Positions 1-64,000 of a stretch of 64,000 bases of DNA are shown here, in pieces (positions within the stretch are counted from its first letter, which is position 1; the number at the start of each line of letters is the position of its first letter). The notes below the pieces were generated by a model. That model searched no databases. It had not been told where the DNA came from and worked only from the letters and a program-made list of their open reading frames with translations. A program made the position numbers and the translations under genes. The stretch comes from Allobosea sp. 117 (lineage in GTDB: Bacteria > Pseudomonadota > Alphaproteobacteria > Rhizobiales > Xanthobacteraceae): the NCBI RefSeq assembly GCF_000702305.1, contig NZ_JNLC01000013.1:62001-126000 (forward strand), read 5' to 3'.

Positions 1-45
1 CAAGCGCGAGCCGCCCTCTATGCACCGTTCCGTGCAGCCTGTGGA

Positions 46-360
46 TTAATGCGCGCCCGGCTGGCGGGTCGCGAAGGCGGCCTGCTGCTCGGGGTTCGCC
101 TCGGCCTGGTGCTTCGCCTTCCACTTCTCATAGGGCATGCCATAGACCGCCTCGCGGCTCTCCTCCCTGGAGACCGGCAGGCCGCGTTCCTTGGCGGCGT
201 CGAGGTACCAGTTGGAGAGGCAGTTGCGGCAGAAGCCGGCGAGATTCATCAGGTCGATGTTCTGCACGTCGGTCCGCGCGCGCAGATGCGCCACCAGCCG
301 CCGGAAAGCGGCGGCCTCGAGCTCGGTGCGGTCCTTGTCGGTGAGGGGTTCGTCGGTCAT
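46..360 (-). CDS. DUF1244 family protein
   Basis: A 104-residue protein of the DUF1244 family, whose biochemical role is not established. It is small, charged and soluble, with no signal peptide. The central segment NLAGFCRNCLSNWYLDAA holds two cysteines and is the part I recognise as the family signature. It lies 19 bp downstream of the N-formylglutamate amidohydrolase gene on the same strand, so the two are very likely co-transcribed; I recall this pairing from related Hyphomicrobiales. The family call is firm, the function unknown. Confidence 0.85.
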   Translation of the reverse strand: MTDEPLTDKDRTELEAAAFRRLVAHLRARTDVQNIDLMNLAGFCRNCLSNWYLDAAKERGLPVSREESREAVYGMPYEKWKAKHQAEANPEQQAAFATRQPGAH

Positions 361-379
361 GTCGGCCTCCGATGGTCGG

Positions 380-1270
380 TCAGACAGAGATAGGTGGCAC
401 AGCGTCGGTGCGCGAGCCGAAGATTCGGGCCTCGCGCATGTCCGGGCGAGCGAGCAGGGCGGGCATCAGGTCGGCGAGGCGGTCCGCCCAGGCGAGCTGG
501 CCGGCCTCGTCGGCGATCAGGTCCTGGCGGATCTCGATCAGCGCATGCGGCAGGCCGCGCGCCGTACCGTGCCGGTAGAGGCAGTCATTGCGCAGCGCGC
601 CGTCATAGGGCTCGTTGTCGCCGACGATCAGGTCGCCGGGCGCCGCCAGCGCGTCGATCATCGGCCGGGCGAAGCGGGGATCGAGGTCCCACAGCAAGGC
701 GACGTGCCACGGGCGGGGCACACCGCGCCAGACCGGCGTGAAGCTGTGCACCGAGAACAGCGCGGGGACGACGCCGGCCGCGAGCGCGGCGTCGATCTGC
801 TGCTCGATCGCCCGGTGATAGGGGCGGTGATAGAGGGCGATGCGCCGCTCCACCTCGGCGGCGTCGGCATGCCGGTTGCCGGGCACGACCGCGCCGTCGG
901 ACAGGCGCATCACCAGCGTGGGGTCGTCCTCGCCGCGATTCGGGTCGATGAGCAGGCGGGAGAAGCAGGAGAGCACCGCCGGGGCGCCGAGCCGGGCCGC
1001 CAGCGCGCGGGTGACGCCGGCGGCGCCGATATCGTATCCGATGTGCCGTTCGAGCTGCGTCTGCGGCAGGCCGAGCGAGCCATATTCCGGTGGCAGCGCA
1101 TTAGACGCGTGGTCGCACAGGATGATCAGGCCGGTGTGCAGATTTCCGGAAATGATTTCCACAGCCCGGAAAGCATTCGCCGCCTCCGGCTCTGGTGTCG
1201 AGGGCGGCTCAGGGTCGGCGCTGAGGCGGAGCATCATCGGTTCGATCAATGCGATAAGTGGCTGAAGCAT
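380..1270 (-). CDS. N-formylglutamate amidohydrolase
   Basis: A 296-residue member of the N-formylglutamate amidohydrolase (FGase) family, which hydrolyses N-formyl-L-glutamate to formate and glutamate at the end of one histidine degradation route. The family start motif, ILCDHASNALPPEYG, lies about 50 residues in, followed by HIGYDIGA and the SVHSFTP segment with candidate metal-binding His residues. No hut genes are nearby; the only partner is the downstream DUF1244 gene. Stand-alone FGase homologues in Rhizobiales may act on other N-formyl or N-acyl amino acids, so the substrate is inferred from the family. ATG codons at residues 12 and 13 are alternative starts. Confidence 0.88.
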   Translation of the reverse strand: MLQPLIALIEPMMLRLSADPEPPSTPEPEAANAFRAVEIISGNLHTGLIILCDHASNALPPEYGSLGLPQTQLERHIGYDIGAAGVTRALAARLGAPAVLSCFSRLLIDPNRGEDDPTLVMRLSDGAVVPGNRHADAAEVERRIALYHRPYHRAIEQQIDAALAAGVVPALFSVHSFTPVWRGVPRPWHVALLWDLDPRFARPMIDALAAPGDLIVGDNEPYDGALRNDCLYRHGTARGLPHALIEIRQDLIADEAGQLAWADRLADLMPALLARPDMREARIFGSRTDAVPPISV

Positions 1271-1380
1271 GGTGACGGGAGGCTTTCCGTGCCATAGGAA
1301 TACGCCGGTTTCGCGTCGCCGGGCAGCACCTGCGACGGCACCAAAAACGATAAACCGAGCCGCCGTGTGGGTATGGGGGA

Positions 1381-2676
1381 ATGATGTCTGTCACGTCGCC
1401 GCGCGCTTTCCTCGCCGAGCTCTTCGATGCCGCCGTGGCGGCCGCCCATCCCTCGACCTGCGTCGTGCCTCACCTGCCGGCGCCTCCGGCTTCCGGTCGC
1501 CTGATCCTGCTCGCGGCGGGCAAGGCCGCCGGCTCCATGCTGGAGACGGCGGAGAGCTATTATCTCGACACGCTCGGCTTCGATCCCTCGCGCCTCGTCG
1601 GCATCGGCGTGGCGCGCCACGGCTATGGCCGCCCGACGCGCCAGCTCGAAATGGTAGAGGCCGGCCATCCGGTGCCGGACGCGGCGGGCCTGCGGGGGGC
1701 ACAGACGGCAATCGACCTCGCCGCCGGCGCGCAGGCCGGCGACCTCGTGGTGGTGCTGCTCTCGGGCGGCGCCTCGGCCAACTGGATCGCCCCGGCGGAG
1801 GGCGTCGAACTCGACGACAAGCGGGCGCTGACGCGGGCGCTGCTGCGCTCCGGCGCCAACATCACCGAGATCAACACGGTGCGTAAGCACCTCTCGCGCA
1901 TCAAGGGTGGCCGCCTGACGACGCTCGCCCAGCCGGCGCATGTGGTGACGCTGTCGATTTCCGACGTGCCGGGCGATGATCCGGCGGTGATCGGCTCCGG
2001 GCCGACCGTGCCTGATCCCTCGACGCTCGCCGAGGCGCGCGACGTGCTGACCCGCTTCCGCATCGAGCCAGCCGGCTCCATCGCGGTGGCGTTGCGCGAT
2101 CCGGCGAACGAATCGCCCAAGCCCGGCAATGCCGCCTTCGCCAATGCCGAATACCATCTGGTGGCGCGGCCGGCCGATTCCTTCGTCGCGGCCGAGAAGC
2201 TCGCCCGCGCGGCCGGCATCGAGCCGATCCTGCTGGGCGACAATCTCGAGGGCGAGGCTCGCGAGGTGGCGGCGGCGCAGGCCGAGCTGGCGCTGAAGCT
2301 GAAGGCCGAGGGCAAGCGCGCCGTGCTGCTGTCCGGCGGCGAGCTCACGGTGACGATGCGCGGGCAGGGACGCGGCGGCCCGAATCAGGAATATGCGCTG
2401 GCCCTGGCTGAGGCGCTCGCCGGCGCGACCGGCATCTATGCGGTCGCCGGCGACACCGACGGCACCGATGGCGGCGGTGGTGACGCCAGCGACCCGGCCG
2501 GCGCTTTCGTGATGCCCGACACGCTGGAGCGGGCGCGCGCACTCGGCCTCGTTCCCGCCGAGTTCCTCGCCAATAACGATTCCACGAGCTTCTTCGAACG
2601 CCTCGGCGACCTGCTGACGCCTGGACCGACCTATACCAACGTCAATGATTTTCGCGCCGTCCTCATCGACCCGTAG
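1381..2676 (+). CDS. Glycerate 2-kinase, type II (DUF4147/MOFRL)
   Basis: A 431-residue type II glycerate kinase, often annotated as hydroxypyruvate reductase TtuD for historical reasons. It phosphorylates D-glycerate to 2-phosphoglycerate using ATP. The N-terminal DUF4147 kinase domain covers about residues 1-240, with LLSGGASANWIAP as a phosphate/nucleotide-binding loop. The C-terminal MOFRL domain covers about 300-420, including LLSGGELTVT, GGPNQEYALALA and GDTDGTDGGGGDASD. Length matches the family. The product feeds lower glycolysis, whose other genes lie at 36-42 kb. The 3' end overlaps the start proposed for the next gene by 32 bp. Confidence 0.93.
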   Translation: MMSVTSPRAFLAELFDAAVAAAHPSTCVVPHLPAPPASGRLILLAAGKAAGSMLETAESYYLDTLGFDPSRLVGIGVARHGYGRPTRQLEMVEAGHPVPDAAGLRGAQTAIDLAAGAQAGDLVVVLLSGGASANWIAPAEGVELDDKRALTRALLRSGANITEINTVRKHLSRIKGGRLTTLAQPAHVVTLSISDVPGDDPAVIGSGPTVPDPSTLAEARDVLTRFRIEPAGSIAVALRDPANESPKPGNAAFANAEYHLVARPADSFVAAEKLARAAGIEPILLGDNLEGEAREVAAAQAELALKLKAEGKRAVLLSGGELTVTMRGQGRGGPNQEYALALAEALAGATGIYAVAGDTDGTDGGGGDASDPAGAFVMPDTLERARALGLVPAEFLANNDSTSFFERLGDLLTPGPTYTNVNDFRAVLIDP

Positions 2677-3196
2677 CCACCTCGCTGCGTTCGCCCGGCG
2701 GGCGGGCGGGCGCGCCTGCCGCGTCGCGCTGGCGGCGGCGCTGCTGGCGCCCGGTCTGGCCATGCTCGGCGCGAGCCCCGCCGCGGCGGATTTCCGCCTG
2801 TGCAACCGCACCAACAGCCGCGTCGGCATCGCGGTCGGCTACAAGGACGGCGACACCTGGTCGTCGGAAGGCTGGTGGAACGTCGCCGCCAACAGTTGCG
2901 AGACACTGCTGCGCGGCGACCTCGTGGCGCGCTTCTATTACGTCTACGCGGTGGATTACGATCTCGGCGGGGAATGGGCCGGCAAGGCCTATATGTGCAC
3001 GCGGGAGAAGGAGTTCACCATCCGCGGCATCCAGGACTGCCTCGCGCGCGGCTTCGACCGCACCGGCTTCTTCGAGGTCGACACGCAAGAGCAGAAGAGC
3101 TGGACGGTGCAGCTCACCGAGCAGGGCCAGGCCTCGGCCAACGGAACCGCGCTGCCGCACCCCCCACCGCCGCCCGCTCCGCGCAAGACGAATTGA
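2645..3196 (+). CDS. DUF1036 exported protein
   Basis: A 183-residue protein of the DUF1036 family. A signal peptide is visible: an Arg-rich start, a hydrophobic stretch RVALAAALLAPGLAML, and a cleavage region near SPAAAD. The mature part begins FRLCNRTNSRVGIAVGYKDG, typical of DUF1036, and carries several Cys that may pair in the periplasm. The tail is Pro-rich (PPPPPAPRKTN). The chosen ATG overlaps the end of the glycerate kinase gene and has no clear Shine-Dalgarno, so the start is uncertain by several codons. The function of the family is unknown. Confidence 0.82.
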   Translation: MIFAPSSSTRSHLAAFARRAGGRACRVALAAALLAPGLAMLGASPAAADFRLCNRTNSRVGIAVGYKDGDTWSSEGWWNVAANSCETLLRGDLVARFYYVYAVDYDLGGEWAGKAYMCTREKEFTIRGIQDCLARGFDRTGFFEVDTQEQKSWTVQLTEQGQASANGTALPHPPPPPAPRKTN

Positions 3197-3250
3197 ACGG
3201 CGCGCGGGCCGCGATGTCTGCGGCTTTCGATCTCATCGGCGCAAAGTAGC

Positions 3251-3339
3251 CGTCATGACCGGGCTTGACCCGGCCATCCGCCTTGCGCCGCGTTCACGGG
3301 ACGAAGACGTGGATGCCCGGCTCAAGGCCGGGCATGACG
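3251..3339. repeat. Palindromic intergenic repeat, family C
   Basis: An imperfect inverted repeat between the convergent DUF1036 and degP genes. It opens with CGTCATGACCGGGCTTGACC and closes with GGCTCAAGGCCGGGCATGACG-like sequence, so the arms pair as an extended hairpin with a central loop of about 40 bases. A short relative of the arms occurs at 25706-25735. Placement between convergent genes is typical of REP-like elements. Confidence 0.7.
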
Positions 3340-3374
3340 AGGCGCGGAGCGGCAGGATATTGCCGGCCGTCGGG

Positions 3375-4901
3375 CTACTCGATCGGCACGGCGGTGAACT
3401 GCACCTGACCGTCGGTGTCGGAGACCATCAGCAGCACCGAGCGGCGGCCTTCCTGCTTCAGCGTGTCGATGCGCTTCTGGATGTCGGCCGGGGTGGCGAC
3501 CGCCTCCTGATTGACCTCCAGGACGACGAAGCCGGGCTTCAGCCCCTTGTCGGCGGCGGCGGAGCCCTTGTCGACGCCGGTGACCACGACGCCCTTCACC
3601 TCGTCCTTGATCTTGAACTTGCCGCGCAGATCGGCGCTCAGCTCGGAGAGCTCGAGGCCGAGCAGCTTGCTGGTGGGCGCCTTCGGCGCGGCCGGGGCCT
3701 CCTCCTTCTTGGTGACGGCGGCCTGCTCGGTCTTCTCGCTCTCCTCGAGCCGGCCGACCTTGAGGCGCAGCGTCTCCTCCTTGCCCTTGCGGATGACGAC
3801 GACCTCGACCTCCTTGTCGACCGCCGTGTCGGCCACGATGAGCGGCAGGCTGCGCATGTCCTTCACGTCCTTGCCGTCGAACTTGACGATGACGTCGCCC
3901 GCCTTGATGCCGCCCTTGGCTGCCGGGCCGTCATCGGTGAGGCCGCCGACCAGCGCGCCGCGTGGCTTGTCCAGCGACAGGCTCTCGGCGATGTCGTCGG
4001 TCACCGGCTGGATGCGCACGCCGATCCAGCCGCGCCGCGTCTCGCCGAACTCCTTGAGCTGGCTGACCACCGCGACGGCGGTGTTGGAGGGCACGGCGAA
4101 GCCGATGCCGATGGAGCCGCCCGAGGGCGAGATGATGGCGGTGTTGATGCCGATCACGTCGCCGTCCATGTTGAACAGCGGGCCGCCCGAATTGCCGCGG
4201 TTGATGGCGGCGTCGGTCTGCAGGAAGTTGTCGTAGGGCCCCGAATTGATGTCGCGGTTGCGGGCCGAGATGACGCCGACGGTCAGCGTGCCGCCGAGGC
4301 CGAAGGGATTGCCGATCGCCATCACCCAGTCACCGACGCGCAGCACGTCGGAATCGCCGAACTTGACCGCCTTCAGCGGCTTGTTCGGCTCGGGCTTCAC
4401 GCGCAGAAGGGCGATGTCGATCTTGGTGTCGCGCCCGATCACCTCGGCTTTGAGCTTCGAGCCGTCGTTGAAGTTGACGAACACCTCGTCGGCGTCGGCG
4501 ATGACGTGGTTGTTGGTGACGACGAGGCCCGCCGCGTCGATGACGAAGCCGGAGCCGAGCGAGGAGACCCGGCGCGGCCGGTCGCCGCCGCTGTCGTCCT
4601 CGCCCTGCTGCTGACGGCGCTTGAAGAATTCCTCGAAGAACTCCTCGAAGGGCGAGCCGGGCGGCAGTTGCGGGGTCGGCACGCTGCGCGAGGGGGCGAC
4701 CGTCTGCGATGTCGAGATGTTGACCACCGCGTCCATCACCGTCGCCGCGGTGTCGGCGACCGTATCGGGGCCCTTGGTGGCGGCGGCGCGGGCGGGCACG
4801 GCGATGAGGCCAAGATTGAGGCCGGTAAGCGCGCCGGCCAGCAGCAGGGCCGAGAGGCGGCGGAAGCTCCGTCCGGCCAGCCCGTCAGTGGATCGCAACA
4901 T
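3375..4901 (-). CDS. degP: Periplasmic serine protease Do (DegP/HtrA)
   Basis: A 508-residue Do-family HtrA protease/chaperone that degrades misfolded envelope proteins. Signal peptide about residues 1-38. The trypsin-like domain carries the catalytic triad His132 (TNNHVI), Asp162 (DIALL) and Ser238 (GNSGGP). Two PDZ domains follow, at about 285-380 and 410-505, separated by a Lys/Glu/Ala-rich linker. A strong Shine-Dalgarno (AAGGAGAT) sits just before the ATG. It is the distal gene in the hflK-hflC-DUF2065-degP array, an order known in Rhizobiales, but a 186-bp gap suggests it can also have its own promoter, as expected for an envelope-stress gene. Confidence 0.96.
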   Translation of the reverse strand: MLRSTDGLAGRSFRRLSALLLAGALTGLNLGLIAVPARAAATKGPDTVADTAATVMDAVVNISTSQTVAPSRSVPTPQLPPGSPFEEFFEEFFKRRQQQGEDDSGGDRPRRVSSLGSGFVIDAAGLVVTNNHVIADADEVFVNFNDGSKLKAEVIGRDTKIDIALLRVKPEPNKPLKAVKFGDSDVLRVGDWVMAIGNPFGLGGTLTVGVISARNRDINSGPYDNFLQTDAAINRGNSGGPLFNMDGDVIGINTAIISPSGGSIGIGFAVPSNTAVAVVSQLKEFGETRRGWIGVRIQPVTDDIAESLSLDKPRGALVGGLTDDGPAAKGGIKAGDVIVKFDGKDVKDMRSLPLIVADTAVDKEVEVVVIRKGKEETLRLKVGRLEESEKTEQAAVTKKEEAPAAPKAPTSKLLGLELSELSADLRGKFKIKDEVKGVVVTGVDKGSAAADKGLKPGFVVLEVNQEAVATPADIQKRIDTLKQEGRRSVLLMVSDTDGQVQFTAVPIE

Positions 4902-5087
4902 GGTATCTCCTTCGCCGCCCGGACGACGGCTCGCGCCTGACGCACAGGAATGGCTCTACCGGGCAAACGCTGAACCGGGACGACGGGGGATGCAAGCCAA
5001 AACCATGCGAGCCGGCGGGTGCCGGCGGCGGGGCGAGTGGTCGCAGGCGCGCGGCCGCCTCGACCGCGGCGGGCGCGAGAAGCCCCT

Positions 5088-5273
5088 TCAGCCGCGGATC
5101 AGCCAGACGACGATGAGCCCGAAGATCGCACCGCCGACGCCGATGAGGCGCAGCGGCTGGTCGGGCAGCGCGTGCATGGTCGCCATGGCGCGGCGGGTGG
5201 CGCCGGGAAACGCCGCCAGCGCCAGACCTTCGATCACGAGAACGAGGCCCAGCGCGACGACGAGATCCGACAT
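5088..5273 (-). CDS. DUF2065 small membrane protein
   Basis: A 61-residue protein made of two hydrophobic segments (LVVALGLVLVIEGLALAAF and LIGVGGAIFGLIVVWLI) joined by a short positively charged loop. It matches DUF2065 (YjeT-like), a family almost always found directly after hflC. It starts 12 bp after the hflC stop, so co-transcription and co-function with the HflKC complex are likely, but its role is not established. Confidence 0.9.
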   Translation of the reverse strand: MSDLVVALGLVLVIEGLALAAFPGATRRAMATMHALPDQPLRLIGVGGAIFGLIVVWLIRG

Positions 5274-5285
5274 TGGCGGCCGCGA

Positions 5286-6203
5286 TCAGTTCGGCTGCGC
5301 GGGCGCGACGGGTGCCGCGGCCGGAGCCTGCGCGGAGGGGCGGCCGGGATTGTTGAGGAAGCGGAAGAACTCCGAGTTCGGCGACAGCAGCATCCGGGTG
5401 TCCTCCTTCTTCAGCGCCTGCTCGTAAGCCTGCAGCGAGCGGAAGAAATCGAAGAAATCCTTATCCTTGCTGTAGGCCTCCGCGAAGATGCGGCTGCGTT
5501 CGGCGTCGCCCTCGCCGCGCAGCCTGTCGGCGGCGGAAGTGGCTTCGGCGACGATGACCGTGGATTCGCGGTCGGCGCGGGCGCGGATGGTCTGGGACGC
5601 CTGCGCGCCCTGGGCCCGGATTTCGGCCGCCTCGCGCTGGCGCTCGGTCTGCATGCGCTGGAACACCGCCTGGCTGTTGGCCTCCGGCAGGTCGGCGCGG
5701 CGGATGCGCACGTCGAGCACCCTTATGCCGAAATTGGCGGCTTCGCGATTCACCTGGTCGCGGATGCGTCCCATCAGCGCCTCGCGCTGGTCGCGTACCA
5801 CCTCGATGAAGGTGCTCTCGCCGAGCACGCGGCGCAGCGCCGAGTTGAGCACGGTGGCGAGGCGCGAATTGGCGCCCTCGATGGTGCCGACCGCCTGATA
5901 GAACCGCAGCGGGTCGACGATCGAATAGCGCGCGAAGGCGTCGACCACGAGACGCTTCTGGTCGGAGGCGATGACCTCCTGCGAGGGGTTCTCGAGGTCG
6001 AGGATGCGCTTGTCGAGGAAGATCACGCTGTCGACCAGCGGCACCTTCGCGTTGAGTCCCGGCTGGGTGATGATGCGGATCGGCTCGCCGAAGCGCAGCA
6101 CCAGCGCCTGCTGGGTCTGGTAGACGCTGAACAGCGCCGAATAGAGGATGATCAGGAGTACCGCCGCGACAATGGCGAGCACCAGTCCGAATGCGCTTTT
6201 CAC
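5286..6203 (-). CDS. hflC: HflC, SPFH/band-7 regulator of FtsH
   Basis: A 305-residue partner of HflK. The two form a membrane-anchored SPFH cage around the FtsH protease and modulate its activity. One N-terminal membrane anchor (about residues 5-25) is followed by the SPFH domain starting at QALVLRFGEP, with RILDLENPSQEV and TVLNSALRRVLGE inside it, then an Ala/Glu/Arg-rich coiled coil (about 180-260). The start is GTG, preceded by a clear GGAGG 7 bases upstream. The gap to the hflK stop is 11 bases, so expression is coupled. The C-terminal tail is Pro/Ala-rich. Confidence 0.95.
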   Translation of the reverse strand: MKSAFGLVLAIVAAVLLIILYSALFSVYQTQQALVLRFGEPIRIITQPGLNAKVPLVDSVIFLDKRILDLENPSQEVIASDQKRLVVDAFARYSIVDPLRFYQAVGTIEGANSRLATVLNSALRRVLGESTFIEVVRDQREALMGRIRDQVNREAANFGIRVLDVRIRRADLPEANSQAVFQRMQTERQREAAEIRAQGAQASQTIRARADRESTVIVAEATSAADRLRGEGDAERSRIFAEAYSKDKDFFDFFRSLQAYEQALKKEDTRMLLSPNSEFFRFLNNPGRPSAQAPAAAPVAPAQPN

Positions 6204-6214
6204 GGTGCCGCCTC

Positions 6215-7357
6215 CTACTTGGTCTGGCCCGGCGCCGCGGGGCGCCGGTCGAGCCCGCCGAGGGGCAGATAGGGGACGACGCCGGTACCGCGATCGGCGG
6301 ACGGGTCGATGATGATTTTGTCCATGCCGCCGAACACGCGCTCGATGGTCTCCAGATAGAGGCGCTGGCGGGTGACGTCCGGCGCCTTCTCATACTCGGT
6401 GAGCACGCTCAGGAAGCGCGCGGACTGGCCCTGCGCCTCGATGATGGCGCGCTCCTTGTAGCCCTGCGCACCCTGGGTGACACGCGAGGCCTCGCCGCGC
6501 GCCTCGGGCACGACCCGGTTGGCGTAGGCCTGGGCCTCGTTCTGCAGGCGCTCGGCATCGGCGCGCGCGGCCTGCACGTCGCGGAAGGCGTCGATGACCT
6601 GCTGCGGCGGGTCGACCTTCTGCATCTGCACTTGGGTGATCAGGATGCCCGACTGGTAGCTGTCGAGCGTCCTCTGCATCAGCTCGTGCACGGCCGCCTC
6701 GATGGTCTGGCGGGCGCCGGTGAGGATCGGCTGGATGTTGGTGCGTCCCACCACCTCGCGCATGGCGCTTTCCGCCACGGCCTTGATGGTGCCTTCCGGG
6801 TTCTGCACGTTGAACAGGTAGTTGGCGGCGCCGATATCCTCGGCCGAGCCGGCCGCGGCGGGCTTCACCATCCAGAACACGGCGAAGTCGACGTCGACGA
6901 TGTTCTCGTCGCCGGTGAGCATCAGGCTCTCCTCCGGCACGTCGCGCATGGCGGTGCCGCGCCGCGGGTCGTCGCCCGAGCGGATGCCGATGTCGATGCG
7001 GTTGACGCGGGTGACCTTCGGGGTCAGCACCGTCTCGATCGGGTAGGGGAGGTGGTAGTTCAGGCCGGGATTTGAGGTCGCGACGAACTTGCCGAAGCGC
7101 AGCACCACGCCCTGCTCGTCCGGCTGCACGCGGTAGAAGCCCGAGAGCAGCCACACGACGATCGCGATCGCGACGATGGCGACGATCACCTTGGTGTTGC
7201 CGAAGCCGCCGGGAAGCACGGTGCGCAGGCGGTCCTGGCTGCGGCGGATCAGATCCTCGAGGTCCGGCGGATTGGGTCCCGACGATTGCGGACCGCTACC
7301 CCAGGGACCCCGCGGACCCCCGCCCCAGGGGCCACCGCTCTGGTTCTTCCACGACAT
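6215..7357 (-). CDS. hflK: HflK, SPFH/band-7 regulator of FtsH
   Basis: A 380-residue HflK. It starts MSWKNQSGGPWGGG, the usual Gly/Pro/Trp-rich cytoplasmic head; a longer frame opens 12 codons upstream but this ATG has GGGGAG at good spacing. A single membrane segment (about 65-87, VIVAIVAIAIVVWLLSGFY) precedes the SPFH domain (from QPDEQGVVLRFGK), a coiled coil (ADAERLQNEAQAYANRVVP) and a C-terminal tail. It is the first gene of the operon with hflC, DUF2065 and degP. In many Rhizobiales folA and thyA precede hflK; here that link is broken (thyA is at 11.2 kb, folA at 15.4 kb on the other strand). Confidence 0.95.
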   Translation of the reverse strand: MSWKNQSGGPWGGGPRGPWGSGPQSSGPNPPDLEDLIRRSQDRLRTVLPGGFGNTKVIVAIVAIAIVVWLLSGFYRVQPDEQGVVLRFGKFVATSNPGLNYHLPYPIETVLTPKVTRVNRIDIGIRSGDDPRRGTAMRDVPEESLMLTGDENIVDVDFAVFWMVKPAAAGSAEDIGAANYLFNVQNPEGTIKAVAESAMREVVGRTNIQPILTGARQTIEAAVHELMQRTLDSYQSGILITQVQMQKVDPPQQVIDAFRDVQAARADAERLQNEAQAYANRVVPEARGEASRVTQGAQGYKERAIIEAQGQSARFLSVLTEYEKAPDVTRQRLYLETIERVFGGMDKIIIDPSADRGTGVVPYLPLGGLDRRPAAPGQTK

Positions 7358-7565
7358 GCCGTCGCAACTCCCCGTTTGCGCACCCGATACCACCCGGGTC
7401 GCGCAACGGCGCAGAACTCACGGGGCACCATCGTGCAGGAAAGAGACCCGCGCCGAGGGCTTGCCCGAAACCGGACTGCCCGAGGCACGTTGTCGGCGGT
7501 TATAGGTGACGCAGCACCCGGTTACAACGCGCCAACGCGGGTCGTCATATGGGAAGAGGGGCAGC

Positions 7566-7844
7566 TTACGCAACGGTAGATCGGGCGTTCCCCAGCTTGT
7601 CCGTGTGGTCGGGGGCTTCACGTCCGTGCGAGGGGTTGCGGAAATGCGCCAGCACGAAGAGCCGGATCGCCGAGGACAGGTTGCCCTGGTTGCGGCCCGA
7701 ATCGATCGAGGCGACCAGCTCCGACAGCGTCGTACGGCGGCTGGCCGCGATTTCCTTCAGCGCGTCCCAGAACTGGTCCTCGAGGCTCACGCTGGTCTTG
7801 TGCCCGGCGATAACGATCGATCGCTTCACGACAGGGCTTTTCAT
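7566..7844 (-). CDS. Ribbon-helix-helix domain protein
   Basis: A 92-residue protein with an N-terminal ribbon-helix-helix fold: a basic beta-strand (VKRSIVIAGHKTSVSLED) followed by two helices (FWDALKEIAASRR and TLSELVASIDSGR), then SSAIRLFVLAHF. This matches the RHH_4-type family common in alphaproteobacteria, some members of which bind DNA. It overlaps the preceding DUF4169 gene by 4 bp, so the two are translationally coupled. There is no adjacent toxin gene, so I do not call it an antitoxin. Confidence 0.85.
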   Translation of the reverse strand: MKSPVVKRSIVIAGHKTSVSLEDQFWDALKEIAASRRTTLSELVASIDSGRNQGNLSSAIRLFVLAHFRNPSHGREAPDHTDKLGNARSTVA

Positions 7845-8026
7845 GTCTCGTCCCCTTGTAGTCTGTGGCCCTCAAGCGCAGCCTCATGCCGGCGCCGGGC
7901 TGCTTCCTGTACCTCCCGCTCCACCTTCGAACGGCCAAACTTTGAACGCTGCGCGGCGGCTTTTTGTTCCGCCTCGGCACGTGCCTTGTTCTTGCGGGCG
8001 CGGCGCAGATTGATGATATCGGCCAT
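7841..8026 (-). CDS. DUF4169 small basic protein
   Basis: A 61-residue, highly charged protein (MADIINLRRARKNKARAEAE at the N-terminus) of the DUF4169 family, rich in Arg, Lys, Glu and Ala and probably entirely helical. It is the first gene of a two-gene unit with the ribbon-helix-helix gene, overlapping it by 4 bp. I recall this pairing as conserved in Rhizobiales. Its function is unknown; the composition would suit nucleic acid or protein binding. Confidence 0.85.
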   Translation of the reverse strand: MADIINLRRARKNKARAEAEQKAAAQRSKFGRSKVEREVQEAARRRHEAALEGHRLQGDET

Positions 8027-8410
8027 GCACCCTGCTCAATCGCTCGTCGAGTGAATCATCCGCATACTATATTTCATGATAAGCAGACGATAATCACCCC
8101 CTCTTCAATCAATTGTTCCCGCCAGGCGCAGAATTCCGTCAGGGAAGCGCCAGATCGGCGAGGCATCACGACGTCACATTGCGGCAGAGAATAATTCAAA
8201 TTTGAGTGTATTTGGCCGCCAAATCTCGTTTGTAGGCGAACCACACTGCGCAAATCCTGGCGATTACGTGGCGCCCCGGCGGCTGGATCAACTGCCCAGC
8301 CCCTGTTGCAGGCTTCGACGAAAGCCTTGGAACGGCGCCGTTTCACCCGCGTGCCACGCGTGCTAAACCCGCCGCGCCGCTTGAAGGCGAGCATCGAAGA
8401 GGTCTTCCGC
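8027..8410. other. AT-richer intergenic region upstream of fumC
   Basis: A 384-bp stretch with no supported gene, between the divergent DUF4169 and fumC genes. Its middle part (about 8040-8225) is clearly more AT-rich than the window, with ACTATATTTCATGATAAGC and AATAATTCAAATTTGAGTG. It must hold the promoters of both genes. One notable dyad lies at 8210-8224. A minus-strand reading frame entering from fumC has no coding look and is rejected. Confidence 0.7.
8210..8224. promoter_or_regulatory. Candidate operator dyad (ATTTGGC-C-GCCAAAT)
   Basis: A perfect inverted repeat with 7-bp arms and a single-base centre, in the AT-rich spacer 187 bp upstream of the fumC start. The symmetry and position fit a binding site for a dimeric regulator, but I cannot name one and see no second copy in the window. 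Confidence 0.35.
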
Positions 8411-9802
8411 ATGAGCACCACCCGCACCGAAACCGACACCTTCGGGCCGATCGAGGTCGAGGCCGACAAGTACTGGGGCGCGCAGGCGCAACGCTCGCTC
8501 GGCAACTTCAAGATCGGCTGGGAGAAGCAGCCTCTGCCGGTCGTGCGGGCGCTCGGCGTCATCAAGCGGGCGGCGGCGGAGACCAATCTGGAACTCGGCC
8601 GGCTCGATCCGAAGCTGGCCGCCGCGATCGTCGAGGCGGCGCAGGAGGTGATCGAGGGCAAGCTCGACGCGCATTTCCCGCTCGCCGTCTGGCAGACCGG
8701 CTCGGGCACCCAGTCGAACATGAACGCCAACGAGGTGATCTCGAACCGCGCCATCGAGATGCTGGGCGGCGAGAAGGGCTCCAAGAAGCCGGTCCATCCG
8801 AACGACCACGTCAATATGAGCCAGTCGTCCAACGACACCTATCCGACGGCGATGCACATCGCCTGCGCGGAGGAGATCGTGAACCGGCTGATCCCCGCCC
8901 TGTCGAAGCTTCGCGACGCGCTCGACGCCAAGGCGCGGGAATGGGCGAACATCATCAAGATCGGCCGCACCCACACGCAGGACGCCACGCCGCTCACCCT
9001 TGGCCAGGAATTCTCCGGCTATACCCAGCAGGTCGAGAACGGCATCAAGCGCATCGAGCTGACGCTGCCGGCGCTGATGGAGCTGGCCCAGGGCGGCACC
9101 GCGGTGGGCACCGGCCTCAACGCGCCGGTCGGCTTCGCCGAGAAGGTGGCCGAGAAGATTTCCGCCATCACCGGCCTGCCCTTCACCTCGGCGCCGAACA
9201 AGTTCGAGGCGCTGGCCGCGCATGACGCCATGGTGTTCTCGCACGGGGCGATCAACACGGTGGCGGCCTCGCTGTTCAAGATCGCCAACGATATCCGCCT
9301 GCTCGGCTCGGGGCCGCGCTCCGGGCTCGGCGAGCTCTCGCTGCCCGAGAACGAGCCGGGCTCCTCGATCATGCCGGGCAAGGTGAACCCCACCCAGTGC
9401 GAGGCGCTCACCCAGGTCTGTGTGCAGATTTTCGGCAACAACGCCGCGCTCACCTTCGCCGGCAGCCAGGGCCATTTCGAGCTGAACGTCTACAACCCGG
9501 TGATGGCCTACAACTTCCTGCAGTCGGTGCGGCTGATGGCCGACGCGGCGATCAGCTTCACCGACAATTGCGTGGTCGGCATCGAGGCACGCGAGGACAA
9601 CATCAAGTCGGCGCTGGAGCGTTCGCTGATGCTGGTCACCGCGCTCGCCCCGAAGATCGGCTACGACAACGCCGCCAAGATCGCCAAGACGGCGCACAAG
9701 AACGGCACCACGCTGCGCGAGGAGGCTGTCGGCGGCGGTTACGTGACCAATGAAGAGTTCGACGCCGTCGTGCGCCCGGAGAAGATGATCTCGCCGGGTT
9801 GA
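8411..9802 (+). CDS. fumC: Fumarate hydratase, class II
   Basis: A 463-residue oxygen-stable, iron-free fumarase that interconverts fumarate and L-malate in the TCA cycle. The start [16 protein letters not shown] gives the normal family length; an open frame extends 35 codons further upstream without homology-like sequence. Key elements: [13 protein letters not shown] (about 97-109), [11 protein letters not shown], the general acid/base His188 in [10 protein letters not shown], and the mobile loop [11 protein letters not shown] (317-327) with the catalytic serines. It appears monocistronic. Confidence 0.97.
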
Positions 9803-9853
9803 TGATCTCGGCGAAGATTAAATTTTGTCCATGATGCCGGCGGCGGGTGATTT

Positions 9854-9869
9854 ACTTCATTACCGAAGT
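9854..9869. promoter_or_regulatory. Inverted repeat upstream of the Spy-like gene
   Basis: ACTTC-attacc-GAAGT, a 5-bp-arm dyad in an AT-rich spot about 65 bp before the start of the periplasmic Spy/LTXXQ-like gene. It could be a regulator site in the promoter, but the arms are short and chance cannot be excluded. Confidence 0.25.
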
Positions 9870-9932
9870 TTCATTTGAGTAGCCACCGGTAGCGCAGCAA
9901 GATCGGCCTTATCCGACGAGGAGATGAGGCCG

Positions 9933-10526
9933 ATGAAGCGTACCATCATTGCCGCCACCGCCGCCGCGCTGCTTGCCAGCGTCACCTTCGGCATCGCCGC
10001 CCCCGAACTGCGTTCCGGCGACCGCCGCACCCCGCCGAGCCCGGCGGAGATGGCGGAGAACGCCGCCGCCATGACCGATGCGCGCATCGCCGCGCTCAAG
10101 GCCGGGCTGCGCATGAACGCCGAGCAGGAGAAGCTCTGGCCGGCGGTCGAGAGCGCCCTGCGCGACCTCGCCAAGCAGCGGGCCGACCGTCGCGAGGAAC
10201 GCCTGCAGCAGCGCGCCGAGCGCGTGCGGCCTGACATCATCGAGCGCATGCGCGAGCAGGCCGACGGCCTTCTCGCGCGCGGCGACGGGTTGAAGAAGCT
10301 GGTCGATGCCGCCGATCCGCTCTATCGCAGCCTCGATCCCGGCCAGCAGCGCCGTTTCAGCATCCTGCTCCGCGAGGTTCGCAGCCCGCATATGGCCGAA
10401 TGGCGCCGCGGCGAGCATGGCGGTCCCCGCGGCCGGGACGGGCACGGCCCGCGCGGTCCGCATGATCATCACCGCCACGGGCCGATGCCGGGCGGGCCGG
10501 GACCGGGCGGTTCCGAGCGGCTCTGA
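9933..10526 (+). CDS. Spy/CpxP-like (LTXXQ family) periplasmic protein
   Basis: A 197-residue exported, highly charged helical protein. I chose the start MKRTIIAATAAALL because GAGGAG is spaced 9 bases before it; another ATG lies three codons upstream. After the signal peptide (to about residue 23) come long Arg/Glu/Ala helices with RIAALKAGLRMNAEQEKLW, typical of LTXXQ/Spy-type proteins that act as ATP-independent periplasmic chaperones or envelope-stress sensors. The C-terminus (about 150-197) is an unusual Gly/His/Arg/Pro tail (GPHDHHRHGP) that could bind metal. Chaperone activity is inferred from fold class only. Confidence 0.75.
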   Translation: MKRTIIAATAAALLASVTFGIAAPELRSGDRRTPPSPAEMAENAAAMTDARIAALKAGLRMNAEQEKLWPAVESALRDLAKQRADRREERLQQRAERVRPDIIERMREQADGLLARGDGLKKLVDAADPLYRSLDPGQQRRFSILLREVRSPHMAEWRRGEHGGPRGRDGHGPRGPHDHHRHGPMPGGPGPGGSERL

Positions 10527-10672
10527 GCCGGGCTACGCAGTTGAACGGCGGATGAACGGCGATCTCAGCTTCGGTTCAGCCGCCGAGCCCTATTCCTACA
10601 CGCGAATTCCGGCGGCCTTCGCCGCCCTGATTCTCTTCTTTTTGGACCCCCGAGCACCCCGCTCGACACTTG

Positions 10673-10701
10673 AAGCCGCTGGCCCTGCCGGCGGCTTTTT
10701 T
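10673..10701 (+). terminator. Rho-independent terminator
   Basis: A 9-bp stem (AGCCGCTGG paired with CCGGCGGCT, one G-T pair) with loop CCCTG, followed by TTTTTTCTTTT. It lies about 150 bp after the Spy-like gene and just before the convergent end of the GNAT gene, so it ends plus-strand transcription here. Confidence 0.85.
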
Positions 10702-10712
10702 CTTTTGGCGGG

Positions 10713-11192
10713 TCAGCCTTCGGCGAGCTTGCGCAGCGCCTCGCCGGTCACGCGCTGCACCGTCCATTCGTCCATCGGCTCGGCGCCGATGCGGCGATAG
10801 AAGCGGATCGCCGGCTCGTTCCAGTCGAGCACCCACCATTCGAAGCGCCCGAGCCCCTCGTCGAGGCAGCGCCTCGCCAGCCGGCGCATCAGCGCCATGG
10901 CGATGCCGCGCCCGCGCAAGTCGGGCCGTACATAGAGGTCCTCGAGATAGAGGCCATGGCGGCCGCGGAAGGTCGAGAAATTGTAGAACCACAGGGCGAA
11001 GCCGGCCGGCTCGCCCTCCCATTCGGCGATGTCGCAGAAGACGCGCGGCTGCGGGCCGAACAGCGCCGCGTCGAGGTCCTCGACCGTCGCCTCCACCTCG
11101 TGGAGCAGCCGCTCATATTCGGCAAGCTCGCGCACGAAGGCGAGGATGACGGCGGCGTCACCCGGCCGGGCCGGGCGGATGGCGAGAGACAC
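10713..11192 (-). CDS. GNAT acetyltransferase (diamine acetyltransferase-like)
   Basis: A GNAT-fold N-acetyltransferase of about 159 residues. It begins SLAIRPARPGDAAVIL and carries LEDLYVRPDLRGRGIAMALM, the acetyl-CoA pyrophosphate-binding RGxGxA loop, then WWVLDWNEPAIRFYRRIGA. The pattern and length resemble spermidine/spermine (SSAT-type) acetyltransferases, but the substrate is unknown. I chose a GTG start 13 bp past the thyA stop; an in-frame ATG at 11246 would overlap thyA by 41 bp. Co-transcription with thyA is likely. Confidence 0.8.
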   Translation of the reverse strand: MSLAIRPARPGDAAVILAFVRELAEYERLLHEVEATVEDLDAALFGPQPRVFCDIAEWEGEPAGFALWFYNFSTFRGRHGLYLEDLYVRPDLRGRGIAMALMRRLARRCLDEGLGRFEWWVLDWNEPAIRFYRRIGAEPMDEWTVQRVTGEALRKLAEG

Positions 11193-11205
11193 GGGGGACG
11201 ATCCG

Positions 11206-12000
11206 TCAGACCGCGACCGGCGCCCTGATGGCCGGGTGCGGGTCATAGCCTTCGATGGCGACGTCCTCGAAGCGGAAGGCGAACAGGTCCTTCACCTCGG
11301 GATTGAGCACCAGCTTCGGCAGCGCGCGCGGGGCGCGGGAAAGCTGCTCGTGCACCTGTTCCAGATGGTTCAGATAGATGTGCGTGTCGCCCAGCGTGTG
11401 GACGAAGTCGCCCGGCTTCAGGCCGGTGACCTGCGCCACCATGTGGGTGAGCAGCGCATAGCTCGCGATGTTGAACGGCACGCCGAGGAAGGTGTCGGCC
11501 GAGCGCTGGTAGAGCTGGCAGGAGATCCGGCCGTCGGCGATGTAGAACTGGAACAGCAGGTGGCAGGGCGGCAGCGCCATCTTCGACACGTCGGCCGGGT
11601 TCCATGCGGTGACGATCAGCCGGCGGGAATCAGGGTTGCGGCGTATGTCCGCCACGACCTGCGCGATCTGGTCGATCACGCCGCCTTCCGGCGTCGGCCA
11701 GGAACGCCATTGGTGGCCATAGACAGGCCCGAGATCGCCATTGGCGTCTGCCCACTCGTCCCAGATAGAGACGCCGTTCGCCTTGAGGTAGGCGATGTTG
11801 GTGTCGCCGGCGAGGAACCACAGCAGCTCGTGGACGATGGACTTCAGATGCAGCCGCTTGGTGGTGACGAGCGGAAAGCCTTCGGAGAGGTCGAAGCGCA
11901 TCTGGTGACCGAACACGGACAGCGTGCCGGTGCCGGTGCGGTCGTCCTTGCGCGTGCCCTCACGCAGGATGCGTTCCAGAAGCTCGTGATATTGCCGCAT
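11206..12000 (-). CDS. thyA: Thymidylate synthase
   Basis: A 264-residue ThyA, exactly the length of the E. coli enzyme. It methylates dUMP to dTMP using 5,10-methylene-THF, releasing dihydrofolate. The start [12 protein letters not shown] is preferred; an open frame runs 27 codons further upstream. The nucleophile is Cys146 in [23 protein letters not shown] (phosphate binding), [11 protein letters not shown] and the C-terminal [11 protein letters not shown] are all present. The dihydrofolate reductase that recycles its product, usually beside it, is instead 3.4 kb away on the opposite strand. Confidence 0.97.
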
Positions 12001-12104
12001 GGCCGTCGATTCGCAGTTTCGCCGATCCGGCATTCTAGCGCATGACGGCGGGCAGCGGAGAACCCGCCGCCCGCCATTCACAGATGCATATGGGAACGCG
12101 GAGG

Positions 12105-12464
12105 TCAGCAGCCAGAGCTGACGGTGATCATGCGGCCATAGGCGTCCTCGCGCTGGAACGTGCGGCAGCCGCTGTCGATCTCGTCCGCCGGCAGGGGCGC
12201 ATAGACGGCGCGCGGCGCGGGCTCGCGGACGATGACGCGCGGTCGCGGCGCCACCGGCTCGGCGACGATCACGCGGCGCGGAGCTTCCACCACATAGGGC
12301 GGCGGCTCATAGCGCGGCGCCGAGGGAAGGACGGTGACCGTGCCGGCGTAATAGCCCGGCGCGGTCTCCTGCACGTAGATCTCGTCGGCAAATGCTGGCG
12401 TCAGCGCCAGCGCGCCGAAGCCGACCGTCGCGGCAATGCCGCCCTTGATGAGCGTGGCTAGCAT
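12105..12464 (-). CDS. Exported protein of unknown function
   Basis: A 119-residue protein with a signal peptide ([20 protein letters not shown], cleavage near PAFADE). The mature part is rich in Pro, Arg, Val and Tyr ([19 protein letters not shown]) and ends with [21 protein letters not shown], where two Cys could form a disulfide. Small secreted proteins with a similar C-terminal Cys motif are common in Rhizobiales, but I cannot assign a family or function. Confidence 0.65.
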
Positions 12465-12695
12465 GCGTGTCTCCGTGTCTCTGCCCCCGGCGCCCCTGCC
12501 GTCACGGCGGAGGGAGAACGGGTGGGCGCCGAGGGGGTTCCGGACAGCTCGGGGTGGAAGCGGGGTATTCCTGTGACCATTTCGCGACGCGCCGCGCAGT
12601 CAGCCTCACAAGTCGCTTGTCGACGCGGGGTTTCGGCGGGAACCTGCGAGGCGGCCCGCCGCTTGACCGGTGTGCCGAACCAGGTGGAGGGAGCG

Positions 12696-13010
12696 ATGAC
12701 CATGCTGACCCACGACGAGCTCAAGACCGCCCTGCATCGTGCCCGGGTGCATCTGAGCCTGCTGGAGCAGGACGGCACTCATCCGCTGGACCTCGCGCTC
12801 GCCGGCGTCAGGGGCGCGCCGGCGCTGATCCTGCGTCCCGGCGAGAGCCTGCGCAGCGCGCATTCCGACGTGCGGCTCGACTATGAGCTGGTCCGCGAGC
12901 TGATGATCGCGGCGCTTCAGGCGCGGGTCGAAGTGCTTGCCGAGAAGGTCGGCGCCGAGGCGATGGTGCCGCTCGACCGGTTGCAATATGGCGACCAGAC
13001 GGAGGCCTGA
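12696..13010 (+). CDS. Hypothetical protein
   Basis: A 104-residue soluble protein, MTMLTHDELKTALHRARVHL at the N-terminus, probably mostly helical. The start is set by GGAGGG 4-9 bases before the ATG; the frame is open 58 codons further upstream but that part has no protein-like look. It sits directly upstream of the tmRNA gene. I do not recognise a domain. Confidence 0.6.
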   Translation: MTMLTHDELKTALHRARVHLSLLEQDGTHPLDLALAGVRGAPALILRPGESLRSAHSDVRLDYELVRELMIAALQARVEVLAEKVGAEAMVPLDRLQYGDQTEA

Positions 13011-13054
13011 GCGGCGCTTTTCCCACACCCTGCCGGCAACCGGCGCGCGGCCTC

Positions 13055-13083
13055 TTCCAACCGGGCGCCGGCCTGCCTATATT
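13055..13083 (+). promoter_or_regulatory. Putative sigma-70 promoter of ssrA
   Basis: TTCCAA, 17 bp, TATATT. The -10 box is good and the -35 weak. Predicted transcription start is near 13090, just before the acceptor half of the permuted tmRNA. Confidence 0.5.
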
Positions 13084-13089
13084 CGGGGT

Positions 13090-13403
13090 GCCGGCGCAAG
13101 CCGGCTATGGCGATAAACGGCCATCGGAATAAACCCTTCGGACCCGGGGGCAGTACCCGGCGCCTCCACCCGAGCCCAGACCGGACGCTGGTCTCCGGCG
13201 GGGGCGAAACAGGATCGACGAGGGCGTAAAGGGTGGACTTTCGCTCGGCATGGTACCGCCGTCATCGGACCAAACATATAGTTGCCAACGACAACTATGC
13301 TCCGGTTGCTCAGGCCGCGTGAGCGGTTTGATCTCTGGAAATTAAGTCCTTGCGGGTAGCACTGTAAGGCGGGGTTCGGAGGTACCTGGCAACAGAAACC
13401 TCC
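13090..13403 (+). ncRNA. ssrA: Permuted two-piece tmRNA (alpha-tmRNA)
   Basis: Transfer-messenger RNA that rescues stalled ribosomes and adds a degradation tag. The order is circularly permuted: the acceptor piece comes first (about 13090-13171, ending CGCCTCCACC), then a loop that is removed, then the coding piece from GGGGGCGAAACAGGATCGAC at 13200. GGGGGCG (13200-13206) pairs with CGCCTCC (13161-13167) to make the acceptor stem, which proves the permutation. The tag frame at 13284-13322 reads ANDNYAPVAQAA then TGA, preceded by the expected TAGTT context. The coding piece closes with a GGAGGT...ACCTCC hairpin. The exact 5' and 3' ends are approximate. Confidence 0.95.
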
Positions 13404-13464
13404 ACTTTCGTTTCGCGGCCTGTTGAGGCTGGCGGTGTGAGCCGGAATCGGGTTCATTGCGCGC

Positions 13465-14112
13465 ATGAGTGTCGATCTGATCCGCTATGATCTCCTGGTC
13501 CAGGATGCGCTGCGTGATGTCGTGCGCCGCGTCCTCAGCGACGTCGCGCGCGACGGGCTGCAAGGCGACCACCATCTGTTCATTTCCTTCGATACGCGTG
13601 CACCGGGCGTGCGGCTGTCCAGCCGCCTCAAGGAGGACTATCCGGACAAGATGACGATCGTGCTCCAGCACCAGTTCTGGGACCTGATCGTCACCGAGCA
13701 GTTCTTCGAGGTCGGGCTGTCCTTCAAGCGCGTGCCCGAGCGGCTGCACGTGCCGTTCTCCGCGCTGAAGGAATTCTACGATCCCTCCGTCAAGTTCGGC
13801 CTGCAGTTCGAGCCTTCCGCCGAGGACGCCGACGCCCCGGCTTCCGAGACCGCGTCCGAAGCGTCGCCTTCCGAGCCGGTCGGCGGTCCCGCACGGCCCA
13901 CCTCGGTTCCCTCGACAGGGCCGACGCGGCTGCCCGAGCGCGCGGGGCCCTCGCGTCCGGCCGAGCTGAAGCCGGTCGAGGCACGCCCCGCATCCAAGGC
14001 GAGCGCCGAAGCGGAGCCGCCCGCCGAGAGCGTTCCAGAGGACGCCGAGCCACCATCGTCCCCCGCCGGCGGGGCGCAGGTCGTGCGGCTCGATACGTTC
14101 CGCAAGAAGTGA
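13465..14112 (+). CDS. sspB: SspB, ClpXP adaptor for ssrA-tagged proteins
   Basis: A 215-residue alphaproteobacterial SspB. It binds the N-terminal part of the ssrA tag and delivers tagged proteins to ClpXP. The folded substrate-binding domain is about residues 1-120 (HLFISFDTRAPGVRLSSRLK, MTIVLQHQFWDLIV, RVPERLHVPFSALKEFYDPS). A long Ala/Pro/Glu/Ser-rich linker follows, ending in AQVVRLDTFRKK, the probable ClpX-tethering (XB) tail. It begins about 60 bp after the tmRNA that makes its substrate tag. Confidence 0.93.
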   Translation: MSVDLIRYDLLVQDALRDVVRRVLSDVARDGLQGDHHLFISFDTRAPGVRLSSRLKEDYPDKMTIVLQHQFWDLIVTEQFFEVGLSFKRVPERLHVPFSALKEFYDPSVKFGLQFEPSAEDADAPASETASEASPSEPVGGPARPTSVPSTGPTRLPERAGPSRPAELKPVEARPASKASAEAEPPAESVPEDAEPPSSPAGGAQVVRLDTFRKK

Positions 14113-14152
14113 CCCGCCGCAAGAACAGTCTGCTGCAAGAAGAAGCGCTCCC

Positions 14153-15448
14153 GTGACCGATGCATTCGACGTGGTGGTGGTTGGGGCCGGCGCCGCCGGT
14201 CTCGCCGCCGGAGCGCGGCTGACGGCGGCGGGCGTTTCCGTCGCCGTGCTGGAGGCCGCCTCGCGCCCCGGCGGACGGGCCTATACCGACACGACGAGCC
14301 TCGATGCCCCCTGGGACCAGGGCTGCCATTGGCTGCACTCCGCCTCGGTCAATCCGCTGCGCGCGGCGGCCGACGAACTCGGCGTCTCCTACATGCTGCG
14401 CGGCAGCCGGCAGGCGCGCGCCACCCATCTCGGCGACCGCTGGGCCGACGAGGCCGAGCGCAACGAGGTCTGGCAGGCGATCGACGGCGCCTTCGCGGCG
14501 GTGAAGCAGGCCGGAGACGAAGGGCGCGACATCGCCGCCAGCGCGGTGCTCGACACCTCCTCGCGCTGGCTGCGGCTGGTGCGGCACTGGATCACGCTGA
14601 TGTCGGCGGCCGAGCCCGAGCGGCTTTCGACGCTCGACTACGCCGCCTATTCCGACACCGCCGAGAACTATCCGGTCTCAACCGGCTATGGCGCGCTCAT
14701 CGCCGCCGCCGCACGGCGCATGGCCCCCGCGCTCGACGTCACGCTCGACTGTCCGGTCGCCGCGGTGGACTGGTCGGGCCAGGGCGTCGTGCTCGACACG
14801 CCGCGCGGCCGGGTGAAGGCGCGGCTTGCCATCCTCGCTCTGCCGACCACCATTCTCGCCTCCGGGCGGCTGCGCTTCGCGCCGCTGCTGCCGGCGGCGC
14901 TCGCCGAGACCTTCGAAGCCCTGCCGCTCGGCTGCGCCGAGAAGGTGGCGCTCCGCTTCGACCGCGAGGTGTTCGGCATGCCGGCGACCAGCTATTGCGA
15001 CACCATCGACCTGCGTGATCCCAAGCGCCCGCCGGTCAATTTCACGCTGAACCCGTTCGGCCATTCGATGGCGATCGCCCAGCTCGGCGGTGACAATGCG
15101 GCGCGGCTGGTGAAGGCCGGCCCGGCGGCGATGGTCGACTTCGCCCTCGCCGCGCTGGTCGACACCTTCGGCGCCGACATCCGCGACCGCGTCGCCGGCA
15201 CCGCCACCACCGGCTGGATCGCCAACCCGCTGATCGGCGGCGCCTATAGCTGCGCGCTGCCGGGCAAGGCGCATATGCGCACCCGCCTTGTCGACGCGCT
15301 GGACGATCCCGGCACGCTCGACGGCAAGGTGATGTTCGCCGGCGAGGCGGTCTCCGCCTACGCCTATTCCACCGCGCACGGCGCCTGGCTGTCCGGCCTC
15401 AGGGCGGCGGACAATGCGCTCGCCCGGCTCGGGAGGAAGGCGGCGTGA
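14153..15448 (+). CDS. FAD-dependent amine oxidase-like oxidoreductase
   Basis: A 431-residue flavoprotein. The N-terminal Rossmann motif VVGAGAAGLAAGARL, then VLEAASRPGGRAYT, binds FAD. A C-terminal FAD motif, FAGEAVSAYAYSTAHGAWLSG, places it in the flavin amine oxidase superfamily. The substrate is unknown. It starts with GTG and its stop overlaps the start of dihydrofolate reductase by 4 bp, so the two are translationally coupled. A role in pterin or folate redox chemistry is only a speculation from that coupling. Confidence 0.85.
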   Translation: MTDAFDVVVVGAGAAGLAAGARLTAAGVSVAVLEAASRPGGRAYTDTTSLDAPWDQGCHWLHSASVNPLRAAADELGVSYMLRGSRQARATHLGDRWADEAERNEVWQAIDGAFAAVKQAGDEGRDIAASAVLDTSSRWLRLVRHWITLMSAAEPERLSTLDYAAYSDTAENYPVSTGYGALIAAAARRMAPALDVTLDCPVAAVDWSGQGVVLDTPRGRVKARLAILALPTTILASGRLRFAPLLPAALAETFEALPLGCAEKVALRFDREVFGMPATSYCDTIDLRDPKRPPVNFTLNPFGHSMAIAQLGGDNAARLVKAGPAAMVDFALAALVDTFGADIRDRVAGTATTGWIANPLIGGAYSCALPGKAHMRTRLVDALDDPGTLDGKVMFAGEAVSAYAYSTAHGAWLSGLRAADNALARLGRKAA

Positions 15449-15993
15449 GCGCGGTGCCCGCCGAGCCGCTGGCCAAGCCGAAGGGCATCAAGCTCGTCAT
15501 CGTCGCGGCGGTCGCCGAGAACGGGGTGATCGGGCGCGGCGACGCGTTGCCCTGGCGGGTGTCCAGCGATCTCAAGCGCTTCCGCGCCATCACCTGGGGC
15601 AAGCCGATCCTGATGGGACGGCGCACCTTCGAATCGCTGCCGCGCGTGCTGCCGGGGCGCACCAGCATCGTGATCACCCGCGATGCGGGTTTCGTGCCGC
15701 CGGAGGGCGTGCTGGTGGCCGGTTCGATCGACGAGGCGCTGGCGCTTGGCGCCGATGAGGCGAAGCGTCTCGGCACCGACGAGATCATCGTGATGGGGGG
15801 CGCGCAGCTCTATGCGCAGCTTTTGCCGCTGGTCGACCGGCTGCGGCTGACCCTGATCCACGGCCGTCCGCAGGGCGACGTGCATTTCCCGCCCTACGAC
15901 GCCGCGCACTGGCGCGAGATCGCCCGCGAGGGGCCGCATCAGGGTGAGAAGGACGAGTTCGCCTTCACCTATGTGGATTATGAGCGGGTGTGA
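15445..15993 (+). CDS. folA: Dihydrofolate reductase
   Basis: A 182-residue type I DHFR that reduces dihydrofolate with NADPH. It has an N-terminal extension of about 15 residues before KLVIVAAVAENGVIGRGD. Visible motifs: LPWRVSSDLKRF with the catalytic Asp42, KPILMGRRTFESLP (NADPH binding), PGRTSIVITRD and EIIVMGGAQLYAQ. The start is GTG, overlapping the upstream flavoprotein stop. It lies apart from thyA and hflK, its usual Rhizobiales neighbours, which suggests a local rearrangement. Confidence 0.95.
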   Translation: MSAVPAEPLAKPKGIKLVIVAAVAENGVIGRGDALPWRVSSDLKRFRAITWGKPILMGRRTFESLPRVLPGRTSIVITRDAGFVPPEGVLVAGSIDEALALGADEAKRLGTDEIIVMGGAQLYAQLLPLVDRLRLTLIHGRPQGDVHFPPYDAAHWREIAREGPHQGEKDEFAFTYVDYERV

Positions 15994-16043
15994 GGGTGGG
16001 CGCGCTCGCCTGCGGTTCAGCCTCGACTGCAATCGCAGCGCAT

Positions 16044-16149
16044 CGTCATCCTGATGTGCTCGACCGCAGGTCGAGCCTCGAAGGATGGGCCTTGGGGCCA
16101 TCAAGCCGGCATCCTTCGAGGCCGGCTTCGCCGGCACCTCAGGATGACG
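16044..16149. repeat. Palindromic intergenic repeat, family A (copy 1)
   Basis: A 106-bp imperfect palindrome, opening CGTCATCCTGATGTGCTCG and closing CACCTCAGGATGACG, with inner arms GCCTCGAAGGATG and CATCCTTCGAGGC. It sits between the convergent folA and TPR genes. A second copy is at 42744-42850. The structure is that of a REP/RIME-like non-coding repeat. Confidence 0.85.
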
Positions 16150-16191
16150 TTGCTCTGGTTTGACGTGGAGCTGCCATGACGCCGCCCGACG

Positions 16192-16932
16192 TCAGATCGG
16201 CCGTCCCTCGACGGAGATGGCGAGGCTCTTCTCCATCTCCTTCATCTGGTCGAGCTGCGGATAGATGGCGAGCGCCCGGCGGGCCGCGTCCAGCGCGTGC
16301 TTCTCGTCGCCGATCTCCTTGCAGATCAGCGCGATGCCGGCCCAGGCGCCGTAGTGGCGCGGCTCGCGCGCCAGCACCTGCTGCAGGTCGGCGAGCGAAT
16401 CGGAGAAGTCCTGCTTCAGGAAGAACACTGTGGCGCGCTTGTTCCACGCCTCCAGATGATCGGGCGCCACCGCGATGACGCCGTCGAGCAGCTTGATGGC
16501 GAGGTCGAAGTCCTTCGCCTCGGCGGCCAGCGCCGCGCGGCTCATCAGGAGATCGGCGGTGTCGCTGTCGGAAGGCAGCAGCGCGACGTCGATGCGGTCG
16601 GCGATCGCCTTGGCGGATTCCTTGGTGGGGGCGAACTTGAGCGCCTCGAACAGGGCGTCGAGCCGCTTGGCGCGGTCGGGTTCGGCGGGCTTGGCGCTGG
16701 CTGCCTTACCGTCAGGCGACTTGCCGTCAGGCGCCTTGGCGTCGGGCGTGTTGGCCGGCGGAGCCGCCAGTCTGGGCTGCGGCTTCGGCTTCAGGGTTGG
16801 CGAGCCGTCGTCCGCCGTCGTGCCGTCCATGGCGAGGTGCGGACGCGCCTCGTCCGCGCGCGCTTGCTGCGCAGCCGTCAGCAGGCCGCAAAATAGAAGA
16901 GCCAGAGCGGGGACAGCGAAAAGGGCGCGCAT
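16192..16932 (-). CDS. Exported tetratricopeptide repeat protein
   Basis: A 246-residue periplasmic TPR protein. The signal peptide is about residues 1-26 (cleavage near QARADE), followed by a low-complexity linker with repeated DGK and PK units (about 45-85). TPR units occupy about 120-235, for example DFDLAIKLLDGVIAVAPDH and DFSDSLADLQQVLAREPRH. It is transcribed in the same direction as rpmJ but separated from it by a strong terminator, so it has its own promoter. The role is unknown; TPRs mediate protein contacts. Confidence 0.85.
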   Translation of the reverse strand: MRALFAVPALALLFCGLLTAAQQARADEARPHLAMDGTTADDGSPTLKPKPQPRLAAPPANTPDAKAPDGKSPDGKAASAKPAEPDRAKRLDALFEALKFAPTKESAKAIADRIDVALLPSDSDTADLLMSRAALAAEAKDFDLAIKLLDGVIAVAPDHLEAWNKRATVFFLKQDFSDSLADLQQVLAREPRHYGAWAGIALICKEIGDEKHALDAARRALAIYPQLDQMKEMEKSLAISVEGRPI

Positions 16933-16979
16933 GCTCCTGAGTTTAGGAGCGATGGCGCCCTCGTCAATGCTGCAATGCA

Positions 16980-17012
16980 GAAAAACGCGCGATCGTGAAA
17001 CGCACGATCGCG
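16980..17012 (-). terminator. Rho-independent terminator after rpmJ
   Basis: A perfect 10-bp stem (CGCGATCGTG / CACGATCGCG, 16988-17012) with a 5-base loop, followed on the minus strand by CGTTTTT. It ends transcription of rpmJ directly upstream of the TPR gene. Confidence 0.93.
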
Positions 17013-17022
17013 GCGCGTGGCC

Positions 17023-17148
17023 TCAGCCCTGACGCGCCTTGAAGCGCTTCTGGGTCTTGTTGATGATGTAGACGCGGCCCTTGCGGCGGACCAGGCGGTT
17101 GTCGCGGTGGCGGCCGAGCAGCGTCTTGAGCGAATTGCGGATCTTCAT
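17023..17148 (-). CDS. rpmJ: 50S ribosomal protein L36
   Basis: A 41-residue L36 of the long, Cys-free type: [20 protein letters not shown] at the N-terminus and [11 protein letters not shown] at the C-terminus. The zinc-binding Cys of classical L36 are absent, as in many alphaproteobacteria. A Shine-Dalgarno (GAAGGT) lies 8 bases before the ATG and a strong terminator follows, so the gene is monocistronic. Confidence 0.95.
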
Positions 17149-17267
17149 GACACGTAACCTTCGGATCGATTGCGCCTGCGCATGAGACGGCGCCTCCATG
17201 GCCGCGCCCCGATCCGCCAGCTTGCATAAATTCGAGGCCGGCTGATAGCGGAGCGGCGGGTGCTTTG

Positions 17268-17702
17268 TCAATCCGCCGAGCGCTCCGAACCGGCGCGTCG
17301 TGCACCGCCGGAAAGGCGGCCGAGATGGGTATCGGCGAACCCCGTCCCGTATTTCAGCCCGAAGCCGAGCGCCCGGTCGAGGCCGATATGGGCGAGCCAG
17401 ACCACGGCCAAGAAGGTGAGCGGTGGCAGGTCGAGGACGAGGCCGGCGCCGCTGAGGGCCGCCGGGACCAGATAGGTGTGCGCCGCGTTGTAGAGCCCGG
17501 CCCCGATCCGCGGCCCGGCCAAATAGCCGGCCATGGAGAGATCGGGGACGAGGAGCATGAGCACGAAGAACCACCAGTCGCCGCCGTTCCACAGATAGAC
17601 CAGCAGCGCCACCACCAGCACGGTGAAGCCTTCCAGCCGGAGCAGCAGCCGGGGCATGCCGGTCACCGCGCCCTCGCCGACGGTCCGCAGCGTCTGGTCC
17701 AT
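17268..17702 (-). CDS. DUF4260 integral membrane protein
   Basis: A 144-residue membrane protein of the DUF4260 family, with three or four hydrophobic segments ([51 protein letters not shown]). Function unknown. A shorter start at the Met of [11 protein letters not shown] is possible. It lies 11 bp after the rnhA stop on the same strand, so it may be the last gene of the ispH-thrB-rnhA transcript. Confidence 0.8.
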
Positions 17703-17713
17703 GGGTCTGTCCT

Positions 17714-18229
17714 TCAGTCCGTCGCCTCGCCCCGCCTGCGCTTGAAGGGCGCCATGCCCTTGCGGGCGAGCTCGTCGGCGCGCTCGTTCATTTCATCACC
17801 GGCGTGGCCCTTCACCCAGTGCCAGCGTATGTCGTGGCGTCCGAGCAGCGCGTCGAGCTTTTCCCACAGGTCGACATTCTTCACCGGCTTCTTGTCGGCA
17901 GTGCGCCAGCCATTGCGCTTCCAGTTGGTCATCCACTGCAGCACGCCGCCGCGCAGATACTGGCTGTCGGTGTGCAGGTCGACCGTGCAGGGCCGCTTCA
18001 GGGCCTCCAGCGCGGCGATGGCGGCGGAGAGCTCCATGCGGTTGTTGGTGGTCTCCGCCTCGCCGCCGGAGAGTTCCTTCTCGTGGCCGGCATAGCGCAG
18101 GATCGCGCCCCAGCCGCCGGGGCCGGGATTGCCCGAGCAGGCGCCGTCGGTCCACACCGCGACCGTGCCCCTGGCCGCCTCTCCGCCATCGTCGCCGAAG
18201 ACGCGGGCGGTTCCGGGCGCGGTCTTCAT
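17714..18229 (-). CDS. rnhA: Ribonuclease HI
   Basis: A 171-residue RNase HI that cleaves RNA in RNA:DNA hybrids. Catalytic residues: Asp28 ([13 protein letters not shown]), Glu66 (NNRMELSAA), Asp88 (LHTDSQYL) and Asp152 ([11 protein letters not shown]); the substrate-handle segment [15 protein letters not shown] is present. The first 20 residues are an extension with no homology-like features. The ATG overlaps the thrB stop by 4 bp (ATGA), so the two are translationally coupled. An open frame extends upstream into thrB but is an antisense-phase shadow. Confidence 0.95.
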
Positions 18230-19206
18230 GCCTCCACCGTGCGGGCGACGCCGTAGTCGCCCGCGCTCATCACGGCGCGGTGGAAGCGGAGTTTGCGCAG
18301 ATATTCGAGCGGATCGTGCGGGCGTACCAGCGCGCCGGGCGGCACGTTCAGCCAGTCGACGAGGCGGGTGAGCAGGAAGCGCAGCGCGCCGCCCCGGCAG
18401 AGCAGCGGCAGGGCGTCGATCTCGGCCGGCGAAAGCGGGCGCACCGCCTGATAGGCGGCGAGCAAAGCGCGGCCCTTGGTCTGGTTGTAGGCGCCGTCCG
18501 GCTCGAAGCACCAGGCGTTAAGGCAGATGGCGACGTCATAGGCGAGGAGGTCGTTGCAGGCGAAATAGAAGTCGATCAGCCCCGAGAGCCGCCCGTCGAG
18601 GAAGAACACGTTGTCCGGGAACAGGTCGGCGTGGATGACGCCGGCCGGCAGCCCGTCCGGCCAGTTCGCCTCGAGGAAGCCGAGCTCGTCGCCGATCAGC
18701 GCCCGAAGTCCCGGCGCCACCGTGTCGGCGCGATCGCCGGCGGTCTCGTAGAGCGGCCGCCAGCCAGCGACGGAGAGCGCGTTCGCCCGCGAGAAGGCGG
18801 TGAAGTCCGCTCCGGCCTTGTGCAGCCCGGCGAGCGCGCCCCCGAGCGCGGCGCAATGGGCGACGCCCGGCCGGCGCACCGAGGTGCCGACGAGGAAGGT
18901 GGCGATCAGCGCCGGCCGCCCGGCGAGCATACCCAGCGCCTCGCCGGCGCGGTTCTTCACGGGGAGCGGGCAATCGATACCGTGGCGGGCGAGATGCTCC
19001 ATCAGGCCGATGAAGAAGGGCAGGTCGGCCGGGTTCACCCGCTTCTCGTAGAGGGTGAGGATGAAGCTGCCGGCCTCGGTCTGCAAAAGGAAGTTGGAGT
19101 TCTCGACGCCCTCGGCGATGCCCTTGAAGGCACGCAGGCCACCGAGATCGTAGGTGGACAGGAAGGCTTCGAGCTCTTCCGGGGAGACGTCGGTATAGAC
19201 CGCCAT
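18226..19206 (-). CDS. thrB: Homoserine kinase (APH-fold ThrB)
   Basis: A 326-residue homoserine kinase of the alphaproteobacterial, aminoglycoside-phosphotransferase-like type. It makes O-phosphohomoserine in threonine biosynthesis. Features: [20 protein letters not shown] at the N-terminus, [22 protein letters not shown] (nucleotide loop), the catalytic [11 protein letters not shown], and [17 protein letters not shown] (metal-binding Asp). It sits between ispH (15 bp upstream) and rnhA, an order I recall as conserved in Rhizobiales. Confidence 0.94.
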
Positions 19207-19221
19207 GATGTGTTCCGGGCC

Positions 19222-20190
19222 TCAGGCGGCGTCGGGGCGGAGTTGGCGGGGCAGCGGGAAGAACACGTCCTCTTCCACCGTGTGCACCGTCTCCACCTCG
19301 ACGTCGAAGCGCTCGGCGAAGGCGTCGATGATCTCCTCGACGAGAATCTCCGGCGCCGAGGCGCCGGCGGTGACCGCCAGCGACGCGATGGCGCCGAACA
19401 CCGACCAGTCGATGTCGCCGGCGCGCTGCACCAGCGCGGCGTTCGGGCAGCCCTCGCGCTCGGCCGCCTCGCGCAGGCGCTGCGAGTTGGACGAGTTCGG
19501 CGCGCCGACCACGATCATCGCGTCGACCTGCCGCGCCACCTTCTTCACCGCCTCCTGGCGGTTGGTGGTGGCGTAGCAGATGTCCTCCTTGTGCGGAGCC
19601 ACCATTGCCGGGAAGCGCTCTTTCAGGATCGCGACGATCTCGGCGGTGTCGTCGATGGAGAGCGTGGTCTGCGTCGTATAGGCGAGGTTTTCCGGGTCGC
19701 GCGGCGTGAAATGGCGCGCCTGCTCGGCGGTCTCGACGAGGGAGACGGCGCCGGGCGGAAGCTGGCCCATGGTGCCGATCACCTCGGGGTGGCCGGCATG
19801 GCCGATCAGCACCACCTCGTGCCCCTTCTTGTAATGCACCGTTGCCTCGCGGTGGACCTTGGTGACCAGCGGGCAGGTGGCGTCGATGGCGAAGAAATTG
19901 CGCGAGGCCGCGTCCTCCGGCACCGATTTCGGCACGCCATGGGCGGAGAAGATCACCGGCGCACGGGTACCGGCGGGCACCTCGCCGAGTTCCTCGACGA
20001 ACACCGCGCCCTTCGCCTTCAGGCCTTCGACGACATATTTGTTGTGCACGATCTCGTGCCGCACATAGACCGGTGGGCCGTAGAGGACGAGGGCGCGCTC
20101 CACCGCGTCGATCGCCCGCACCACGCCCGCGCAGAAGCCGCGCGGGGCGCAGAGCAGGACGCGAAGCGGCGGCTTTCCGGCAATGGTCAT
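19222..20190 (-). CDS. ispH: 4-hydroxy-3-methylbut-2-enyl diphosphate reductase
   Basis: A 322-residue IspH (LytB), the last enzyme of the MEP isoprenoid pathway, which reduces HMBPP to IPP and DMAPP with a 4Fe-4S cluster. The start [14 protein letters not shown] gives the family length; an upstream in-frame ATG would add 25 poorly conserved residues. Cluster cysteines are in [20 protein letters not shown] and the C-terminal third; [16 protein letters not shown] and [10 protein letters not shown] are family motifs. It is first in the operon with thrB and rnhA. Confidence 0.96.
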
Positions 20191-20310
20191 GCAGCGATCC
20201 GGTGGACGAGGAGAGGCATCGTCCGTCTGATCAAGCTCATGGGATGCGGCGGGGCGTGCTGTCAAGCCGGGCCGCCAGGCGAGGGGGGCGACCGGCCCGG
20301 CCGGCGGCGC

Positions 20311-21057
20311 TCAGAAATCGTAGCCGAAGGCTTCGATCTCGCGGGCGTACCAGCCGGCCACCAGATCGCGCGTCTCCGGCGTGTAATAGCTGCGGTAGTC
20401 GCCCTTCGGCCGGTGGCCGGACTTGGCCATCGGCAAAGGCGGAAGCTTCAGGCCGAGCTCGCGCGCCACCGCGTCGAGCTCGGATGAGAGCCTCTCGTAG
20501 CGCAGCACGCGGTCGGCGACGATGATGTCGTCGACGGTGTAGATGTGCCAGTTGTCGAGCATCGCGTCGTCCCCCGAGCGCAGCCAGTCCTCGAAGGGCG
20601 GGCGCCGGGCCGGGTTGCGCCAGCGCCAGAAATAATAGGACACCTGCCGGTCCCACGGGTTGCGCTCGATCGAGAAGCGGAAGGCGCTGTCGAACACCTC
20701 CGGCCCGACGAAGGCGCGCACCGTGGGGGCGCGGGCGTGCTGGTCGAGCGGGATATGCGGGCTGTAGCGGGTGTCGCGGCTGCCGAGCGTCCAGCGCAGC
20801 CGGTGCGGCAGCGGCCAGCGGGCGCGGCGGTGCGGATAATAGTGGTTCTGCGGCGGGCGCGTGGCCAGCCTGCGTTCCTCGTCCGGAGTGACGCAGGTGA
20901 TGACGTCCTCGCGCCCGCACACCGTGCGCAGGGCGAGCTCGACGCTGGTGCCCGCGGTCTTGCGGGTCTTGAGGAAGACAAAGCCGCGTGATTTGGAGCA
21001 GATCATAAAACTGCAAGGACCTTCGTGGAATCCGGCTCCGCTCCCTGATTGCTCCAT
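20311..21057 (-). CDS. Sulfotransferase family protein
   Basis: A 248-residue protein with the PAPS-binding P-loop-like motif FLKTRKTAGTSVELAL near the N-terminus and a downstream FRFSIERNPWDRQVSYYFW (the 3'-phosphate-binding Arg/Ser region). These are the two hallmarks of family-2 cytosolic sulfotransferases. It would transfer sulfate from PAPS to a carbohydrate or cell-surface acceptor, but the substrate is unknown and no other sulfation genes are nearby. The start could be this ATG or the Met of MICSKSRGF at 21006. It stands alone, likely accessory. Confidence 0.75.
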   Translation of the reverse strand: MEQSGSGAGFHEGPCSFMICSKSRGFVFLKTRKTAGTSVELALRTVCGREDVITCVTPDEERRLATRPPQNHYYPHRRARWPLPHRLRWTLGSRDTRYSPHIPLDQHARAPTVRAFVGPEVFDSAFRFSIERNPWDRQVSYYFWRWRNPARRPPFEDWLRSGDDAMLDNWHIYTVDDIIVADRVLRYERLSSELDAVARELGLKLPPLPMAKSGHRPKGDYRSYYTPETRDLVAGWYAREIEAFGYDF

Positions 21058-21109
21058 AGCCTCCCGGAAGGTTAACGGGAAGAGAAATAAAATTTCGCCT
21101 CGCCGGGGT

Positions 21110-21138
21110 TTGCCTCGGAAGATGCGGGCGCCTATAAT
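21110..21138 (+). promoter_or_regulatory. Predicted sigma-70 promoter of trcR
   Basis: TTGCCT, a 17-bp spacer, then a perfect TATAAT. It is oriented towards the TrcR gene, about 115 bp before its ATG. One of the clearest promoter matches in the window. Confidence 0.7.
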
Positions 21139-21252
21139 TCAGTCATCCCGGTCATCGCGAGACGGTCCGAGGCTCGATCCCCGAAAAGGGGTTGGGCACG
21201 CGTGAGAGGCTTTGCCCCGGGAACCCATTTCCTCCTCGATGGAGACGCGTCG

Positions 21253-21960
21253 ATGTCGAACGCCCCGCTCATGCCCAAGGCGACCGCTGTCTGGCTGGTC
21301 GAGAACACCGCGCTCAGCTTCGAGCAGATCGCCGATTTCTGTAAGCTCCACCCGCTGGAGGTGAAGGGCATCGCCGACGGCGAGGTGGCGCAGGGGATCA
21401 AGGGGCTCGATCCGGTTTCCACCGGCCAGCTCTCGCGCGACGAGATCGACCGCGCCGAGAAGAACCCGAACCACCGGCTGAAGTTGCTCGAGTCCAAGGT
21501 CCGCCTGCCGGAGCCCAAGCGCCGGCGCGGCCCGCGCTACACCCCGGTCTCCAAGCGGCAGGACCGTCCGAACGCGATCCTGTGGCTGCTGCGCAACCAC
21601 CCGGAACTCAAGGACAGCCAGATCATGCGGCTGGTGGGCACCACCAAGACCACCATCGAATCGATCAAGGAGCGCACCCACTGGAATGCGCAGAATCTGA
21701 CGCCGATGGACCCGGTGACGCTCGGCCTGTGCTCGCAGATCGACCTCGACATCGAGGTGCAGCGCTCGTCCAAGGACCGCCCGGCCGTGCCGGCCGGCGA
21801 GCATGGCGCGACGCTGCTGCCGGCCGAGGTCACCACCGGCCACGCCGAACCGGCGGAGCCCTTCGCGCCGGCCCGCAAGCCGAAGGAGGACGCGCTCGAC
21901 CTCGAAACCGTGTTCGCCAAGCTCGGCGGCTCGCGCAAGGGCGAGAACGAGGACGAGTGA
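21253..21960 (+). CDS. trcR: Cell-cycle transcriptional regulator TrcR (DUF1013)
   Basis: A 235-residue protein of the DUF1013 family, now called TrcR and linked to cell-cycle transcription in alphaproteobacteria. The start MSNAPLMPKATAVWLVENTA follows GGAG at 8 bases; a longer frame begins 17 codons upstream. It has two helix-turn-helix-like segments: FEQIADFCKLHPLEVKGIAD (about 21-40) and IMRLVGTTKTTIESIKERTHW (about 131-151), separated by a basic linker (PEPKRRRGPRY). The C-terminal tail is acidic. Regulatory role is from the family, not from the sequence itself. Confidence 0.85.
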   Translation: MSNAPLMPKATAVWLVENTALSFEQIADFCKLHPLEVKGIADGEVAQGIKGLDPVSTGQLSRDEIDRAEKNPNHRLKLLESKVRLPEPKRRRGPRYTPVSKRQDRPNAILWLLRNHPELKDSQIMRLVGTTKTTIESIKERTHWNAQNLTPMDPVTLGLCSQIDLDIEVQRSSKDRPAVPAGEHGATLLPAEVTTGHAEPAEPFAPARKPKEDALDLETVFAKLGGSRKGENEDE

Positions 21961-22050
21961 GGCCCGCGGCTTCGGCCGCCGGCCTGACGAACGGCGCTCC
22001 GGCACTTTTTCAGGGACGGCCTGAGGCCTGTAGAGTCGCAGCGAGGTGCC

Positions 22051-22722
22051 GTGAGTTCCTTCGACGATCCGCAGGCCGTCGCGCGCTATGCCGAAGGGCC
22101 GCCGCGGCTGGTTCCCGGCTTCGCCGACATGCAGCGCATGGCGCTTCTGCTGCTGGCGGAGCATGCGCCGAGGGAGGCACGCCTGCTGGTGCTCGGGGCC
22201 GGCGGTGGGCTGGAGTTGCGCGCCTTCGCCGAGGCCTGTCCGGGCTGGAGCTTCGATGGCGTCGATCCGTCGAGCGAGATGCTGAAGCTGGCGCTGGCCA
22301 TTCTCGGCTCGCTCGCGTCGCGCGTGCGGCTGCATCACGGCGACATCGCGGTTGCGCCCGAGGGGCCGTTCGACGGCGCGACCTGCCTGCTGACCCTGCA
22401 TTTCGTGCCGGAGGCCGAACGCCTGACGACGCTTGCCGCGGTACGCCGCCGGCTGAAGCCGGGCGCACCCTTCGTCGTGGTCCATCACAGCGTCTCGGAC
22501 GATGTCGAGGAGCGCGCACGATGGCTGTCGCGCTATGCCGCCTTCGCCACCGCCTCCGGCGTCCCGCCTGAGCAGGCGGAGAGCGCCCGCACGACCATCG
22601 CCGCGCGCCTGCCCATCCTCTCGCCGTCGCAGGATGAGGCGCTGCTGCGCCAGGCGGGCTTCGCGCAGATCGAGCTGTTCTACGCCGCCTTCACCTTCCG
22701 CGGCTGGGTCGCCCGCGCCTGA
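22051..22722 (+). CDS. Class I SAM-dependent methyltransferase
   Basis: A 223-residue class I methyltransferase. It starts with GTG after GCGAGG. Motif I, LLVLGAGGGLELRAFAE, and the following acidic strand FDGVDPSSEML bind S-adenosylmethionine; FDGATCLLTLHFVPE is motif II/post-I, and LKPGAPFVVVHH motif III. It resembles small Rhizobiales methyltransferases of unknown substrate. It lies 90 bp downstream of trcR on the same strand; no partner gene indicates the substrate. Confidence 0.82.
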   Translation: MSSFDDPQAVARYAEGPPRLVPGFADMQRMALLLLAEHAPREARLLVLGAGGGLELRAFAEACPGWSFDGVDPSSEMLKLALAILGSLASRVRLHHGDIAVAPEGPFDGATCLLTLHFVPEAERLTTLAAVRRRLKPGAPFVVVHHSVSDDVEERARWLSRYAAFATASGVPPEQAESARTTIAARLPILSPSQDEALLRQAGFAQIELFYAAFTFRGWVARA

Positions 22723-22777
22723 CGTCATGCCCGCCGTCATAGCCGGGCGCGACGCAGGCCCGAGACGGCCGGGTCGC

Positions 22778-24724
22778 CTAGGCCGCCGACACCTTGGCGA
22801 AGCCGTGAGCGGCCAGCGCGCTGGCGATCTCATCCAGCGCGGCGGGATCGTCGATGGTCGCCGGCATGGTCCAGGGCTGGTGATCGGCGATCTTCTTCAT
22901 GGTGCCGCGCAGGATCTTGCCGGAACGGGTCTTCGGCAGCCGCGCCACGGTGATGGCGATGCGGAAGGCCGCGACCGGGCCGATGCGGTCGCGCACCAGC
23001 GCGATGATCTCCCGCTCGATCTCGTTCGGCGCGCGCGAGACGCCCGATTTCAGCACCACGAAGCCGCAGGGCACCTCGCCCTTCAATTCGTCATGCATGC
23101 CGATGACCGCACATTCGGCGACGTCCGGATGCGAGGCCAGCACCTCCTCCATGCCGCCGGTCGAGAGGCGGTGGCCGGCGACGTTGATGATGTCGTCGGT
23201 GCGGCCCATGATGAACAGATAGCCGTCCTCGTCGCAGAAGCCGGCGTCGGCGGTCTTGTAGTAGCCGGGGAACTCGGCGAGGTAGCTCTCGACGAAGCGC
23301 TCCTTCTGCTGCCACAGCGTCGGCAGGCAGCCGGGCGGCAGCGGCAGCCTGATGGCGATGGAGCCCATCTTGTTCGGGCCGACCGGATGGCCCGCCTCGT
23401 CCAGCGTCTCGACCCGGTAGCCCGGCATCGGCACGCCGGTCGAGCCCGCCTTGACCGGCAGCAGCCCGAGGCCGACCGGATTGCCGGCGATCCCCCAGCC
23501 CGTCTCGGTCTGCCACCAGTGGTCGACCACCGGCACGCCGAGCTTCTCGCCCGCCCAGATGACGGTGTCCGGATCGGCGCGCTCGCCGGCGAGGAACAGC
23601 GTGCGCAGGGTGGAGAGGTCGTAATTGCGGATCAGGAGGCCGTCGGGGTCTTCCTTCTTGATGGCGCGCAGGGCGGTCGGCGCGGTAAACAGCGCGGAGA
23701 CCTTGTACTGCTCGATCACCCGCCAGAAGGCGCCGGCATCGGGCGTGCCCACCGGCTTGCCCTCATAGAGGATGGTGGTGCAGCCGGTCAGCAGCGGGGC
23801 GTAGACGATGTAGGAATGGCCCACCACCCAGCCGATGTCGGAGGCCGACCAGAACACTTCGCCCGGCTTCACGTCGTAGAGCCCGTCCATCGACCAGCGC
23901 AGCGCCACCATGTAGCCGCCGGTGTCGCGCACCACGCCCTTGGGCTTTCCCGTCGTGCCGGAGGTGTAGAGGATATAGAGCGGATCGGTGGCGCCCATCG
24001 GCGCGCAGTCGACCCCACGGCCGGCGGCGGCGGAGGCGGCACGCGTCTCGGCCCAGTCGCGGTCGCGGCCCTGCTTGAGCTCGGCGGTGAATTGCGGGCG
24101 CTGCAGGATCACGCAGGCGTCCGGCTGGTGCTCCGCCATGGAGATGGCGAGGTCGAGTAGCGGCTTGTAGGCGACGACGCGGCTCGGCTCGATGCCGCAG
24201 GAGGCGGAGAGCACCACCTTCGGCTTGGCGTCGTCGATGCGGGTGGCGAGCTCGGCCGCCGCGAAGCCGCCGAACACCACCGAATGGATCGCCCCGATGC
24301 GCGCGCAGGCGAGCATGGCGAACACCGCTTCCGGGATCATCGGCATGTAGATGACGACGCGGTCGCCCTTCTCGACGCCGAGGTCGCGCAGCATGCCGGC
24401 GAGGGTGCGCACCTCGGCGAGCAGGTCGGAATAGGTGACGGTGCGGCTCGTGCCGGTGACCGGGCTGTCATAGATGATCGCCGCCTGCGTGCCGCGGCCG
24501 GCGCTGACATGACGGTCGACGGCGTTGTAGCAGACGTTGCAGATGCCCCCGACGAACCACCTTCCATAGGTGCCGATCGCAGGGTCGAACACCTCGCGCG
24601 GCTGCGCGATCCAGTCGATGGCGCGCGCGGCCCCGCCCCAGAAGGCCGCCGGATCGTCGATCGAGCGCGCGTAGATTTCCGGATAACGACCTGGCGATGG
24701 CTTGGTCGTCGAGGGCGTGGTCAT
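22778..24724 (-). CDS. prpE: Propionyl-CoA synthetase (AMP-forming)
   Basis: A 648-residue AMP-forming acyl-CoA synthetase of the acetyl/propionyl-CoA synthetase family. The start MTTPSTTKPSPGRYPEIYA follows GGGAGAG; an open frame extends 66 codons upstream. Motifs: YILYTSGTTGKPKGVV (P-loop A3), DHWWQTETGW (A5), YLFIMGRTDDIINVAGHRLS (A7/A8), and KTRSGKILRG with the catalytic Lys that is often regulated by acetylation. Residues around FWSASDIGWVVGHSYIVYAPL favour propionyl- over acetyl-CoA synthetase. The window has no methylcitrate or methylmalonyl genes, so substrate choice is by similarity only. Confidence 0.88.
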   Translation of the reverse strand: MTTPSTTKPSPGRYPEIYARSIDDPAAFWGGAARAIDWIAQPREVFDPAIGTYGRWFVGGICNVCYNAVDRHVSAGRGTQAAIIYDSPVTGTSRTVTYSDLLAEVRTLAGMLRDLGVEKGDRVVIYMPMIPEAVFAMLACARIGAIHSVVFGGFAAAELATRIDDAKPKVVLSASCGIEPSRVVAYKPLLDLAISMAEHQPDACVILQRPQFTAELKQGRDRDWAETRAASAAAGRGVDCAPMGATDPLYILYTSGTTGKPKGVVRDTGGYMVALRWSMDGLYDVKPGEVFWSASDIGWVVGHSYIVYAPLLTGCTTILYEGKPVGTPDAGAFWRVIEQYKVSALFTAPTALRAIKKEDPDGLLIRNYDLSTLRTLFLAGERADPDTVIWAGEKLGVPVVDHWWQTETGWGIAGNPVGLGLLPVKAGSTGVPMPGYRVETLDEAGHPVGPNKMGSIAIRLPLPPGCLPTLWQQKERFVESYLAEFPGYYKTADAGFCDEDGYLFIMGRTDDIINVAGHRLSTGGMEEVLASHPDVAECAVIGMHDELKGEVPCGFVVLKSGVSRAPNEIEREIIALVRDRIGPVAAFRIAITVARLPKTRSGKILRGTMKKIADHQPWTMPATIDDPAALDEIASALAAHGFAKVSAA

Positions 24725-25073
24725 GGCCGTCTCTCCCGCGTCGGGTTGATCTTGTTTGGGTTTCCCAGGCCAGCAGCTAATTCCACCTCCCGCCATCCGC
24801 GCAAGCACGCTGAAATGCTTACGACGTTGGTCGGGCGCTCCCGAGCGGCGATGCCGCCCCGGCGCGCCGTCCGATCGCCGAGATGCACGAGCCGCCGGGC
24901 CATGCCGGCCGGCGGCTCGCATCGGGTTCGATTGCGACGCTCCCGGCGCGACGTGCCGGGGTGTGACGCATGATCAGCGATCGCTGGAAAAGTTCGGTCC
25001 CGCGAGGCGCGCACAGCTCAATGTTGCGAGCGGAAATCCCCGACGGAACCCGAGGCGGCCGAGCCGCCGGCGA
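24725..25073. other. Intergenic region, prpE to DUF465
   Basis: A 349-bp stretch upstream of prpE with no supported gene. It must carry the prpE promoter. A 10-bp-arm hairpin (GAGCCGCCGG...CCGGCGGCTC) lies at 24889-24918 without a following T-run, so it is not a standard terminator; it could end or attenuate the DUF465 transcript. I see no other recognisable element. Confidence 0.6.
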
Positions 25074-25259
25074 CTAATGGAAGACGCTCGAGGGAGCGCT
25101 CCTCAACCTGGTTATTTCGTCCTTGATGTGGAGCTTGCGCCGCTTGATGTCGGCGATCCGGTTCTCGTCGGTGCCGGGGTGGGAAAGGGCTTCCTTCAAC
25201 TCCTTGTCGAGCGCCTGATGGCGCCGTTCCAACTCCGCAACATGCGCCTGCATGGACAT
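25074..25259 (-). CDS. DUF465 (YdcH-like) small helical protein
   Basis: A 61-residue coiled-coil protein (VAELERRHQALDKELKEALS... IADIKRRKLHIKDEITRLR) of the DUF465/YdcH family. Such proteins are helical hairpins of unknown function. A second, different DUF465 gene lies 230 bp away on the opposite strand, so the two are divergently transcribed from a shared spacer. Confidence 0.85.
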   Translation of the reverse strand: MSMQAHVAELERRHQALDKELKEALSHPGTDENRIADIKRRKLHIKDEITRLRSAPSSVFH

Positions 25260-25488
25260 GGACGATGTCTCCCTGTCTATCCGAAGTGAACGTCATCAGT
25301 CTGTCACGGGTGAGGGTGGCTGTCGACGAAACGAGTCGCTGCATCGCAGCATGGGCGAGCCGGCAGGACGCGAGCGGAACGGGGTGTGAGGAAGGGCGTA
25401 TTGCGGCCGCGGGCAAGCGCGACGATACTCCTGCTCGCCGTGCCGCGAGGGCGGCGAGTCGGGGTTCAGGTCGGGCGTTCGGACGAAG

Positions 25489-25695
25489 ATGACGGCGGAT
25501 GAGGAACGCGAGCTGAAAGCACTCCTCGAGCGCCTGCGGCAGGAGCATCGTGATCTCGATGCGGCGATCCAGGCGTTGCAGGAGGTACCGGGCTGCGATC
25601 AGCTACAGCTCGCCCGCTTCAAGAAGCGCAAGCTGCAGCTCAAGGACCGCATCGGCTTCGTCGAGGATCAGATCACCCCCGACATCATCGCGTGA
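25489..25695 (+). CDS. DUF465 (YdcH-like) small helical protein, second copy
   Basis: A 68-residue DUF465 protein: EERELKALLERLRQEHRDLD followed by LARFKKRKLQLKDRIGFVED, two helices with the Lys-rich KKRKLQLKD signature. It is divergent from the DUF465 gene at 25074-25259 and only partly similar to it, so the pair is likely an old duplication. Function unknown. Confidence 0.85.
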   Translation: MTADEERELKALLERLRQEHRDLDAAIQALQEVPGCDQLQLARFKKRKLQLKDRIGFVEDQITPDIIA

Positions 25696-25705
25696 AGAGT
25701 GTTCT

Positions 25706-25735
25706 CGTCATGCCCGGCACGCAGGCCGGGCATGA
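25706..25735. repeat. Short copy of palindromic repeat family C
   Basis: CGTCATGCCCGGCACGCAGGC followed by CGGGCATGAG: a compact hairpin sharing the CGTCATG-CCCGG / CCGGGCATGA arms of the larger element at 3251-3339. It sits between the convergent DUF465 and peroxiredoxin genes. Confidence 0.5.
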
Positions 25736-25768
25736 GGGGGTTCGGTCGCAGGCGCGGCGCGCGCGTCC

Positions 25769-26254
25769 TCAGATCTGGGTGAGCAGCACGTCGGCGCTGG
25801 TCTTGTCGGCCTTGCTCGGCACGTCCTCGACGTTCAGCACCATCACCTCGCCGTCCTCGACCAGCATCGCATAGCGCTTGGAGCGCAGGCCGAGACCGGC
25901 GGCGGAGGCGTCGAAATCGAGACCGATCGCCTTGGCGAATTCGCCATTGCCGTCCGACAGGAAAACGATCTTGCCGCCGGCATTGGAGGCCTGCTCCCAG
26001 GCGGCCATGACGAAGGGATCGTTCACGGCGGTCACAGCGATGGTGTCGACGCCGCGCGCGAGGATCTCGTCGGCGCGGGCGATGAAGCCCGGCAGGTGGT
26101 TCTTGTGGCAGGGGGGGGGGAAGGCGCCGGGCACGGCGAACAGCACGACCTTCTTGTTCTTGAAGATCTCCTCGCTGGACTTCGGCACCGGCCCGTCGGC
26201 GGTGGCGACCCGGAAGGTGGCGCTCGGCAGCATATCGCCGACCTTGATCGTCAT
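25769..26254 (-). CDS. Peroxiredoxin (Prx5/AhpE-like) with altered active-site motif
   Basis: A 161-residue peroxiredoxin of the Prx5 type, which reduces hydroperoxides through a peroxidatic cysteine, here Cys49. The surrounding sequence VVLFAVPGAFPPPCHKNHLPGF aligns with the usual PGAFTPTCHKNHLPGF, except that the conserved Thr of PxxxTxxC and its neighbours are all Pro, encoded by a run of ten G on the plus strand (26111-26120). The rest (GVDTIAVTAVNDPFVM, LRSKRYAMLVEDGEV) is normal. Loss of that Thr should cripple catalysis, so either the gene is inactive or the reading of this spot is wrong. Confidence 0.88.
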   Translation of the reverse strand: MTIKVGDMLPSATFRVATADGPVPKSSEEIFKNKKVVLFAVPGAFPPPCHKNHLPGFIARADEILARGVDTIAVTAVNDPFVMAAWEQASNAGGKIVFLSDGNGEFAKAIGLDFDASAAGLGLRSKRYAMLVEDGEVMVLNVEDVPSKADKTSADVLLTQI

Positions 26255-26357
26255 GCTCTGTCCCTTTCATGCGCGTGAGTTGCGAAGGCGCGCGGCCGGC
26301 GCAGAACGGCCGTTTCGCGCGCGGTAGAATAGTCATTTCCGATGCGGCGGAAAGTCC

Positions 26358-27287
26358 TCAGCGCGCGGCGGGCGCGGCCTCGATCTCGACCGCACGGGTG
26401 CCGTCGATCAGCGTGAAGCGCAGCGGCGTGCGGGCGATGTCGGCGCCCTTCGGCGCGCCTTCGACCGGTACGATGAAGAGGGCGCGTCCATCGATCCCGG
26501 CGGCGGATGCGGGCAGCGGCAGCGCCCAGTCCTCGGTCGGCCCCTCGACGAAGAGGTCGGCCTTGCCGTCGACCCGCGCCTTGACCCTCAGCACCGGGCC
26601 TCCGGCCTCCTGCCCGAGCGCGATCTCCTCGATGCCCAGCGGGCCGGGCGCGCCGAGTGCGACGGCGGGGGGCACCGTGGTCCTGGCGTCGATGAGGGCG
26701 GCGGGGGAGGGGGCGGCGCCGCCGGCTGGAACGTCCAGCACCAGGCTGGCATGGGCCGGCTGGCAGATCTTCTCGCAGACCGCGAAGTCGAGATCGAGCC
26801 GCAGCTTCATCGGCTCGCCGGCCCGCTTCGGCGCGATGGCGAGCGGCAGCACGACGTCGTGCTTATAGCCGATCGAGGAACTGCCGGCGCCGTCGTCGAA
26901 CCGCGTGGGGGCGGGCCAGAACACCGCGACGTCCCCGACATTCTCCGATTTCGACCAGTCGAAGCGCGGCGGCACACCGCTGTCGCCGGGATAGCGCCAA
27001 TAGGTCTTCCAGCCGGGCGCGAGGCGGATCTCGACGCCGGCGTCGAGATGCCCTTCCTTCAGGCCGCCGGCGATGAGTCGCACAGCCGTACCGCTCGGCG
27101 CCGACCAGTCGGAGGCAGTCTCGGCGCGCGCCGGGCTGCCGCCCACGAGGGTGGCGGCGCAGATGAGCGCCATGGACCGCCAGCGGGCATTTCCTCGCGC
27201 GGCAGCGATTCGCGCGGTGGCAACCAGCGCGCGCGGGCGCCGGGAGCGCGAGGGAGGAAAGTGATGTTCAGGCAGGCACATCGGCAT
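26358..27287 (-). CDS. DsbD alpha-domain-like exported protein
   Basis: A 309-residue protein resembling the N-terminal periplasmic domain of thiol:disulfide interchange protein DsbD, without the membrane and thioredoxin domains. The signal region is RSMALICAATLVGGSPARAE. The mature part has GVEIRLAPGWKTYWRYPGDS and FAVCEKICQPAHA, whose two Cys match the redox pair of DsbD-alpha. It probably passes electrons in the periplasm. The frame opens further upstream (to 27503), but that would overlap divergent yqgE, so I use the Met of MPMCLPEHHF; the true start may be at MALICAAT. Confidence 0.8.
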   Translation of the reverse strand: MPMCLPEHHFPPSRSRRPRALVATARIAAARGNARWRSMALICAATLVGGSPARAETASDWSAPSGTAVRLIAGGLKEGHLDAGVEIRLAPGWKTYWRYPGDSGVPPRFDWSKSENVGDVAVFWPAPTRFDDGAGSSSIGYKHDVVLPLAIAPKRAGEPMKLRLDLDFAVCEKICQPAHASLVLDVPAGGAAPSPAALIDARTTVPPAVALGAPGPLGIEEIALGQEAGGPVLRVKARVDGKADLFVEGPTEDWALPLPASAAGIDGRALFIVPVEGAPKGADIARTPLRFTLIDGTRAVEIEAAPAAR

Positions 27288-27423
27288 GGATCGGCGATAA
27301 CCCTTCCGCGCTCCGGCGGGAAGCCGGCGGCGTCGCACGTTGTTGTGAGGCTCCGGCACGGCGCGGCATTCGGCCGGGGAGCTCTCCCTTGAAAATGCGC
27401 CCGCAGGGTTTACGCTTCCTGAC

Positions 27424-28038
27424 ATGGATATCGGACAGCGAGGCAGCGGCGGGTCCGACGAGCGTTTTCTCGACGGGCAGATGCTGGTGGCGATGCCGGG
27501 CATGCGCGACGAGCGGTTCGCCCGCGCGGTGATCTATCTCTGTGCCCATTCGAACGAAGGCGCGATGGGCATCGTCGTCAACCAGCCGGCCAGCCACATC
27601 AATTTCCCCGACCTTCTGGTCCAGCTCGACGTGATTCCGGAGGCCGAGCGCATCCGCCTGCCGTCGCGGGCGGGCGAGGTGAAGGTGCTGCGCGGCGGCC
27701 CCGTCGAGACCGGGCGCGGCTTCGTACTGCACAGCGCCGATTTCGTGATCGAGAACTCGACGCTGCCGATCGACGAAGGGGTCTGCCTCACCGCTACGCT
27801 CGACATATTGAAGGCGATCGCCGCCGGCGGCGGCCCGAGCAGCGCGGTGCTGGCGCTCGGCTATGCCGGCTGGGCGCCGGGGCAGCTCGAGAACGAGATC
27901 CAGCAGAATGGCTGGCTGCATTGCCCGGCCGATGCGGCGCTCATCTTCGGCACCGACGCCGGCGCGAAATACGAGCTCGCCCTGCGCAAGATCGGCATTC
28001 CGCCGGGCATGCTGTCGAGCGACAGCGGCCACGCCTGA
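27424..28038 (+). CDS. YqgE/AlgH family protein
   Basis: A 204-residue YqgE/AlgH family protein. Typical sequence: [56 protein letters not shown] and [20 protein letters not shown]. The family is widespread and of uncertain function; AlgH was named for effects on alginate regulation. It is divergent from the DsbD-like gene, an arrangement I recall as common in Rhizobiales. Confidence 0.9.
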
Positions 28039-28049
28039 GGCGGGGCGGC

Positions 28050-28080
28050 CGATCCGGGACCCAGCGAAAATCCCTTGGCC
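28050..28080. repeat. Solo arm of palindromic repeat family B
   Basis: CGATCCGGGACCCAGCGAAA then ATCCCTTGGCC, which matches one arm of the larger palindromes at 51974-52112 and 55642-55790. No second arm is visible nearby, so this is a truncated copy just after yqgE. Confidence 0.6.
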
Positions 28081-28132
28081 TTAAGCCTTCTGCCGTTTCC
28101 CCGCGAGGGGCGCGGATTCCACCTGTAGCCGA

Positions 28133-31100
28133 TCAGCCCTGCTTGGCGCGCTTGGGCGCGCCCGGGGCGGGATCGCCGGCGCTCTTGGCGGCGGGGGCGG
28201 CCGCGGCGGGGGCCGGCGGGGTGGCCGGCACGGGCTTGCGGGCGGCGAGCCGGCCGCGCTCCAGCAGCGAGGGGGGCGGGGCCTCCGCCGCCGGCTGGAT
28301 CAGCTTGCGCGCCTCCTCGGCCGTCATCGGCTCGCCGAACAGGAAGCCCTGCGCATAGTCGCAGCCGAGCTTCGACAGCAGCGCGGCCGCCGGCTCGCTC
28401 TCGGCGCCTTCCGCGACCACCTCCATGCCGAGCTCATGGGCGAGGTTGATGATCGAGCGCACGATCACCGGGCGCGGCGCCTTGCCATTGCCGCGCGAGA
28501 GGTCGCGCACGAAGCTCTGGTCGATCTTGATGGTGTCGAAGGGGAAGCGCTGCAGATAGGCGAGCGAGGAGTAGCCGGTGCCGAAATCGTCGAGCGCGAG
28601 CCCGGCGCCGAGCTCGCGGATGCGCATCAGCATCTGCGCGGCATATTCCGGGTTCTCCATGATCAGCGACTCGGTGAGCTCCAGCTTGAGCGTGCCGGTC
28701 GCCACCACGTTGCGCGCCAGCACCGCTTTGAGATCCTGGATCAGGTCGTGGCGCAGCATCTGGCGGGAGGAGACGTTGACGCTGATGAACATCGGCTCGC
28801 CGCGCACCTGACGCTGCCAGGTGCCGAGCTGCCGGGCGGCGGTGTCGAGCACGAACAGGCCGATGTCGACGATAAGCCCGGTCTCCTCGGCGATGCCGAT
28901 GAAGTCGTCCGGGCCGAGCGTGCCGAGCTGGGGGTGGTTCCAGCGCACCAGCGCCTCGAAGCCGGCGACCTTGCGGCCGTCGAGCCGCACCACCGGCTGG
29001 TAGAGCACGCTCATCTCGCTGCGCTCGAGCGCGCGGCGCAGGTCGCTCTCGATGGTCAGCCGGTCGAGCTTGTGGGTGCGCATCGCCGGGCGGAACACCT
29101 CGATGCGGTCGCCGCCGGCGCGCTTGGCGAAGTGCATGGCGAGCTCGGCGTCCTTCAGCACCTCGGCGGGCTGGCGCTTCTGGCCGTCCGAGAGGAACAT
29201 GCCGATCGAGGCGGTGATGAAGATCTCGCGGTCGCCGAAGGTGATCGGCGCGCGCAGCGTGCGGCGCAGCGTGTCGGCGAAGGCGGTGATCCGCTCGGGG
29301 TCGCGCTCGAACAGCAGGACGAGGCCGAAATGGTCGCCGCCGAGGCGGGCCAGCGTGTCGTGCTGCTTCATCAGCCGCATCAGCCGGCGGGCGACGGTGA
29401 GCAGGATGGAATCGCCGGCCGCCATGCCGAGGCTGGTGTTCACCTGCTTGAAGCGATCGAGGTCGATCATCAGCACGGTGGGCTTCAGCGTGTCGTCGGC
29501 GCGGGCGAGGCCGAGCGCCGAGGAGAGCCGGTCGAGGAACAATTCGCGGTTCGGCAGGCCGGTGAGGTTGTCGTGCACGGCGTCGTGCAGCAGCCGTTCC
29601 TCGGCGGTGCGGGTGTCGGTCACATCGGTGAGCGTGCCGATGCAGCGCACCACCTCGCCATCGGTGCCGACGACCGGGCGGGCGCGCAGGTTGAACCACA
29701 GATAATGCCCGTCCTGCGCGCGCAGGCGGAAATCCTGGTCGATGCGGCCGCGCCGCTGGTCGAGCACGCCGTCGAGGGTGGCGCGGAAGCGGTCGCGGTC
29801 GCCGGGATGGATCACGTCGAGCCAGCCGGCCGCCTCGGTCTCCAGCGCGCCGCGCTTGAGGCCCAGCGCCTCCTCGACCTCGGGGCTGACATGGATGCGG
29901 TCGGTGTCGACGTCCCAGTCCCACACGATGTCGCCGGAGCCGGCGACGGCGAGCGCGCGGCGCTCCAGCTCCTGCGCCGTGCCGGCGATGGCGCCGAGGC
30001 CGGCGAAGGCATGCTGCATCACGGTGAAGCCGATCAGCATTACGATCAGCACGAGGCCGCCGAGCAGCGCCGGCGCGACGAGGTCGTTGCCGATATAGCC
30101 GGACACGGCGAGGCCGGCGGTGATGACCCAGACCACCAACAGGAACAGCGTCGGGATGATCAGCACCGCGCGGTCGTAGCGGTGCATGGCGAGCCATACC
30201 ACGACGCCGAAGCCCATGAAGGCGACGGCGAGCAGCGACAGGCGCGCAATGCCGGCCGCCGCCGCCGGGTCGAGCAGGGCGAGACCGACCAGCGCGGCGA
30301 GGAAGACCAGCCAGCCGGCGGCGATATGGGCGTAGCGCACATGCCAGCGGTTGAGGTTCAGATAGGCGAAGAGGAACACCACCAGCGTCGCGGCGAGGAT
30401 TGCCTCGCCGGCCGCCCGCCAGAACTGCTGGGCCAGCGGCGAGATGCCGAACACCTTGGCCCAGAATCCGAAATCGAGGCCGATATAGCCGAGCACCGCC
30501 CAGGCGAGCGCCGCCGCCGCCGGGAACATGGCGCTGCCCTTCACCACGAAGAGGATGGTGAGGAACAGCGCCAGCAGGCCGGCAATGCCGATGACGATGC
30601 CGTTGTACAGGGTGAAGCTGTTCACCTTGTCCTTGAAGGCTTCCGGCTCCCACAGATAGAGCTGCGGCAGCTTGCGGTCGGTGAGCTCGGCGACCAGCGT
30701 CACCGTGGTGCCGGGATCGAGCGTGATCAGGAAGACGTCGGCGTCCGGCGAGTTCTGGCGCTCGGGGCGGAAGCCCTGGCTCGCGGTGATGTTGACGATG
30801 CGGCGGTTGCCGAGGTCCGGCCAGAACATGCCGGAGCCGACCATGCGGTAGTGCGGCGCGACGATCAGCCGGTCGACCTGCTCGTCGGTGTTGTTGGCGA
30901 GCGCGAACACCGCCCACTGGCTGCCGTTCGGGCTGGGCGCCACCGCGCGCACCTCGATGCGCCGCACGATGCCGTCGGCGCCGGGCACGGTGGAGACCTG
31001 GATGCGGTCGCTGTCGCTGCTGTGCAGCTCGACCGCCGGGGCGATGTCGATGACCAGCGCCTCGAGCCGGACGGCGATGGCGTCGAGCGCATAGGCCGGC

Positions 31101-31318
31101 AGGACATGCGCACCGGCGACGAGCGCCAGGGCAAACGCGAACGCCGCAAGCCGGCAAGCCGGTTGTGCGACCGCGCTGGCGGCGAGACGACGGACGATGC
31201 GCAAAAATCCACCTCGAATGCTGCTTCGAACGAACGCGGCGCCATGCCCCGGCGACGGACGCGCGCCGATGAGTAGCGGTGCGCGGCGGCGTGAGCAAGG
31301 CGAGGGAGAATGTCGCAA
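28133..31318 (-). CDS. Membrane EAL phosphodiesterase with degenerate GGDEF and PAS domains
   Basis: A 1061-residue c-di-GMP signalling protein. Order: signal/anchor region (to about 75), a periplasmic sensor domain (about 80-235), seven or eight membrane segments (about 238-440), a PAS domain with PAC (about 455-570), a GGDEF domain whose motif is GGDHF (660-664), and an EAL domain (about 745-1005). The EAL site looks intact: FEALVRWNHP, ISVNVSSRQ, LELTES, LDDFGTGYSSL, TIKIDQSFV and VAEGAES. So it should degrade c-di-GMP, with the cyclase domain likely regulatory. The tail is Ala/Pro-rich. The start is uncertain. It follows the Sel1 gene by 69 bp on the same strand. Confidence 0.92.
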   Translation of the reverse strand: MRHSPSPCSRRRAPLLIGARPSPGHGAAFVRSSIRGGFLRIVRRLAASAVAQPACRLAAFAFALALVAGAHVLPAYALDAIAVRLEALVIDIAPAVELHSSDSDRIQVSTVPGADGIVRRIEVRAVAPSPNGSQWAVFALANNTDEQVDRLIVAPHYRMVGSGMFWPDLGNRRIVNITASQGFRPERQNSPDADVFLITLDPGTTVTLVAELTDRKLPQLYLWEPEAFKDKVNSFTLYNGIVIGIAGLLALFLTILFVVKGSAMFPAAAALAWAVLGYIGLDFGFWAKVFGISPLAQQFWRAAGEAILAATLVVFLFAYLNLNRWHVRYAHIAAGWLVFLAALVGLALLDPAAAAGIARLSLLAVAFMGFGVVVWLAMHRYDRAVLIIPTLFLLVVWVITAGLAVSGYIGNDLVAPALLGGLVLIVMLIGFTVMQHAFAGLGAIAGTAQELERRALAVAGSGDIVWDWDVDTDRIHVSPEVEEALGLKRGALETEAAGWLDVIHPGDRDRFRATLDGVLDQRRGRIDQDFRLRAQDGHYLWFNLRARPVVGTDGEVVRCIGTLTDVTDTRTAEERLLHDAVHDNLTGLPNRELFLDRLSSALGLARADDTLKPTVLMIDLDRFKQVNTSLGMAAGDSILLTVARRLMRLMKQHDTLARLGGDHFGLVLLFERDPERITAFADTLRRTLRAPITFGDREIFITASIGMFLSDGQKRQPAEVLKDAELAMHFAKRAGGDRIEVFRPAMRTHKLDRLTIESDLRRALERSEMSVLYQPVVRLDGRKVAGFEALVRWNHPQLGTLGPDDFIGIAEETGLIVDIGLFVLDTAARQLGTWQRQVRGEPMFISVNVSSRQMLRHDLIQDLKAVLARNVVATGTLKLELTESLIMENPEYAAQMLMRIRELGAGLALDDFGTGYSSLAYLQRFPFDTIKIDQSFVRDLSRGNGKAPRPVIVRSIINLAHELGMEVVAEGAESEPAAALLSKLGCDYAQGFLFGEPMTAEEARKLIQPAAEAPPPSLLERGRLAARKPVPATPPAPAAAAPAAKSAGDPAPGAPKRAKQG

Positions 31319-31387
31319 TCATGGCGACAAGGAAAGCCGACCCGCGGGAAGCCGCCCTCGGGTGCCTTTCTACCAGTGCGCAAGCCG

Positions 31388-32539
31388 CTACGGGGAAGCC
31401 GACGAAGCTGGACCGGAAGGCTGGGCGCCGTTGCCGGCGGGGGCGGAGGGCGCGGACGGCCGGGGTGAGGCGGGCGCGGGTGCCGCAGGAGGACTGGCCG
31501 GCGTCGGCGACTTCGCCGGTCCTCCCTGCGTGGACGATGCGGGCGCCGGTGACGCCGTCGCCGGTGCCGCGGCCACGGGCGCGCGGCCGGTCCAGAGCCG
31601 CACCTTGTTCTCCGCCGTGGTGCGCTCCTCGGGCGTGAGCGTCGCCAGCATCTGCTCGAGATAGTCGTCGTTCAGTCCCTGCTGCTTGGCATAGAGATGC
31701 CAGGCCGCCGCCATCACCTTGTCCTGCGGCAGGCCACGGCCGGCGGAGAGGATACGGGCAAGGCGGTTCTGCGCGATGGCGTTGCCGGCGAGCGCCGCCT
31801 TGCGGAACAGGCGCGCGGCCTCCTCCTCGTTCTTCGGCACGCCGCTGCCGTTGAACACCATGATCGCGTATTCGACGGTGGCCACGGTGTGGTCCAGCAG
31901 CGTGGCGCGCTGGAGCAGGCGCGCCGTCTCGCCGATGTCGCGCGGCACGCCGTTGCCGTCGCGATAGAGCGTGGCGAGGGCGTAGAGCGCATCGGGCTGG
32001 TCGCGGTCGGCGGCGCGGCGGAACCATTCGGCGGCGGCCGAGAGGTCGCGCGGCACCACGTCGCCCTCGAAGAACAGCAGGCCAAGATTGTAGGCGGCGA
32101 CCGGGTTGCCCTTCTCGGCGGCCTGGCGGAACAGGTCAAAGGCGCCCCGCTTGTCGGCGGTCTCGCCGCGTCCCTGCAGCTTCAGCACCGCGAGGGCGAA
32201 CAGGGCGTCGGCATTGCCGCGATCGGCGGCGGCGCGGTACCACTGATGCGCCTTGGCGAGGTCCTGCGGCAGGCCGAAGCCCTGGGAATAGAGCTCGCCG
32301 ACCAGCGTCATGGCGACAGCGTCGTTGCCCTGGTTGGCGCGGGCGACGGCGAGGTTCAGCGCCGTGACGTAGCGCCCGCGCTGATAGGCGGCATAGGCGG
32401 CATCCGTCGGGACGCCCGAGGCGGCGGGAGCCGGCGCGGAGGGGGTAGGTGATCCGCCAGCGGGAGGAGCCGGCTGCTGCGCGCCGGCGGGCGTCGCGAG
32501 CGCGAGCAAGGCCAGAAGGGTGAGCAGCCGCCGCGCCAT
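31388..32539 (-). CDS. Exported Sel1-like repeat protein
   Basis: A 383-residue periplasmic protein with a signal peptide (LLTLLALLALATPAGAQQ) and about six Sel1-like TPR repeats between residues 65 and 300, for example AKAHQWYRAAADRGNADALFALAVL and SAAAEWFRRAADRDQPDALYALATLYRDGNG. The last 80 residues are Ala/Pro/Ser low complexity. Sel1 repeats act as protein scaffolds, often near the cell wall or signalling complexes. It overlaps the ThiE-like gene by 1 bp (stop/start) and precedes the EAL protein, so the three form an operon. Confidence 0.9.
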   Translation of the reverse strand: MARRLLTLLALLALATPAGAQQPAPPAGGSPTPSAPAPAASGVPTDAAYAAYQRGRYVTALNLAVARANQGNDAVAMTLVGELYSQGFGLPQDLAKAHQWYRAAADRGNADALFALAVLKLQGRGETADKRGAFDLFRQAAEKGNPVAAYNLGLLFFEGDVVPRDLSAAAEWFRRAADRDQPDALYALATLYRDGNGVPRDIGETARLLQRATLLDHTVATVEYAIMVFNGSGVPKNEEEAARLFRKAALAGNAIAQNRLARILSAGRGLPQDKVMAAAWHLYAKQQGLNDDYLEQMLATLTPEERTTAENKVRLWTGRAPVAAAPATASPAPASSTQGGPAKSPTPASPPAAPAPASPRPSAPSAPAGNGAQPSGPASSASP

Positions 32540-33171
32540 CAGCTACGCTCCGCGCCGGCGAGACGGCCGGCAAGCGCCGGGCCGACGCCCTCGGGGTCGT
32601 CGAGCAGAAGCGCTCCCACGGCGATGAAGTCGGCACCGGCGCCGATCAGCGCGTCGGCTTCGGCGAGCGTCTCCGCATAGCCGACGCAGGGCGGCTCGAA
32701 GAGCTGCGCCCACCATTCGATGCGTTCCAGCACGGCGTCGAAGGCGGCGCGGCGGCCGGCGGAATCGGGTTCGCCGAACATCACATAATCGGCTCCGAGC
32801 TCGCCCGCCGTCATCGCGTCGTGACGGGTGCGCAGGCCGCCGACACCGGCGATGCCGTGCGGGTGGACCGCGCCGATCGCCGCCTGCAGAGCGGCGATGC
32901 CGTCGAGATGGACGCCGTCGAAGCCCTGCTTCAGGGCGCCGACATCGCCCTCGGCGAGGCAGGCGGCACTGATCTCGTGCGCGGCCGCCAGAAGCGGGGC
33001 CGGCTCGAACGCCGCCCCGGCCGGGCGGCGCAGCAGCACGGCGGCGATATCGACGCGGTGGCCGGCCGCGCGGATGGCCGCGCCAAGCCCGTTCTCATCC
33101 CCGCGCGCGGGCGCGGCGATCAGATAGAGCCGCGGCGCGGACCGCGTCGGTTCAGCTTCACGTCGGGCCAT
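32539..33171 (-). CDS. ThiE/TenI-like thiamine phosphate synthase family protein
   Basis: A 210-residue TIM-barrel protein of the ThiE/TenI family (LYLIAAPAR at the start, FDGVHLDG, GVGGLRTRHDAMTAGELGADYVMFGEP, IGAGADFIAVGALLLDD). ThiE couples HMP-PP and the thiazole phosphate to thiamine phosphate, but the QYR/K-type residues of canonical ThiE at the first strands are not clear here, so another function is possible. Its stop overlaps the start of the Sel1 gene. In relatives, as I recall, this gene follows class I aldolase; here an unrelated 2.5-kb gene lies between. Confidence 0.75.
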   Translation of the reverse strand: MARREAEPTRSAPRLYLIAAPARGDENGLGAAIRAAGHRVDIAAVLLRRPAGAAFEPAPLLAAAHEISAACLAEGDVGALKQGFDGVHLDGIAALQAAIGAVHPHGIAGVGGLRTRHDAMTAGELGADYVMFGEPDSAGRRAAFDAVLERIEWWAQLFEPPCVGYAETLAEADALIGAGADFIAVGALLLDDPEGVGPALAGRLAGAERS

Positions 33172-33523
33172 GGACGAGCCATTTCAGCAAGATGGGGCAA
33201 AAGAGCGACCAGGGTGCATGGCGGCTCCAGTACGGCGTCCTTTTTCCTAGAACAAGTCGCGCCGAAACTGAACGGCATTTGCGGCCGCGGTCGTTCCACA
33301 AGCTATTGATCGGCTGGCGGTTCTCTCAAGGGCTGCGAAGCGGACGCTTTTCCCCCTCGGCGCGGCGGTCGCGGACAAAGCGGCGGATTTCGTTGCGATC
33401 TTCTCAATCTTATGGAGATGTCCTCGCCGAGGATCGGCCCGTCCGCTTTCTGGGTACGCCGCGCGGTGCTAATCAGCCTGTGCCGCGATCGGCGGCGATC
33501 GACCGGTCCTGCTCGGGGGAAAC
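33172..33523. other. Intergenic region, ThiE-like to Gly/Trp-rich gene
   Basis: A 352-bp spacer between divergent genes. It contains no supported coding frame. It should hold the promoters of both the ThiE-Sel1-EAL operon and the large exported protein. I see no strong -35/-10 pair, hairpin or riboswitch (in particular no clear THI box). Confidence 0.6.
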
Positions 33524-36013
33524 ATGCTGAAGCCGTCCGTCCGTGCCGTCGCTCGTGTGGCGGTGACGATCGCCCTGTCCTCGCCGCTCCTTATGGCTGC
33601 CGGCGGCGCGTCCGCGCAGCAGCCATCCGCGCCGGCGCCGGCCGCGGCGGCAAACCCGTCCGGCGCGGCGTCGCTCGTCTGGCCGCGCAGCTTCGACCTT
33701 GCCGGCGGCAATCTGCTTCAGGTCTATCAGCCGCTGATCGAACAGTGGGACGGCGACCAGCTCTCCGGCCGCGCCGCCATCGCCATCGGCCCGAAGAACG
33801 GCACACCGACCTACGGCATCGCCCATTTCACTGCGCTGGTCGCGATCGACAAGCCGGCGAAGCTCGCGCAGCTCAGCAACATCAGGGTCGTGAAGGTCGA
33901 CGTACCGACTGCGCCTTCCCAGGACGTCGCGCTGATGAGCGCGCTGCAGTCGCGCCTGCCGCCGCAGGGCATCACGGTGGCGCTCGACCACCTCACCACG
34001 AGCTACGCTGCGGCCAAGGAACTGTCGGCCGAACTCGCCCAGCCGGTGCAGAACACGCCGCCGAAGATCGTCTTCGCCGCCAGTCCGACGCTGCTCGTGC
34101 TGGTCGCCGGCAAGCCGGTGCTGCAGCCGTTGCAGGGCGTGCCGGGCTATCAGCGGGTGATCAACACCCGTCCGCTGATCCTGGTCGACGCCAATGGGGT
34201 CTATCACCTGCAGGCGGCGGGTAGCTGGTACGAGGCGACGAGCCTCGAGGGATCGTGGGTCGTCACCGCCTCGCCGAGCCCGGCGCTCGAAGCCGCTGGA
34301 GGCACCGCCAATTACGAGGAGGCGGCGGACGCGATGATGCCGGCGGACGGCAAGAAGCCGGCGCAGCCGGCTGCGGTCATCGTCGCCACCATGCCGACCG
34401 AGGTGATCGTGACGAACGGCCAGCCGCAGATGGTGCCGGTCGACGGGACCTCGCTGCTGCGCATGAGCAACGCCGACCACGCCGTGCTGCTCGACCCGTC
34501 GAGCAACGACTATTACGTCCTCATCTCCGGCCGCTGGTTCAAGGCGCGCGACCTCAAGGGGCCGTGGGCCTTCGTGCCGGGCTCGTCGCTGCCGGGCTCG
34601 TTCGCCAAGATCGCCGCCACCGACCCGGTCGCCAACGTGCTGGTCTCGGTGCCGGGCACGCCGCAGGCCAAGGAGGCGGCGATCGCCGCCTCCGTGCCGC
34701 AGACGGCCACCATCGCCCGCAACACCGACCTCACCATCCAGTATGACGGCGGCGCGGCGAAGTTCGTGCCGATCTCCGGCACCGTGCTCGCCTATGCGGA
34801 GAACACCCGCACGCCGGTCATCCGGCTCGACGCCGAGCGCTATTACGCGGTGTTCCAGGGCGCCTGGTTCGTCTCCTCGACGCCGGGCGGCCCGTGGGTG
34901 GTGGCCGACGTAGTGCCGGCGGCGATCTACACGATTCCGGTGTCCTCGCCGCTGCACTACGTCACCTATGTGCGCGTCTATGCCAGCACCGCCGATTCCG
35001 TCGTGGTCGGCTACACGCCGGGCTATTTCGGCGTGGTGCTGGCGCCCGGCGGCACCGTTGTCTACGGCAGCGGCTATGACTGCGTCGGCTATGTCGGCAC
35101 CTACTGGTACGGCTGCCCGGTGACCTATGGCTACGACGCCGCCTTCGGCTGGACCGACGGCTTTGCCTTCGGCTTCGCGCCCGGCTGGGGCTGGGGCTAT
35201 GCCTCGCCGTGGTGGGGGCCGTATTGGGGCCCCGGGCCGTGGGGCGGAACGTGGAACGCGGTCAACGTCAACCAGACCAACATCTACGGCCAGTGGGGCG
35301 GCAACGCCACGGTGAACCACGCCTATGGCTATAATTCGTGGACCGGCAACCAGTGGTCGCAGAGCAACTGGAGCGGCCAGACCGGGCGCGGCACCGCCTT
35401 TTCCGGGCGGTCGGGCGCGGCGTTCAATCCGTGGAGCGGCAACTATGCCGCCGGCGCCGAGAACAGCCGCTACAATCCGGCGACCGGCGCCTCGGGCGCC
35501 TCGCGCTCCGGCATCACCGGAAATGTCGACACCGGCAATTTCGCCGCCGGGCGCCAGTCCGCCGGCTACGACCCGGCCACCGGCACCGGCCATGCCTCGG
35601 AGACCGGCATCACCCGCGACGATGGCAATGTGAGCGTCGCCAGTCGCGGCGTCGCCGGCAACGTCAACACCGGCAATGCGGTCGGCTGGAACAATGGCAA
35701 CATCTACACCGACCACGACGGCACGATCCACCAGTACAGCAACGATGGCTGGCAGCATCAGACCATCGATGGCTGGGATCGCGACACCGATCCCGACCAG
35801 ATCAACCGCCTCGATACGCAGCGCCAGTTCCAGGACATGGGCGGCCAGCGCTTCGACGATTTCGCGCGCGGCGGCGGCTATGACGGCTTTGGCGGCGGCG
35901 ACCGGTTCGGGGGTGGCGATTTCGGTGGCGACCGGTTCGGCGGAGGCGGCGGCTTCGGGGGAGGCTTCCGCGGTGGATTCGGCGGCGGGTTCGGTGGCGG
36001 GTTCCGCCGCTGA
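33524..36013 (+). CDS. Large exported Gly/Trp/Asn-rich protein of unknown function
   Basis: An 829-residue protein with a signal peptide (about 1-32, cleavage near ASAQQ). Residues 35-500 are an ordered region with at least three copies of a short repeat: GSWYEATSLEGSW (about 231), GRWFKARDLKGPW (about 340) and GAWFVSSTPGGPW (about 446). Residues 510-575 are Tyr/Gly/Trp-rich (PGWGWGYASPWWGPYWGPG), and the last 45 are Gly/Phe/Asp repeats. There is no membrane segment after the signal. It is probably surface-associated or secreted. GGGGGA precedes the ATG. Similar proteins are sometimes called carbohydrate-binding, but I cannot support that from the sequence. Confidence 0.8.
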   Translation: MLKPSVRAVARVAVTIALSSPLLMAAGGASAQQPSAPAPAAAANPSGAASLVWPRSFDLAGGNLLQVYQPLIEQWDGDQLSGRAAIAIGPKNGTPTYGIAHFTALVAIDKPAKLAQLSNIRVVKVDVPTAPSQDVALMSALQSRLPPQGITVALDHLTTSYAAAKELSAELAQPVQNTPPKIVFAASPTLLVLVAGKPVLQPLQGVPGYQRVINTRPLILVDANGVYHLQAAGSWYEATSLEGSWVVTASPSPALEAAGGTANYEEAADAMMPADGKKPAQPAAVIVATMPTEVIVTNGQPQMVPVDGTSLLRMSNADHAVLLDPSSNDYYVLISGRWFKARDLKGPWAFVPGSSLPGSFAKIAATDPVANVLVSVPGTPQAKEAAIAASVPQTATIARNTDLTIQYDGGAAKFVPISGTVLAYAENTRTPVIRLDAERYYAVFQGAWFVSSTPGGPWVVADVVPAAIYTIPVSSPLHYVTYVRVYASTADSVVVGYTPGYFGVVLAPGGTVVYGSGYDCVGYVGTYWYGCPVTYGYDAAFGWTDGFAFGFAPGWGWGYASPWWGPYWGPGPWGGTWNAVNVNQTNIYGQWGGNATVNHAYGYNSWTGNQWSQSNWSGQTGRGTAFSGRSGAAFNPWSGNYAAGAENSRYNPATGASGASRSGITGNVDTGNFAAGRQSAGYDPATGTGHASETGITRDDGNVSVASRGVAGNVNTGNAVGWNNGNIYTDHDGTIHQYSNDGWQHQTIDGWDRDTDPDQINRLDTQRQFQDMGGQRFDDFARGGGYDGFGGGDRFGGGDFGGDRFGGGGGFGGGFRGGFGGGFGGGFRR

Positions 36014-36042
36014 ACCTGCTCCGTAGACAGGGCTTCACATGC

Positions 36043-36070
36043 AAACGCCGCCCGGAGGGGCGGCGTTTTT
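36043..36070 (+). terminator. Strong, probably bidirectional terminator
   Basis: A perfect 11-bp stem (AAACGCCGCCC / GGGCGGCGTTT) with loop GGAG and trailing T residues. It ends the Gly/Trp-rich gene, and because the stem carries A and T runs on both sides it can also end fba transcription from the minus strand. Confidence 0.93.
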
Positions 36071-36099
36071 CGTGAGGTGTCAGCTTGAGGCGAGGCCGC

Positions 36100-37125
36100 T
36101 CAGGCGGCCTTCTTCTGCTCGACCTCGGGCGTCCATTTACCGAGCGCGGCGAGATAGTTCATCTTGGCGCGGTGGTTGAACGCCGCCTGGCCGGCGGCCC
36201 AGTTCTCCGGCTTGCCGGACCACGCCTTCTGCGGCGCCGCCTGAAGGGCGCGGCCATAGGAGAAGGTGAGGTTCCAGGGCAGGCCGCCGATCTTGATCAT
36301 GGCATCGAGATGGGCGGTGGCCTCCTCGTCCGACTGGCCGCCGGAAAGGAAGGCGACGCCCGGCACGGCGGAGGGCACGCAGTTCTTCAGGCAGCGGATG
36401 GTCTTCTCGGCCACTTCCTGCACGGAGGCCTGCTTCGGCGCCTTCTTGCCCGGCACGACCATGTTCGGCTTCAGCACCATGCCCTCGAGGCGGATGCGGG
36501 CGTAGAAGAGCTGCTGGAACACCTCCTTCAGCACCCACTCGGTGACCTCGTAGCAGCGGTCGATGTCGTGGGCGCCGTCCATCAGCACTTCCGGCTCGAC
36601 GATCGGCACGATCTTCGCCTCCTGGCACAGCGCCGCGTAGCGGGCCAGCGCCTGGGCATTGGCGATGATCGAGGCATAGCTCGGGATGTGCGGCCCGATG
36701 TCGATCACCGCGCGCCATTTCGCGAAGCGGGCGCCGAGGTCGTAATATTCCTTCAGCCGGCCGCCGAGGCCGTCGAGGCCCTCGGTGATGGTCTCGCCCG
36801 GGCAGCCGGCCTGCGGCTTGGCGCCGGCGTCGACCTTGATGCCCGGAATGGAGCCGGCGGCCTCGATCAGCTTCACCAGCGGCGTGCCGTCTTTGGCGTT
36901 CTGCCGGATGGTCTCGTCGAACAGGATGACGCCGGAGATGTAGTCCTTCATCGCCTCGTCGGTGCGGAACAGCATCTCGCGGTAGTCGCGGCGGTTCTCG
37001 AAGGTGGATTCGACGCCGATCGCGTCGAAGCGCTTCTTGATCGTGCTGGAGCTCTCGTCGGCGGCCAGAATGCCCTTGCCGCCCGCACACATCTTGTAGG
37101 CAATTTCGTCAAGACTTGCCGTCAT
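36100..37125 (-). CDS. Fructose-bisphosphate aldolase, class I
   Basis: A 341-residue metal-independent aldolase, splitting fructose 1,6-bisphosphate to DHAP and glyceraldehyde 3-phosphate. The start MTASLDEIAYKM has GGGAG before it. Motifs: GKGILAADESSSTIKKRF, the Schiff-base Lys region EGMVLKPNMVVPGKKA, IVPIVEPEVL and VAFLSGGQSDEEAT. It is transcribed with pgk and gap in the same direction but 130 bp behind pgk. Class I aldolase in this block is typical of Rhizobiales. Confidence 0.96.
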   Translation of the reverse strand: MTASLDEIAYKMCAGGKGILAADESSSTIKKRFDAIGVESTFENRRDYREMLFRTDEAMKDYISGVILFDETIRQNAKDGTPLVKLIEAAGSIPGIKVDAGAKPQAGCPGETITEGLDGLGGRLKEYYDLGARFAKWRAVIDIGPHIPSYASIIANAQALARYAALCQEAKIVPIVEPEVLMDGAHDIDRCYEVTEWVLKEVFQQLFYARIRLEGMVLKPNMVVPGKKAPKQASVQEVAEKTIRCLKNCVPSAVPGVAFLSGGQSDEEATAHLDAMIKIGGLPWNLTFSYGRALQAAPQKAWSGKPENWAAGQAAFNHRAKMNYLAALGKWTPEVEQKKAA

Positions 37126-37258
37126 CGTTCTTCTCCCGCGCAAACCAACAGACCCGCACCCCGCGGCCCGTTCTTCCGCAGGGTACGGTTCTTCAATATC
37201 GTCTTATATCGCCTATGGCACCTTGATCTTCCGCTAATCAATACCGGTGCAGCGGCAC

Positions 37259-38467
37259 TCAGCGTCGCAGGGCCTCCACACCCGGCAACGCCTTACCTTC
37301 GAGCCATTCGAGGAACGCGCCCCCGGCGGTCGAGACATAGGTGAAGTGGCTCGCCGCCCCGGCGTGGTTCAGCGCCGCCACGGTGTCGCCGCCACCGGCG
37401 ACCGACAGGATGCGCCCCTCGTCGGTCAGCTCCGCCGCGGCTTTTGCGACCGCCACCGTGGCGGCATCGAAGGGCGGCAGCTCGAAGGCGCCGAAGGGGC
37501 CGTTCCACAGCACCGTCTTCACGCCGTCGAGCTTGGAGACGACGTTGGCGATCGAGGCCGGGCCGGCATCGAGGATCATCTCGTCGCCGGCGACGTCATC
37601 GACACCGGCCACGCGGTGCGGCGCGTTGGCCTTGAACTCGGTCGCCGCCACCGCATCGACCGGCAGCACGATCTCGCAGCCGGCCGCCTTCGCCTTGGCG
37701 AGGATGTCCAGCGCGGTGCCGGCGAGGTCGTGCTCGCAGAGCGACTTGCCGACGTCCTTGCCCTCGGCAGCGAGGAAGGTGTTGGCCATGCCGCCGCCGA
37801 TCACCAGAAGATCGACCTTGGAGACGAGGTTGCCGAGCAGGTCGAGCTTGGACGACACCTTGGCGCCGCCGACCACCGCCATCACCGGATGCTCCGGCGC
37901 CTCGAGAGCCTTTGCCAGCGCCTCGATCTCCTCCTGCATGCAGCGCCCGGCATAGGCGGGAAGCAGATGCGCCAAGCCCTCGGTGGAGGCGTGGGCGCGG
38001 TGGGCGGTGGCGAAGGCGTCGTTGACGTAGAGGTCGCCGAGCTTGGCGAGCGCGGCGACGAAGGCCGGGTCGTTCTTCTCCTCGCGCGGATCGAAGCGGG
38101 TGTTCTCCAGCAGCAGCACCTCGCCGGGCGCGAGCTTGGCGACCGCTGCCTCGGCCTCCTCGCCGATGGTCGCCGGCACGAAGCCGACCGGGCGGCCGAG
38201 CCGCTCGGCGACCGCTTTGGCGATGGGCGCCAGCGAGAGCTTGGGATCGACGCCCTTCGGCCGGCCGAAATGAGCGAGCAGGATCACCTTGCCGCCCTTG
38301 TCGGCGATCTCGCGGATGGTCGGCAGCACGGCCTGGATGCGGGTGTCGTCGGTGACGCGGCCGTCCTCGACCGGCACGTTGAGATCGACGCGCACCAGCA
38401 CGCGCTTGCCCGCGACATCGGCGTCATCAAGGGTGCGGAAGGCGGAAGGCGAGTGGCTCTGGGTCAT
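37259..38467 (-). CDS. pgk: Phosphoglycerate kinase
   Basis: A 402-residue Pgk, interconverting 1,3-bisphosphoglycerate and 3-phosphoglycerate with ADP/ATP. Two-domain layout: [16 protein letters not shown] and [11 protein letters not shown] in the N-domain, [17 protein letters not shown] in the middle, and the nucleotide-domain [14 protein letters not shown] and [12 protein letters not shown]. The start [18 protein letters not shown] is about one residue group longer than the canonical core; a longer frame upstream is not needed. It lies between gap and fba on the minus strand. Confidence 0.97.
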
Positions 38468-38628
38468 GGCTCTGTCCGGTGAGGAGGAACCGCGCGGTTC
38501 AGTCGTCCCCGGAGGATGTTCTTGTCGATCAGGCGGCTTCGCCTGAACGGGCTCCGGTGGGATTGGCGGCTTTGCCGTTCTTATGGAGAAGGCCGGGGCC
38601 ATTTTCGGCGCCCGGCCTTGCTTTGGGT

Positions 38629-39636
<1,008 letters not shown>

Positions 39637-39785
39637 GCGTCTTTCCCCGAAATGAGCGTTCTGTGAACCGTGACCATCCGCGCTGAGGCCTCATAACCTG
39701 CCGGACGCAGCGGCACCAGTCGCCGGAACGGCGAGCGCGGCACAATTGCGCAGCTCGACGGCCGGTTCTGCGCCGAGCGCATGGC

Positions 39786-41786
39786 TCAGCCGGCCAGCTT
39801 CTTCAGCCGGCTGCGGGTGGCGGCCGCCACGCCCTCGGCGGTGAGGCCGAAATGCGCGAAGACCTTGTCCGCCGGGCCCGAGGCGCCGAAGCCGGTCATG
39901 CCGACGAAGGCGGCGTCGGAGCCGACGATGGCGTCCCAGCCCTGCCGGATCGCGGCTTCCACGGCGACCTTGACCGGAGCGGTGCCCACCACCTGCCGGC
40001 GGCTCTCCTCCGGCTGGTTCAGGAACAGCTCGAAGCAGGGCACCGAGACGACGCGGGTCGGGATGCCCTCGTCCTCGAGGATCTCGCGGGCGCTGGCGAC
40101 CAGCGAGACCTCCGAGCCGGAAGCGAACAGCGAGACCTTGGCCGGGCCGGAGGCGGCGATCAGCTCATAGGCGCCGCGCGTGGTCAGGCAGCGCTCATTG
40201 TCGCCGCGCCGCAGCAGCGGCAGGTTCTGGCGGGTCAGCACCAGCACGCTCGGGCCGTTCTTGTGCTCCAGCGCCAGCCGCCAGGCTTCCGCCGTCTCGA
40301 CCGTGTCGCAGGGGCGGAAGACCAGGAGGTTCGGGATGGCGCGCAGCGCGGCGAGCTGTTCGACCGGCTGGTGGGTCGGGCCGTCCTCGCCCACCCCGAT
40401 CGAATCGTGGGTGAACACATAGACGACATGCGTGCCCATCAGCGCCGCGAGGCGGATGGAGGGGCGGCAATAATCGGAGAAGACGAGGAAGGTGCCGCCA
40501 TAGGGGATGAAGCCGCCATGCAGCGCGATGCCGTTCATCGCCGCCGCCATGCCGTGCTCGCGGATGCCCCAGTTCACATAGCGGCCATCATATTTCGGCG
40601 GCTCGACATAGACCGAGGTGGCCTTGGTCTTGGTGTTGTTGGAGTGGGTGAGATCGGCCGAGCCGCCGACCATGTCCGGTATGACCGCGGTCAGCGCCTC
40701 CAGCACGATCTCGGACGACTTGCGGGTCGCCACGGCGGCGCCGTCCGACAGCGCCTTGGCGATCACGCCGGCGATCGCCTCAGTGTATTTCGAGGGCAGC
40801 TCGCCGCGGATGCGCCGCTCGAACTCGCTGCGCTTGCCGATCTCGGCGTCCTTCAGGCGCTGCGACCAGGCCTTGTGCGCCTGCCGCGAGCGCAACCCGG
40901 CGAGGCGCCAGGCGTCGAGCACGTCGCTCGGGATCACGAAGGGCTCGGAGTCCCAGCCGAGCGCCTTGCGGGTGGCGGCGATCTCGGCGGCGCCGAGCGG
41001 GGCGCCGTGCACGCCGTTGGTGCCGGCCTTGTTGGGCGAGCCGAAGCCGATGGTGGTGCGGCAGGCGATCAGCGAGGGCTTGCTGGTGGTCTTGGCGCGC
41101 TCGATGGCGGCGAGGATGGCGTCCGGGTCGTGGCCGTCGATGCGGGTCGCCTCCCAGCCGGACGCCTCGAAGCGGGCGAGCTGGTCGGTCGAGACGGAGA
41201 GCGAGGTCGGCCCGTCGATGGTGATCTGGTTGTCGTCGTAGAGCACGATCAGCTTGCCGAGCTTCAGGTGCCCGGCGAGCTCGATCGCCTCCTCGGAGAT
41301 GCCTTCCATCAGGTCGCCGTCGCCGGCGAGCACATAGGTGTAGTGGTCGACCAGCTCCGGGCCGAACTGGGCGGCCAGCATGCGCTCGGCGAGCGCGAAG
41401 CCGACCGCGTTGGCGATGCCCTGGCCGAGCGGGCCGGTGGTGGTCTCGACGCCGATGGTGTGGCCGTATTCCGGATGGCCCGGCGTCTTCGAGCCGAGCT
41501 GGCGGAACGCCTTGATGTCGTCGATGCCCATGCTCTCGTAGCCGGTCAGGTACAACAGCGCGTAGAGCAGCATCGAGCCGTGGCCGGCGGAGAGGATGAA
41601 GCGGTCGCGATCCGGCCAGGCGGGATCGCATGCGTCGAACTTCAGCACCTTGCCGAACAGCACCGTGGCAACGTCCGCGGCGCCCATGGGCAGGCCGGGA
41701 TGGCCGGACTTCGCCGCCTCGACGGCATCCATGGCGAGCGCCCGGATGGCATTGGCCATGCGGTCATGCTTTTCACGGTTGGACAT
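39786..41786 (-). CDS. tkt: Transketolase
   Basis: A 666-residue thiamine-diphosphate-dependent transketolase for the non-oxidative pentose phosphate pathway (or the Calvin cycle where present). The start [20 protein letters not shown] matches the usual Rhizobiales N-terminus. Motifs: the ThDP-binding [50 protein letters not shown] (pyrimidine-binding Glu region) and AAEHGM-like [17 protein letters not shown]. It leads the tkt-gap-pgk-fba block, with about 150 bp before gap. Confidence 0.97.
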
Positions 41787-42016
41787 GAGGGCTGCGGTCT
41801 CCGAAAGATGCGGCGCGAGCGCCGTGCCGTGCTTGGGGGGCTGCCGCAGGGGGCAGGGACGGGCGCGGAGTGATAACACCCCGCCTGCACCTGTCAAACG
41901 CGCAAAAGGGCGGGAGGATGCGCGGCGGTTGACGCTCGCGCGCGGTGCGCTCAATTGTTACGAATTCCTCGCGACCCGAATCGTCGCCTTCTCCAATGCG
42001 GGAGCCCGCTGCTCGG

Positions 42017-42298
42017 ATGGCCGAACCGGCATCGATCGAAGCCGCGACGCGGCGGCTCTACACCGCCATCGAGGCGCTGGAGGCGGCGGTCGGCCGGCGC
42101 CTTGAGGTGGAGCGGCAGGAAGCGGCGCTCGCCGCGCAGCTTCACGCGCTCGGCGCCGACCGCTCGCGCCTCGCCGCCGAGCTCGACGGGGCGCAGGCCC
42201 GCGCCCACGAGCTCGCCGGCGCCAATCACGAGGTCTCCCGCCGGCTCGGCAGCGCGATGGAGACGATCCGCGCGGTGCTGGCCGCCCATGAGCGCTAA
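42017..42298 (+). CDS. DUF4164 coiled-coil protein
   Basis: A 93-residue protein, almost entirely helical (IEAATRRLYTAIEALEAAVG then LAAELDGAQARAHELAGANH), matching DUF4164, a family found directly before zapA in Rhizobiales. Function unknown; a link to cell division is inferred from position. I use the Met of MAEPASIE; earlier starts at 41945 (GTG) and 41996 are possible. It ends 12 bp before zapA and is divergent from tkt. Confidence 0.8.
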   Translation: MAEPASIEAATRRLYTAIEALEAAVGRRLEVERQEAALAAQLHALGADRSRLAAELDGAQARAHELAGANHEVSRRLGSAMETIRAVLAAHER

Positions 42299-42310
42299 GG
42301 GAAACGATCC

Positions 42311-42694
42311 ATGGCCCACGTCACTGTCAGCATCGCCGGGCGCGCCTATCGCATGGCCTGCGACGACGGGCAGGAGGAGCATCTGACCGGTCTGGCGACC
42401 GAGGTCGACTCCCGCATCGACCAGCTTCGCAGCGCCTTCGGCGAGATCGGCGACCAGCGCCTCAGCGTGATGGCGGCGATCACCATCGCCGACGAGCTCG
42501 CCGAGGCGCGCCGCCAGATCCGCGCGCTGGAGCAGGACGTCGCCAATGAGCGAGGCGCCCGCGACGCCGCGCTGGAGCAGTTGGGGCGCACCGAGCAGGC
42601 GGTGGCCGGCGCGGTGCTCGGCGCCGCCGAGCGGCTGGAGCAGCTCGCCCGCGAGCTGGGCACCAGCCCTTCCGCCGGCGTGGCGATGGGGTGA
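42311..42694 (+). CDS. zapA: Cell division protein ZapA
   Basis: A 127-residue ZapA, which binds FtsZ and stabilises the Z-ring. N-terminal globular head HVTVSIAGRAYRMACDDGQEEHL, then a long coiled coil (LATEVDSRIDQLRSAFG ... IADELAEARRQIRALEQDV). It follows DUF4164 closely. In many alphaproteobacteria 6S RNA and 5-formyl-THF cyclo-ligase come next; here a repeat element follows and those genes are 13 kb downstream. Confidence 0.93.
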   Translation: MAHVTVSIAGRAYRMACDDGQEEHLTGLATEVDSRIDQLRSAFGEIGDQRLSVMAAITIADELAEARRQIRALEQDVANERGARDAALEQLGRTEQAVAGAVLGAAERLEQLARELGTSPSAGVAMG

Positions 42695-42743
42695 GTGGCG
42701 GCCGGCTGGGCGTCGGCCCGGGTGTCGTCGTCTTCCCGCGCAC

Positions 42744-42850
42744 CGTCATCCTGAGGTGCTCGCGAAGCGAGCCTCGAAGGATGGTGCTCCGGGCGCACGA
42801 GGCGAGCATCCATCAAGGCTCGGGCGTTGCCCGAGCGCCTCAGGATGACG
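42744..42850. repeat. Palindromic intergenic repeat, family A (copy 2)
   Basis: A 107-bp imperfect palindrome opening CGTCATCCTGAGGTGCTCGC and closing CCTCAGGATGACG, with GCCTCGAAGGATG shared with the copy at 16044-16149. It sits just downstream of zapA, at the point where conserved gene order breaks. Confidence 0.85.
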
Positions 42851-42905
42851 TGGTTCGGAGAGGGGGCGGTGTCCGCGTCGGCTCGCACCCCCGCCTCCGC
42901 ACGCC

Positions 42906-43517
42906 TCAATATCCCACCGTAAAGCGTCCCTTCACGTGGCGCGGAGTCTCGATCTCGTCGATGAGGGCGACAGCGAAGTCCTCGTAGGAGACCGCGCTCT
43001 TGCCCTCGGCATCGACGAGAAGCTGGTCGCCGCCGAGCCGGAAGGTGCCGGTGCGCTCTCCCTCGAAGAAATAGGCGGAGGGGCTCAGCATGGTCCAGTC
43101 GAGGTCGTCGGCGCCGCGAAGGAGGTCCAGATAGGCCTTGCCGCCGCGCGCCTCGGCCAGATAGGGCGCAGGGAATTCGGGGGTGTCGACCAGCAGCGCG
43201 CCGGGCGCCACCTCGAGGCTGCCGGCGCCGCCGACGGCGAGATAGCGCTTCACGCCCGAGGCGCGGACGGCCTTCAGGATGTTGGCCGGATCGGCGGCGG
43301 TAAACATCACCGCGCTGATCACCACGTCGTGCCCGGCGAGCGCCTTCGCAAGCGCCTCGGGCCGGTCCACGTCGCCGGCGGCGACGGTCAGCCCCGGCCG
43401 GGCGGCGAGCTTCGAAGGATCGCGGACGATGCCGGTGACCTCGTGTCCGCGCCGCAGGGCTTCGTCGGTGAGGCGGCGGCCGGCCCGGCCGGCGGCGCCG
43501 ATGATGGCGATCTTCAT
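42906..43517 (-). CDS. NAD(P)-binding SDR/NmrA-like reductase
   Basis: A 203-residue atypical short-chain dehydrogenase (NAD(P)H-binding, NmrA/YwnB-like). The start MKIAIIGAAGRAGRRLTDEA carries the GxxGxxG Rossmann motif and follows GAGGAGG; upstream Met codons are out of reach of that site. Further features: VTGIVRDPSKLAARPGL (cofactor specificity loop), ALAGHDVVISAV and WTMLSPSAYFFEGERTG. Substrate unknown. It is divergent from an HxlR regulator across a short spacer with a clear operator-like palindrome, so it is probably that regulator's target. Confidence 0.85.
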   Translation of the reverse strand: MKIAIIGAAGRAGRRLTDEALRRGHEVTGIVRDPSKLAARPGLTVAAGDVDRPEALAKALAGHDVVISAVMFTAADPANILKAVRASGVKRYLAVGGAGSLEVAPGALLVDTPEFPAPYLAEARGGKAYLDLLRGADDLDWTMLSPSAYFFEGERTGTFRLGGDQLLVDAEGKSAVSYEDFAVALIDEIETPRHVKGRFTVGY

Positions 43518-43547
43518 GATGGGCCTCCTCGATCTCATATGGTAATG

Positions 43548-43566
43548 TGGTCTCAATTCGAGACCA
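43548..43566. promoter_or_regulatory. Operator-like palindrome of the HxlR/reductase divergon
   Basis: TGGTCTC-aattc-GAGACCA, a perfect 7-bp-arm inverted repeat centred in the 100-bp spacer between the divergent reductase and HxlR genes, flanked on each side by CATATG. It is the obvious binding site for the HxlR dimer and could control both genes. Confidence 0.65.
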
Positions 43567-43617
43567 AGTTCATATGCGAATGCGCCCGAAGGCGTAAAGA
43601 AGGCACTTGAAAATCAG

Positions 43618-44043
43618 ATGGTTACGTCAAGGGAACCAGCCGAGCCCGCTACCGCCGTCGCGACCTTCGTCAGGGACGGGCGCCTCGAGAATGGGCGCAT
43701 TGACGTGGACTGTCCGATCCGGGCGGTGCTCGACCGCATCGGCGACAAATGGAGCTACCTCCTGGTGCTGCACCTCGCCGACGGGCCGCGCCGCTTTGGC
43801 GAGCTCAGGCGCGCGATCGACGACATCTCGCAGCGCATGCTGACCGAGACGCTGCGCAGCCTGCAGCGCGACGGGCTGGTCTCCCGCACGGTGTTCCCGA
43901 CCACGCCGCCGAGCGTCGAGTACCGCCTCACCGAACTCGGCCGCTCGCTGCTGGCGCCGATGCGCGAGCTGGTGCGATGGGCGGACGCCAAGCGCCCCGA
44001 CATCCTCGCCGCGCGCGAGGCCTATGACCGCGGCGAGGGGTGA
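43618..44043 (+). CDS. HxlR family transcriptional regulator
   Basis: A 141-residue winged-helix regulator of the HxlR family. The family signature is clear: [20 protein letters not shown], then [39 protein letters not shown] and [16 protein letters not shown]. These proteins bind palindromes as dimers and usually control a divergent oxidoreductase gene, often in response to reactive electrophiles; the neighbour reductase and the palindrome between fit this. A Cys sits at the start of the HxlR motif, as in redox-sensing relatives. Confidence 0.93.
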
Positions 44044-44071
44044 CGCTTCGGCGCGCGGGAAGCCCTCGACC

Positions 44072-45115
44072 TCAGCCGAGCAGGTTGCCCTTGCGCGCCA
44101 GGAAGTCCCGGGTGGCGATATCGGTCATGCGTGCGCCGATGAGATGCCACTCATGACCAGTCGTCTTGCGGGCAGCCCATTTGCGCAGCACGTCGCGCAC
44201 GTCCTCGGCGATGCCGATCACCGTTCCCAACACCGGCACATAGTGCAGCGGTTTGATGACCCAGCTGGTGATCTCGAACACGCGCTCGGCCCGCCGACCG
44301 GCTTCGGCCCGCTCATAGGTCTCCTGCATGGCCTTCAGCAATTCGCGCTGCCCGACCCGCTGGTCGGCGCGATCGAGGAACGGGCGGATGCGTGCCGCAT
44401 AGCGGGCAATGAGAGGATCGCGCTTCACCGCCATCAGCGAGAGCGCGTCAGGCGGAGCGAAATTCAGAAGCCCAGCCCCGAAATTGTCTGCGTCGACGAG
44501 CCGATCGGAGATGGCGGGAATCGGATAGGGCGTCGGCAGGCGGCGTTCCGCCACGAAGTCGGCGATCTCGCTCAGCAGGCGGATGTCGTCCTCGCCCAGC
44601 ACCAGCACGGCTGTGGCGTCGGGCGCCGCACGCAGATGCAGGAACAGCCGGCACAAATAGTGCCGCGCGAGGGTGCGGCGCACCTCGGCCTCTCGGACCC
44701 GCATCGCGTCTTTCGCGGCAACGTCGAGGTCGTCGAAGGAAAAGTCCCCGATCCGGGCTTGGGATGCCGGGGACAGCGCATCGCTATCGAGGAGCAACTC
44801 GGCGAAGGTCTGGCTGTCGTCGTCCCACTCCCGCCCGCCATAGGCTGCCTCGTCATTGATGCTCACGCCGAGATCGCGAGACGACAGTTCCGCTGGCCCG
44901 TTGGCCTGCGGCGGCATGGACCAGTCGATCGATGGCACCACCGTCTCGGTAGCCAGTGCGACGAAGGTCGCCGCCCGGTCGAAATAGAGCTTCGATACAC
45001 GCCGATTTAGCGCCATATAATAGAGATGGGTCGTCCTGTTGCGTGACGGGTCGCGGACCTCGTCCACATAGCGGATGAGGCCTGTCTCGATAGAGCCGCC
45101 AAGCACGATCCGCAT
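44072..45115 (-). CDS. Orphan protein of unknown function
   Basis: A 347-residue protein that I do not recognise. It starts MRIVLGGSIETGLIRYVDEV (an upstream frame is open to 45325 but reads like non-coding Arg-rich sequence). The middle is soluble and acidic (WDDDSQTFAELLLDSDALSP), then helical (KDAMRVREAEVRRTLARHYL). Near the C-terminus FEITSWVIKPLHYVPVLGTVIGIAED is moderately hydrophobic and might touch a membrane. It lies between the HxlR gene (convergent, 28 bp) and a divergent IMPase, in a segment of mixed gene order, so it is probably an acquired accessory gene. Confidence 0.65.
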   Translation of the reverse strand: MRIVLGGSIETGLIRYVDEVRDPSRNRTTHLYYMALNRRVSKLYFDRAATFVALATETVVPSIDWSMPPQANGPAELSSRDLGVSINDEAAYGGREWDDDSQTFAELLLDSDALSPASQARIGDFSFDDLDVAAKDAMRVREAEVRRTLARHYLCRLFLHLRAAPDATAVLVLGEDDIRLLSEIADFVAERRLPTPYPIPAISDRLVDADNFGAGLLNFAPPDALSLMAVKRDPLIARYAARIRPFLDRADQRVGQRELLKAMQETYERAEAGRRAERVFEITSWVIKPLHYVPVLGTVIGIAEDVRDVLRKWAARKTTGHEWHLIGARMTDIATRDFLARKGNLLG

Positions 45116-45324
45116 GCCATCTCGCAATCCGGTTGCTGCCGCCAAATCTATTCGGACGGTTCCGAGCCGGCAATCGCGCCGGCCGCCCGTCGAGCCGGTG
45201 TGACCGTCATTGTCACACCTCCGTCGGCCGGCGAGGCTTGACGGGGGGCGCCGCATCGGGGACAGGTGCGCCCGACCCTGAACCACCCGGCGCCGCGCTA
45301 TCCGCCGCGCCACGGAACCCCGCA

Positions 45325-46113
45325 ATGATCCGCTCCCCGCTCATGACCGTGATGGTCCAGGCCGTGCGCAAGGCCGGCCGCTCCCTCGTCCGCGACTTCG
45401 GCGAGGTCGAGAATCTCCAGGTCTCTCTGAAGGGCCCCGCCGATTTCGTCTCCAACGCCGACCGCAAGGCCGAGCGCATCCTGCACGACGAGCTCGCCAA
45501 GGCGCGACCCGCCTTCGGCTTCCTGATGGAGGAGAGCGGCGAGGTCGACGGCACCGACACCGCGCATCGCTGGATCATCGATCCGCTCGACGGCACCACC
45601 AATTTCCTGCACGGCATCCCGCTGTTCTGCGTCTCGCTCGCGCTGGCGCGCGACGGCGTGCCGGTGGCGGGGGTGGTCTACAACCCGGTCACCGACGAGC
45701 TGTTCATCGCCGAGAAGGGCGCCGGCGCCTTCATGAACGATCGGCGCATCCGCGTCGCGGCGCGGCGCAATCTCGCGGATTCGGTGATCTCCTGCGGCAT
45801 GCCGCATATGGGGCGCGGCGATCTCGGCCGCTTCGCGCGCGAATATGGCGCGCTGGCGCCGAAGGTGGCGGGGCTGCGGCGCACCGGCTCGGCGGCGCTC
45901 GATCTCGCCTGGGTCGCCGCCGGGCGCTTCGACGGCTTCTGGGAGCGCGACCTCAGCGCCTGGGACATGGCGGCCGGCATCGTCCTCATCCGCGAGGCGG
46001 GCGGCTATGTCAGCGATCTCGACGACGGCGACAAGATCCTGGACAAGGGCCACGTCGTCGCCGGCAACGAGTTCATCCGCCGCGACCTGCTCGCCATCGT
46101 CCGCGCGGCGTGA
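45325..46113 (+). CDS. Inositol monophosphatase family protein
   Basis: A 262-residue Mg-dependent phosphatase of the SuhB/IMPase family. Metal-binding motifs: EESGEVDGTD (Glu of motif A), WIIDPLDGTTNFLHG (D-P-L-D-G-T) and WERDLSAWDMAAGIVLIREAGG (WD motif). Physiological substrate could be myo-inositol phosphate, 3'-phosphoadenosine phosphate or another sugar phosphate. The start MIRSPLMTVMVQAVRKAG fits family length; the frame is open 64 codons upstream. In relatives, as I recall, this gene lies with the Sel1/ThiE genes, which here are 13 kb away. Confidence 0.92.
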   Translation: MIRSPLMTVMVQAVRKAGRSLVRDFGEVENLQVSLKGPADFVSNADRKAERILHDELAKARPAFGFLMEESGEVDGTDTAHRWIIDPLDGTTNFLHGIPLFCVSLALARDGVPVAGVVYNPVTDELFIAEKGAGAFMNDRRIRVAARRNLADSVISCGMPHMGRGDLGRFAREYGALAPKVAGLRRTGSAALDLAWVAAGRFDGFWERDLSAWDMAAGIVLIREAGGYVSDLDDGDKILDKGHVVAGNEFIRRDLLAIVRAA

Positions 46114-46334
46114 CGCCGCCGGCGGGCCGCGGTCCCGTCCGAAGCATGCCCGTTCCGGCGGTGCCGGGATCGGTCCGGCCCATGCCGGTCAGGCGCTTGG
46201 GTCGCGTCGCGCGGCGGTCGGAAATCGACGCCGCGCCGTTCCATTTCGTTGCGTCTATGGCATAGTCGCGCATCTTGCGTGCCGGCGGCCCCGGACGACG
46301 GCGAAGTGACGGCGACAGCGGAACGACGACTGGC

Positions 46335-47417
46335 ATGGCGCATCCGGCGGACCCCTTCCTCAAACTGTCCTCGCCCCGCATCTTCCTGGTGCGGATGCTG
46401 GTCTTCCTCCTGCTCTGCGGCGCGCTCGCGGCGGTGATGTACCGGCAGATCTGGGAAGCCTTCCTCAACAATCCCGGCCTCAACGGCGTCATCTTCGGCG
46501 TGCTGTTCATCGGCATCGTCTTCGCCTTCCGGCAGGTGCTGCGGCTGTTCCCCGAGGTCGAATGGGTGAACAGCGTGCGGCTCGCCGATCCCGGCCTGGC
46601 GGTCGCGCGCGCGCCGGTGCTGCTGGCGCCGATGGCGGCGCTGCTGCGCGACCGGATCGGGCGCATGGCGATCTCGCAGACCACCATGCGCGGCATCCTC
46701 GAATCCATCGGCACCCGGCTCGACGAGGCGCGCGACCTGCTGCGCTACCTCACCGGCCTGCTGGTCTTCCTCGGCCTGCTTGGCACCTTCTGGGGCCTTC
46801 TGGAGACGGTGAGCTCGATCGGCCGGGTGATCGGCTCGCTCGATGTCGGGCCGGATTCGGCCTCCGTGCTCGATGCGCTGAAGTCGGGCCTCGCCGCCCC
46901 GCTGGGCGGCATGGGCATCTCCTTCTCGTCCTCGCTGTTCGGCCTCGCCGGCTCGCTGGTGCTCGGCTTCCTCGACCTGCAGACCGGTCAGGCGCAGAAC
47001 CGCTTCTATACCGACCTCGAGGACTGGCTCTCGACCAGCGTCGCCGATCTCGGGCTCGACCTGCCGGTCGCCGCCCGCCCGGCGCCGCCCCCGGTGGTCG
47101 GCCCGGTGCTGCCGGCGCCGCAGGCCGTCACGCCGCCGGTGACGCCGCCGGCGCCACTCCCGGCGCTGCCCTCGCCCAATTACGTCCAGCTCACCCAGGC
47201 GATCGAGAAGCTGGAGCACACCATGAACGAGGCGGGCTCGCACCGCGTCACCGCGGCGATGGCGCATCTCGCCGAGAGCCTGCAGGGCCTCGTCCAGCAC
47301 ATGCGCTCGGAGCAGCAGATGGTGCGCGAGTGGGTGGAGGCGCAGGCAGAGCAGCAGCAGGAGATCAAGAAGGTCCTGGAGAAGCTCGCCCGCGCCGCCG
47401 ACCGCGAGAGGATCTGA
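46335..47417 (+). CDS. MotA/TolQ/ExbB-like membrane protein
   Basis: A 360-residue inner-membrane protein. After MAHPADPFLKLSSP come two membrane segments (about 18-36 and 48-68), a cytoplasmic domain, then the conserved pair of segments LLVFLGLLGTFWGLLETV and PLGGMGISFSSSLFGLAGSLVLGF, which form the proton-channel core in MotA/TolQ/ExbB proteins. A Pro-rich linker (about 260-285) and a C-terminal coiled coil (QQQEIKKVLEKL) follow. Its partner is the OmpA-domain gene 24 bp downstream. Together they look like a peptidoglycan-anchored ion-driven stator, conserved in Rhizobiales but not a flagellar motAB. Confidence 0.85.
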   Translation: MAHPADPFLKLSSPRIFLVRMLVFLLLCGALAAVMYRQIWEAFLNNPGLNGVIFGVLFIGIVFAFRQVLRLFPEVEWVNSVRLADPGLAVARAPVLLAPMAALLRDRIGRMAISQTTMRGILESIGTRLDEARDLLRYLTGLLVFLGLLGTFWGLLETVSSIGRVIGSLDVGPDSASVLDALKSGLAAPLGGMGISFSSSLFGLAGSLVLGFLDLQTGQAQNRFYTDLEDWLSTSVADLGLDLPVAARPAPPPVVGPVLPAPQAVTPPVTPPAPLPALPSPNYVQLTQAIEKLEHTMNEAGSHRVTAAMAHLAESLQGLVQHMRSEQQMVREWVEAQAEQQQEIKKVLEKLARAADRERI

Positions 47418-47441
47418 TCCATGGCGGAAGGGTACTAAAGC

Positions 47442-48476
47442 ATGGCACTTGGCCGCGCGCGCGGCGGCGAGCGCCGCATCGACTACTGGCCCGGCTTCGT
47501 CGATGCGCTCTCGACGCTGCTGCTCGTCTTCGTGTTCCTGCTCACCGTCTTCGTGCTGGTGCAGTTCTTCCTCACCCGCGAGATGGCCGGCAAGGACGAC
47601 GCCATGGCGCGGCTTCAGGCGCAGATCCGCGAGCTGACCGACCTGCTGGCTCTGGAGCGCACCAGCCGCGACGACGCCGAGAGCGACCTCGGCTCGCTGC
47701 GCTCCAGCCTCGCGCTGATGCAGCAGGAGCGCGACCGGCTGCGCTCCGAGATCGTGGCGCCGCCCGACGAGGCCGAGCAGGCCGCCGCGCGGGGCCGCGC
47801 CGAGGCGCTGGCGAGCCAGCTCGCCCAGCAGAAGGACGTGGCCGCGCAGGCGCTCTCGCAGATCGACCTGCTCAACCAGCAGATCGCGGCGCTGCGCCGG
47901 CAGATGGCGGCGCTGGAGGAGGCGCTCGCCATCTCCGAGAGCAAGGACAAGGAGAGCCAGGCCAAGCTCGCCGATCTCGGGCGGCGGCTGAACGTGGCGC
48001 TCGCCCAGCGGGTGCAGGAGCTGACGCGCTTCCGCTCGGAGTTCTTCGGCCGGCTGCGCGCCATTCTCGGCGACCGGCCGGACATCCGCATCGTCGGCGA
48101 CCGCTTCGTGTTCCAGTCCGAGGTGTTCTTCGATCCCGGCTCGGCGGGCATCCGCCCCGAGGCGATACCGGCCCTCGACAAGCTCGCCGAGGCGATCGCC
48201 GCGCTGGAAAAGGAGATCCCCTCCGACATCGCCTGGGTGCTCAGGGTCGACGGGCATACCGACAACCGGCCGATCCAGACGCCGCAATTCCCCTCGAACT
48301 GGGAGCTCTCGGCGGCGCGCGCCATCGCGGTGGTGCAGTATCTGGTCGGCAAGGGCATCCAGCCGGTGCATCTGGTCGCCGCCGGCTTCGGCGAGTACCA
48401 GCCGATCGACGCCGCCGACAGCGACGAGGCGCGCGCCAAGAACCGCCGCATCGAGCTGAAGCTCACCGAGCGATGA
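47442..48476 (+). CDS. OmpA/MotB-like peptidoglycan-binding protein
   Basis: A 344-residue partner of the MotA/TolQ-like protein. It has one N-terminal membrane segment (TLLLVFVFLLTVFVLVQFFL, with an Asp before it, FVDAL, as in MotB/TolR), a long coiled coil (about 50-200) and a C-terminal OmpA/MotB domain (about 220-340) with VDGHTDNRPIQTPQFPSNWE, LSAARAIAVVQYL and AKNRRIELKL. It should anchor the complex in peptidoglycan. The ion or process it drives is unknown. Tight spacing to the upstream gene implies one operon. Confidence 0.88.
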   Translation: MALGRARGGERRIDYWPGFVDALSTLLLVFVFLLTVFVLVQFFLTREMAGKDDAMARLQAQIRELTDLLALERTSRDDAESDLGSLRSSLALMQQERDRLRSEIVAPPDEAEQAAARGRAEALASQLAQQKDVAAQALSQIDLLNQQIAALRRQMAALEEALAISESKDKESQAKLADLGRRLNVALAQRVQELTRFRSEFFGRLRAILGDRPDIRIVGDRFVFQSEVFFDPGSAGIRPEAIPALDKLAEAIAALEKEIPSDIAWVLRVDGHTDNRPIQTPQFPSNWELSAARAIAVVQYLVGKGIQPVHLVAAGFGEYQPIDAADSDEARAKNRRIELKLTER

Positions 48477-48503
48477 GCGCGGGCGCCAAGGCGCACAGCA
48501 GCG

Positions 48504-48998
48504 ATGGCTGAGCTGACCTTCGTTCCGCTCGACGATAGCCGCCAGCCGGAACTCGTCGATCTGTGGGTCGCGAGCTGGCAGGCGGCGATGCCGGAGATCG
48601 ATTTCGAGGCGCGGCGCGGCTGGCTCGCCGCCCGGCTCGACTCCCTCGCCGCCGAGGGCTCGGTGGCGCGCCTCGCGGTGGAACCGGGTGGCGCGCTCGC
48701 CGGCTTCGTGATGGTCTCGCCGGCAACGGGCTATCTCGACCAGCTCGCGGTGGCGCCGCGCCTTTGGGGAAGCGGCGTCGCGCAGGCGCTGGTCGTGGAG
48801 GCGCGGCGGCTCTCGCCGGGGCGGCTGGAGCTGCATGTGAACCAGGACAATCCCCGCGCCGTCACCTTCTACGAGCGCGAGGGGTTCCGGCGCAGCGGCA
48901 TGGGCGTCAATCCGCGCTCCGGCCTGCCGATCTGGCGCTATGTGTGGGAGGCGGAGGTAACGCCGAATGCAGCGCCCGCGCAGCGTGAGGGGGCTTGA
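48504..48998 (+). CDS. GNAT family acetyltransferase
   Basis: A 164-residue GNAT acetyltransferase: YLDQLAVAPRLWGSGVAQAL (acetyl-CoA motif A, with a GxGxA-like loop) and LHVNQDNPRAVTFYEREGFRRSG (motif B). Substrate unknown. It starts 27 bp after the OmpA-domain gene and its end overlaps the next gene by 32 bp, so it belongs to the same transcript. Confidence 0.85.
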   Translation: MAELTFVPLDDSRQPELVDLWVASWQAAMPEIDFEARRGWLAARLDSLAAEGSVARLAVEPGGALAGFVMVSPATGYLDQLAVAPRLWGSGVAQALVVEARRLSPGRLELHVNQDNPRAVTFYEREGFRRSGMGVNPRSGLPIWRYVWEAEVTPNAAPAQREGA

Positions 48999-49583
48999 GG
49001 AGCTCGGCCGGGTGCGGCTGTCGCCGTCCTTCTTCCTGCGCGACTTCCTGCATTCCGAGATCGCGGACATCTACGGTCTGTCCAACGTGCCGGACGACCC
49101 GGACCTCGCCATCGTGGCCGGTCGGCGGCTCTGTGAGGAACTGCTGGAGCCGCTGCAGGCGCGCTTCGGGCGGCTCGCCATCCGCTCCGCCTTCCGCTCG
49201 GCGCAGGTGAACGCGCTCGGCAATCGCGACGGCCATAACTGCGCGTTGAACGCGGCGAGCTTCGCCGGCCACATCTGGGACCGGCGCGACGCGGAGGGCT
49301 GCATGGGCGCCACAGCCTGCGTGGTGGTGCCGGCCTTCATCCCGTACTACGAGGCGAGCGGCCGCTGGGAGGCGATGGCGTGGTGGGTGCACGACCATCT
49401 GCCCTATTCGGAGATGGAGTTCTTCCCGCGCTACGCCGCCTTCAACCTTGCCTGGCACGAGCGGCCCAAGCGGCGGATTCTCAGCTTCATCCCGCCGCGC
49501 CGCGGCGTGCTCACCAAGCCGGGCATGGCCAATAATGAAGGTCGGCACGAGGCCGAATACGCCGCTTTTCTTGAGAGCCTCGG

Positions 49584-49587
<4 letters not shown>
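48967..49587 (+). CDS. Peptidase M15-like protein, probably inactive
   Basis: A 206-residue protein that resembles the zinc D,D-carboxypeptidase (M15) fold: LSPSFFLRDFLHSEIADIYG, then ELLEPLQARFGRLAIRSAFRSAQVN, equivalent to the fGp...SGYRSxxVN block. His102 sits where the first zinc ligand is expected, but the usual HxxGxAxD becomes H followed by an insert and GATACVVVP, so the zinc Asp is missing. A late WWVHDHLPYSEMEFFP may mimic the WxH ligand. A Shine-Dalgarno GGAGG precedes the ATG. It may bind rather than cut peptidoglycan; the M15 link is inference. Confidence 0.6.
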
Positions 49588-51476
<1,889 letters not shown>

Positions 51477-51585
51477 GGCAAGGTCTCGGTTATAGACCCG
51501 CACGGATTTCCGGCAGGATCGAATTGAGGATCGCCGCGTGGCCTCCCGGAAGGGGCCCGGCCCCGCGGCGGCGAGGATGCAACCC

Positions 51586-51810
51586 ATGAAGAGCGACATC
51601 CATCCCGACTACCACTTCGTCAAGGTGGTGATGACGGACGGCACCGAGTACACGACCCGGACGACTTGGGGCAAGGAGGGCGACACCCTTCAGCTCGATA
51701 TCGACTCGACGTCCCACCCGGCCTGGACCGGCGGCTCGCAGCAACTGCTCGACCGCGGCGGACGCGTCTCCAAGTTCCAGAAGAAGTTCGCCGGCTTCCT
51801 CAAGGCGTGA
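51586..51810 (+). CDS. rpmE: 50S ribosomal protein L31
   Basis: A 74-residue L31: [41 protein letters not shown] and KKFAGFL at the end. It lacks the CxxC zinc ligands, i.e. the C-minus form. The start is set by GAGG 9 bases upstream; an upstream in-frame GTG/ATG region is not needed. A GC hairpin (GCGCGCC...GGCGCGC, about 51815-51836) follows without a strong T-run and may act as the terminator. Confidence 0.95.
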
Positions 51811-51973
51811 GAAAAGCGCGCCTTTCGCGGGCGCGCCTCATCCTTCGGAACGGCCGACATCAGAGCCTCCGCGTCCGGCGCGGGGGCTTTTCGCGTTCAT
51901 GGCGGCGCGATGTCGCGTGGCGGCTGGTCGCGCGTGGGTTGCGGTTGAAGAGTGTGCGTTGGGCGGCCGGATC

Positions 51974-52112
51974 GGCCGAAGGGTTTCCCCTGGGTCCCGG
52001 ATCGGCGCTTCGGCTTCGCCTCCGCTTGTCCGGGACACGCCGACCTTATGCTTCCCGGACAAGCCGCACGGCGTGCGGCGTCGATCCGGGACCCAGGAAA
52101 AACCCTTCGGCC
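51974..52112. repeat. Palindromic intergenic repeat, family B (copy 1)
   Basis: A 139-bp inverted repeat in the 334-bp spacer between rpmE and DUF1465. The arms (GGCCGAAGGG...CTGGGTCCCGGATCG and CGATCCGGGACCCAGG...CCCTTCGGCC) are each about 30 bp and pair well; the interior has its own GCTTGTCCGGGA / TCCCGGACAAGC pair. A second full copy is at 55642-55790 and a solo arm at 28050-28080. Nothing else is visible in this spacer. Confidence 0.88.
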
Positions 52113-52144
52113 ATATGGCGAGACGCGCGTGATCGCGCGAGCCC

Positions 52145-52651
52145 TCAATGCCCCTCGAAGGCGGCGCGCAGCATGCCGAGCTGACGCACCACCGGGTTCG
52201 GGGCGGGGCGCGCGGTGCCGGTGAGTGCGGATTCGAGCATGAGGATACGCTGCTGCAGCTCGCGGGCGTCGTCGATCAGGTCGGCCAGCTCGTCGGGCAG
52301 CAGGCGCGCCTCGTCATCGGGCAGCCGCTCGGGGCGGCCGAGATCGACCTTCGCCTTCTCGCGCAGCGCCTCGCCGGGGGTGAGGTCGCCCTCGTTCACC
52401 GCGCGCTGGAGCAGCAGCCAGGAGGCGAGCTGCATCAGCCGGGTGGTGAGGCGCATGCTGTGCGTCGCATAGAGGCTGGCGCCGGTGCGGGTGAGCGCCC
52501 GGTAGGCGCTGCGGCCCGGCCCGTCCAGATAGGCGGCGGTGCGCTCGACGAGCGCCATGCCCTCCTGGAACAGGGCGTCGAACGCCGGGGACGTTGCCCT
52601 GCGCTCTCCGAGATTGATCGCCCGCGCGGCGCTTTCGCCATGATCGGCCAT
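52145..52651 (-). CDS. DUF1465 family protein
   Basis: A 168-residue alphaproteobacterial DUF1465 protein. The start MADHGESAARAINLGERR matches the family; the frame is open far upstream, but that is a chance antisense extension. It is largely helical (FDALFQEGMALVERTAAYLD, LYATHSMRLTTRLMQLASWLLLQRAVNEG). In some alphaproteobacteria members of this family are linked to cell-cycle regulation. Position next to rpmE is as in relatives. Function here is unproven. Confidence 0.85.
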   Translation of the reverse strand: MADHGESAARAINLGERRATSPAFDALFQEGMALVERTAAYLDGPGRSAYRALTRTGASLYATHSMRLTTRLMQLASWLLLQRAVNEGDLTPGEALREKAKVDLGRPERLPDDEARLLPDELADLIDDARELQQRILMLESALTGTARPAPNPVVRQLGMLRAAFEGH

Positions 52652-53091
52652 GCCAAACCTGCCATTCGCCCTGCCGACGCGAATCACGTCGGCAAATCCT
52701 AGATGTTTTGGCGTTGCCTCGCGCGGGACGGCTCTTCTGTCCACACACGCTTGCCGCACACGCTCGGCTCCGCACAGGGGGAGGCTGCAATCGCGGGGCC
52801 GGGAATCTGTGCCAAATCGGCACGCGCGCGAAAGGAGAAGGGCTCGCCCGTCGAAAAAAGAGCCGCCCGGAGGCGGCTCGTGAAGTGATGACAGGGAGGC
52901 GTCAAACAGAGTGGACAGGAGCCACTCACGTCCAAAAATTGGACAGTCCCTGTAATGAACCGGAAAGCTTAATGGCGGGTTAAGCGGGAAGGGACAGGGA
53001 ACAAAAAAGGACCGGACCGGCGGCATTTGGCCGAGGCTCATCGCAATTTTAGTCAAATGCCCGTGCCCGATGCGTGCTTTTCGAGGCGAGC
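52652..53091. other. Intergenic region with possible minus-strand small RNA
   Basis: A 440-bp spacer, more AT-rich than the window, with no supported reading frame. On the minus strand a hairpin pair GTCCAA/TTGGAC (about 52941-52955) is followed by a strong terminator at 52853-52880. The stretch between about 53000 and 52853 could be an sRNA or the 3' UTR of the DMT transporter gene. No clear promoter is visible. Confidence 0.45.
52853..52880 (-). terminator. Rho-independent terminator, minus strand
   Basis: A perfect 8-bp stem (GAGCCGCC / GGCGGCTC) with loop CCGG-like and, on the minus strand, a following TTTTTT. It lies 210 bp past the DMT transporter stop, so it ends either that message or a separate small RNA. 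Confidence 0.85.
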
Positions 53092-54015
53092 TCAGCGCCG
53101 CGTCGCATCGGCCATGGAGGGCGGCGTTCCCTGAACGGCACGCTGTCGTCCGATCTGCAGCATCGCAATGCTGACGAGGATCAGGGTCACCGCTGCCAGC
53201 TCCGGCGGGCCGACCTGTTCGCCGGCGCCCCAGCCTATGATCAGCGCGACCACCGGCGTGATGTAGGTCGCGCCCGAGGCCGCCACGGCACCGAGTTCCT
53301 GCAGCAGGAAATAGTAGATCAGGAAGGCCGTCCCGGTGCCCAGAATGCCGAGCCCGACCGCGACGCCGGCCGCCGCGTGCCAGTCCTGGAGGATCCGCGC
53401 CATTCCGCTGCGGTCCGTCAGCAGCAGGAGCAGCAGCAGGGCGAGCCCCGTCTGCCAGGTGGCGAGCGCCAGCGGCGGCAGGTTCAAAGGCGAGAGAAAG
53501 CGACGGACATAGACATAGGAGACGCCGAGGATGATCGCGGCCCCCAGCATCCAGAAGACGCCGGCGATGTCGATGGTGTTGGCCGCGCCTTCCCAGGGGC
53601 GCGCGATCAGCACGATCCCGGCAAAGCCCATCGCCACACCGGCCGCCATCAGCCCGTTGAGCCGCTCCGTGCGAAGGAACAGGAGCGTGGCGAGGGTGGT
53701 GAACAGCGCGATCGACCCGCCCAGCACGCCGGCGACGCCGGAGGGAAGCAGGGCCGTGCCCTTCGCGATGGCGAAGTAATAGAAGGCCGTCGCCAATGCA
53801 GCCATGGCGAGGAAATGCGGGACATGGCGCAACTGGCGCCGCTCGATGACGCCCATGCGCCAGGCCACGAGCGCCAATGGCAGGAAGCCGAACAACACGC
53901 GCAGGAGGGTGATCTGGGCGGGGTCGATAAAGGCGGCGGCCCATTTCATGTAGATGAAATTGGACCCCCACAGCAGGCCGAGCAGGACGAAAGCGGCGTA
54001 GGTGAGCCTCATCAT
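53092..54015 (-). CDS. DMT/EamA family transporter
   Basis: A 307-residue integral membrane protein with ten hydrophobic segments and two EamA repeats (first: LLGLLWGSNFIYMKWAAAFI ... LRVLFGFLPLALVAW; second begins IDIAGVFWMLGAAIILGVSY). EamA proteins export amino acids or other metabolites; the substrate cannot be read from sequence. The start is MMRLTYAAF or the next Met; a longer upstream frame adds residues without a hydrophobic character. No regulator is adjacent. Confidence 0.88.
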   Translation of the reverse strand: MMRLTYAAFVLLGLLWGSNFIYMKWAAAFIDPAQITLLRVLFGFLPLALVAWRMGVIERRQLRHVPHFLAMAALATAFYYFAIAKGTALLPSGVAGVLGGSIALFTTLATLLFLRTERLNGLMAAGVAMGFAGIVLIARPWEGAANTIDIAGVFWMLGAAIILGVSYVYVRRFLSPLNLPPLALATWQTGLALLLLLLLTDRSGMARILQDWHAAAGVAVGLGILGTGTAFLIYYFLLQELGAVAASGATYITPVVALIIGWGAGEQVGPPELAAVTLILVSIAMLQIGRQRAVQGTPPSMADATRR

Positions 54016-54234
54016 CGGACCTGTGAGCGGATCGTCCGCGCAACCGGCCGGCAAGGTGCCTCATGAAGCCGGTCAGACGCGTCCGGTCGGGGCGCTATGT
54101 CAGGTCACTGTAAGGACGAAGGGAAAAGCGAGGTTGCACCAATCCGTCACGGACGTTGCCTGCCGGCGCCGTCCGACTGCGCGCAAGCCGGTTCTGGCAT
54201 CACCTCGTGCCCGCCGCGATGCGCGATCCGCCAC

Positions 54235-54426
54235 CTATTTCTTGAAAAACGCGTCGGCCGCCGCGCGCGAGGCGCGCTTGGAGCCGAGCGCGGCGCTCAG
54301 CCGGGCGATCTCGGCCTCGAGCGCGGCGATGCGCTCCTCGATCTCGGTTTCCGACAGGGTGGAGAGGTCGCCGCCAATCTCGAGGGCCGCGCGCGGCGGG
54401 CGCAGCGGGTCGTCTTCCATGGCCAT
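54235..54426 (-). CDS. DUF1192 small protein
   Basis: A 63-residue protein of the DUF1192 family: MAMEDDPLRPPRAALEIGG, then a coiled-coil segment LSETEIEERIAALEAEIARL. Function unknown. It is divergent from the quinone oxidoreductase gene, which is the usual neighbour of DUF1192 in Rhizobiales. A second Met two codons in is an equally possible start. Confidence 0.85.
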   Translation of the reverse strand: MAMEDDPLRPPRAALEIGGDLSTLSETEIEERIAALEAEIARLSAALGSKRASRAAADAFFKK

Positions 54427-54587
54427 GGCGTCTTCCTCGCGTGGTGCCGTCTCGTCGCGGCGGTCGGGATAATTTATTCCCGCGGCGGGTCGGTTGCCAG
54501 CCCGGTGCGGGTGACCTAGGAGACGGTTGAATACCATATGCCACGCGACGCCGGCGGTTCCGCCGGCGCAGGCGAGAGGAGTGCGCC

Positions 54588-55589
54588 GTGACCGAGCTGC
54601 CGTCCACCATGACCGCGATCGCCATTCCGACGCCGGGAGGGCCGGAGGCGCTGGTGCCACAGACGCGGCCGGTGCCGGTGCCGCGCGCCGGGCAGATCCT
54701 CGTCAGGGTCGCGGCCGCCGGCGTCAACCGGCCGGATGTGATGCAGCGCAAGGGCTTCTACCCGCCGCCGCCCGGCGCGCCGGACATTCCGGGACTGGAG
54801 ATCGCCGGCACGGTGGCGGCGCTCGGCGAGGGTGTGACCTCCTGGAAAATCGGCGACGAGGTGTGTGCGCTGGTTTCCGGCGGCGGCTATGCGGAGTATT
54901 GCGTCGCCGAGGCCGGCGCGGCGCTCCCCGTTCCCGCCGGGCTCTCGCTGGTCGAGGCGGCGGCGCTGCCCGAGACCTTCTTCACCGTGTGGACCAACGT
55001 GTTCGACCTCGCCGGGCTGAAGGCGGGCGAGAGCTTCCTCGTCCATGGCGGCACCTCGGGCATCGGCACCACGGCGATCCAGCTCGCCAAGGCCTTCGGC
55101 GCGAAGGTCTTCACCACCGCCGGCAGCGCCGAGAAATGCGCGGTGTGCCGCGATCTCGGTGCGGACCTCGCGATCGACTACAAGACGCAGGATTTCGTCA
55201 CTGAAATAAAGCAGGCGACCGGCGGCAAGGGGGTGAACGTCATCCTCGACATGGTCGGCGGCTCCTACATCGCCCGCAACTACGAGGCCGCCAGCCCGCA
55301 GGGCCGCATCGTGCAGATCGCCTTCATGGAAGGCTCGAAAGTGCAGATCGACTATATGCGGCTGATGCTGAAGCGCCTCTCGCACATGGGCTCGACGCTG
55401 CGCTCGCGGCCTGACGCCGAGAAGGCGGCGATCGCCGCATCGCTCAAGGCGAAGGTCTGGCCGCTGATCGCCGCCGGCACGGTGAAGCCGGTAATGGACC
55501 AGAGCTTCCCGCTGACCGACGCCGCCGGGGCGCATGCGCGGATGGAGAGCAGCGCGCATATCGGCAAGATCATGCTGACGGTGGGGTGA
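54588..55589 (+). CDS. NAD(P)H-quinone oxidoreductase (PIG3 family MDR)
   Basis: A 333-residue medium-chain, zinc-free dehydrogenase/reductase of the quinone oxidoreductase PIG3 type. Features: AAGVNRPDVMQRKGFYPPPP, PGLEIAGTVAALGEG, the cofactor motif LVHGGTSGIGTTAIQLAKAFGA, and KGVNVILDMVGGSYIARN. It reduces quinones or related carbonyls with NADPH, possibly in detoxification. The start is GTG with AGGAG 6 bases upstream; a Met seven codons on is an alternative. No zinc-ligand Cys cluster is present. Confidence 0.92.
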   Translation: MTELPSTMTAIAIPTPGGPEALVPQTRPVPVPRAGQILVRVAAAGVNRPDVMQRKGFYPPPPGAPDIPGLEIAGTVAALGEGVTSWKIGDEVCALVSGGGYAEYCVAEAGAALPVPAGLSLVEAAALPETFFTVWTNVFDLAGLKAGESFLVHGGTSGIGTTAIQLAKAFGAKVFTTAGSAEKCAVCRDLGADLAIDYKTQDFVTEIKQATGGKGVNVILDMVGGSYIARNYEAASPQGRIVQIAFMEGSKVQIDYMRLMLKRLSHMGSTLRSRPDAEKAAIAASLKAKVWPLIAAGTVKPVMDQSFPLTDAAGAHARMESSAHIGKIMLTVG

Positions 55590-55641
55590 GGGGCACCGGA
55601 GGTCGCGGCGCTGACGCTGTCCCCCTGGGAGGCGGGTGATC

Positions 55642-55790
55642 GGCCGAAGAGCTTCTCCTGGGTCCCGGATCGGCGCAGCACTGCGTGTCGCTTGTCCGGG
55701 ACGCCAAGGTCAGGCGAGGCGCCCCGTGTCCTGGACAAGCGGAGGCGTAGCCGGAGCGCCGATCCGGGACCCAGCGAAGGCCCTTCGGCC
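55642..55790. repeat. Palindromic intergenic repeat, family B (copy 2)
   Basis: A 149-bp inverted repeat: GGCCGAAGAG...CTGGGTCCCGGATCG pairs with CGATCCGGGACCCAG...CCCTTCGGCC. The interior GCTTGTCCGGGAC / GTCCTGGACAAGC pair is shared with the copy at 51974-52112. It lies between the quinone oxidoreductase gene and the 6S RNA. Confidence 0.88.
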
Positions 55791-55920
55791 ATGAATCCGT
55801 CCAGGACGCGTGTATGCCGGGGATAGTCGTTCGCGACGTGCACCCTGCCTCTGGCAATCGGCGCCGCCGCGTCTTACATTCGTCATGCGGGGCTGCGGGG
55901 CGCGTCAGGAGAACATATTC

Positions 55921-56035
55921 CCCGGGGCCTTATCGATCTCAAAGGGAGCTGTCCCTGACCGGACCCGTGGGTTCGGACATACGGCGCCCACCTACGTTGT
56001 AGGTTCCCGGGATCGATCCTCCAACGGCCATCGTG
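55921..56035 (+). ncRNA. ssrS: 6S RNA (alphaproteobacterial type)
   Basis: 6S RNA mimics an open promoter and sequesters sigma-70 RNA polymerase in stationary phase. The sequence shows the alpha-type layout: a closing stem from TATCGATC (about 55930) and GATCGAT (about 56011), inner AAAGGGAGCTGTCCC, a GTGGG/CCCAC stem, and the 3' hairpin CCTACgttGTAGG. A CATATT -10-like box lies just upstream. It directly precedes 5-formyl-THF cyclo-ligase, the classical ssrS-fthC/ygfA order. Ends are approximate. Confidence 0.8.
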
Positions 56036-56055
56036 GCTCCGCGCTTTTCTCTCTC

Positions 56056-56721
56056 ATGGCTTCGTCTCCTTCCTCCCCCGGTCCATCCACCCCGAACGGC
56101 ACGGCCGCCAACGGCAAGACGGAGCTGCGCGCGCTGGCGCTCGCCCGCCGGGCGGCGCTTTCCACGGAAGCCCGCGCGCGCGCTTCCGAGGCGGCGGCCC
56201 GCAACGCCATGGCATGGCTCGACGGACGATGGCTCGACGGACGCGGGCGCGGCACGGTGGCGCTGTTCGCGCCGATCGGCGAGGAGATCGACACCACCCC
56301 GCTCGCCGACCTGCTGCGCGGCGCGGGGGCGCGGCTCGCCTTGCCGGTGGTGACCGGGCGCGAGCGTCCGCTGCTGTTTCGCGAATGGCGCGCCGACGAG
56401 CCGCTGGTGGCGAGCGCCGGGCCGGGCCGCAGCCCCATTCCCGCGCCGCCCGATCATGCCGCCGAAGTCGAGCCGGACGTGCTCGTGGTGCCGCTCGCCG
56501 CCTTCGACGCGCGCGGCCACCGGCTCGGTTACGGCGCTGGCTTCTACGACCGCACCCTCGCTTTGCTGCGCGCAAGCAAGCGCGTCGAGGCGATCGGCTA
56601 TGCGTTTGCGGTGCAGGAGCTGCCCGCGCTGCCGGACGAGCCGCATGACGAGCCGCTCGATGCCATCGCGACCGATGCCGGCCTGATCAGGCCGTGCGAT
56701 CCGCGACCGGCGGAGGACTGA
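56056..56721 (+). CDS. 5-formyltetrahydrofolate cyclo-ligase
   Basis: A 221-residue 5-FCL (MTHFS), which converts 5-formyl-THF to 5,10-methenyl-THF with ATP. Motifs: ELRALALARRAALS at the N-terminus, VALFAPIGEEIDT, RLALPVVTGRERPL, DVLVVPLAAFDARGHRLGYGAGFYDRTL (catalytic GYGxGFYDR block). The start follows the 6S RNA 3' end by about 20 bases, so the two may share a transcript, as known in other proteobacteria. An open frame through the 6S region is spurious. Confidence 0.95.
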   Translation: MASSPSSPGPSTPNGTAANGKTELRALALARRAALSTEARARASEAAARNAMAWLDGRWLDGRGRGTVALFAPIGEEIDTTPLADLLRGAGARLALPVVTGRERPLLFREWRADEPLVASAGPGRSPIPAPPDHAAEVEPDVLVVPLAAFDARGHRLGYGAGFYDRTLALLRASKRVEAIGYAFAVQELPALPDEPHDEPLDAIATDAGLIRPCDPRPAED

Positions 56722-56724
56722 ACC

Positions 56725-57540
56725 ATGCGGCTCCTCTTCCTCGGCGACGTCGTGGGCCGGGCCGGCCGCAATGTGGTGGCCGAGCATCTGCCGGACCTGA
56801 GGCGCGACCTCGCGCTCGATTTCGTCGTGGTGAACGGCGAGAACGCGGCGGGCGGCTTCGGCATCACCGAGACGATCTACGAGGAACTGCTGGAATTCGG
56901 CGCCGACGCGGTGACGCTCGGCAATCACGCCTTCGACCAGCGCGAGGCGCTGGTCTTCATCGAGCGCGCTCCGCGCCTCGTCCGCCCGGTGAACTTTCCC
57001 GCCGGCACGCCTGGGCGCGGCGCCGCGCTGATCGAGGCGCGCAACGGCGCGCAGGTGCTGGTGGTCAACATCATGGGCCGCGTCTTCATGGACGCGCTGG
57101 ACGACCCCTTCGCCGCCATCGACCGCGAATTGACGGCCTGCCCGCTCGGCGAGGTTGCGGACGCCATCGTCGTCGACCTGCACGCCGAAGCATCGAGCGA
57201 GAAGCAGGCCTTCGGCCATTGGTGCGATGGCCGGGCGAGCCTCGTCGTCGGCACCCATACCCACGTGCCGACCGCCGACCACCGCGTGCTGCCGGGCGGC
57301 ACCGCCTACCAGACCGATGTCGGCATGTGTGGCGCCTATGACGGGGTAATCGGCATGGACAAGGAAGAACCCCTGCGCCGCTTCACCCGCAAGATCGGTT
57401 CGACCCGCTTCGAGCCGGCCGCAGGGGCGGGCACGCTGGCGGGGATCGCGGTCGAGACCGACGCGCGCGGCCGCGCCGTGAGGTGCGCGCCGGTGCGGAT
57501 CGGCGGCGAGCTGTCGCCGGCGATGCCCGAGTTCTGGTGA
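56725..57540 (+). CDS. YmdB-like metallophosphoesterase (TIGR00282 family)
   Basis: A 271-residue calcineurin-like phosphoesterase of the YmdB/TIGR00282 family, known to hydrolyse cyclic nucleotides in Bacillus. Metal-binding motifs: LFLGDVVGRAGR, VVNGENAAGGFG, TLGNHAFDQ, VVDLHAEASSEKQAFGHW and GTHTHVPTADHRVLPGGTAY. It starts 3 bp after the fthC stop, so the genes are co-transcribed. The physiological substrate in alphaproteobacteria is not established. Confidence 0.93.
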   Translation: MRLLFLGDVVGRAGRNVVAEHLPDLRRDLALDFVVVNGENAAGGFGITETIYEELLEFGADAVTLGNHAFDQREALVFIERAPRLVRPVNFPAGTPGRGAALIEARNGAQVLVVNIMGRVFMDALDDPFAAIDRELTACPLGEVADAIVVDLHAEASSEKQAFGHWCDGRASLVVGTHTHVPTADHRVLPGGTAYQTDVGMCGAYDGVIGMDKEEPLRRFTRKIGSTRFEPAAGAGTLAGIAVETDARGRAVRCAPVRIGGELSPAMPEFW

Positions 57541-57651
57541 GCGCCCTTCTTTACGCGCGCATAGGCTCTCGCCTATAAGCCGCGCACCCAATTTTTCAGC
57601 ATGAAGACGCGGGAGACCGATCGGTCCCGCCCGCGCGACGTGGAGGCGGCC

Positions 57652-58398
57652 ATGGCCGGGCATTCGCAGTTCAAGAACATCATGCACCGCAAGGGCAAGC
57701 AGGACGCGGTGCGCTCCAAGCTGTTCTCAAAGCTGGCGCGCGAGATCACCGTCTCGGCCAAGCTCGGCCTGCCCGACCCGAACATGAACCCGCGCCTGCG
57801 CGCCGCCATCCTCGCGGCCCGCGCCGAGAACATGCCGAAGGACAATATCGACCGCGCCATCAAGAAGGCGTCCGGCGGCGATGCCGAGAACTATGACGAG
57901 ATCCGCTACGAGGGCTACGGCCCCGGCGGCGTCGCGGTGATCGTCGAGGCGCTGACCGACAACCGCAACCGCACCGCTTCCGAGGTGCGCTCCTACTTCA
58001 CCAAGTCGGGCGGCAACCTCGCCGAGACCGGCGCGGTGTCCTTCATGTTCGACCGCGTCGGCCAGATCGAGTTCGATGCCGCCAAGGCCTCCGAGGACGC
58101 GATGATGGAAGCCGCCATCGAGGCGGGCGCCGACGACGTGTCCTCCTCCGAGGACGGCCATGTCGTGGTCACCACGGTCGAGAATCTCAACGAGGTGGCG
58201 GCGGCTCTGGAGGCGAAGTTCGGCGAGCCGCGGAAATCCGGCCTCGTGTGGAAGCCGCAGAACACCATCGCGGTGGACGACGAGGTGGCCGAGAAGCTGC
58301 TGCGTCTCGTCGAGACGCTGGAAGACAATGACGACGTGCAGAACGTCTACGCCAATTTCGAGGTTTCCGACGCCGTGATGGCGAAGCTCAGCGCCTGA
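57652..58398 (+). CDS. yebC: YebC/PmpR family protein
   Basis: A 248-residue YebC/TACO1 family protein. The start [20 protein letters not shown] has GGAGG before it; an earlier ATG adds 17 unrelated residues. Further motifs: [40 protein letters not shown] and [20 protein letters not shown]. Known as a transcription regulator or translation factor that helps at proline-rich stretches, depending on the subgroup. In relatives it precedes ruvC; here a 4-kb pocket separates them. Confidence 0.96.
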
Positions 58399-58526
58399 GC
58401 GCCGCATCTTCCGCCATCGCGCCGGTAATGGCGTGCGCCTGACCTAACGTCATGTGTGCACGCATGGAATTGTCCCTGGGGCAAGGCGCGGTCGGTCACG
58501 TTTCCGCCATCGGCGGCTGACAAGCA

Positions 58527-59522
58527 ATGCGGCGCGGGCGCCCGACGGCGTTGTCGCGTATCCAGGTCTCCGCCGCAGGATCCCCCTTGGACGGGCTCGT
58601 CGTCGTCACCGCAACCGACCGGCACTATGTCGAGCTCGTCGGCGTCATGCTGATGTCGCTCGCCGCGCAGGCGGGCGACGCGGTCGCCGCCATCCATATC
58701 TTCGGCACCGGGCTGACCGAGGCCGACCGGCGACGGATTGCCGCCTGCTACCCCGAGGCCGGCCGGCTTAACATCCACGACATCGACAACCAGTCGCGGG
58801 CGCTGCTCTCGCGCATGAAGGTGCGCACCCACATCACCCCGGCGGGCTATGCGCGGCTGCTGATCCCGCGCCTGCTGCCGCAGGTCGAGGGGCGGATGCT
58901 CTATGTCGATTGCGACGTGCTGATTAATGGTGACCTCGCCCCGCTCGCCGCGCTCGACATGGAGGGCCTCGCCGTTGCCGCCGTCGAGGACCGGCGCGAT
59001 GCGGCCCATGCCGAATGGAATCGCCGCCTCGGCCTGCTGGAGGACACGCCTTATCTGAACAGCGGCGTGCTGCTGATCGATCCCGTCCGCTGGCGCGCCG
59101 AGGGCCTCACCGAGAAAAGCTGCGCGGTGGCGATCGAGAAGGCGGACCGCATCCGCATGATGGACCAGGATGCGCTGAACGCGGCGCTGGCCGGGCACTG
59201 GCTGAAGCTGCCGCGCGAGTGGAACTACTATGAGAGCTCGTTTGCGGCGCGCCAGTGCACCGATCCCTCCGGCTTCCAGGCGGCGCGGATCATCCATTTC
59301 GTCGGCCGGGCCAAGCCGAACCACGCCGATTGCCGGCACCCGATGACCGAGCTCTACCGCGCCTATCGCGCCCGCTCGCCCTGGGCGAACGCGCCGCTGC
59401 ACGACCCGGTCCGCCGCAACATCCGCGTCTATGCGGCGGAAACGGTGCGGCGCGTCATCCGCTGGGCGCGCGCGCTGTTCGCACGTCGACCGGCCGGCGG
59501 TCTTCCGAGCTCAGGAGCGTAG
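58527..59522 (+). CDS. Family 8 glycosyltransferase
   Basis: A 331-residue GT8-type retaining glycosyltransferase. Motifs: GLVVVTATDRHYVELVGVML (nucleotide-sugar binding), the DxD metal motif in YVDCDVLINGDL, YLNSGVLLID, RIRMMDQDALNAAL, and IIHFVGRAKPNHADC. Such enzymes use UDP-Glc or UDP-Gal on lipopolysaccharide or glycoprotein acceptors; the acceptor is unknown. It overlaps the convergent TauE/SafE gene by 12 bp. No other surface-sugar genes are nearby, so it is likely accessory. Confidence 0.87.
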   Translation: MRRGRPTALSRIQVSAAGSPLDGLVVVTATDRHYVELVGVMLMSLAAQAGDAVAAIHIFGTGLTEADRRRIAACYPEAGRLNIHDIDNQSRALLSRMKVRTHITPAGYARLLIPRLLPQVEGRMLYVDCDVLINGDLAPLAALDMEGLAVAAVEDRRDAAHAEWNRRLGLLEDTPYLNSGVLLIDPVRWRAEGLTEKSCAVAIEKADRIRMMDQDALNAALAGHWLKLPREWNYYESSFAARQCTDPSGFQAARIIHFVGRAKPNHADCRHPMTELYRAYRARSPWANAPLHDPVRRNIRVYAAETVRRVIRWARALFARRPAGGLPSSGA

Positions 59523-60257
59523 CAGGCCGTCGAGCCACGGCAGGCTGAGCAGGGCGGCGAGCGCGATCACCACATAGGCGGCGCGCCGGTAGGTGCGGTC
59601 CGACGCACCGGCGAAGGCGCGCGAGCCACCGACCAGCCCGATCGCGTAGAGCGGGGCGAGGATCAGCGACAGGCGACCGACCTCGCCGGTGAACAGGCCG
59701 TGCCGCCAATAGGCGAGAGCGCTCGCCACGGTGACGAGGGCGAAGAAGCCGAACAGGTTCGCCCGCACCTGCGCGGCCGGATGGTTGCCGCCGATCCAGT
59801 AGGCGACGACCGGCGGGCCGGACATCTGCGCCACGCCGCCGAGCGTGCCGGCGAGCGCGCCGACGCCGAGCGTCACGGCAAGATGCGGGCGCCCGCTGTG
59901 CCGCCAGCCGGACATCAGCAGCACCAAAAGCCCGAGCGCGACGCCGGCGAGCGCCCAGCGCAGCACGATCGGATCGACGCGGCCGAGGATGGCGACGCCG
60001 ACCGGCACCATCGCCACCGCGGCGAGGGCGAGCGGCAGCACCTGCCGCCACAGGCAGGCCCTGAGCGCGCGCCGGAGGATCGGCAAAGTGAGCACGGTGT
60101 CGACCGCCAGCAGCACGGGCGCTGCGACCTCCGGGCCATAGGCGGCGCTGACCAGCGGCATGAAGATAAGCGCGCCGCCGAAGCCGGAGAAGCCGCGCGT
60201 GATGCCGGCGACGAGCGCGGCGCTGGCTGCCCAGAGGAGGGCCGGATCGAGGGGCAT
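59511..60257 (-). CDS. TauE/SafE family membrane transporter
   Basis: A 248-residue TauE/SafE (sulfite/organosulfonate exporter family) protein with seven or eight membrane segments. MPLDPALLWAASAALVAGI is the start of the first; the conserved GFSGFGGALIFMPLVSAAYG and, in the second half, GTLGGVAQMSGPPVVAYW are family repeats. Substrate unknown; families members move sulfite, taurine products or other anions. Upstream in-frame Met codons lengthen the N-terminus without hydrophobicity. Confidence 0.87.
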   Translation of the reverse strand: MPLDPALLWAASAALVAGITRGFSGFGGALIFMPLVSAAYGPEVAAPVLLAVDTVLTLPILRRALRACLWRQVLPLALAAVAMVPVGVAILGRVDPIVLRWALAGVALGLLVLLMSGWRHSGRPHLAVTLGVGALAGTLGGVAQMSGPPVVAYWIGGNHPAAQVRANLFGFFALVTVASALAYWRHGLFTGEVGRLSLILAPLYAIGLVGGSRAFAGASDRTYRRAAYVVIALAALLSLPWLDGLLRS

Positions 60258-60483
60258 GGGGAATCGGCAACCGGCGAAACGACAGTTCGGTTCGGTTCCT
60301 TTGCACGAAGCCTCGCCTCCGGCCAAGCGTTGTCGTCCCCGTCCGCCCGGCGCCGATTCATCAGCGATGCTTGCCGGCCCCATCTGGAAAACTGATTTGC
60401 CGCCTGCCGCCCCCGAGGTCAGAATACGGGCGACATGCGGCAAAGCGCCGGCCGCGATTCCCGATCACCGCAAAGAACCCGAC

Positions 60484-61485
60484 ATGAGCACGCCGCCGGC
60501 CGACGCCGCGATCGCGGCCCCCGCGCCATCCCAGCCGCCATCATCGCCCGCAATCCGCGCCGAGACCCCCGCCCCGCCCGCCGGCCTCGCGACGCCGACG
60601 CCGCGCAACCGGCTGATCGGGGCGGCCTGCGCGCTGCTCGCCATCGGCATCTGGGGTGGCTGGATCGTCTCCACCCGCCATGCGGTGGCCGGCCATATGA
60701 GCCCGGCGACCGTCGGCTTCCTGCGCTTCGTGGTGCCGGCGCTGGTGCTGGCGCCGGCCTGGTGGCGGGTCGGCATCTGGCCGCGGCGCGCGCTGATACC
60801 CTACCTGCTCTGCTTCATGGGCTCGGGGGCCCTGTTCTTCCTGCTGGTCGGCAATGCGATGCGCTTCGTGCCGGCTGCCGATGTCGGGCCGCTGCTGCCC
60901 GGCACCATGCCGCTGGTGGTGGCGCTGATCTCGGTCGTGGTCTATCGCGAGCGGCTCGGGCGCTGGCGCTGGCTCGGCTTCGCGCTGATCGCGCTGGGCG
61001 GTCTCGCGCTCGGCGGGCGCGGGCTGCTCGCTCATGCCGACGGCGCCTGGCGCGGGCACATATTGCTGGTGACCTGCGCGGTGCTGTGGGCGGGCTACAC
61101 GCTGGCGTTCCGCCGCACCGGCATGAGCGCGACCGAGCTCACCGGCCTGATCGGGCTGTGGTCGGCGGTGCTGCTGGCGCCGGTCGGCCTGCCCGGCGCG
61201 ATCGCCGCGGTCGAGGCCGGGCACGGCCTGGAGATCGCGCAGCTCGTGCTGGTGCAGGGGCTCGGCTCGGGCGTGATCGCGCTGATCGCCTTCGGCACGG
61301 CGATCGCGCGGCTGGGCTCCTCGCGCGCGGCGGCCTTCACCGGCCTCGTGCCGGCGCTCGCCGCGACGCTGGCGGTGCCGCTGCTCGGCGAGCATCCGGA
61401 CGCCGCGGCGATGTTCGGCATCGCCGCCACCGGCTGCGGCGTGGTGCTGGCGAGCGGCGCGCTGCAGCGCGGGCGGACCGGCTGA
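60484..61485 (+). CDS. DMT/EamA family transporter
   Basis: A 333-residue transporter with an N-terminal Pro/Ala-rich cytoplasmic tail (about 1-45) and ten membrane segments in two EamA repeats (LLAIGIWGGWIVSTRHAVAG ...; second from LLVTCAVLWAGYTLAFRRTG). The start MSTPPADAAIAAPAP is the last Met before the first hydrophobic segment; the frame is open far upstream. Likely metabolite export; substrate unknown. It is divergent from the TauE/SafE gene. Confidence 0.88.
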   Translation: MSTPPADAAIAAPAPSQPPSSPAIRAETPAPPAGLATPTPRNRLIGAACALLAIGIWGGWIVSTRHAVAGHMSPATVGFLRFVVPALVLAPAWWRVGIWPRRALIPYLLCFMGSGALFFLLVGNAMRFVPAADVGPLLPGTMPLVVALISVVVYRERLGRWRWLGFALIALGGLALGGRGLLAHADGAWRGHILLVTCAVLWAGYTLAFRRTGMSATELTGLIGLWSAVLLAPVGLPGAIAAVEAGHGLEIAQLVLVQGLGSGVIALIAFGTAIARLGSSRAAAFTGLVPALAATLAVPLLGEHPDAAAMFGIAATGCGVVLASGALQRGRTG

Positions 61486-61524
61486 CGGCCCGCCCCTGGC
61501 GTTGCGCCTTCCGTCTGGCCGGGT

Positions 61525-61878
61525 TCAGTCGTTGACGACGTGCCAGATGCCGCCGCGCCCGTCGCCGGCCTTGTCGCCCTTCTTCTTGTCGCCGGCGAAG
61601 AAGTAGAGCGGCTTGCCGTCATAGGACCATTGCATGGCGCCGTCCTTGCGCGGCACCAGCTTCCAGCCTTCCTTCATCTTTTCGCCGGCCTTGCCGAGAT
61701 AAGGCGGCCAGTTGGTGGCGCAGGCATCGTAGCAGCTCGGCACGCCGCCGGTATCCTTGTCGAAGACATAGAGCGTCATGCCGTTGGCGCCGGTCAGCAG
61801 GCCGGCGGCATGGGCGGGCAGGCCGAGCAGGGCGGAGGCGGCGAGAAAGCAGGCACCGAGAACGGGAAGCTTCGTCAT
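61525..61878 (-). CDS. Exported COG4315-like secreted-repeat protein
   Basis: A 117-residue exported protein with signal peptide (LGACFLAASALLGLPAHAAG). The mature part, NGMTLYVFDKDTGGVPSCYDACATNWPPY and DGKPLYFFAGDKKKGDKAGDG...GGIWHVV, is the secreted repeat of unknown function (COG4315/Lipoprotein_15-like). Two Cys in SCYDAC may bind metal or form a disulfide. Often annotated as a lipoprotein, but no lipobox is present here. Function unknown. Confidence 0.82.
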   Translation of the reverse strand: MTKLPVLGACFLAASALLGLPAHAAGLLTGANGMTLYVFDKDTGGVPSCYDACATNWPPYLGKAGEKMKEGWKLVPRKDGAMQWSYDGKPLYFFAGDKKKGDKAGDGRGGIWHVVND

Positions 61879-61985
61879 GGCGGTTCTCCGAATGTCGGAG
61901 CCCCTGATCCCCGGCGCGGACGATGCGACCGGCCTGTGGCGAAGTCGGGGCAGTCGGATGCCGCCCGCCGCCCGTTCGACCGGCG

Positions 61986-62453
61986 CTACAGCGTCACCAG
62001 ATCGGTGTGGCCGAAGCCCTTCGAATAGTCGAGCAGCGAGATGACCACCGGCGTGACGGCGAAGATGCGCACGTCGCGCGGCGCCGGCGGGTCGATCGGC
62101 GGGCTGGCGGCGGCCTCGGGATAGGCGGCGATCATCGCCGCGATCACCCGGCCGGCCACCGCCTCGTCCTCGACGGCACGGGCATGGCCCGCCAGCGACA
62201 GGCCGCTGATCGCCATCAGGTCGGCGGTGTCGTGGTCGATGGTGAGCGAGACGCGGTCGTCGCGGGCGAGATTGGCCGCTTTCTGGCTGTCGCGCCCGCA
62301 GAGGAAATAGACCGTCAGCCCCTCATGCACATAGCCTACCGTCGTCGCTTGCGGCCAGCCATCCGGCCGGAGCGTCGCCACGGTGCAGATGCGGTGGGTG
62401 TCGAGGACGTGCAGAATGCGCTCGCGGAGCGCCGCGTCGATCGGTTCGGGCAT
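61986..62453 (-). CDS. Pyridoxamine 5'-phosphate oxidase-like FMN-binding protein
   Basis: A 155-residue split-barrel flavin-binding protein of the PNPOx-like family. MPEPIDAALRERILHVLDTH starts the family pattern; ICTVATLRPDGWPQATTVGYV and VYFLCGRDSQKAANLARDDRVSLTID are the flavin and substrate strands. It is probably a flavin-dependent oxidoreductase or a binding protein, not the vitamin B6 enzyme itself, since length and catalytic residues of PdxH are lacking. An upstream Met is possible but poorer. Confidence 0.82.
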   Translation of the reverse strand: MPEPIDAALRERILHVLDTHRICTVATLRPDGWPQATTVGYVHEGLTVYFLCGRDSQKAANLARDDRVSLTIDHDTADLMAISGLSLAGHARAVEDEAVAGRVIAAMIAAYPEAAASPPIDPPAPRDVRIFAVTPVVISLLDYSKGFGHTDLVTL

Positions 62454-62585
62454 GACGGCTCTCCTCTCGCCTGACCGGTGCGGGCGCAGCATGCCCGCGA
62501 CCGGCCGGCCTTCCCTTGACCCGCGTCAAGCGCGCGGGGATCGGCCGGCCTTCACGTTCGTCCTTTGTTCGGCTACGCCGTAGTC

Positions 62586-63110
62586 ATGGCGCCGCGCGCG
62601 ATTCGCATCATCGGTCTCGATCCGGGTCTCCGCCGCACCGGCTGGGGGGTGATCGAGGCCGTCGGCACGAAGCTCACCTTCGTCGCCAGCGGCACGGTGC
62701 TGCCGCCGGAGGAGGGCGCGCTCGCTGCCCGCCTCGCCTGCCTGCACGAGGAGCTGGCGCGCGTCATCCGCGACCATGCGCCGGACGAGGCGGCGGTGGA
62801 GGAGACCTTCGTCAACATGAACCCGGCCTCGACGCTGAAGCTCGGCCAGGCGCGGGGCGTGGTGCTGCTGACCCCGGCGCTCGCCGGCGTGCCGGTGGCC
62901 GAATATGCGGCGCTGCTGGTCAAGAAGACCGTGGTCGGCGCCGGGCGGGCCGAGAAGGCGCAGATCCGCATGATGATCAAGGTGCTGATGCCCAAGGCCG
63001 ACTTCGGGACGGACGACGCGGCGGACGCGCTTGCGGTGGCCGTCACCCACGCCCAGCATAGGGGCGCGGCGGCGCTCCGGGCGGGCGTTCTCGCCGGAGC
63101 GGGTGGCTGA
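62586..63110 (+). CDS. ruvC: Holliday junction resolvase RuvC
   Basis: A 174-residue RuvC nuclease that cuts Holliday junctions. Acidic catalytic residues: Asp in [14 protein letters not shown], Glu in [21 protein letters not shown], and Asp pair in [17 protein letters not shown]. The start [12 protein letters not shown] is preferred over an ATG seven codons upstream. It is followed by a small membrane protein and ruvA, so the usual ruvCAB block is interrupted by one gene. Confidence 0.95.
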
Positions 63111-63123
63111 GGGGGAGGGGATC

Positions 63124-63561
63124 ATGCTCGCCGAGCTCATCGGCCTCGTCATCGCCGCGCTGTTCACCGGCGCGGCCTTCTACATCAATTTCGCCGAGCA
63201 GCCGGCGCGGCTCCAGCTCGACGACGCGGCGCTGCTGACGCAGTGGAAGCCGGCCTATAAGCGCGGCTTCGTCATGCAGGCGAGCCTCGCGGTCGCCGGC
63301 TTTCTGTGCGGTCTTGCCGCCTTCGGAGCCGAGGGCGACGGACAGGCGCTCGCCGCCGGCCTCGTGATGCTGGCCAACTGGCCCTATACGCTCCTCGGCA
63401 TCATGCCGACCAACAACCGGCTGATGGCGACCGAGCCGTCCGCCGCCGGCCCGCAGACGCGCCGGCTGATCGAGCACTGGGGCCGGCTGCACGCGGTGCG
63501 CACCGCGCTCGGGGCGCTCGGCGTCCTCTTGTTCCTCGCCGCGCTGACCGGTGAGCCATGA
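63124..63561 (+). CDS. DUF1772 small membrane protein
   Basis: A 145-residue membrane protein matching DUF1772 (anthrone oxygenase-like fold): [47 protein letters not shown] and [18 protein letters not shown], with about four membrane segments. It starts 13 bp after ruvC and overlaps ruvA by 4 bp (ATGA), so it is translationally coupled inside the recombination operon, although a role there is not known. Confidence 0.85.
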
Positions 63562-64000
63562 TCGGCAAGCTGAAGGGCCTCATCGACAGCTACGCCGAGG
63601 ACCATGTGATCCTCGACGTGCAGGGGGTCGGCTACCTCGTGCACTGCTCGGCGCGCACGCTGCAGGCACTGCCTTCCGCCGGCGAGGCGGCGGTACTGCA
63701 CATCGAGACCTTCGTGCGCGAGGACATGATCCGGCTCTACGGCTTCGCCTCGGAAGCCGAGAAGGCGTGGTTCACGCTTCTGCAGAACGTGCAGGGGGTC
63801 GGCGCCAAGGTGGCGCTCTCCGTGCTCTCGACGCTGTCGCCCTCCGATCTCGCCAACGCCGTGGCGCTCGGCGACCGGGCCATGGTGGCGCGGGCCAACG
63901 GCGTCGGGCCGAAGGTGGCGGCGCGCATCGTCGCCGAGCTGAAGGACAAGGCGCCCGGCTATGCCAGCGTCGATCCGGCGGTGGCGCAACTCGCCGGTCA
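63558..64000 (+). CDS. ruvA: Holliday junction DNA helicase RuvA (partial, runs off the window)
   Basis: The first 147 residues of RuvA, the junction-binding subunit that loads RuvB for branch migration. The N-terminal OB-fold [20 protein letters not shown] and two HhH motifs ([37 protein letters not shown]) are present. The 3' end lies beyond the window; ruvB is expected to follow. The start overlaps DUF1772 by 4 bp. Confidence 0.95.

Follow-up and report, generated by a model that had tools for sequence, protein, structure and literature searches.

A permuted tmRNA gene and the neighbouring sspB gene lie in an old alphaproteobacterial gene block, and tags lack the ANDN front in two orders without SspB

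The window, a 64,000-nt stretch of the Allobosea sp. 117 genome, contains one tmRNA gene, which ARAGORN placed on the + strand at 13076-13413 as a permuted gene with an open tag frame and an Ala-Ala end, ANDNYAPVAQAA-stop. The Rfam model RF01849 (alpha_tmRNA) matched at 13051-13406 with 314.4 bits against a gathering score of 50 (E 6.7e-91), covering model positions 1-355 of 355 and hence its full length, and RF04321 (tmRNA_permuted) matched at 13109-13322 with 150.4 bits. This tmRNA is the single RF01849 match in the whole genome. Both the tag reading and the permuted form given in a first-pass annotation of this DNA therefore hold; the start that it gave, 13090, is slightly too far in, since the gene begins at 13051 (Rfam) or 13076 (ARAGORN). 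The next open reading frame on the same strand, 13465-14112, encodes a 215-aa protein that matched Pfam PF04386 with 157.3 bits against a cut-off of 27. Its solved relatives are 2nys (E 1.3e-43), which we take to be from Agrobacterium, and 2qas and 2qaz (E 6.8e-34 and 9.6e-33), presumably from Caulobacter; 2qaz bears the name 'SspB Protein'. NCBIfam models gave no match to this protein at E <= 0.001. The PF04386 score and the solved relatives confirm its earlier identification as SspB. The identities of the two genes and their arrangement are thus direct observations. The features are as follows:

13051..13406 (ARAGORN limits 13076-13413), + strand: permuted two-piece tmRNA gene ssrA (RF01849, ARAGORN)
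13109..13171, + strand: acceptor piece, with T-arm and 3' acceptor strand ending CCTCC-A-CCC, CCA incompletely encoded (start from RF04321; limits by eye)
13172..13199, + strand: intervening segment, expected to be absent from the mature two-piece RNA (between the two acceptor strands, by eye)
13200..13406, + strand: coding piece, starting with the 5' acceptor strand GGGGGCG (sequence, RF01849 match)
13284..13322, + strand: open frame of the tag, ANDNYAPVAQAA-stop (ARAGORN, gene positions 209-247; sequence)
13407..13464, + strand: gap between ssrA and sspB (consensus scan, fold)
13465..14112, + strand: sspB, alphaproteobacterial type, 215 aa (PF04386; 2nys, 2qas, 2qaz)
13465..13818, + strand: SspB core, approximately residues 1-118 (aligns with 2nys and 2qaz)
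13819..14079, + strand: low-complexity linker rich in Pro, Ala, Glu and Ser (translation)
14080..14109, + strand: C-terminal tail VVRLDTFRKK, the expected ClpX-docking peptide (LDxFR-type tail kept in relatives)

The window tmRNA resembles other alphaproteobacterial permuted tmRNAs (RF01849/RF04321) in its full-length match, its permuted order, the position of the tag in the second piece and the Ala-Ala end, and differs from them by ordinary variation only. By analogy with the tmRNA family, the intervening segment at 13172-13199 would be removed. The acceptor end encoded at 13168-13171 is ACCC instead of ACCA, indicating that the last base must come after processing; the same ACCC end occurred in 38 of the 220 genomes in which the pattern was found, the window genome included. 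The permuted form is well described, with 11,946 unique permuted sequences listed in PMC11915505, and PMC10117765 reports the detection of a Sinorhizobium split-tmRNA tag by proteomics. Rfam also matched two other RNAs in the window: the alphaproteobacterial sRNA BjrC1505 at 52853-52990 on the - strand (115 bits) and 6S RNA (SsrS) at 55887-56043 on the + strand (87 bits).

The core of the window SspB is a sequence relative of Caulobacter SspB-alpha (2qas/2qaz), whereas its linker is longer and of low complexity. Six SspB proteins measured from the tblastn start were 170-266 aa long, and an LDxFR-type tail was present in 293 of 319 SspB open reading frames of the loci, some genomes being counted twice. 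In E. coli, the C-terminal tail of SspB docks on ClpX. The Caulobacter tag differs from the window tag after ANDN. A description of SspB from alphaproteobacteria was given by Lessner et al. 2007, as cited in PMC8138137.

The two genes are separated by 51 nt counted from the ARAGORN end of ssrA and by 58 nt from the Rfam end, in agreement with the distance of about 60 bp noted earlier. A crude consensus scan of this one sequence, which also missed the ssrA promoter, found neither a terminator-like nor a sigma-70-type promoter-like site on the + strand of the gap (13407-13464); the opposite strand had one terminator-like match, within ssrA (13278-13298). The gap showed no special fold, the energy of 13400-13470 being the same as that of shuffled sequences (z=-0.10).

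We next asked how common the arrangement is, scoring a pair as linked when the sspB match lay 0-600 nt downstream of ssrA on the same strand. RF01849 was found in 197 of 199 genomes sampled from the order, as was PF04386, and linkage was measured in the 127 genomes for which both places were among the best matches listed. Among those matches, sspB was 56-353 nt downstream of ssrA on the same strand in 116 of 127 genomes; in the other 11 it was 645-2981 nt downstream (seven), upstream (one), far away (one) or on another contig (two). A second sample covered 144 genomes of the class and shared the window genome and G039 with the order sample. With six weaker or second tmRNA rows left out, RF01849 matched at E <= 0.001 in 140 of these genomes and over the cut-off in 138, PF04386 matched in 136, and 134 had both. 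sspB was within 600 nt of ssrA (36-536 nt) in 92 of the 134; for the remaining 42 it was 644-7548 nt downstream (16) or elsewhere or on another contig (26), with an assembly break possible in the other-contig cases. Going by these 42 genomes, the function of the pair does not need adjacency.

Loci from 80 named relatives (Ancylobacter, Xanthobacter, Aquabacter, Methylobacterium, Methylorubrum, Microvirga and others) gave a similar picture. ARAGORN found a tmRNA in 64 of them, with the SspB match following after 29-144 nt in 63 and after 1885 nt in one, Ancylobacter crimeensis. RF01849 matched in six of the remaining 16 (one with 50.3 bits against the cut-off of 50, one cut by a contig end), and the Rfam search that followed ARAGORN found no RF01849 match in ten of the 80; neither program found a tmRNA in the Ancylobacter gelatini locus. 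The Ancylobacter and Xanthobacter loci in which a tmRNA could be identified agree with the window in gene order and mostly in the tag, at spacings of 45-133 nt; the SspB proteins of these two genera are 49-65% identical to that of the window over the best segment, and some of their tags end in LAA. Conservation of the arrangement is directly observed, and we conclude that ssrA-sspB linkage is ordinary, old and widespread in the class.

The surroundings of the pair indicate where the adjacency comes from. We used FumC, ThyA, ThyX, FolA, SspB and the amine oxidase as tblastn queries, together with the ARAGORN tmRNA finder, and recovered a recurrent order of reversed folA, reversed thyA, and then ssrA, sspB and fumC in the forward direction. 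This order was complete in 27 loci and partial in others, in a count that includes some genomes twice and many loci too short for the complete block. thyX may replace thyA. In the window, fumC (8306-9802) lies upstream, beyond thyA (11206-12081), and a flavin amine oxidase gene and folA follow sspB; the arrangement in the window is thus a local variant of the old block. We take the adjacency of ssrA and sspB to be a legacy of this ancient block of the alphaproteobacteria, folA-thyA/thyX-ssrA-sspB-fumC.

Inheritance in a block can be read in two further ways. The pair could merely sit in a slowly rearranging block, with an adjacency that has no functional meaning. The conservation of the unrelated neighbours thyA/thyX, folA and fumC is consistent with such a reading; however, loci in which fumC or folA has shifted position, the one in the window among them, still have ssrA and sspB together, and we place this reading at slightly less than an even chance. 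Alternatively, ssrA and sspB might share a promoter, with SspB made by read-through in proportion to the tmRNA. The common strand, the short gap with neither kind of site, and the close spacing kept across the class are all compatible with co-transcription. By contrast, one or a few kilobases separate the pair in other genomes, and the scan of the gap was a crude one of a single sequence that missed the ssrA promoter as well. Co-transcription, which we infer from spacing and strand, is therefore a tentative proposal that could nearly as well be right as wrong.

The remaining explanation tied the adjacency to the tag. The first-pass annotation had contrasted the QAA ending with the LAA or VAA common elsewhere, had suggested that QAA may weaken direct recognition by ClpX or ClpA and raise dependence on SspB, and had seen in the pairing a compact, co-expressed trans-translation module. 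On this view, the linkage would be kept for the sake of an SspB-dependent tag. Tags were read in 157 of 199 genomes of the order, the others having no fetched tmRNA or no tag, and ended in LAA (69), VAA (46), QAA (32), AAA (4), IAA (3) or MAA (3). QAA is therefore not unusual in this order, though none of 101 tags from the class outside the order had it, nine of these tags having been read by pattern and not by ARAGORN. It occurred in 12 of 42 families of the order, and in five of these 12 families other endings were present as well (f19, f27, f28, f32 and f39). Mapped on a tree of 144 SspB cores, which has few columns and many open forks, the QAA ending required 15 changes, at least four of them forced by well-supported branches.

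Tag ending and linkage were not associated. Among the matches listed for the order, sspB was adjacent in 27 of 29 genomes with QAA and in 89 of 98 with other endings (LAA, VAA, IAA, AAA; Fisher p=1.0), a direct observation that excludes QAA as a marker of SspB linkage; the survey of tag ending against ssrA-sspB distance that had been proposed as a check thus found no correlation, the outcome that refutes the suggested tie. Consistent with this, spacing within Xanthobacter was alike for tags ending in QAA (117-133 nt) and in LAA (131-133 nt): X. autotrophicus AM3 has QAA at 133 nt, X. autotrophicus DSM 432 has LAA at 133 nt, and X. aminoxidans has LAA at 131 nt. In this genus, the tag ending changes and the spacing stays. 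The QAA tag retains the terminal Ala-Ala, and PMC7652416, citing Flynn 2001, names the Ala-Ala end as the main ClpX determinant, with a change of the antepenultimate residue raising KM modestly; from the same paper, this residue can be assigned to contacts with ClpX. A linkage kept for an SspB-dependent QAA tag can claim that modest KM effect near the ClpX contacts, the 27 of 29 adjacent genomes, and the single distant named pair, A. crimeensis, whose tag ends in LAA whereas the other Ancylobacter loci with an identified tmRNA have tags ending in QAA, at 45-82 nt; nevertheless, it is very improbable given the equal frequency of linkage with other endings, the near-universal presence of SspB whatever the tag, the similar spacings in Xanthobacter and the unchanged Ala-Ala.

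The front of the tag behaved differently. Scoring SspB by the PF04386 profile search, we found tags starting with ANDN in 239 of the 245 SspB-bearing genomes for which ARAGORN read a tag; eleven tags read by a pattern that requires A-N-D/N-N were left out, and including them gives 250 of 256, a figure biased to ANDN. The six SspB-bearing genomes with other tags are G328, G215, G209, G289, G250 and G323, of which G250 and G289 look like ARAGORN misreadings. In a wider class sample of 389 genomes, PF04386 had no match in 22; among the 20 listed, RF01849 was present in 15 and over the cut-off in 13. Two orders of small-genome alphaproteobacteria, those of G237 and G280, had no SspB match. In the order of G237, SspB was found in 0 of 6 genomes and none of the six tags, all of which were read, had ANDN (ANDDYAELALAA, AKSDYAEYALAA and similar). 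In the order of G280, SspB was found in 0 of 48 genomes and a tmRNA in 47; 46 tags were read, none with ANDN and all of nine residues, for example ANESYALAA, ANESYAIAA, ANNKFALAA and ANDELALAA. The Ala-Ala end was present in all 52 tags of these two orders.

Overall, ANDN occurred in 1 of 54 tags from genomes without SspB (the 52 from the two orders plus G223 and G312). The Fisher value for ANDN against SspB, 8e-51, carries no weight, as the genomes are not independent and the real events number one or two. The exception to co-loss is G223 (L291), a one-contig small genome with no SspB match and the tag ANDNELALAA, perhaps a recent loss of sspB. G312 has no SspB match and a tag starting ANQNN, and a congeneric genome has SspB, so that its SspB is perhaps missing through an assembly gap. 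We also noted four genomes of the same class (G351, G432, G265 and G365; loci L343-L346) with a one-piece tmRNA (RF00023, 139-176 bits), no PF04386 match and tags without ANDN; these may be lineages outside the permutation event. The comparison of 239 of 245 with 1 of 54 supports the earlier suggestion that the N-terminal part of the tag is the SspB contact. In E. coli, SspB is bound by all tested degrons that contain AANDENY, with KD values within about fourfold (PMC8512704).

We then looked at the block in the SspB-less loci (L280-L290, L299 and L301-L342, from the orders of G237 and G280, L286 being G312). In all six genomes of the G237 order the block consists of reversed folA and thyA followed by forward ssrA and fumC, and nine loci of the G280 order have reversed thyX followed by forward ssrA and fumC. 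fumC came directly after ssrA in 6 of 6 genomes of the first order and in 6 of 30 longer loci of the second. Of 16 SspB-less loci, 13 had a gap of 25-67 nt between ssrA and fumC (the six G237-order genomes, one of them twice, and six loci of the G280 order) and the other three had one of 722-1229 nt, compared with a median of 854 nt (554-2652) in 77 loci where sspB is present. In the intact blocks of both orders, sspB is gone from its usual place, and PF04386 finds none elsewhere. Among the 30 G280-order loci with long flanks, the rest had no fumC found downstream of ssrA, indicating that the block is rearranged there; in one, G493, a reversed open reading frame follows ssrA. The order of G280 is probably Pelagibacterales, judging from the reversed thyX before ssrA, as in 'Cand. 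Pelagibacter ubique', where the tmRNA is reported to be flanked by thyX and a COG4696 gene, both reversed (PMC2704228).

A 90-row tree of FumC had a branch, with an SH-aLRT of 94, that set apart the 14 rows without SspB, which come from both orders. As odd composition was flagged in most of these 14, the tree is compatible with one loss and with two. A single loss of sspB may thus account for both orders; two independent losses are unsupported, as the FumC tree, with its composition warnings, joins the orders.

Taken together, the two genes very probably form a standard trans-translation locus in which the adjacency of ssrA and sspB comes from an old block and is independent of the QAA ending. 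We infer tmRNA processing, SspB binding and degradation from what is known of the families. The permuted ssrA transcript would be processed to a two-piece, alanine-charged tmRNA, which would rescue stalled ribosomes and append ANDNYAPVAQAA together with the alanine that it carries. The SspB encoded by the neighbouring gene would bind the ANDN front of the tag, its C-terminal LDxFRKK tail would dock on the ClpX N-domain, and the Ala-Ala end of the tag would go into the ClpX pore.

Permuted tmRNA and alphaproteobacterial SspB are already known. No paper in the literature searched contains the exact tag fragments. Neither the ssrA-sspB adjacency nor the co-loss is mentioned in the texts consulted, which do not include the likeliest sources, and the adjacency may well be in print; the co-loss of sspB and ANDN is worth following up. 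The distribution of the two tag ends suggests that the tag is likely made up of two separately selected modules, an ANDN front kept by SspB and an Ala-Ala end kept by ClpX. If this is true, the presence of SspB would be predictable from the tag. The joint absence of the adaptor and the front motif is a natural experiment that bears on the selection exerted by SspB, with the prediction that ClpXP of the SspB-less orders should take tagged proteins without help.
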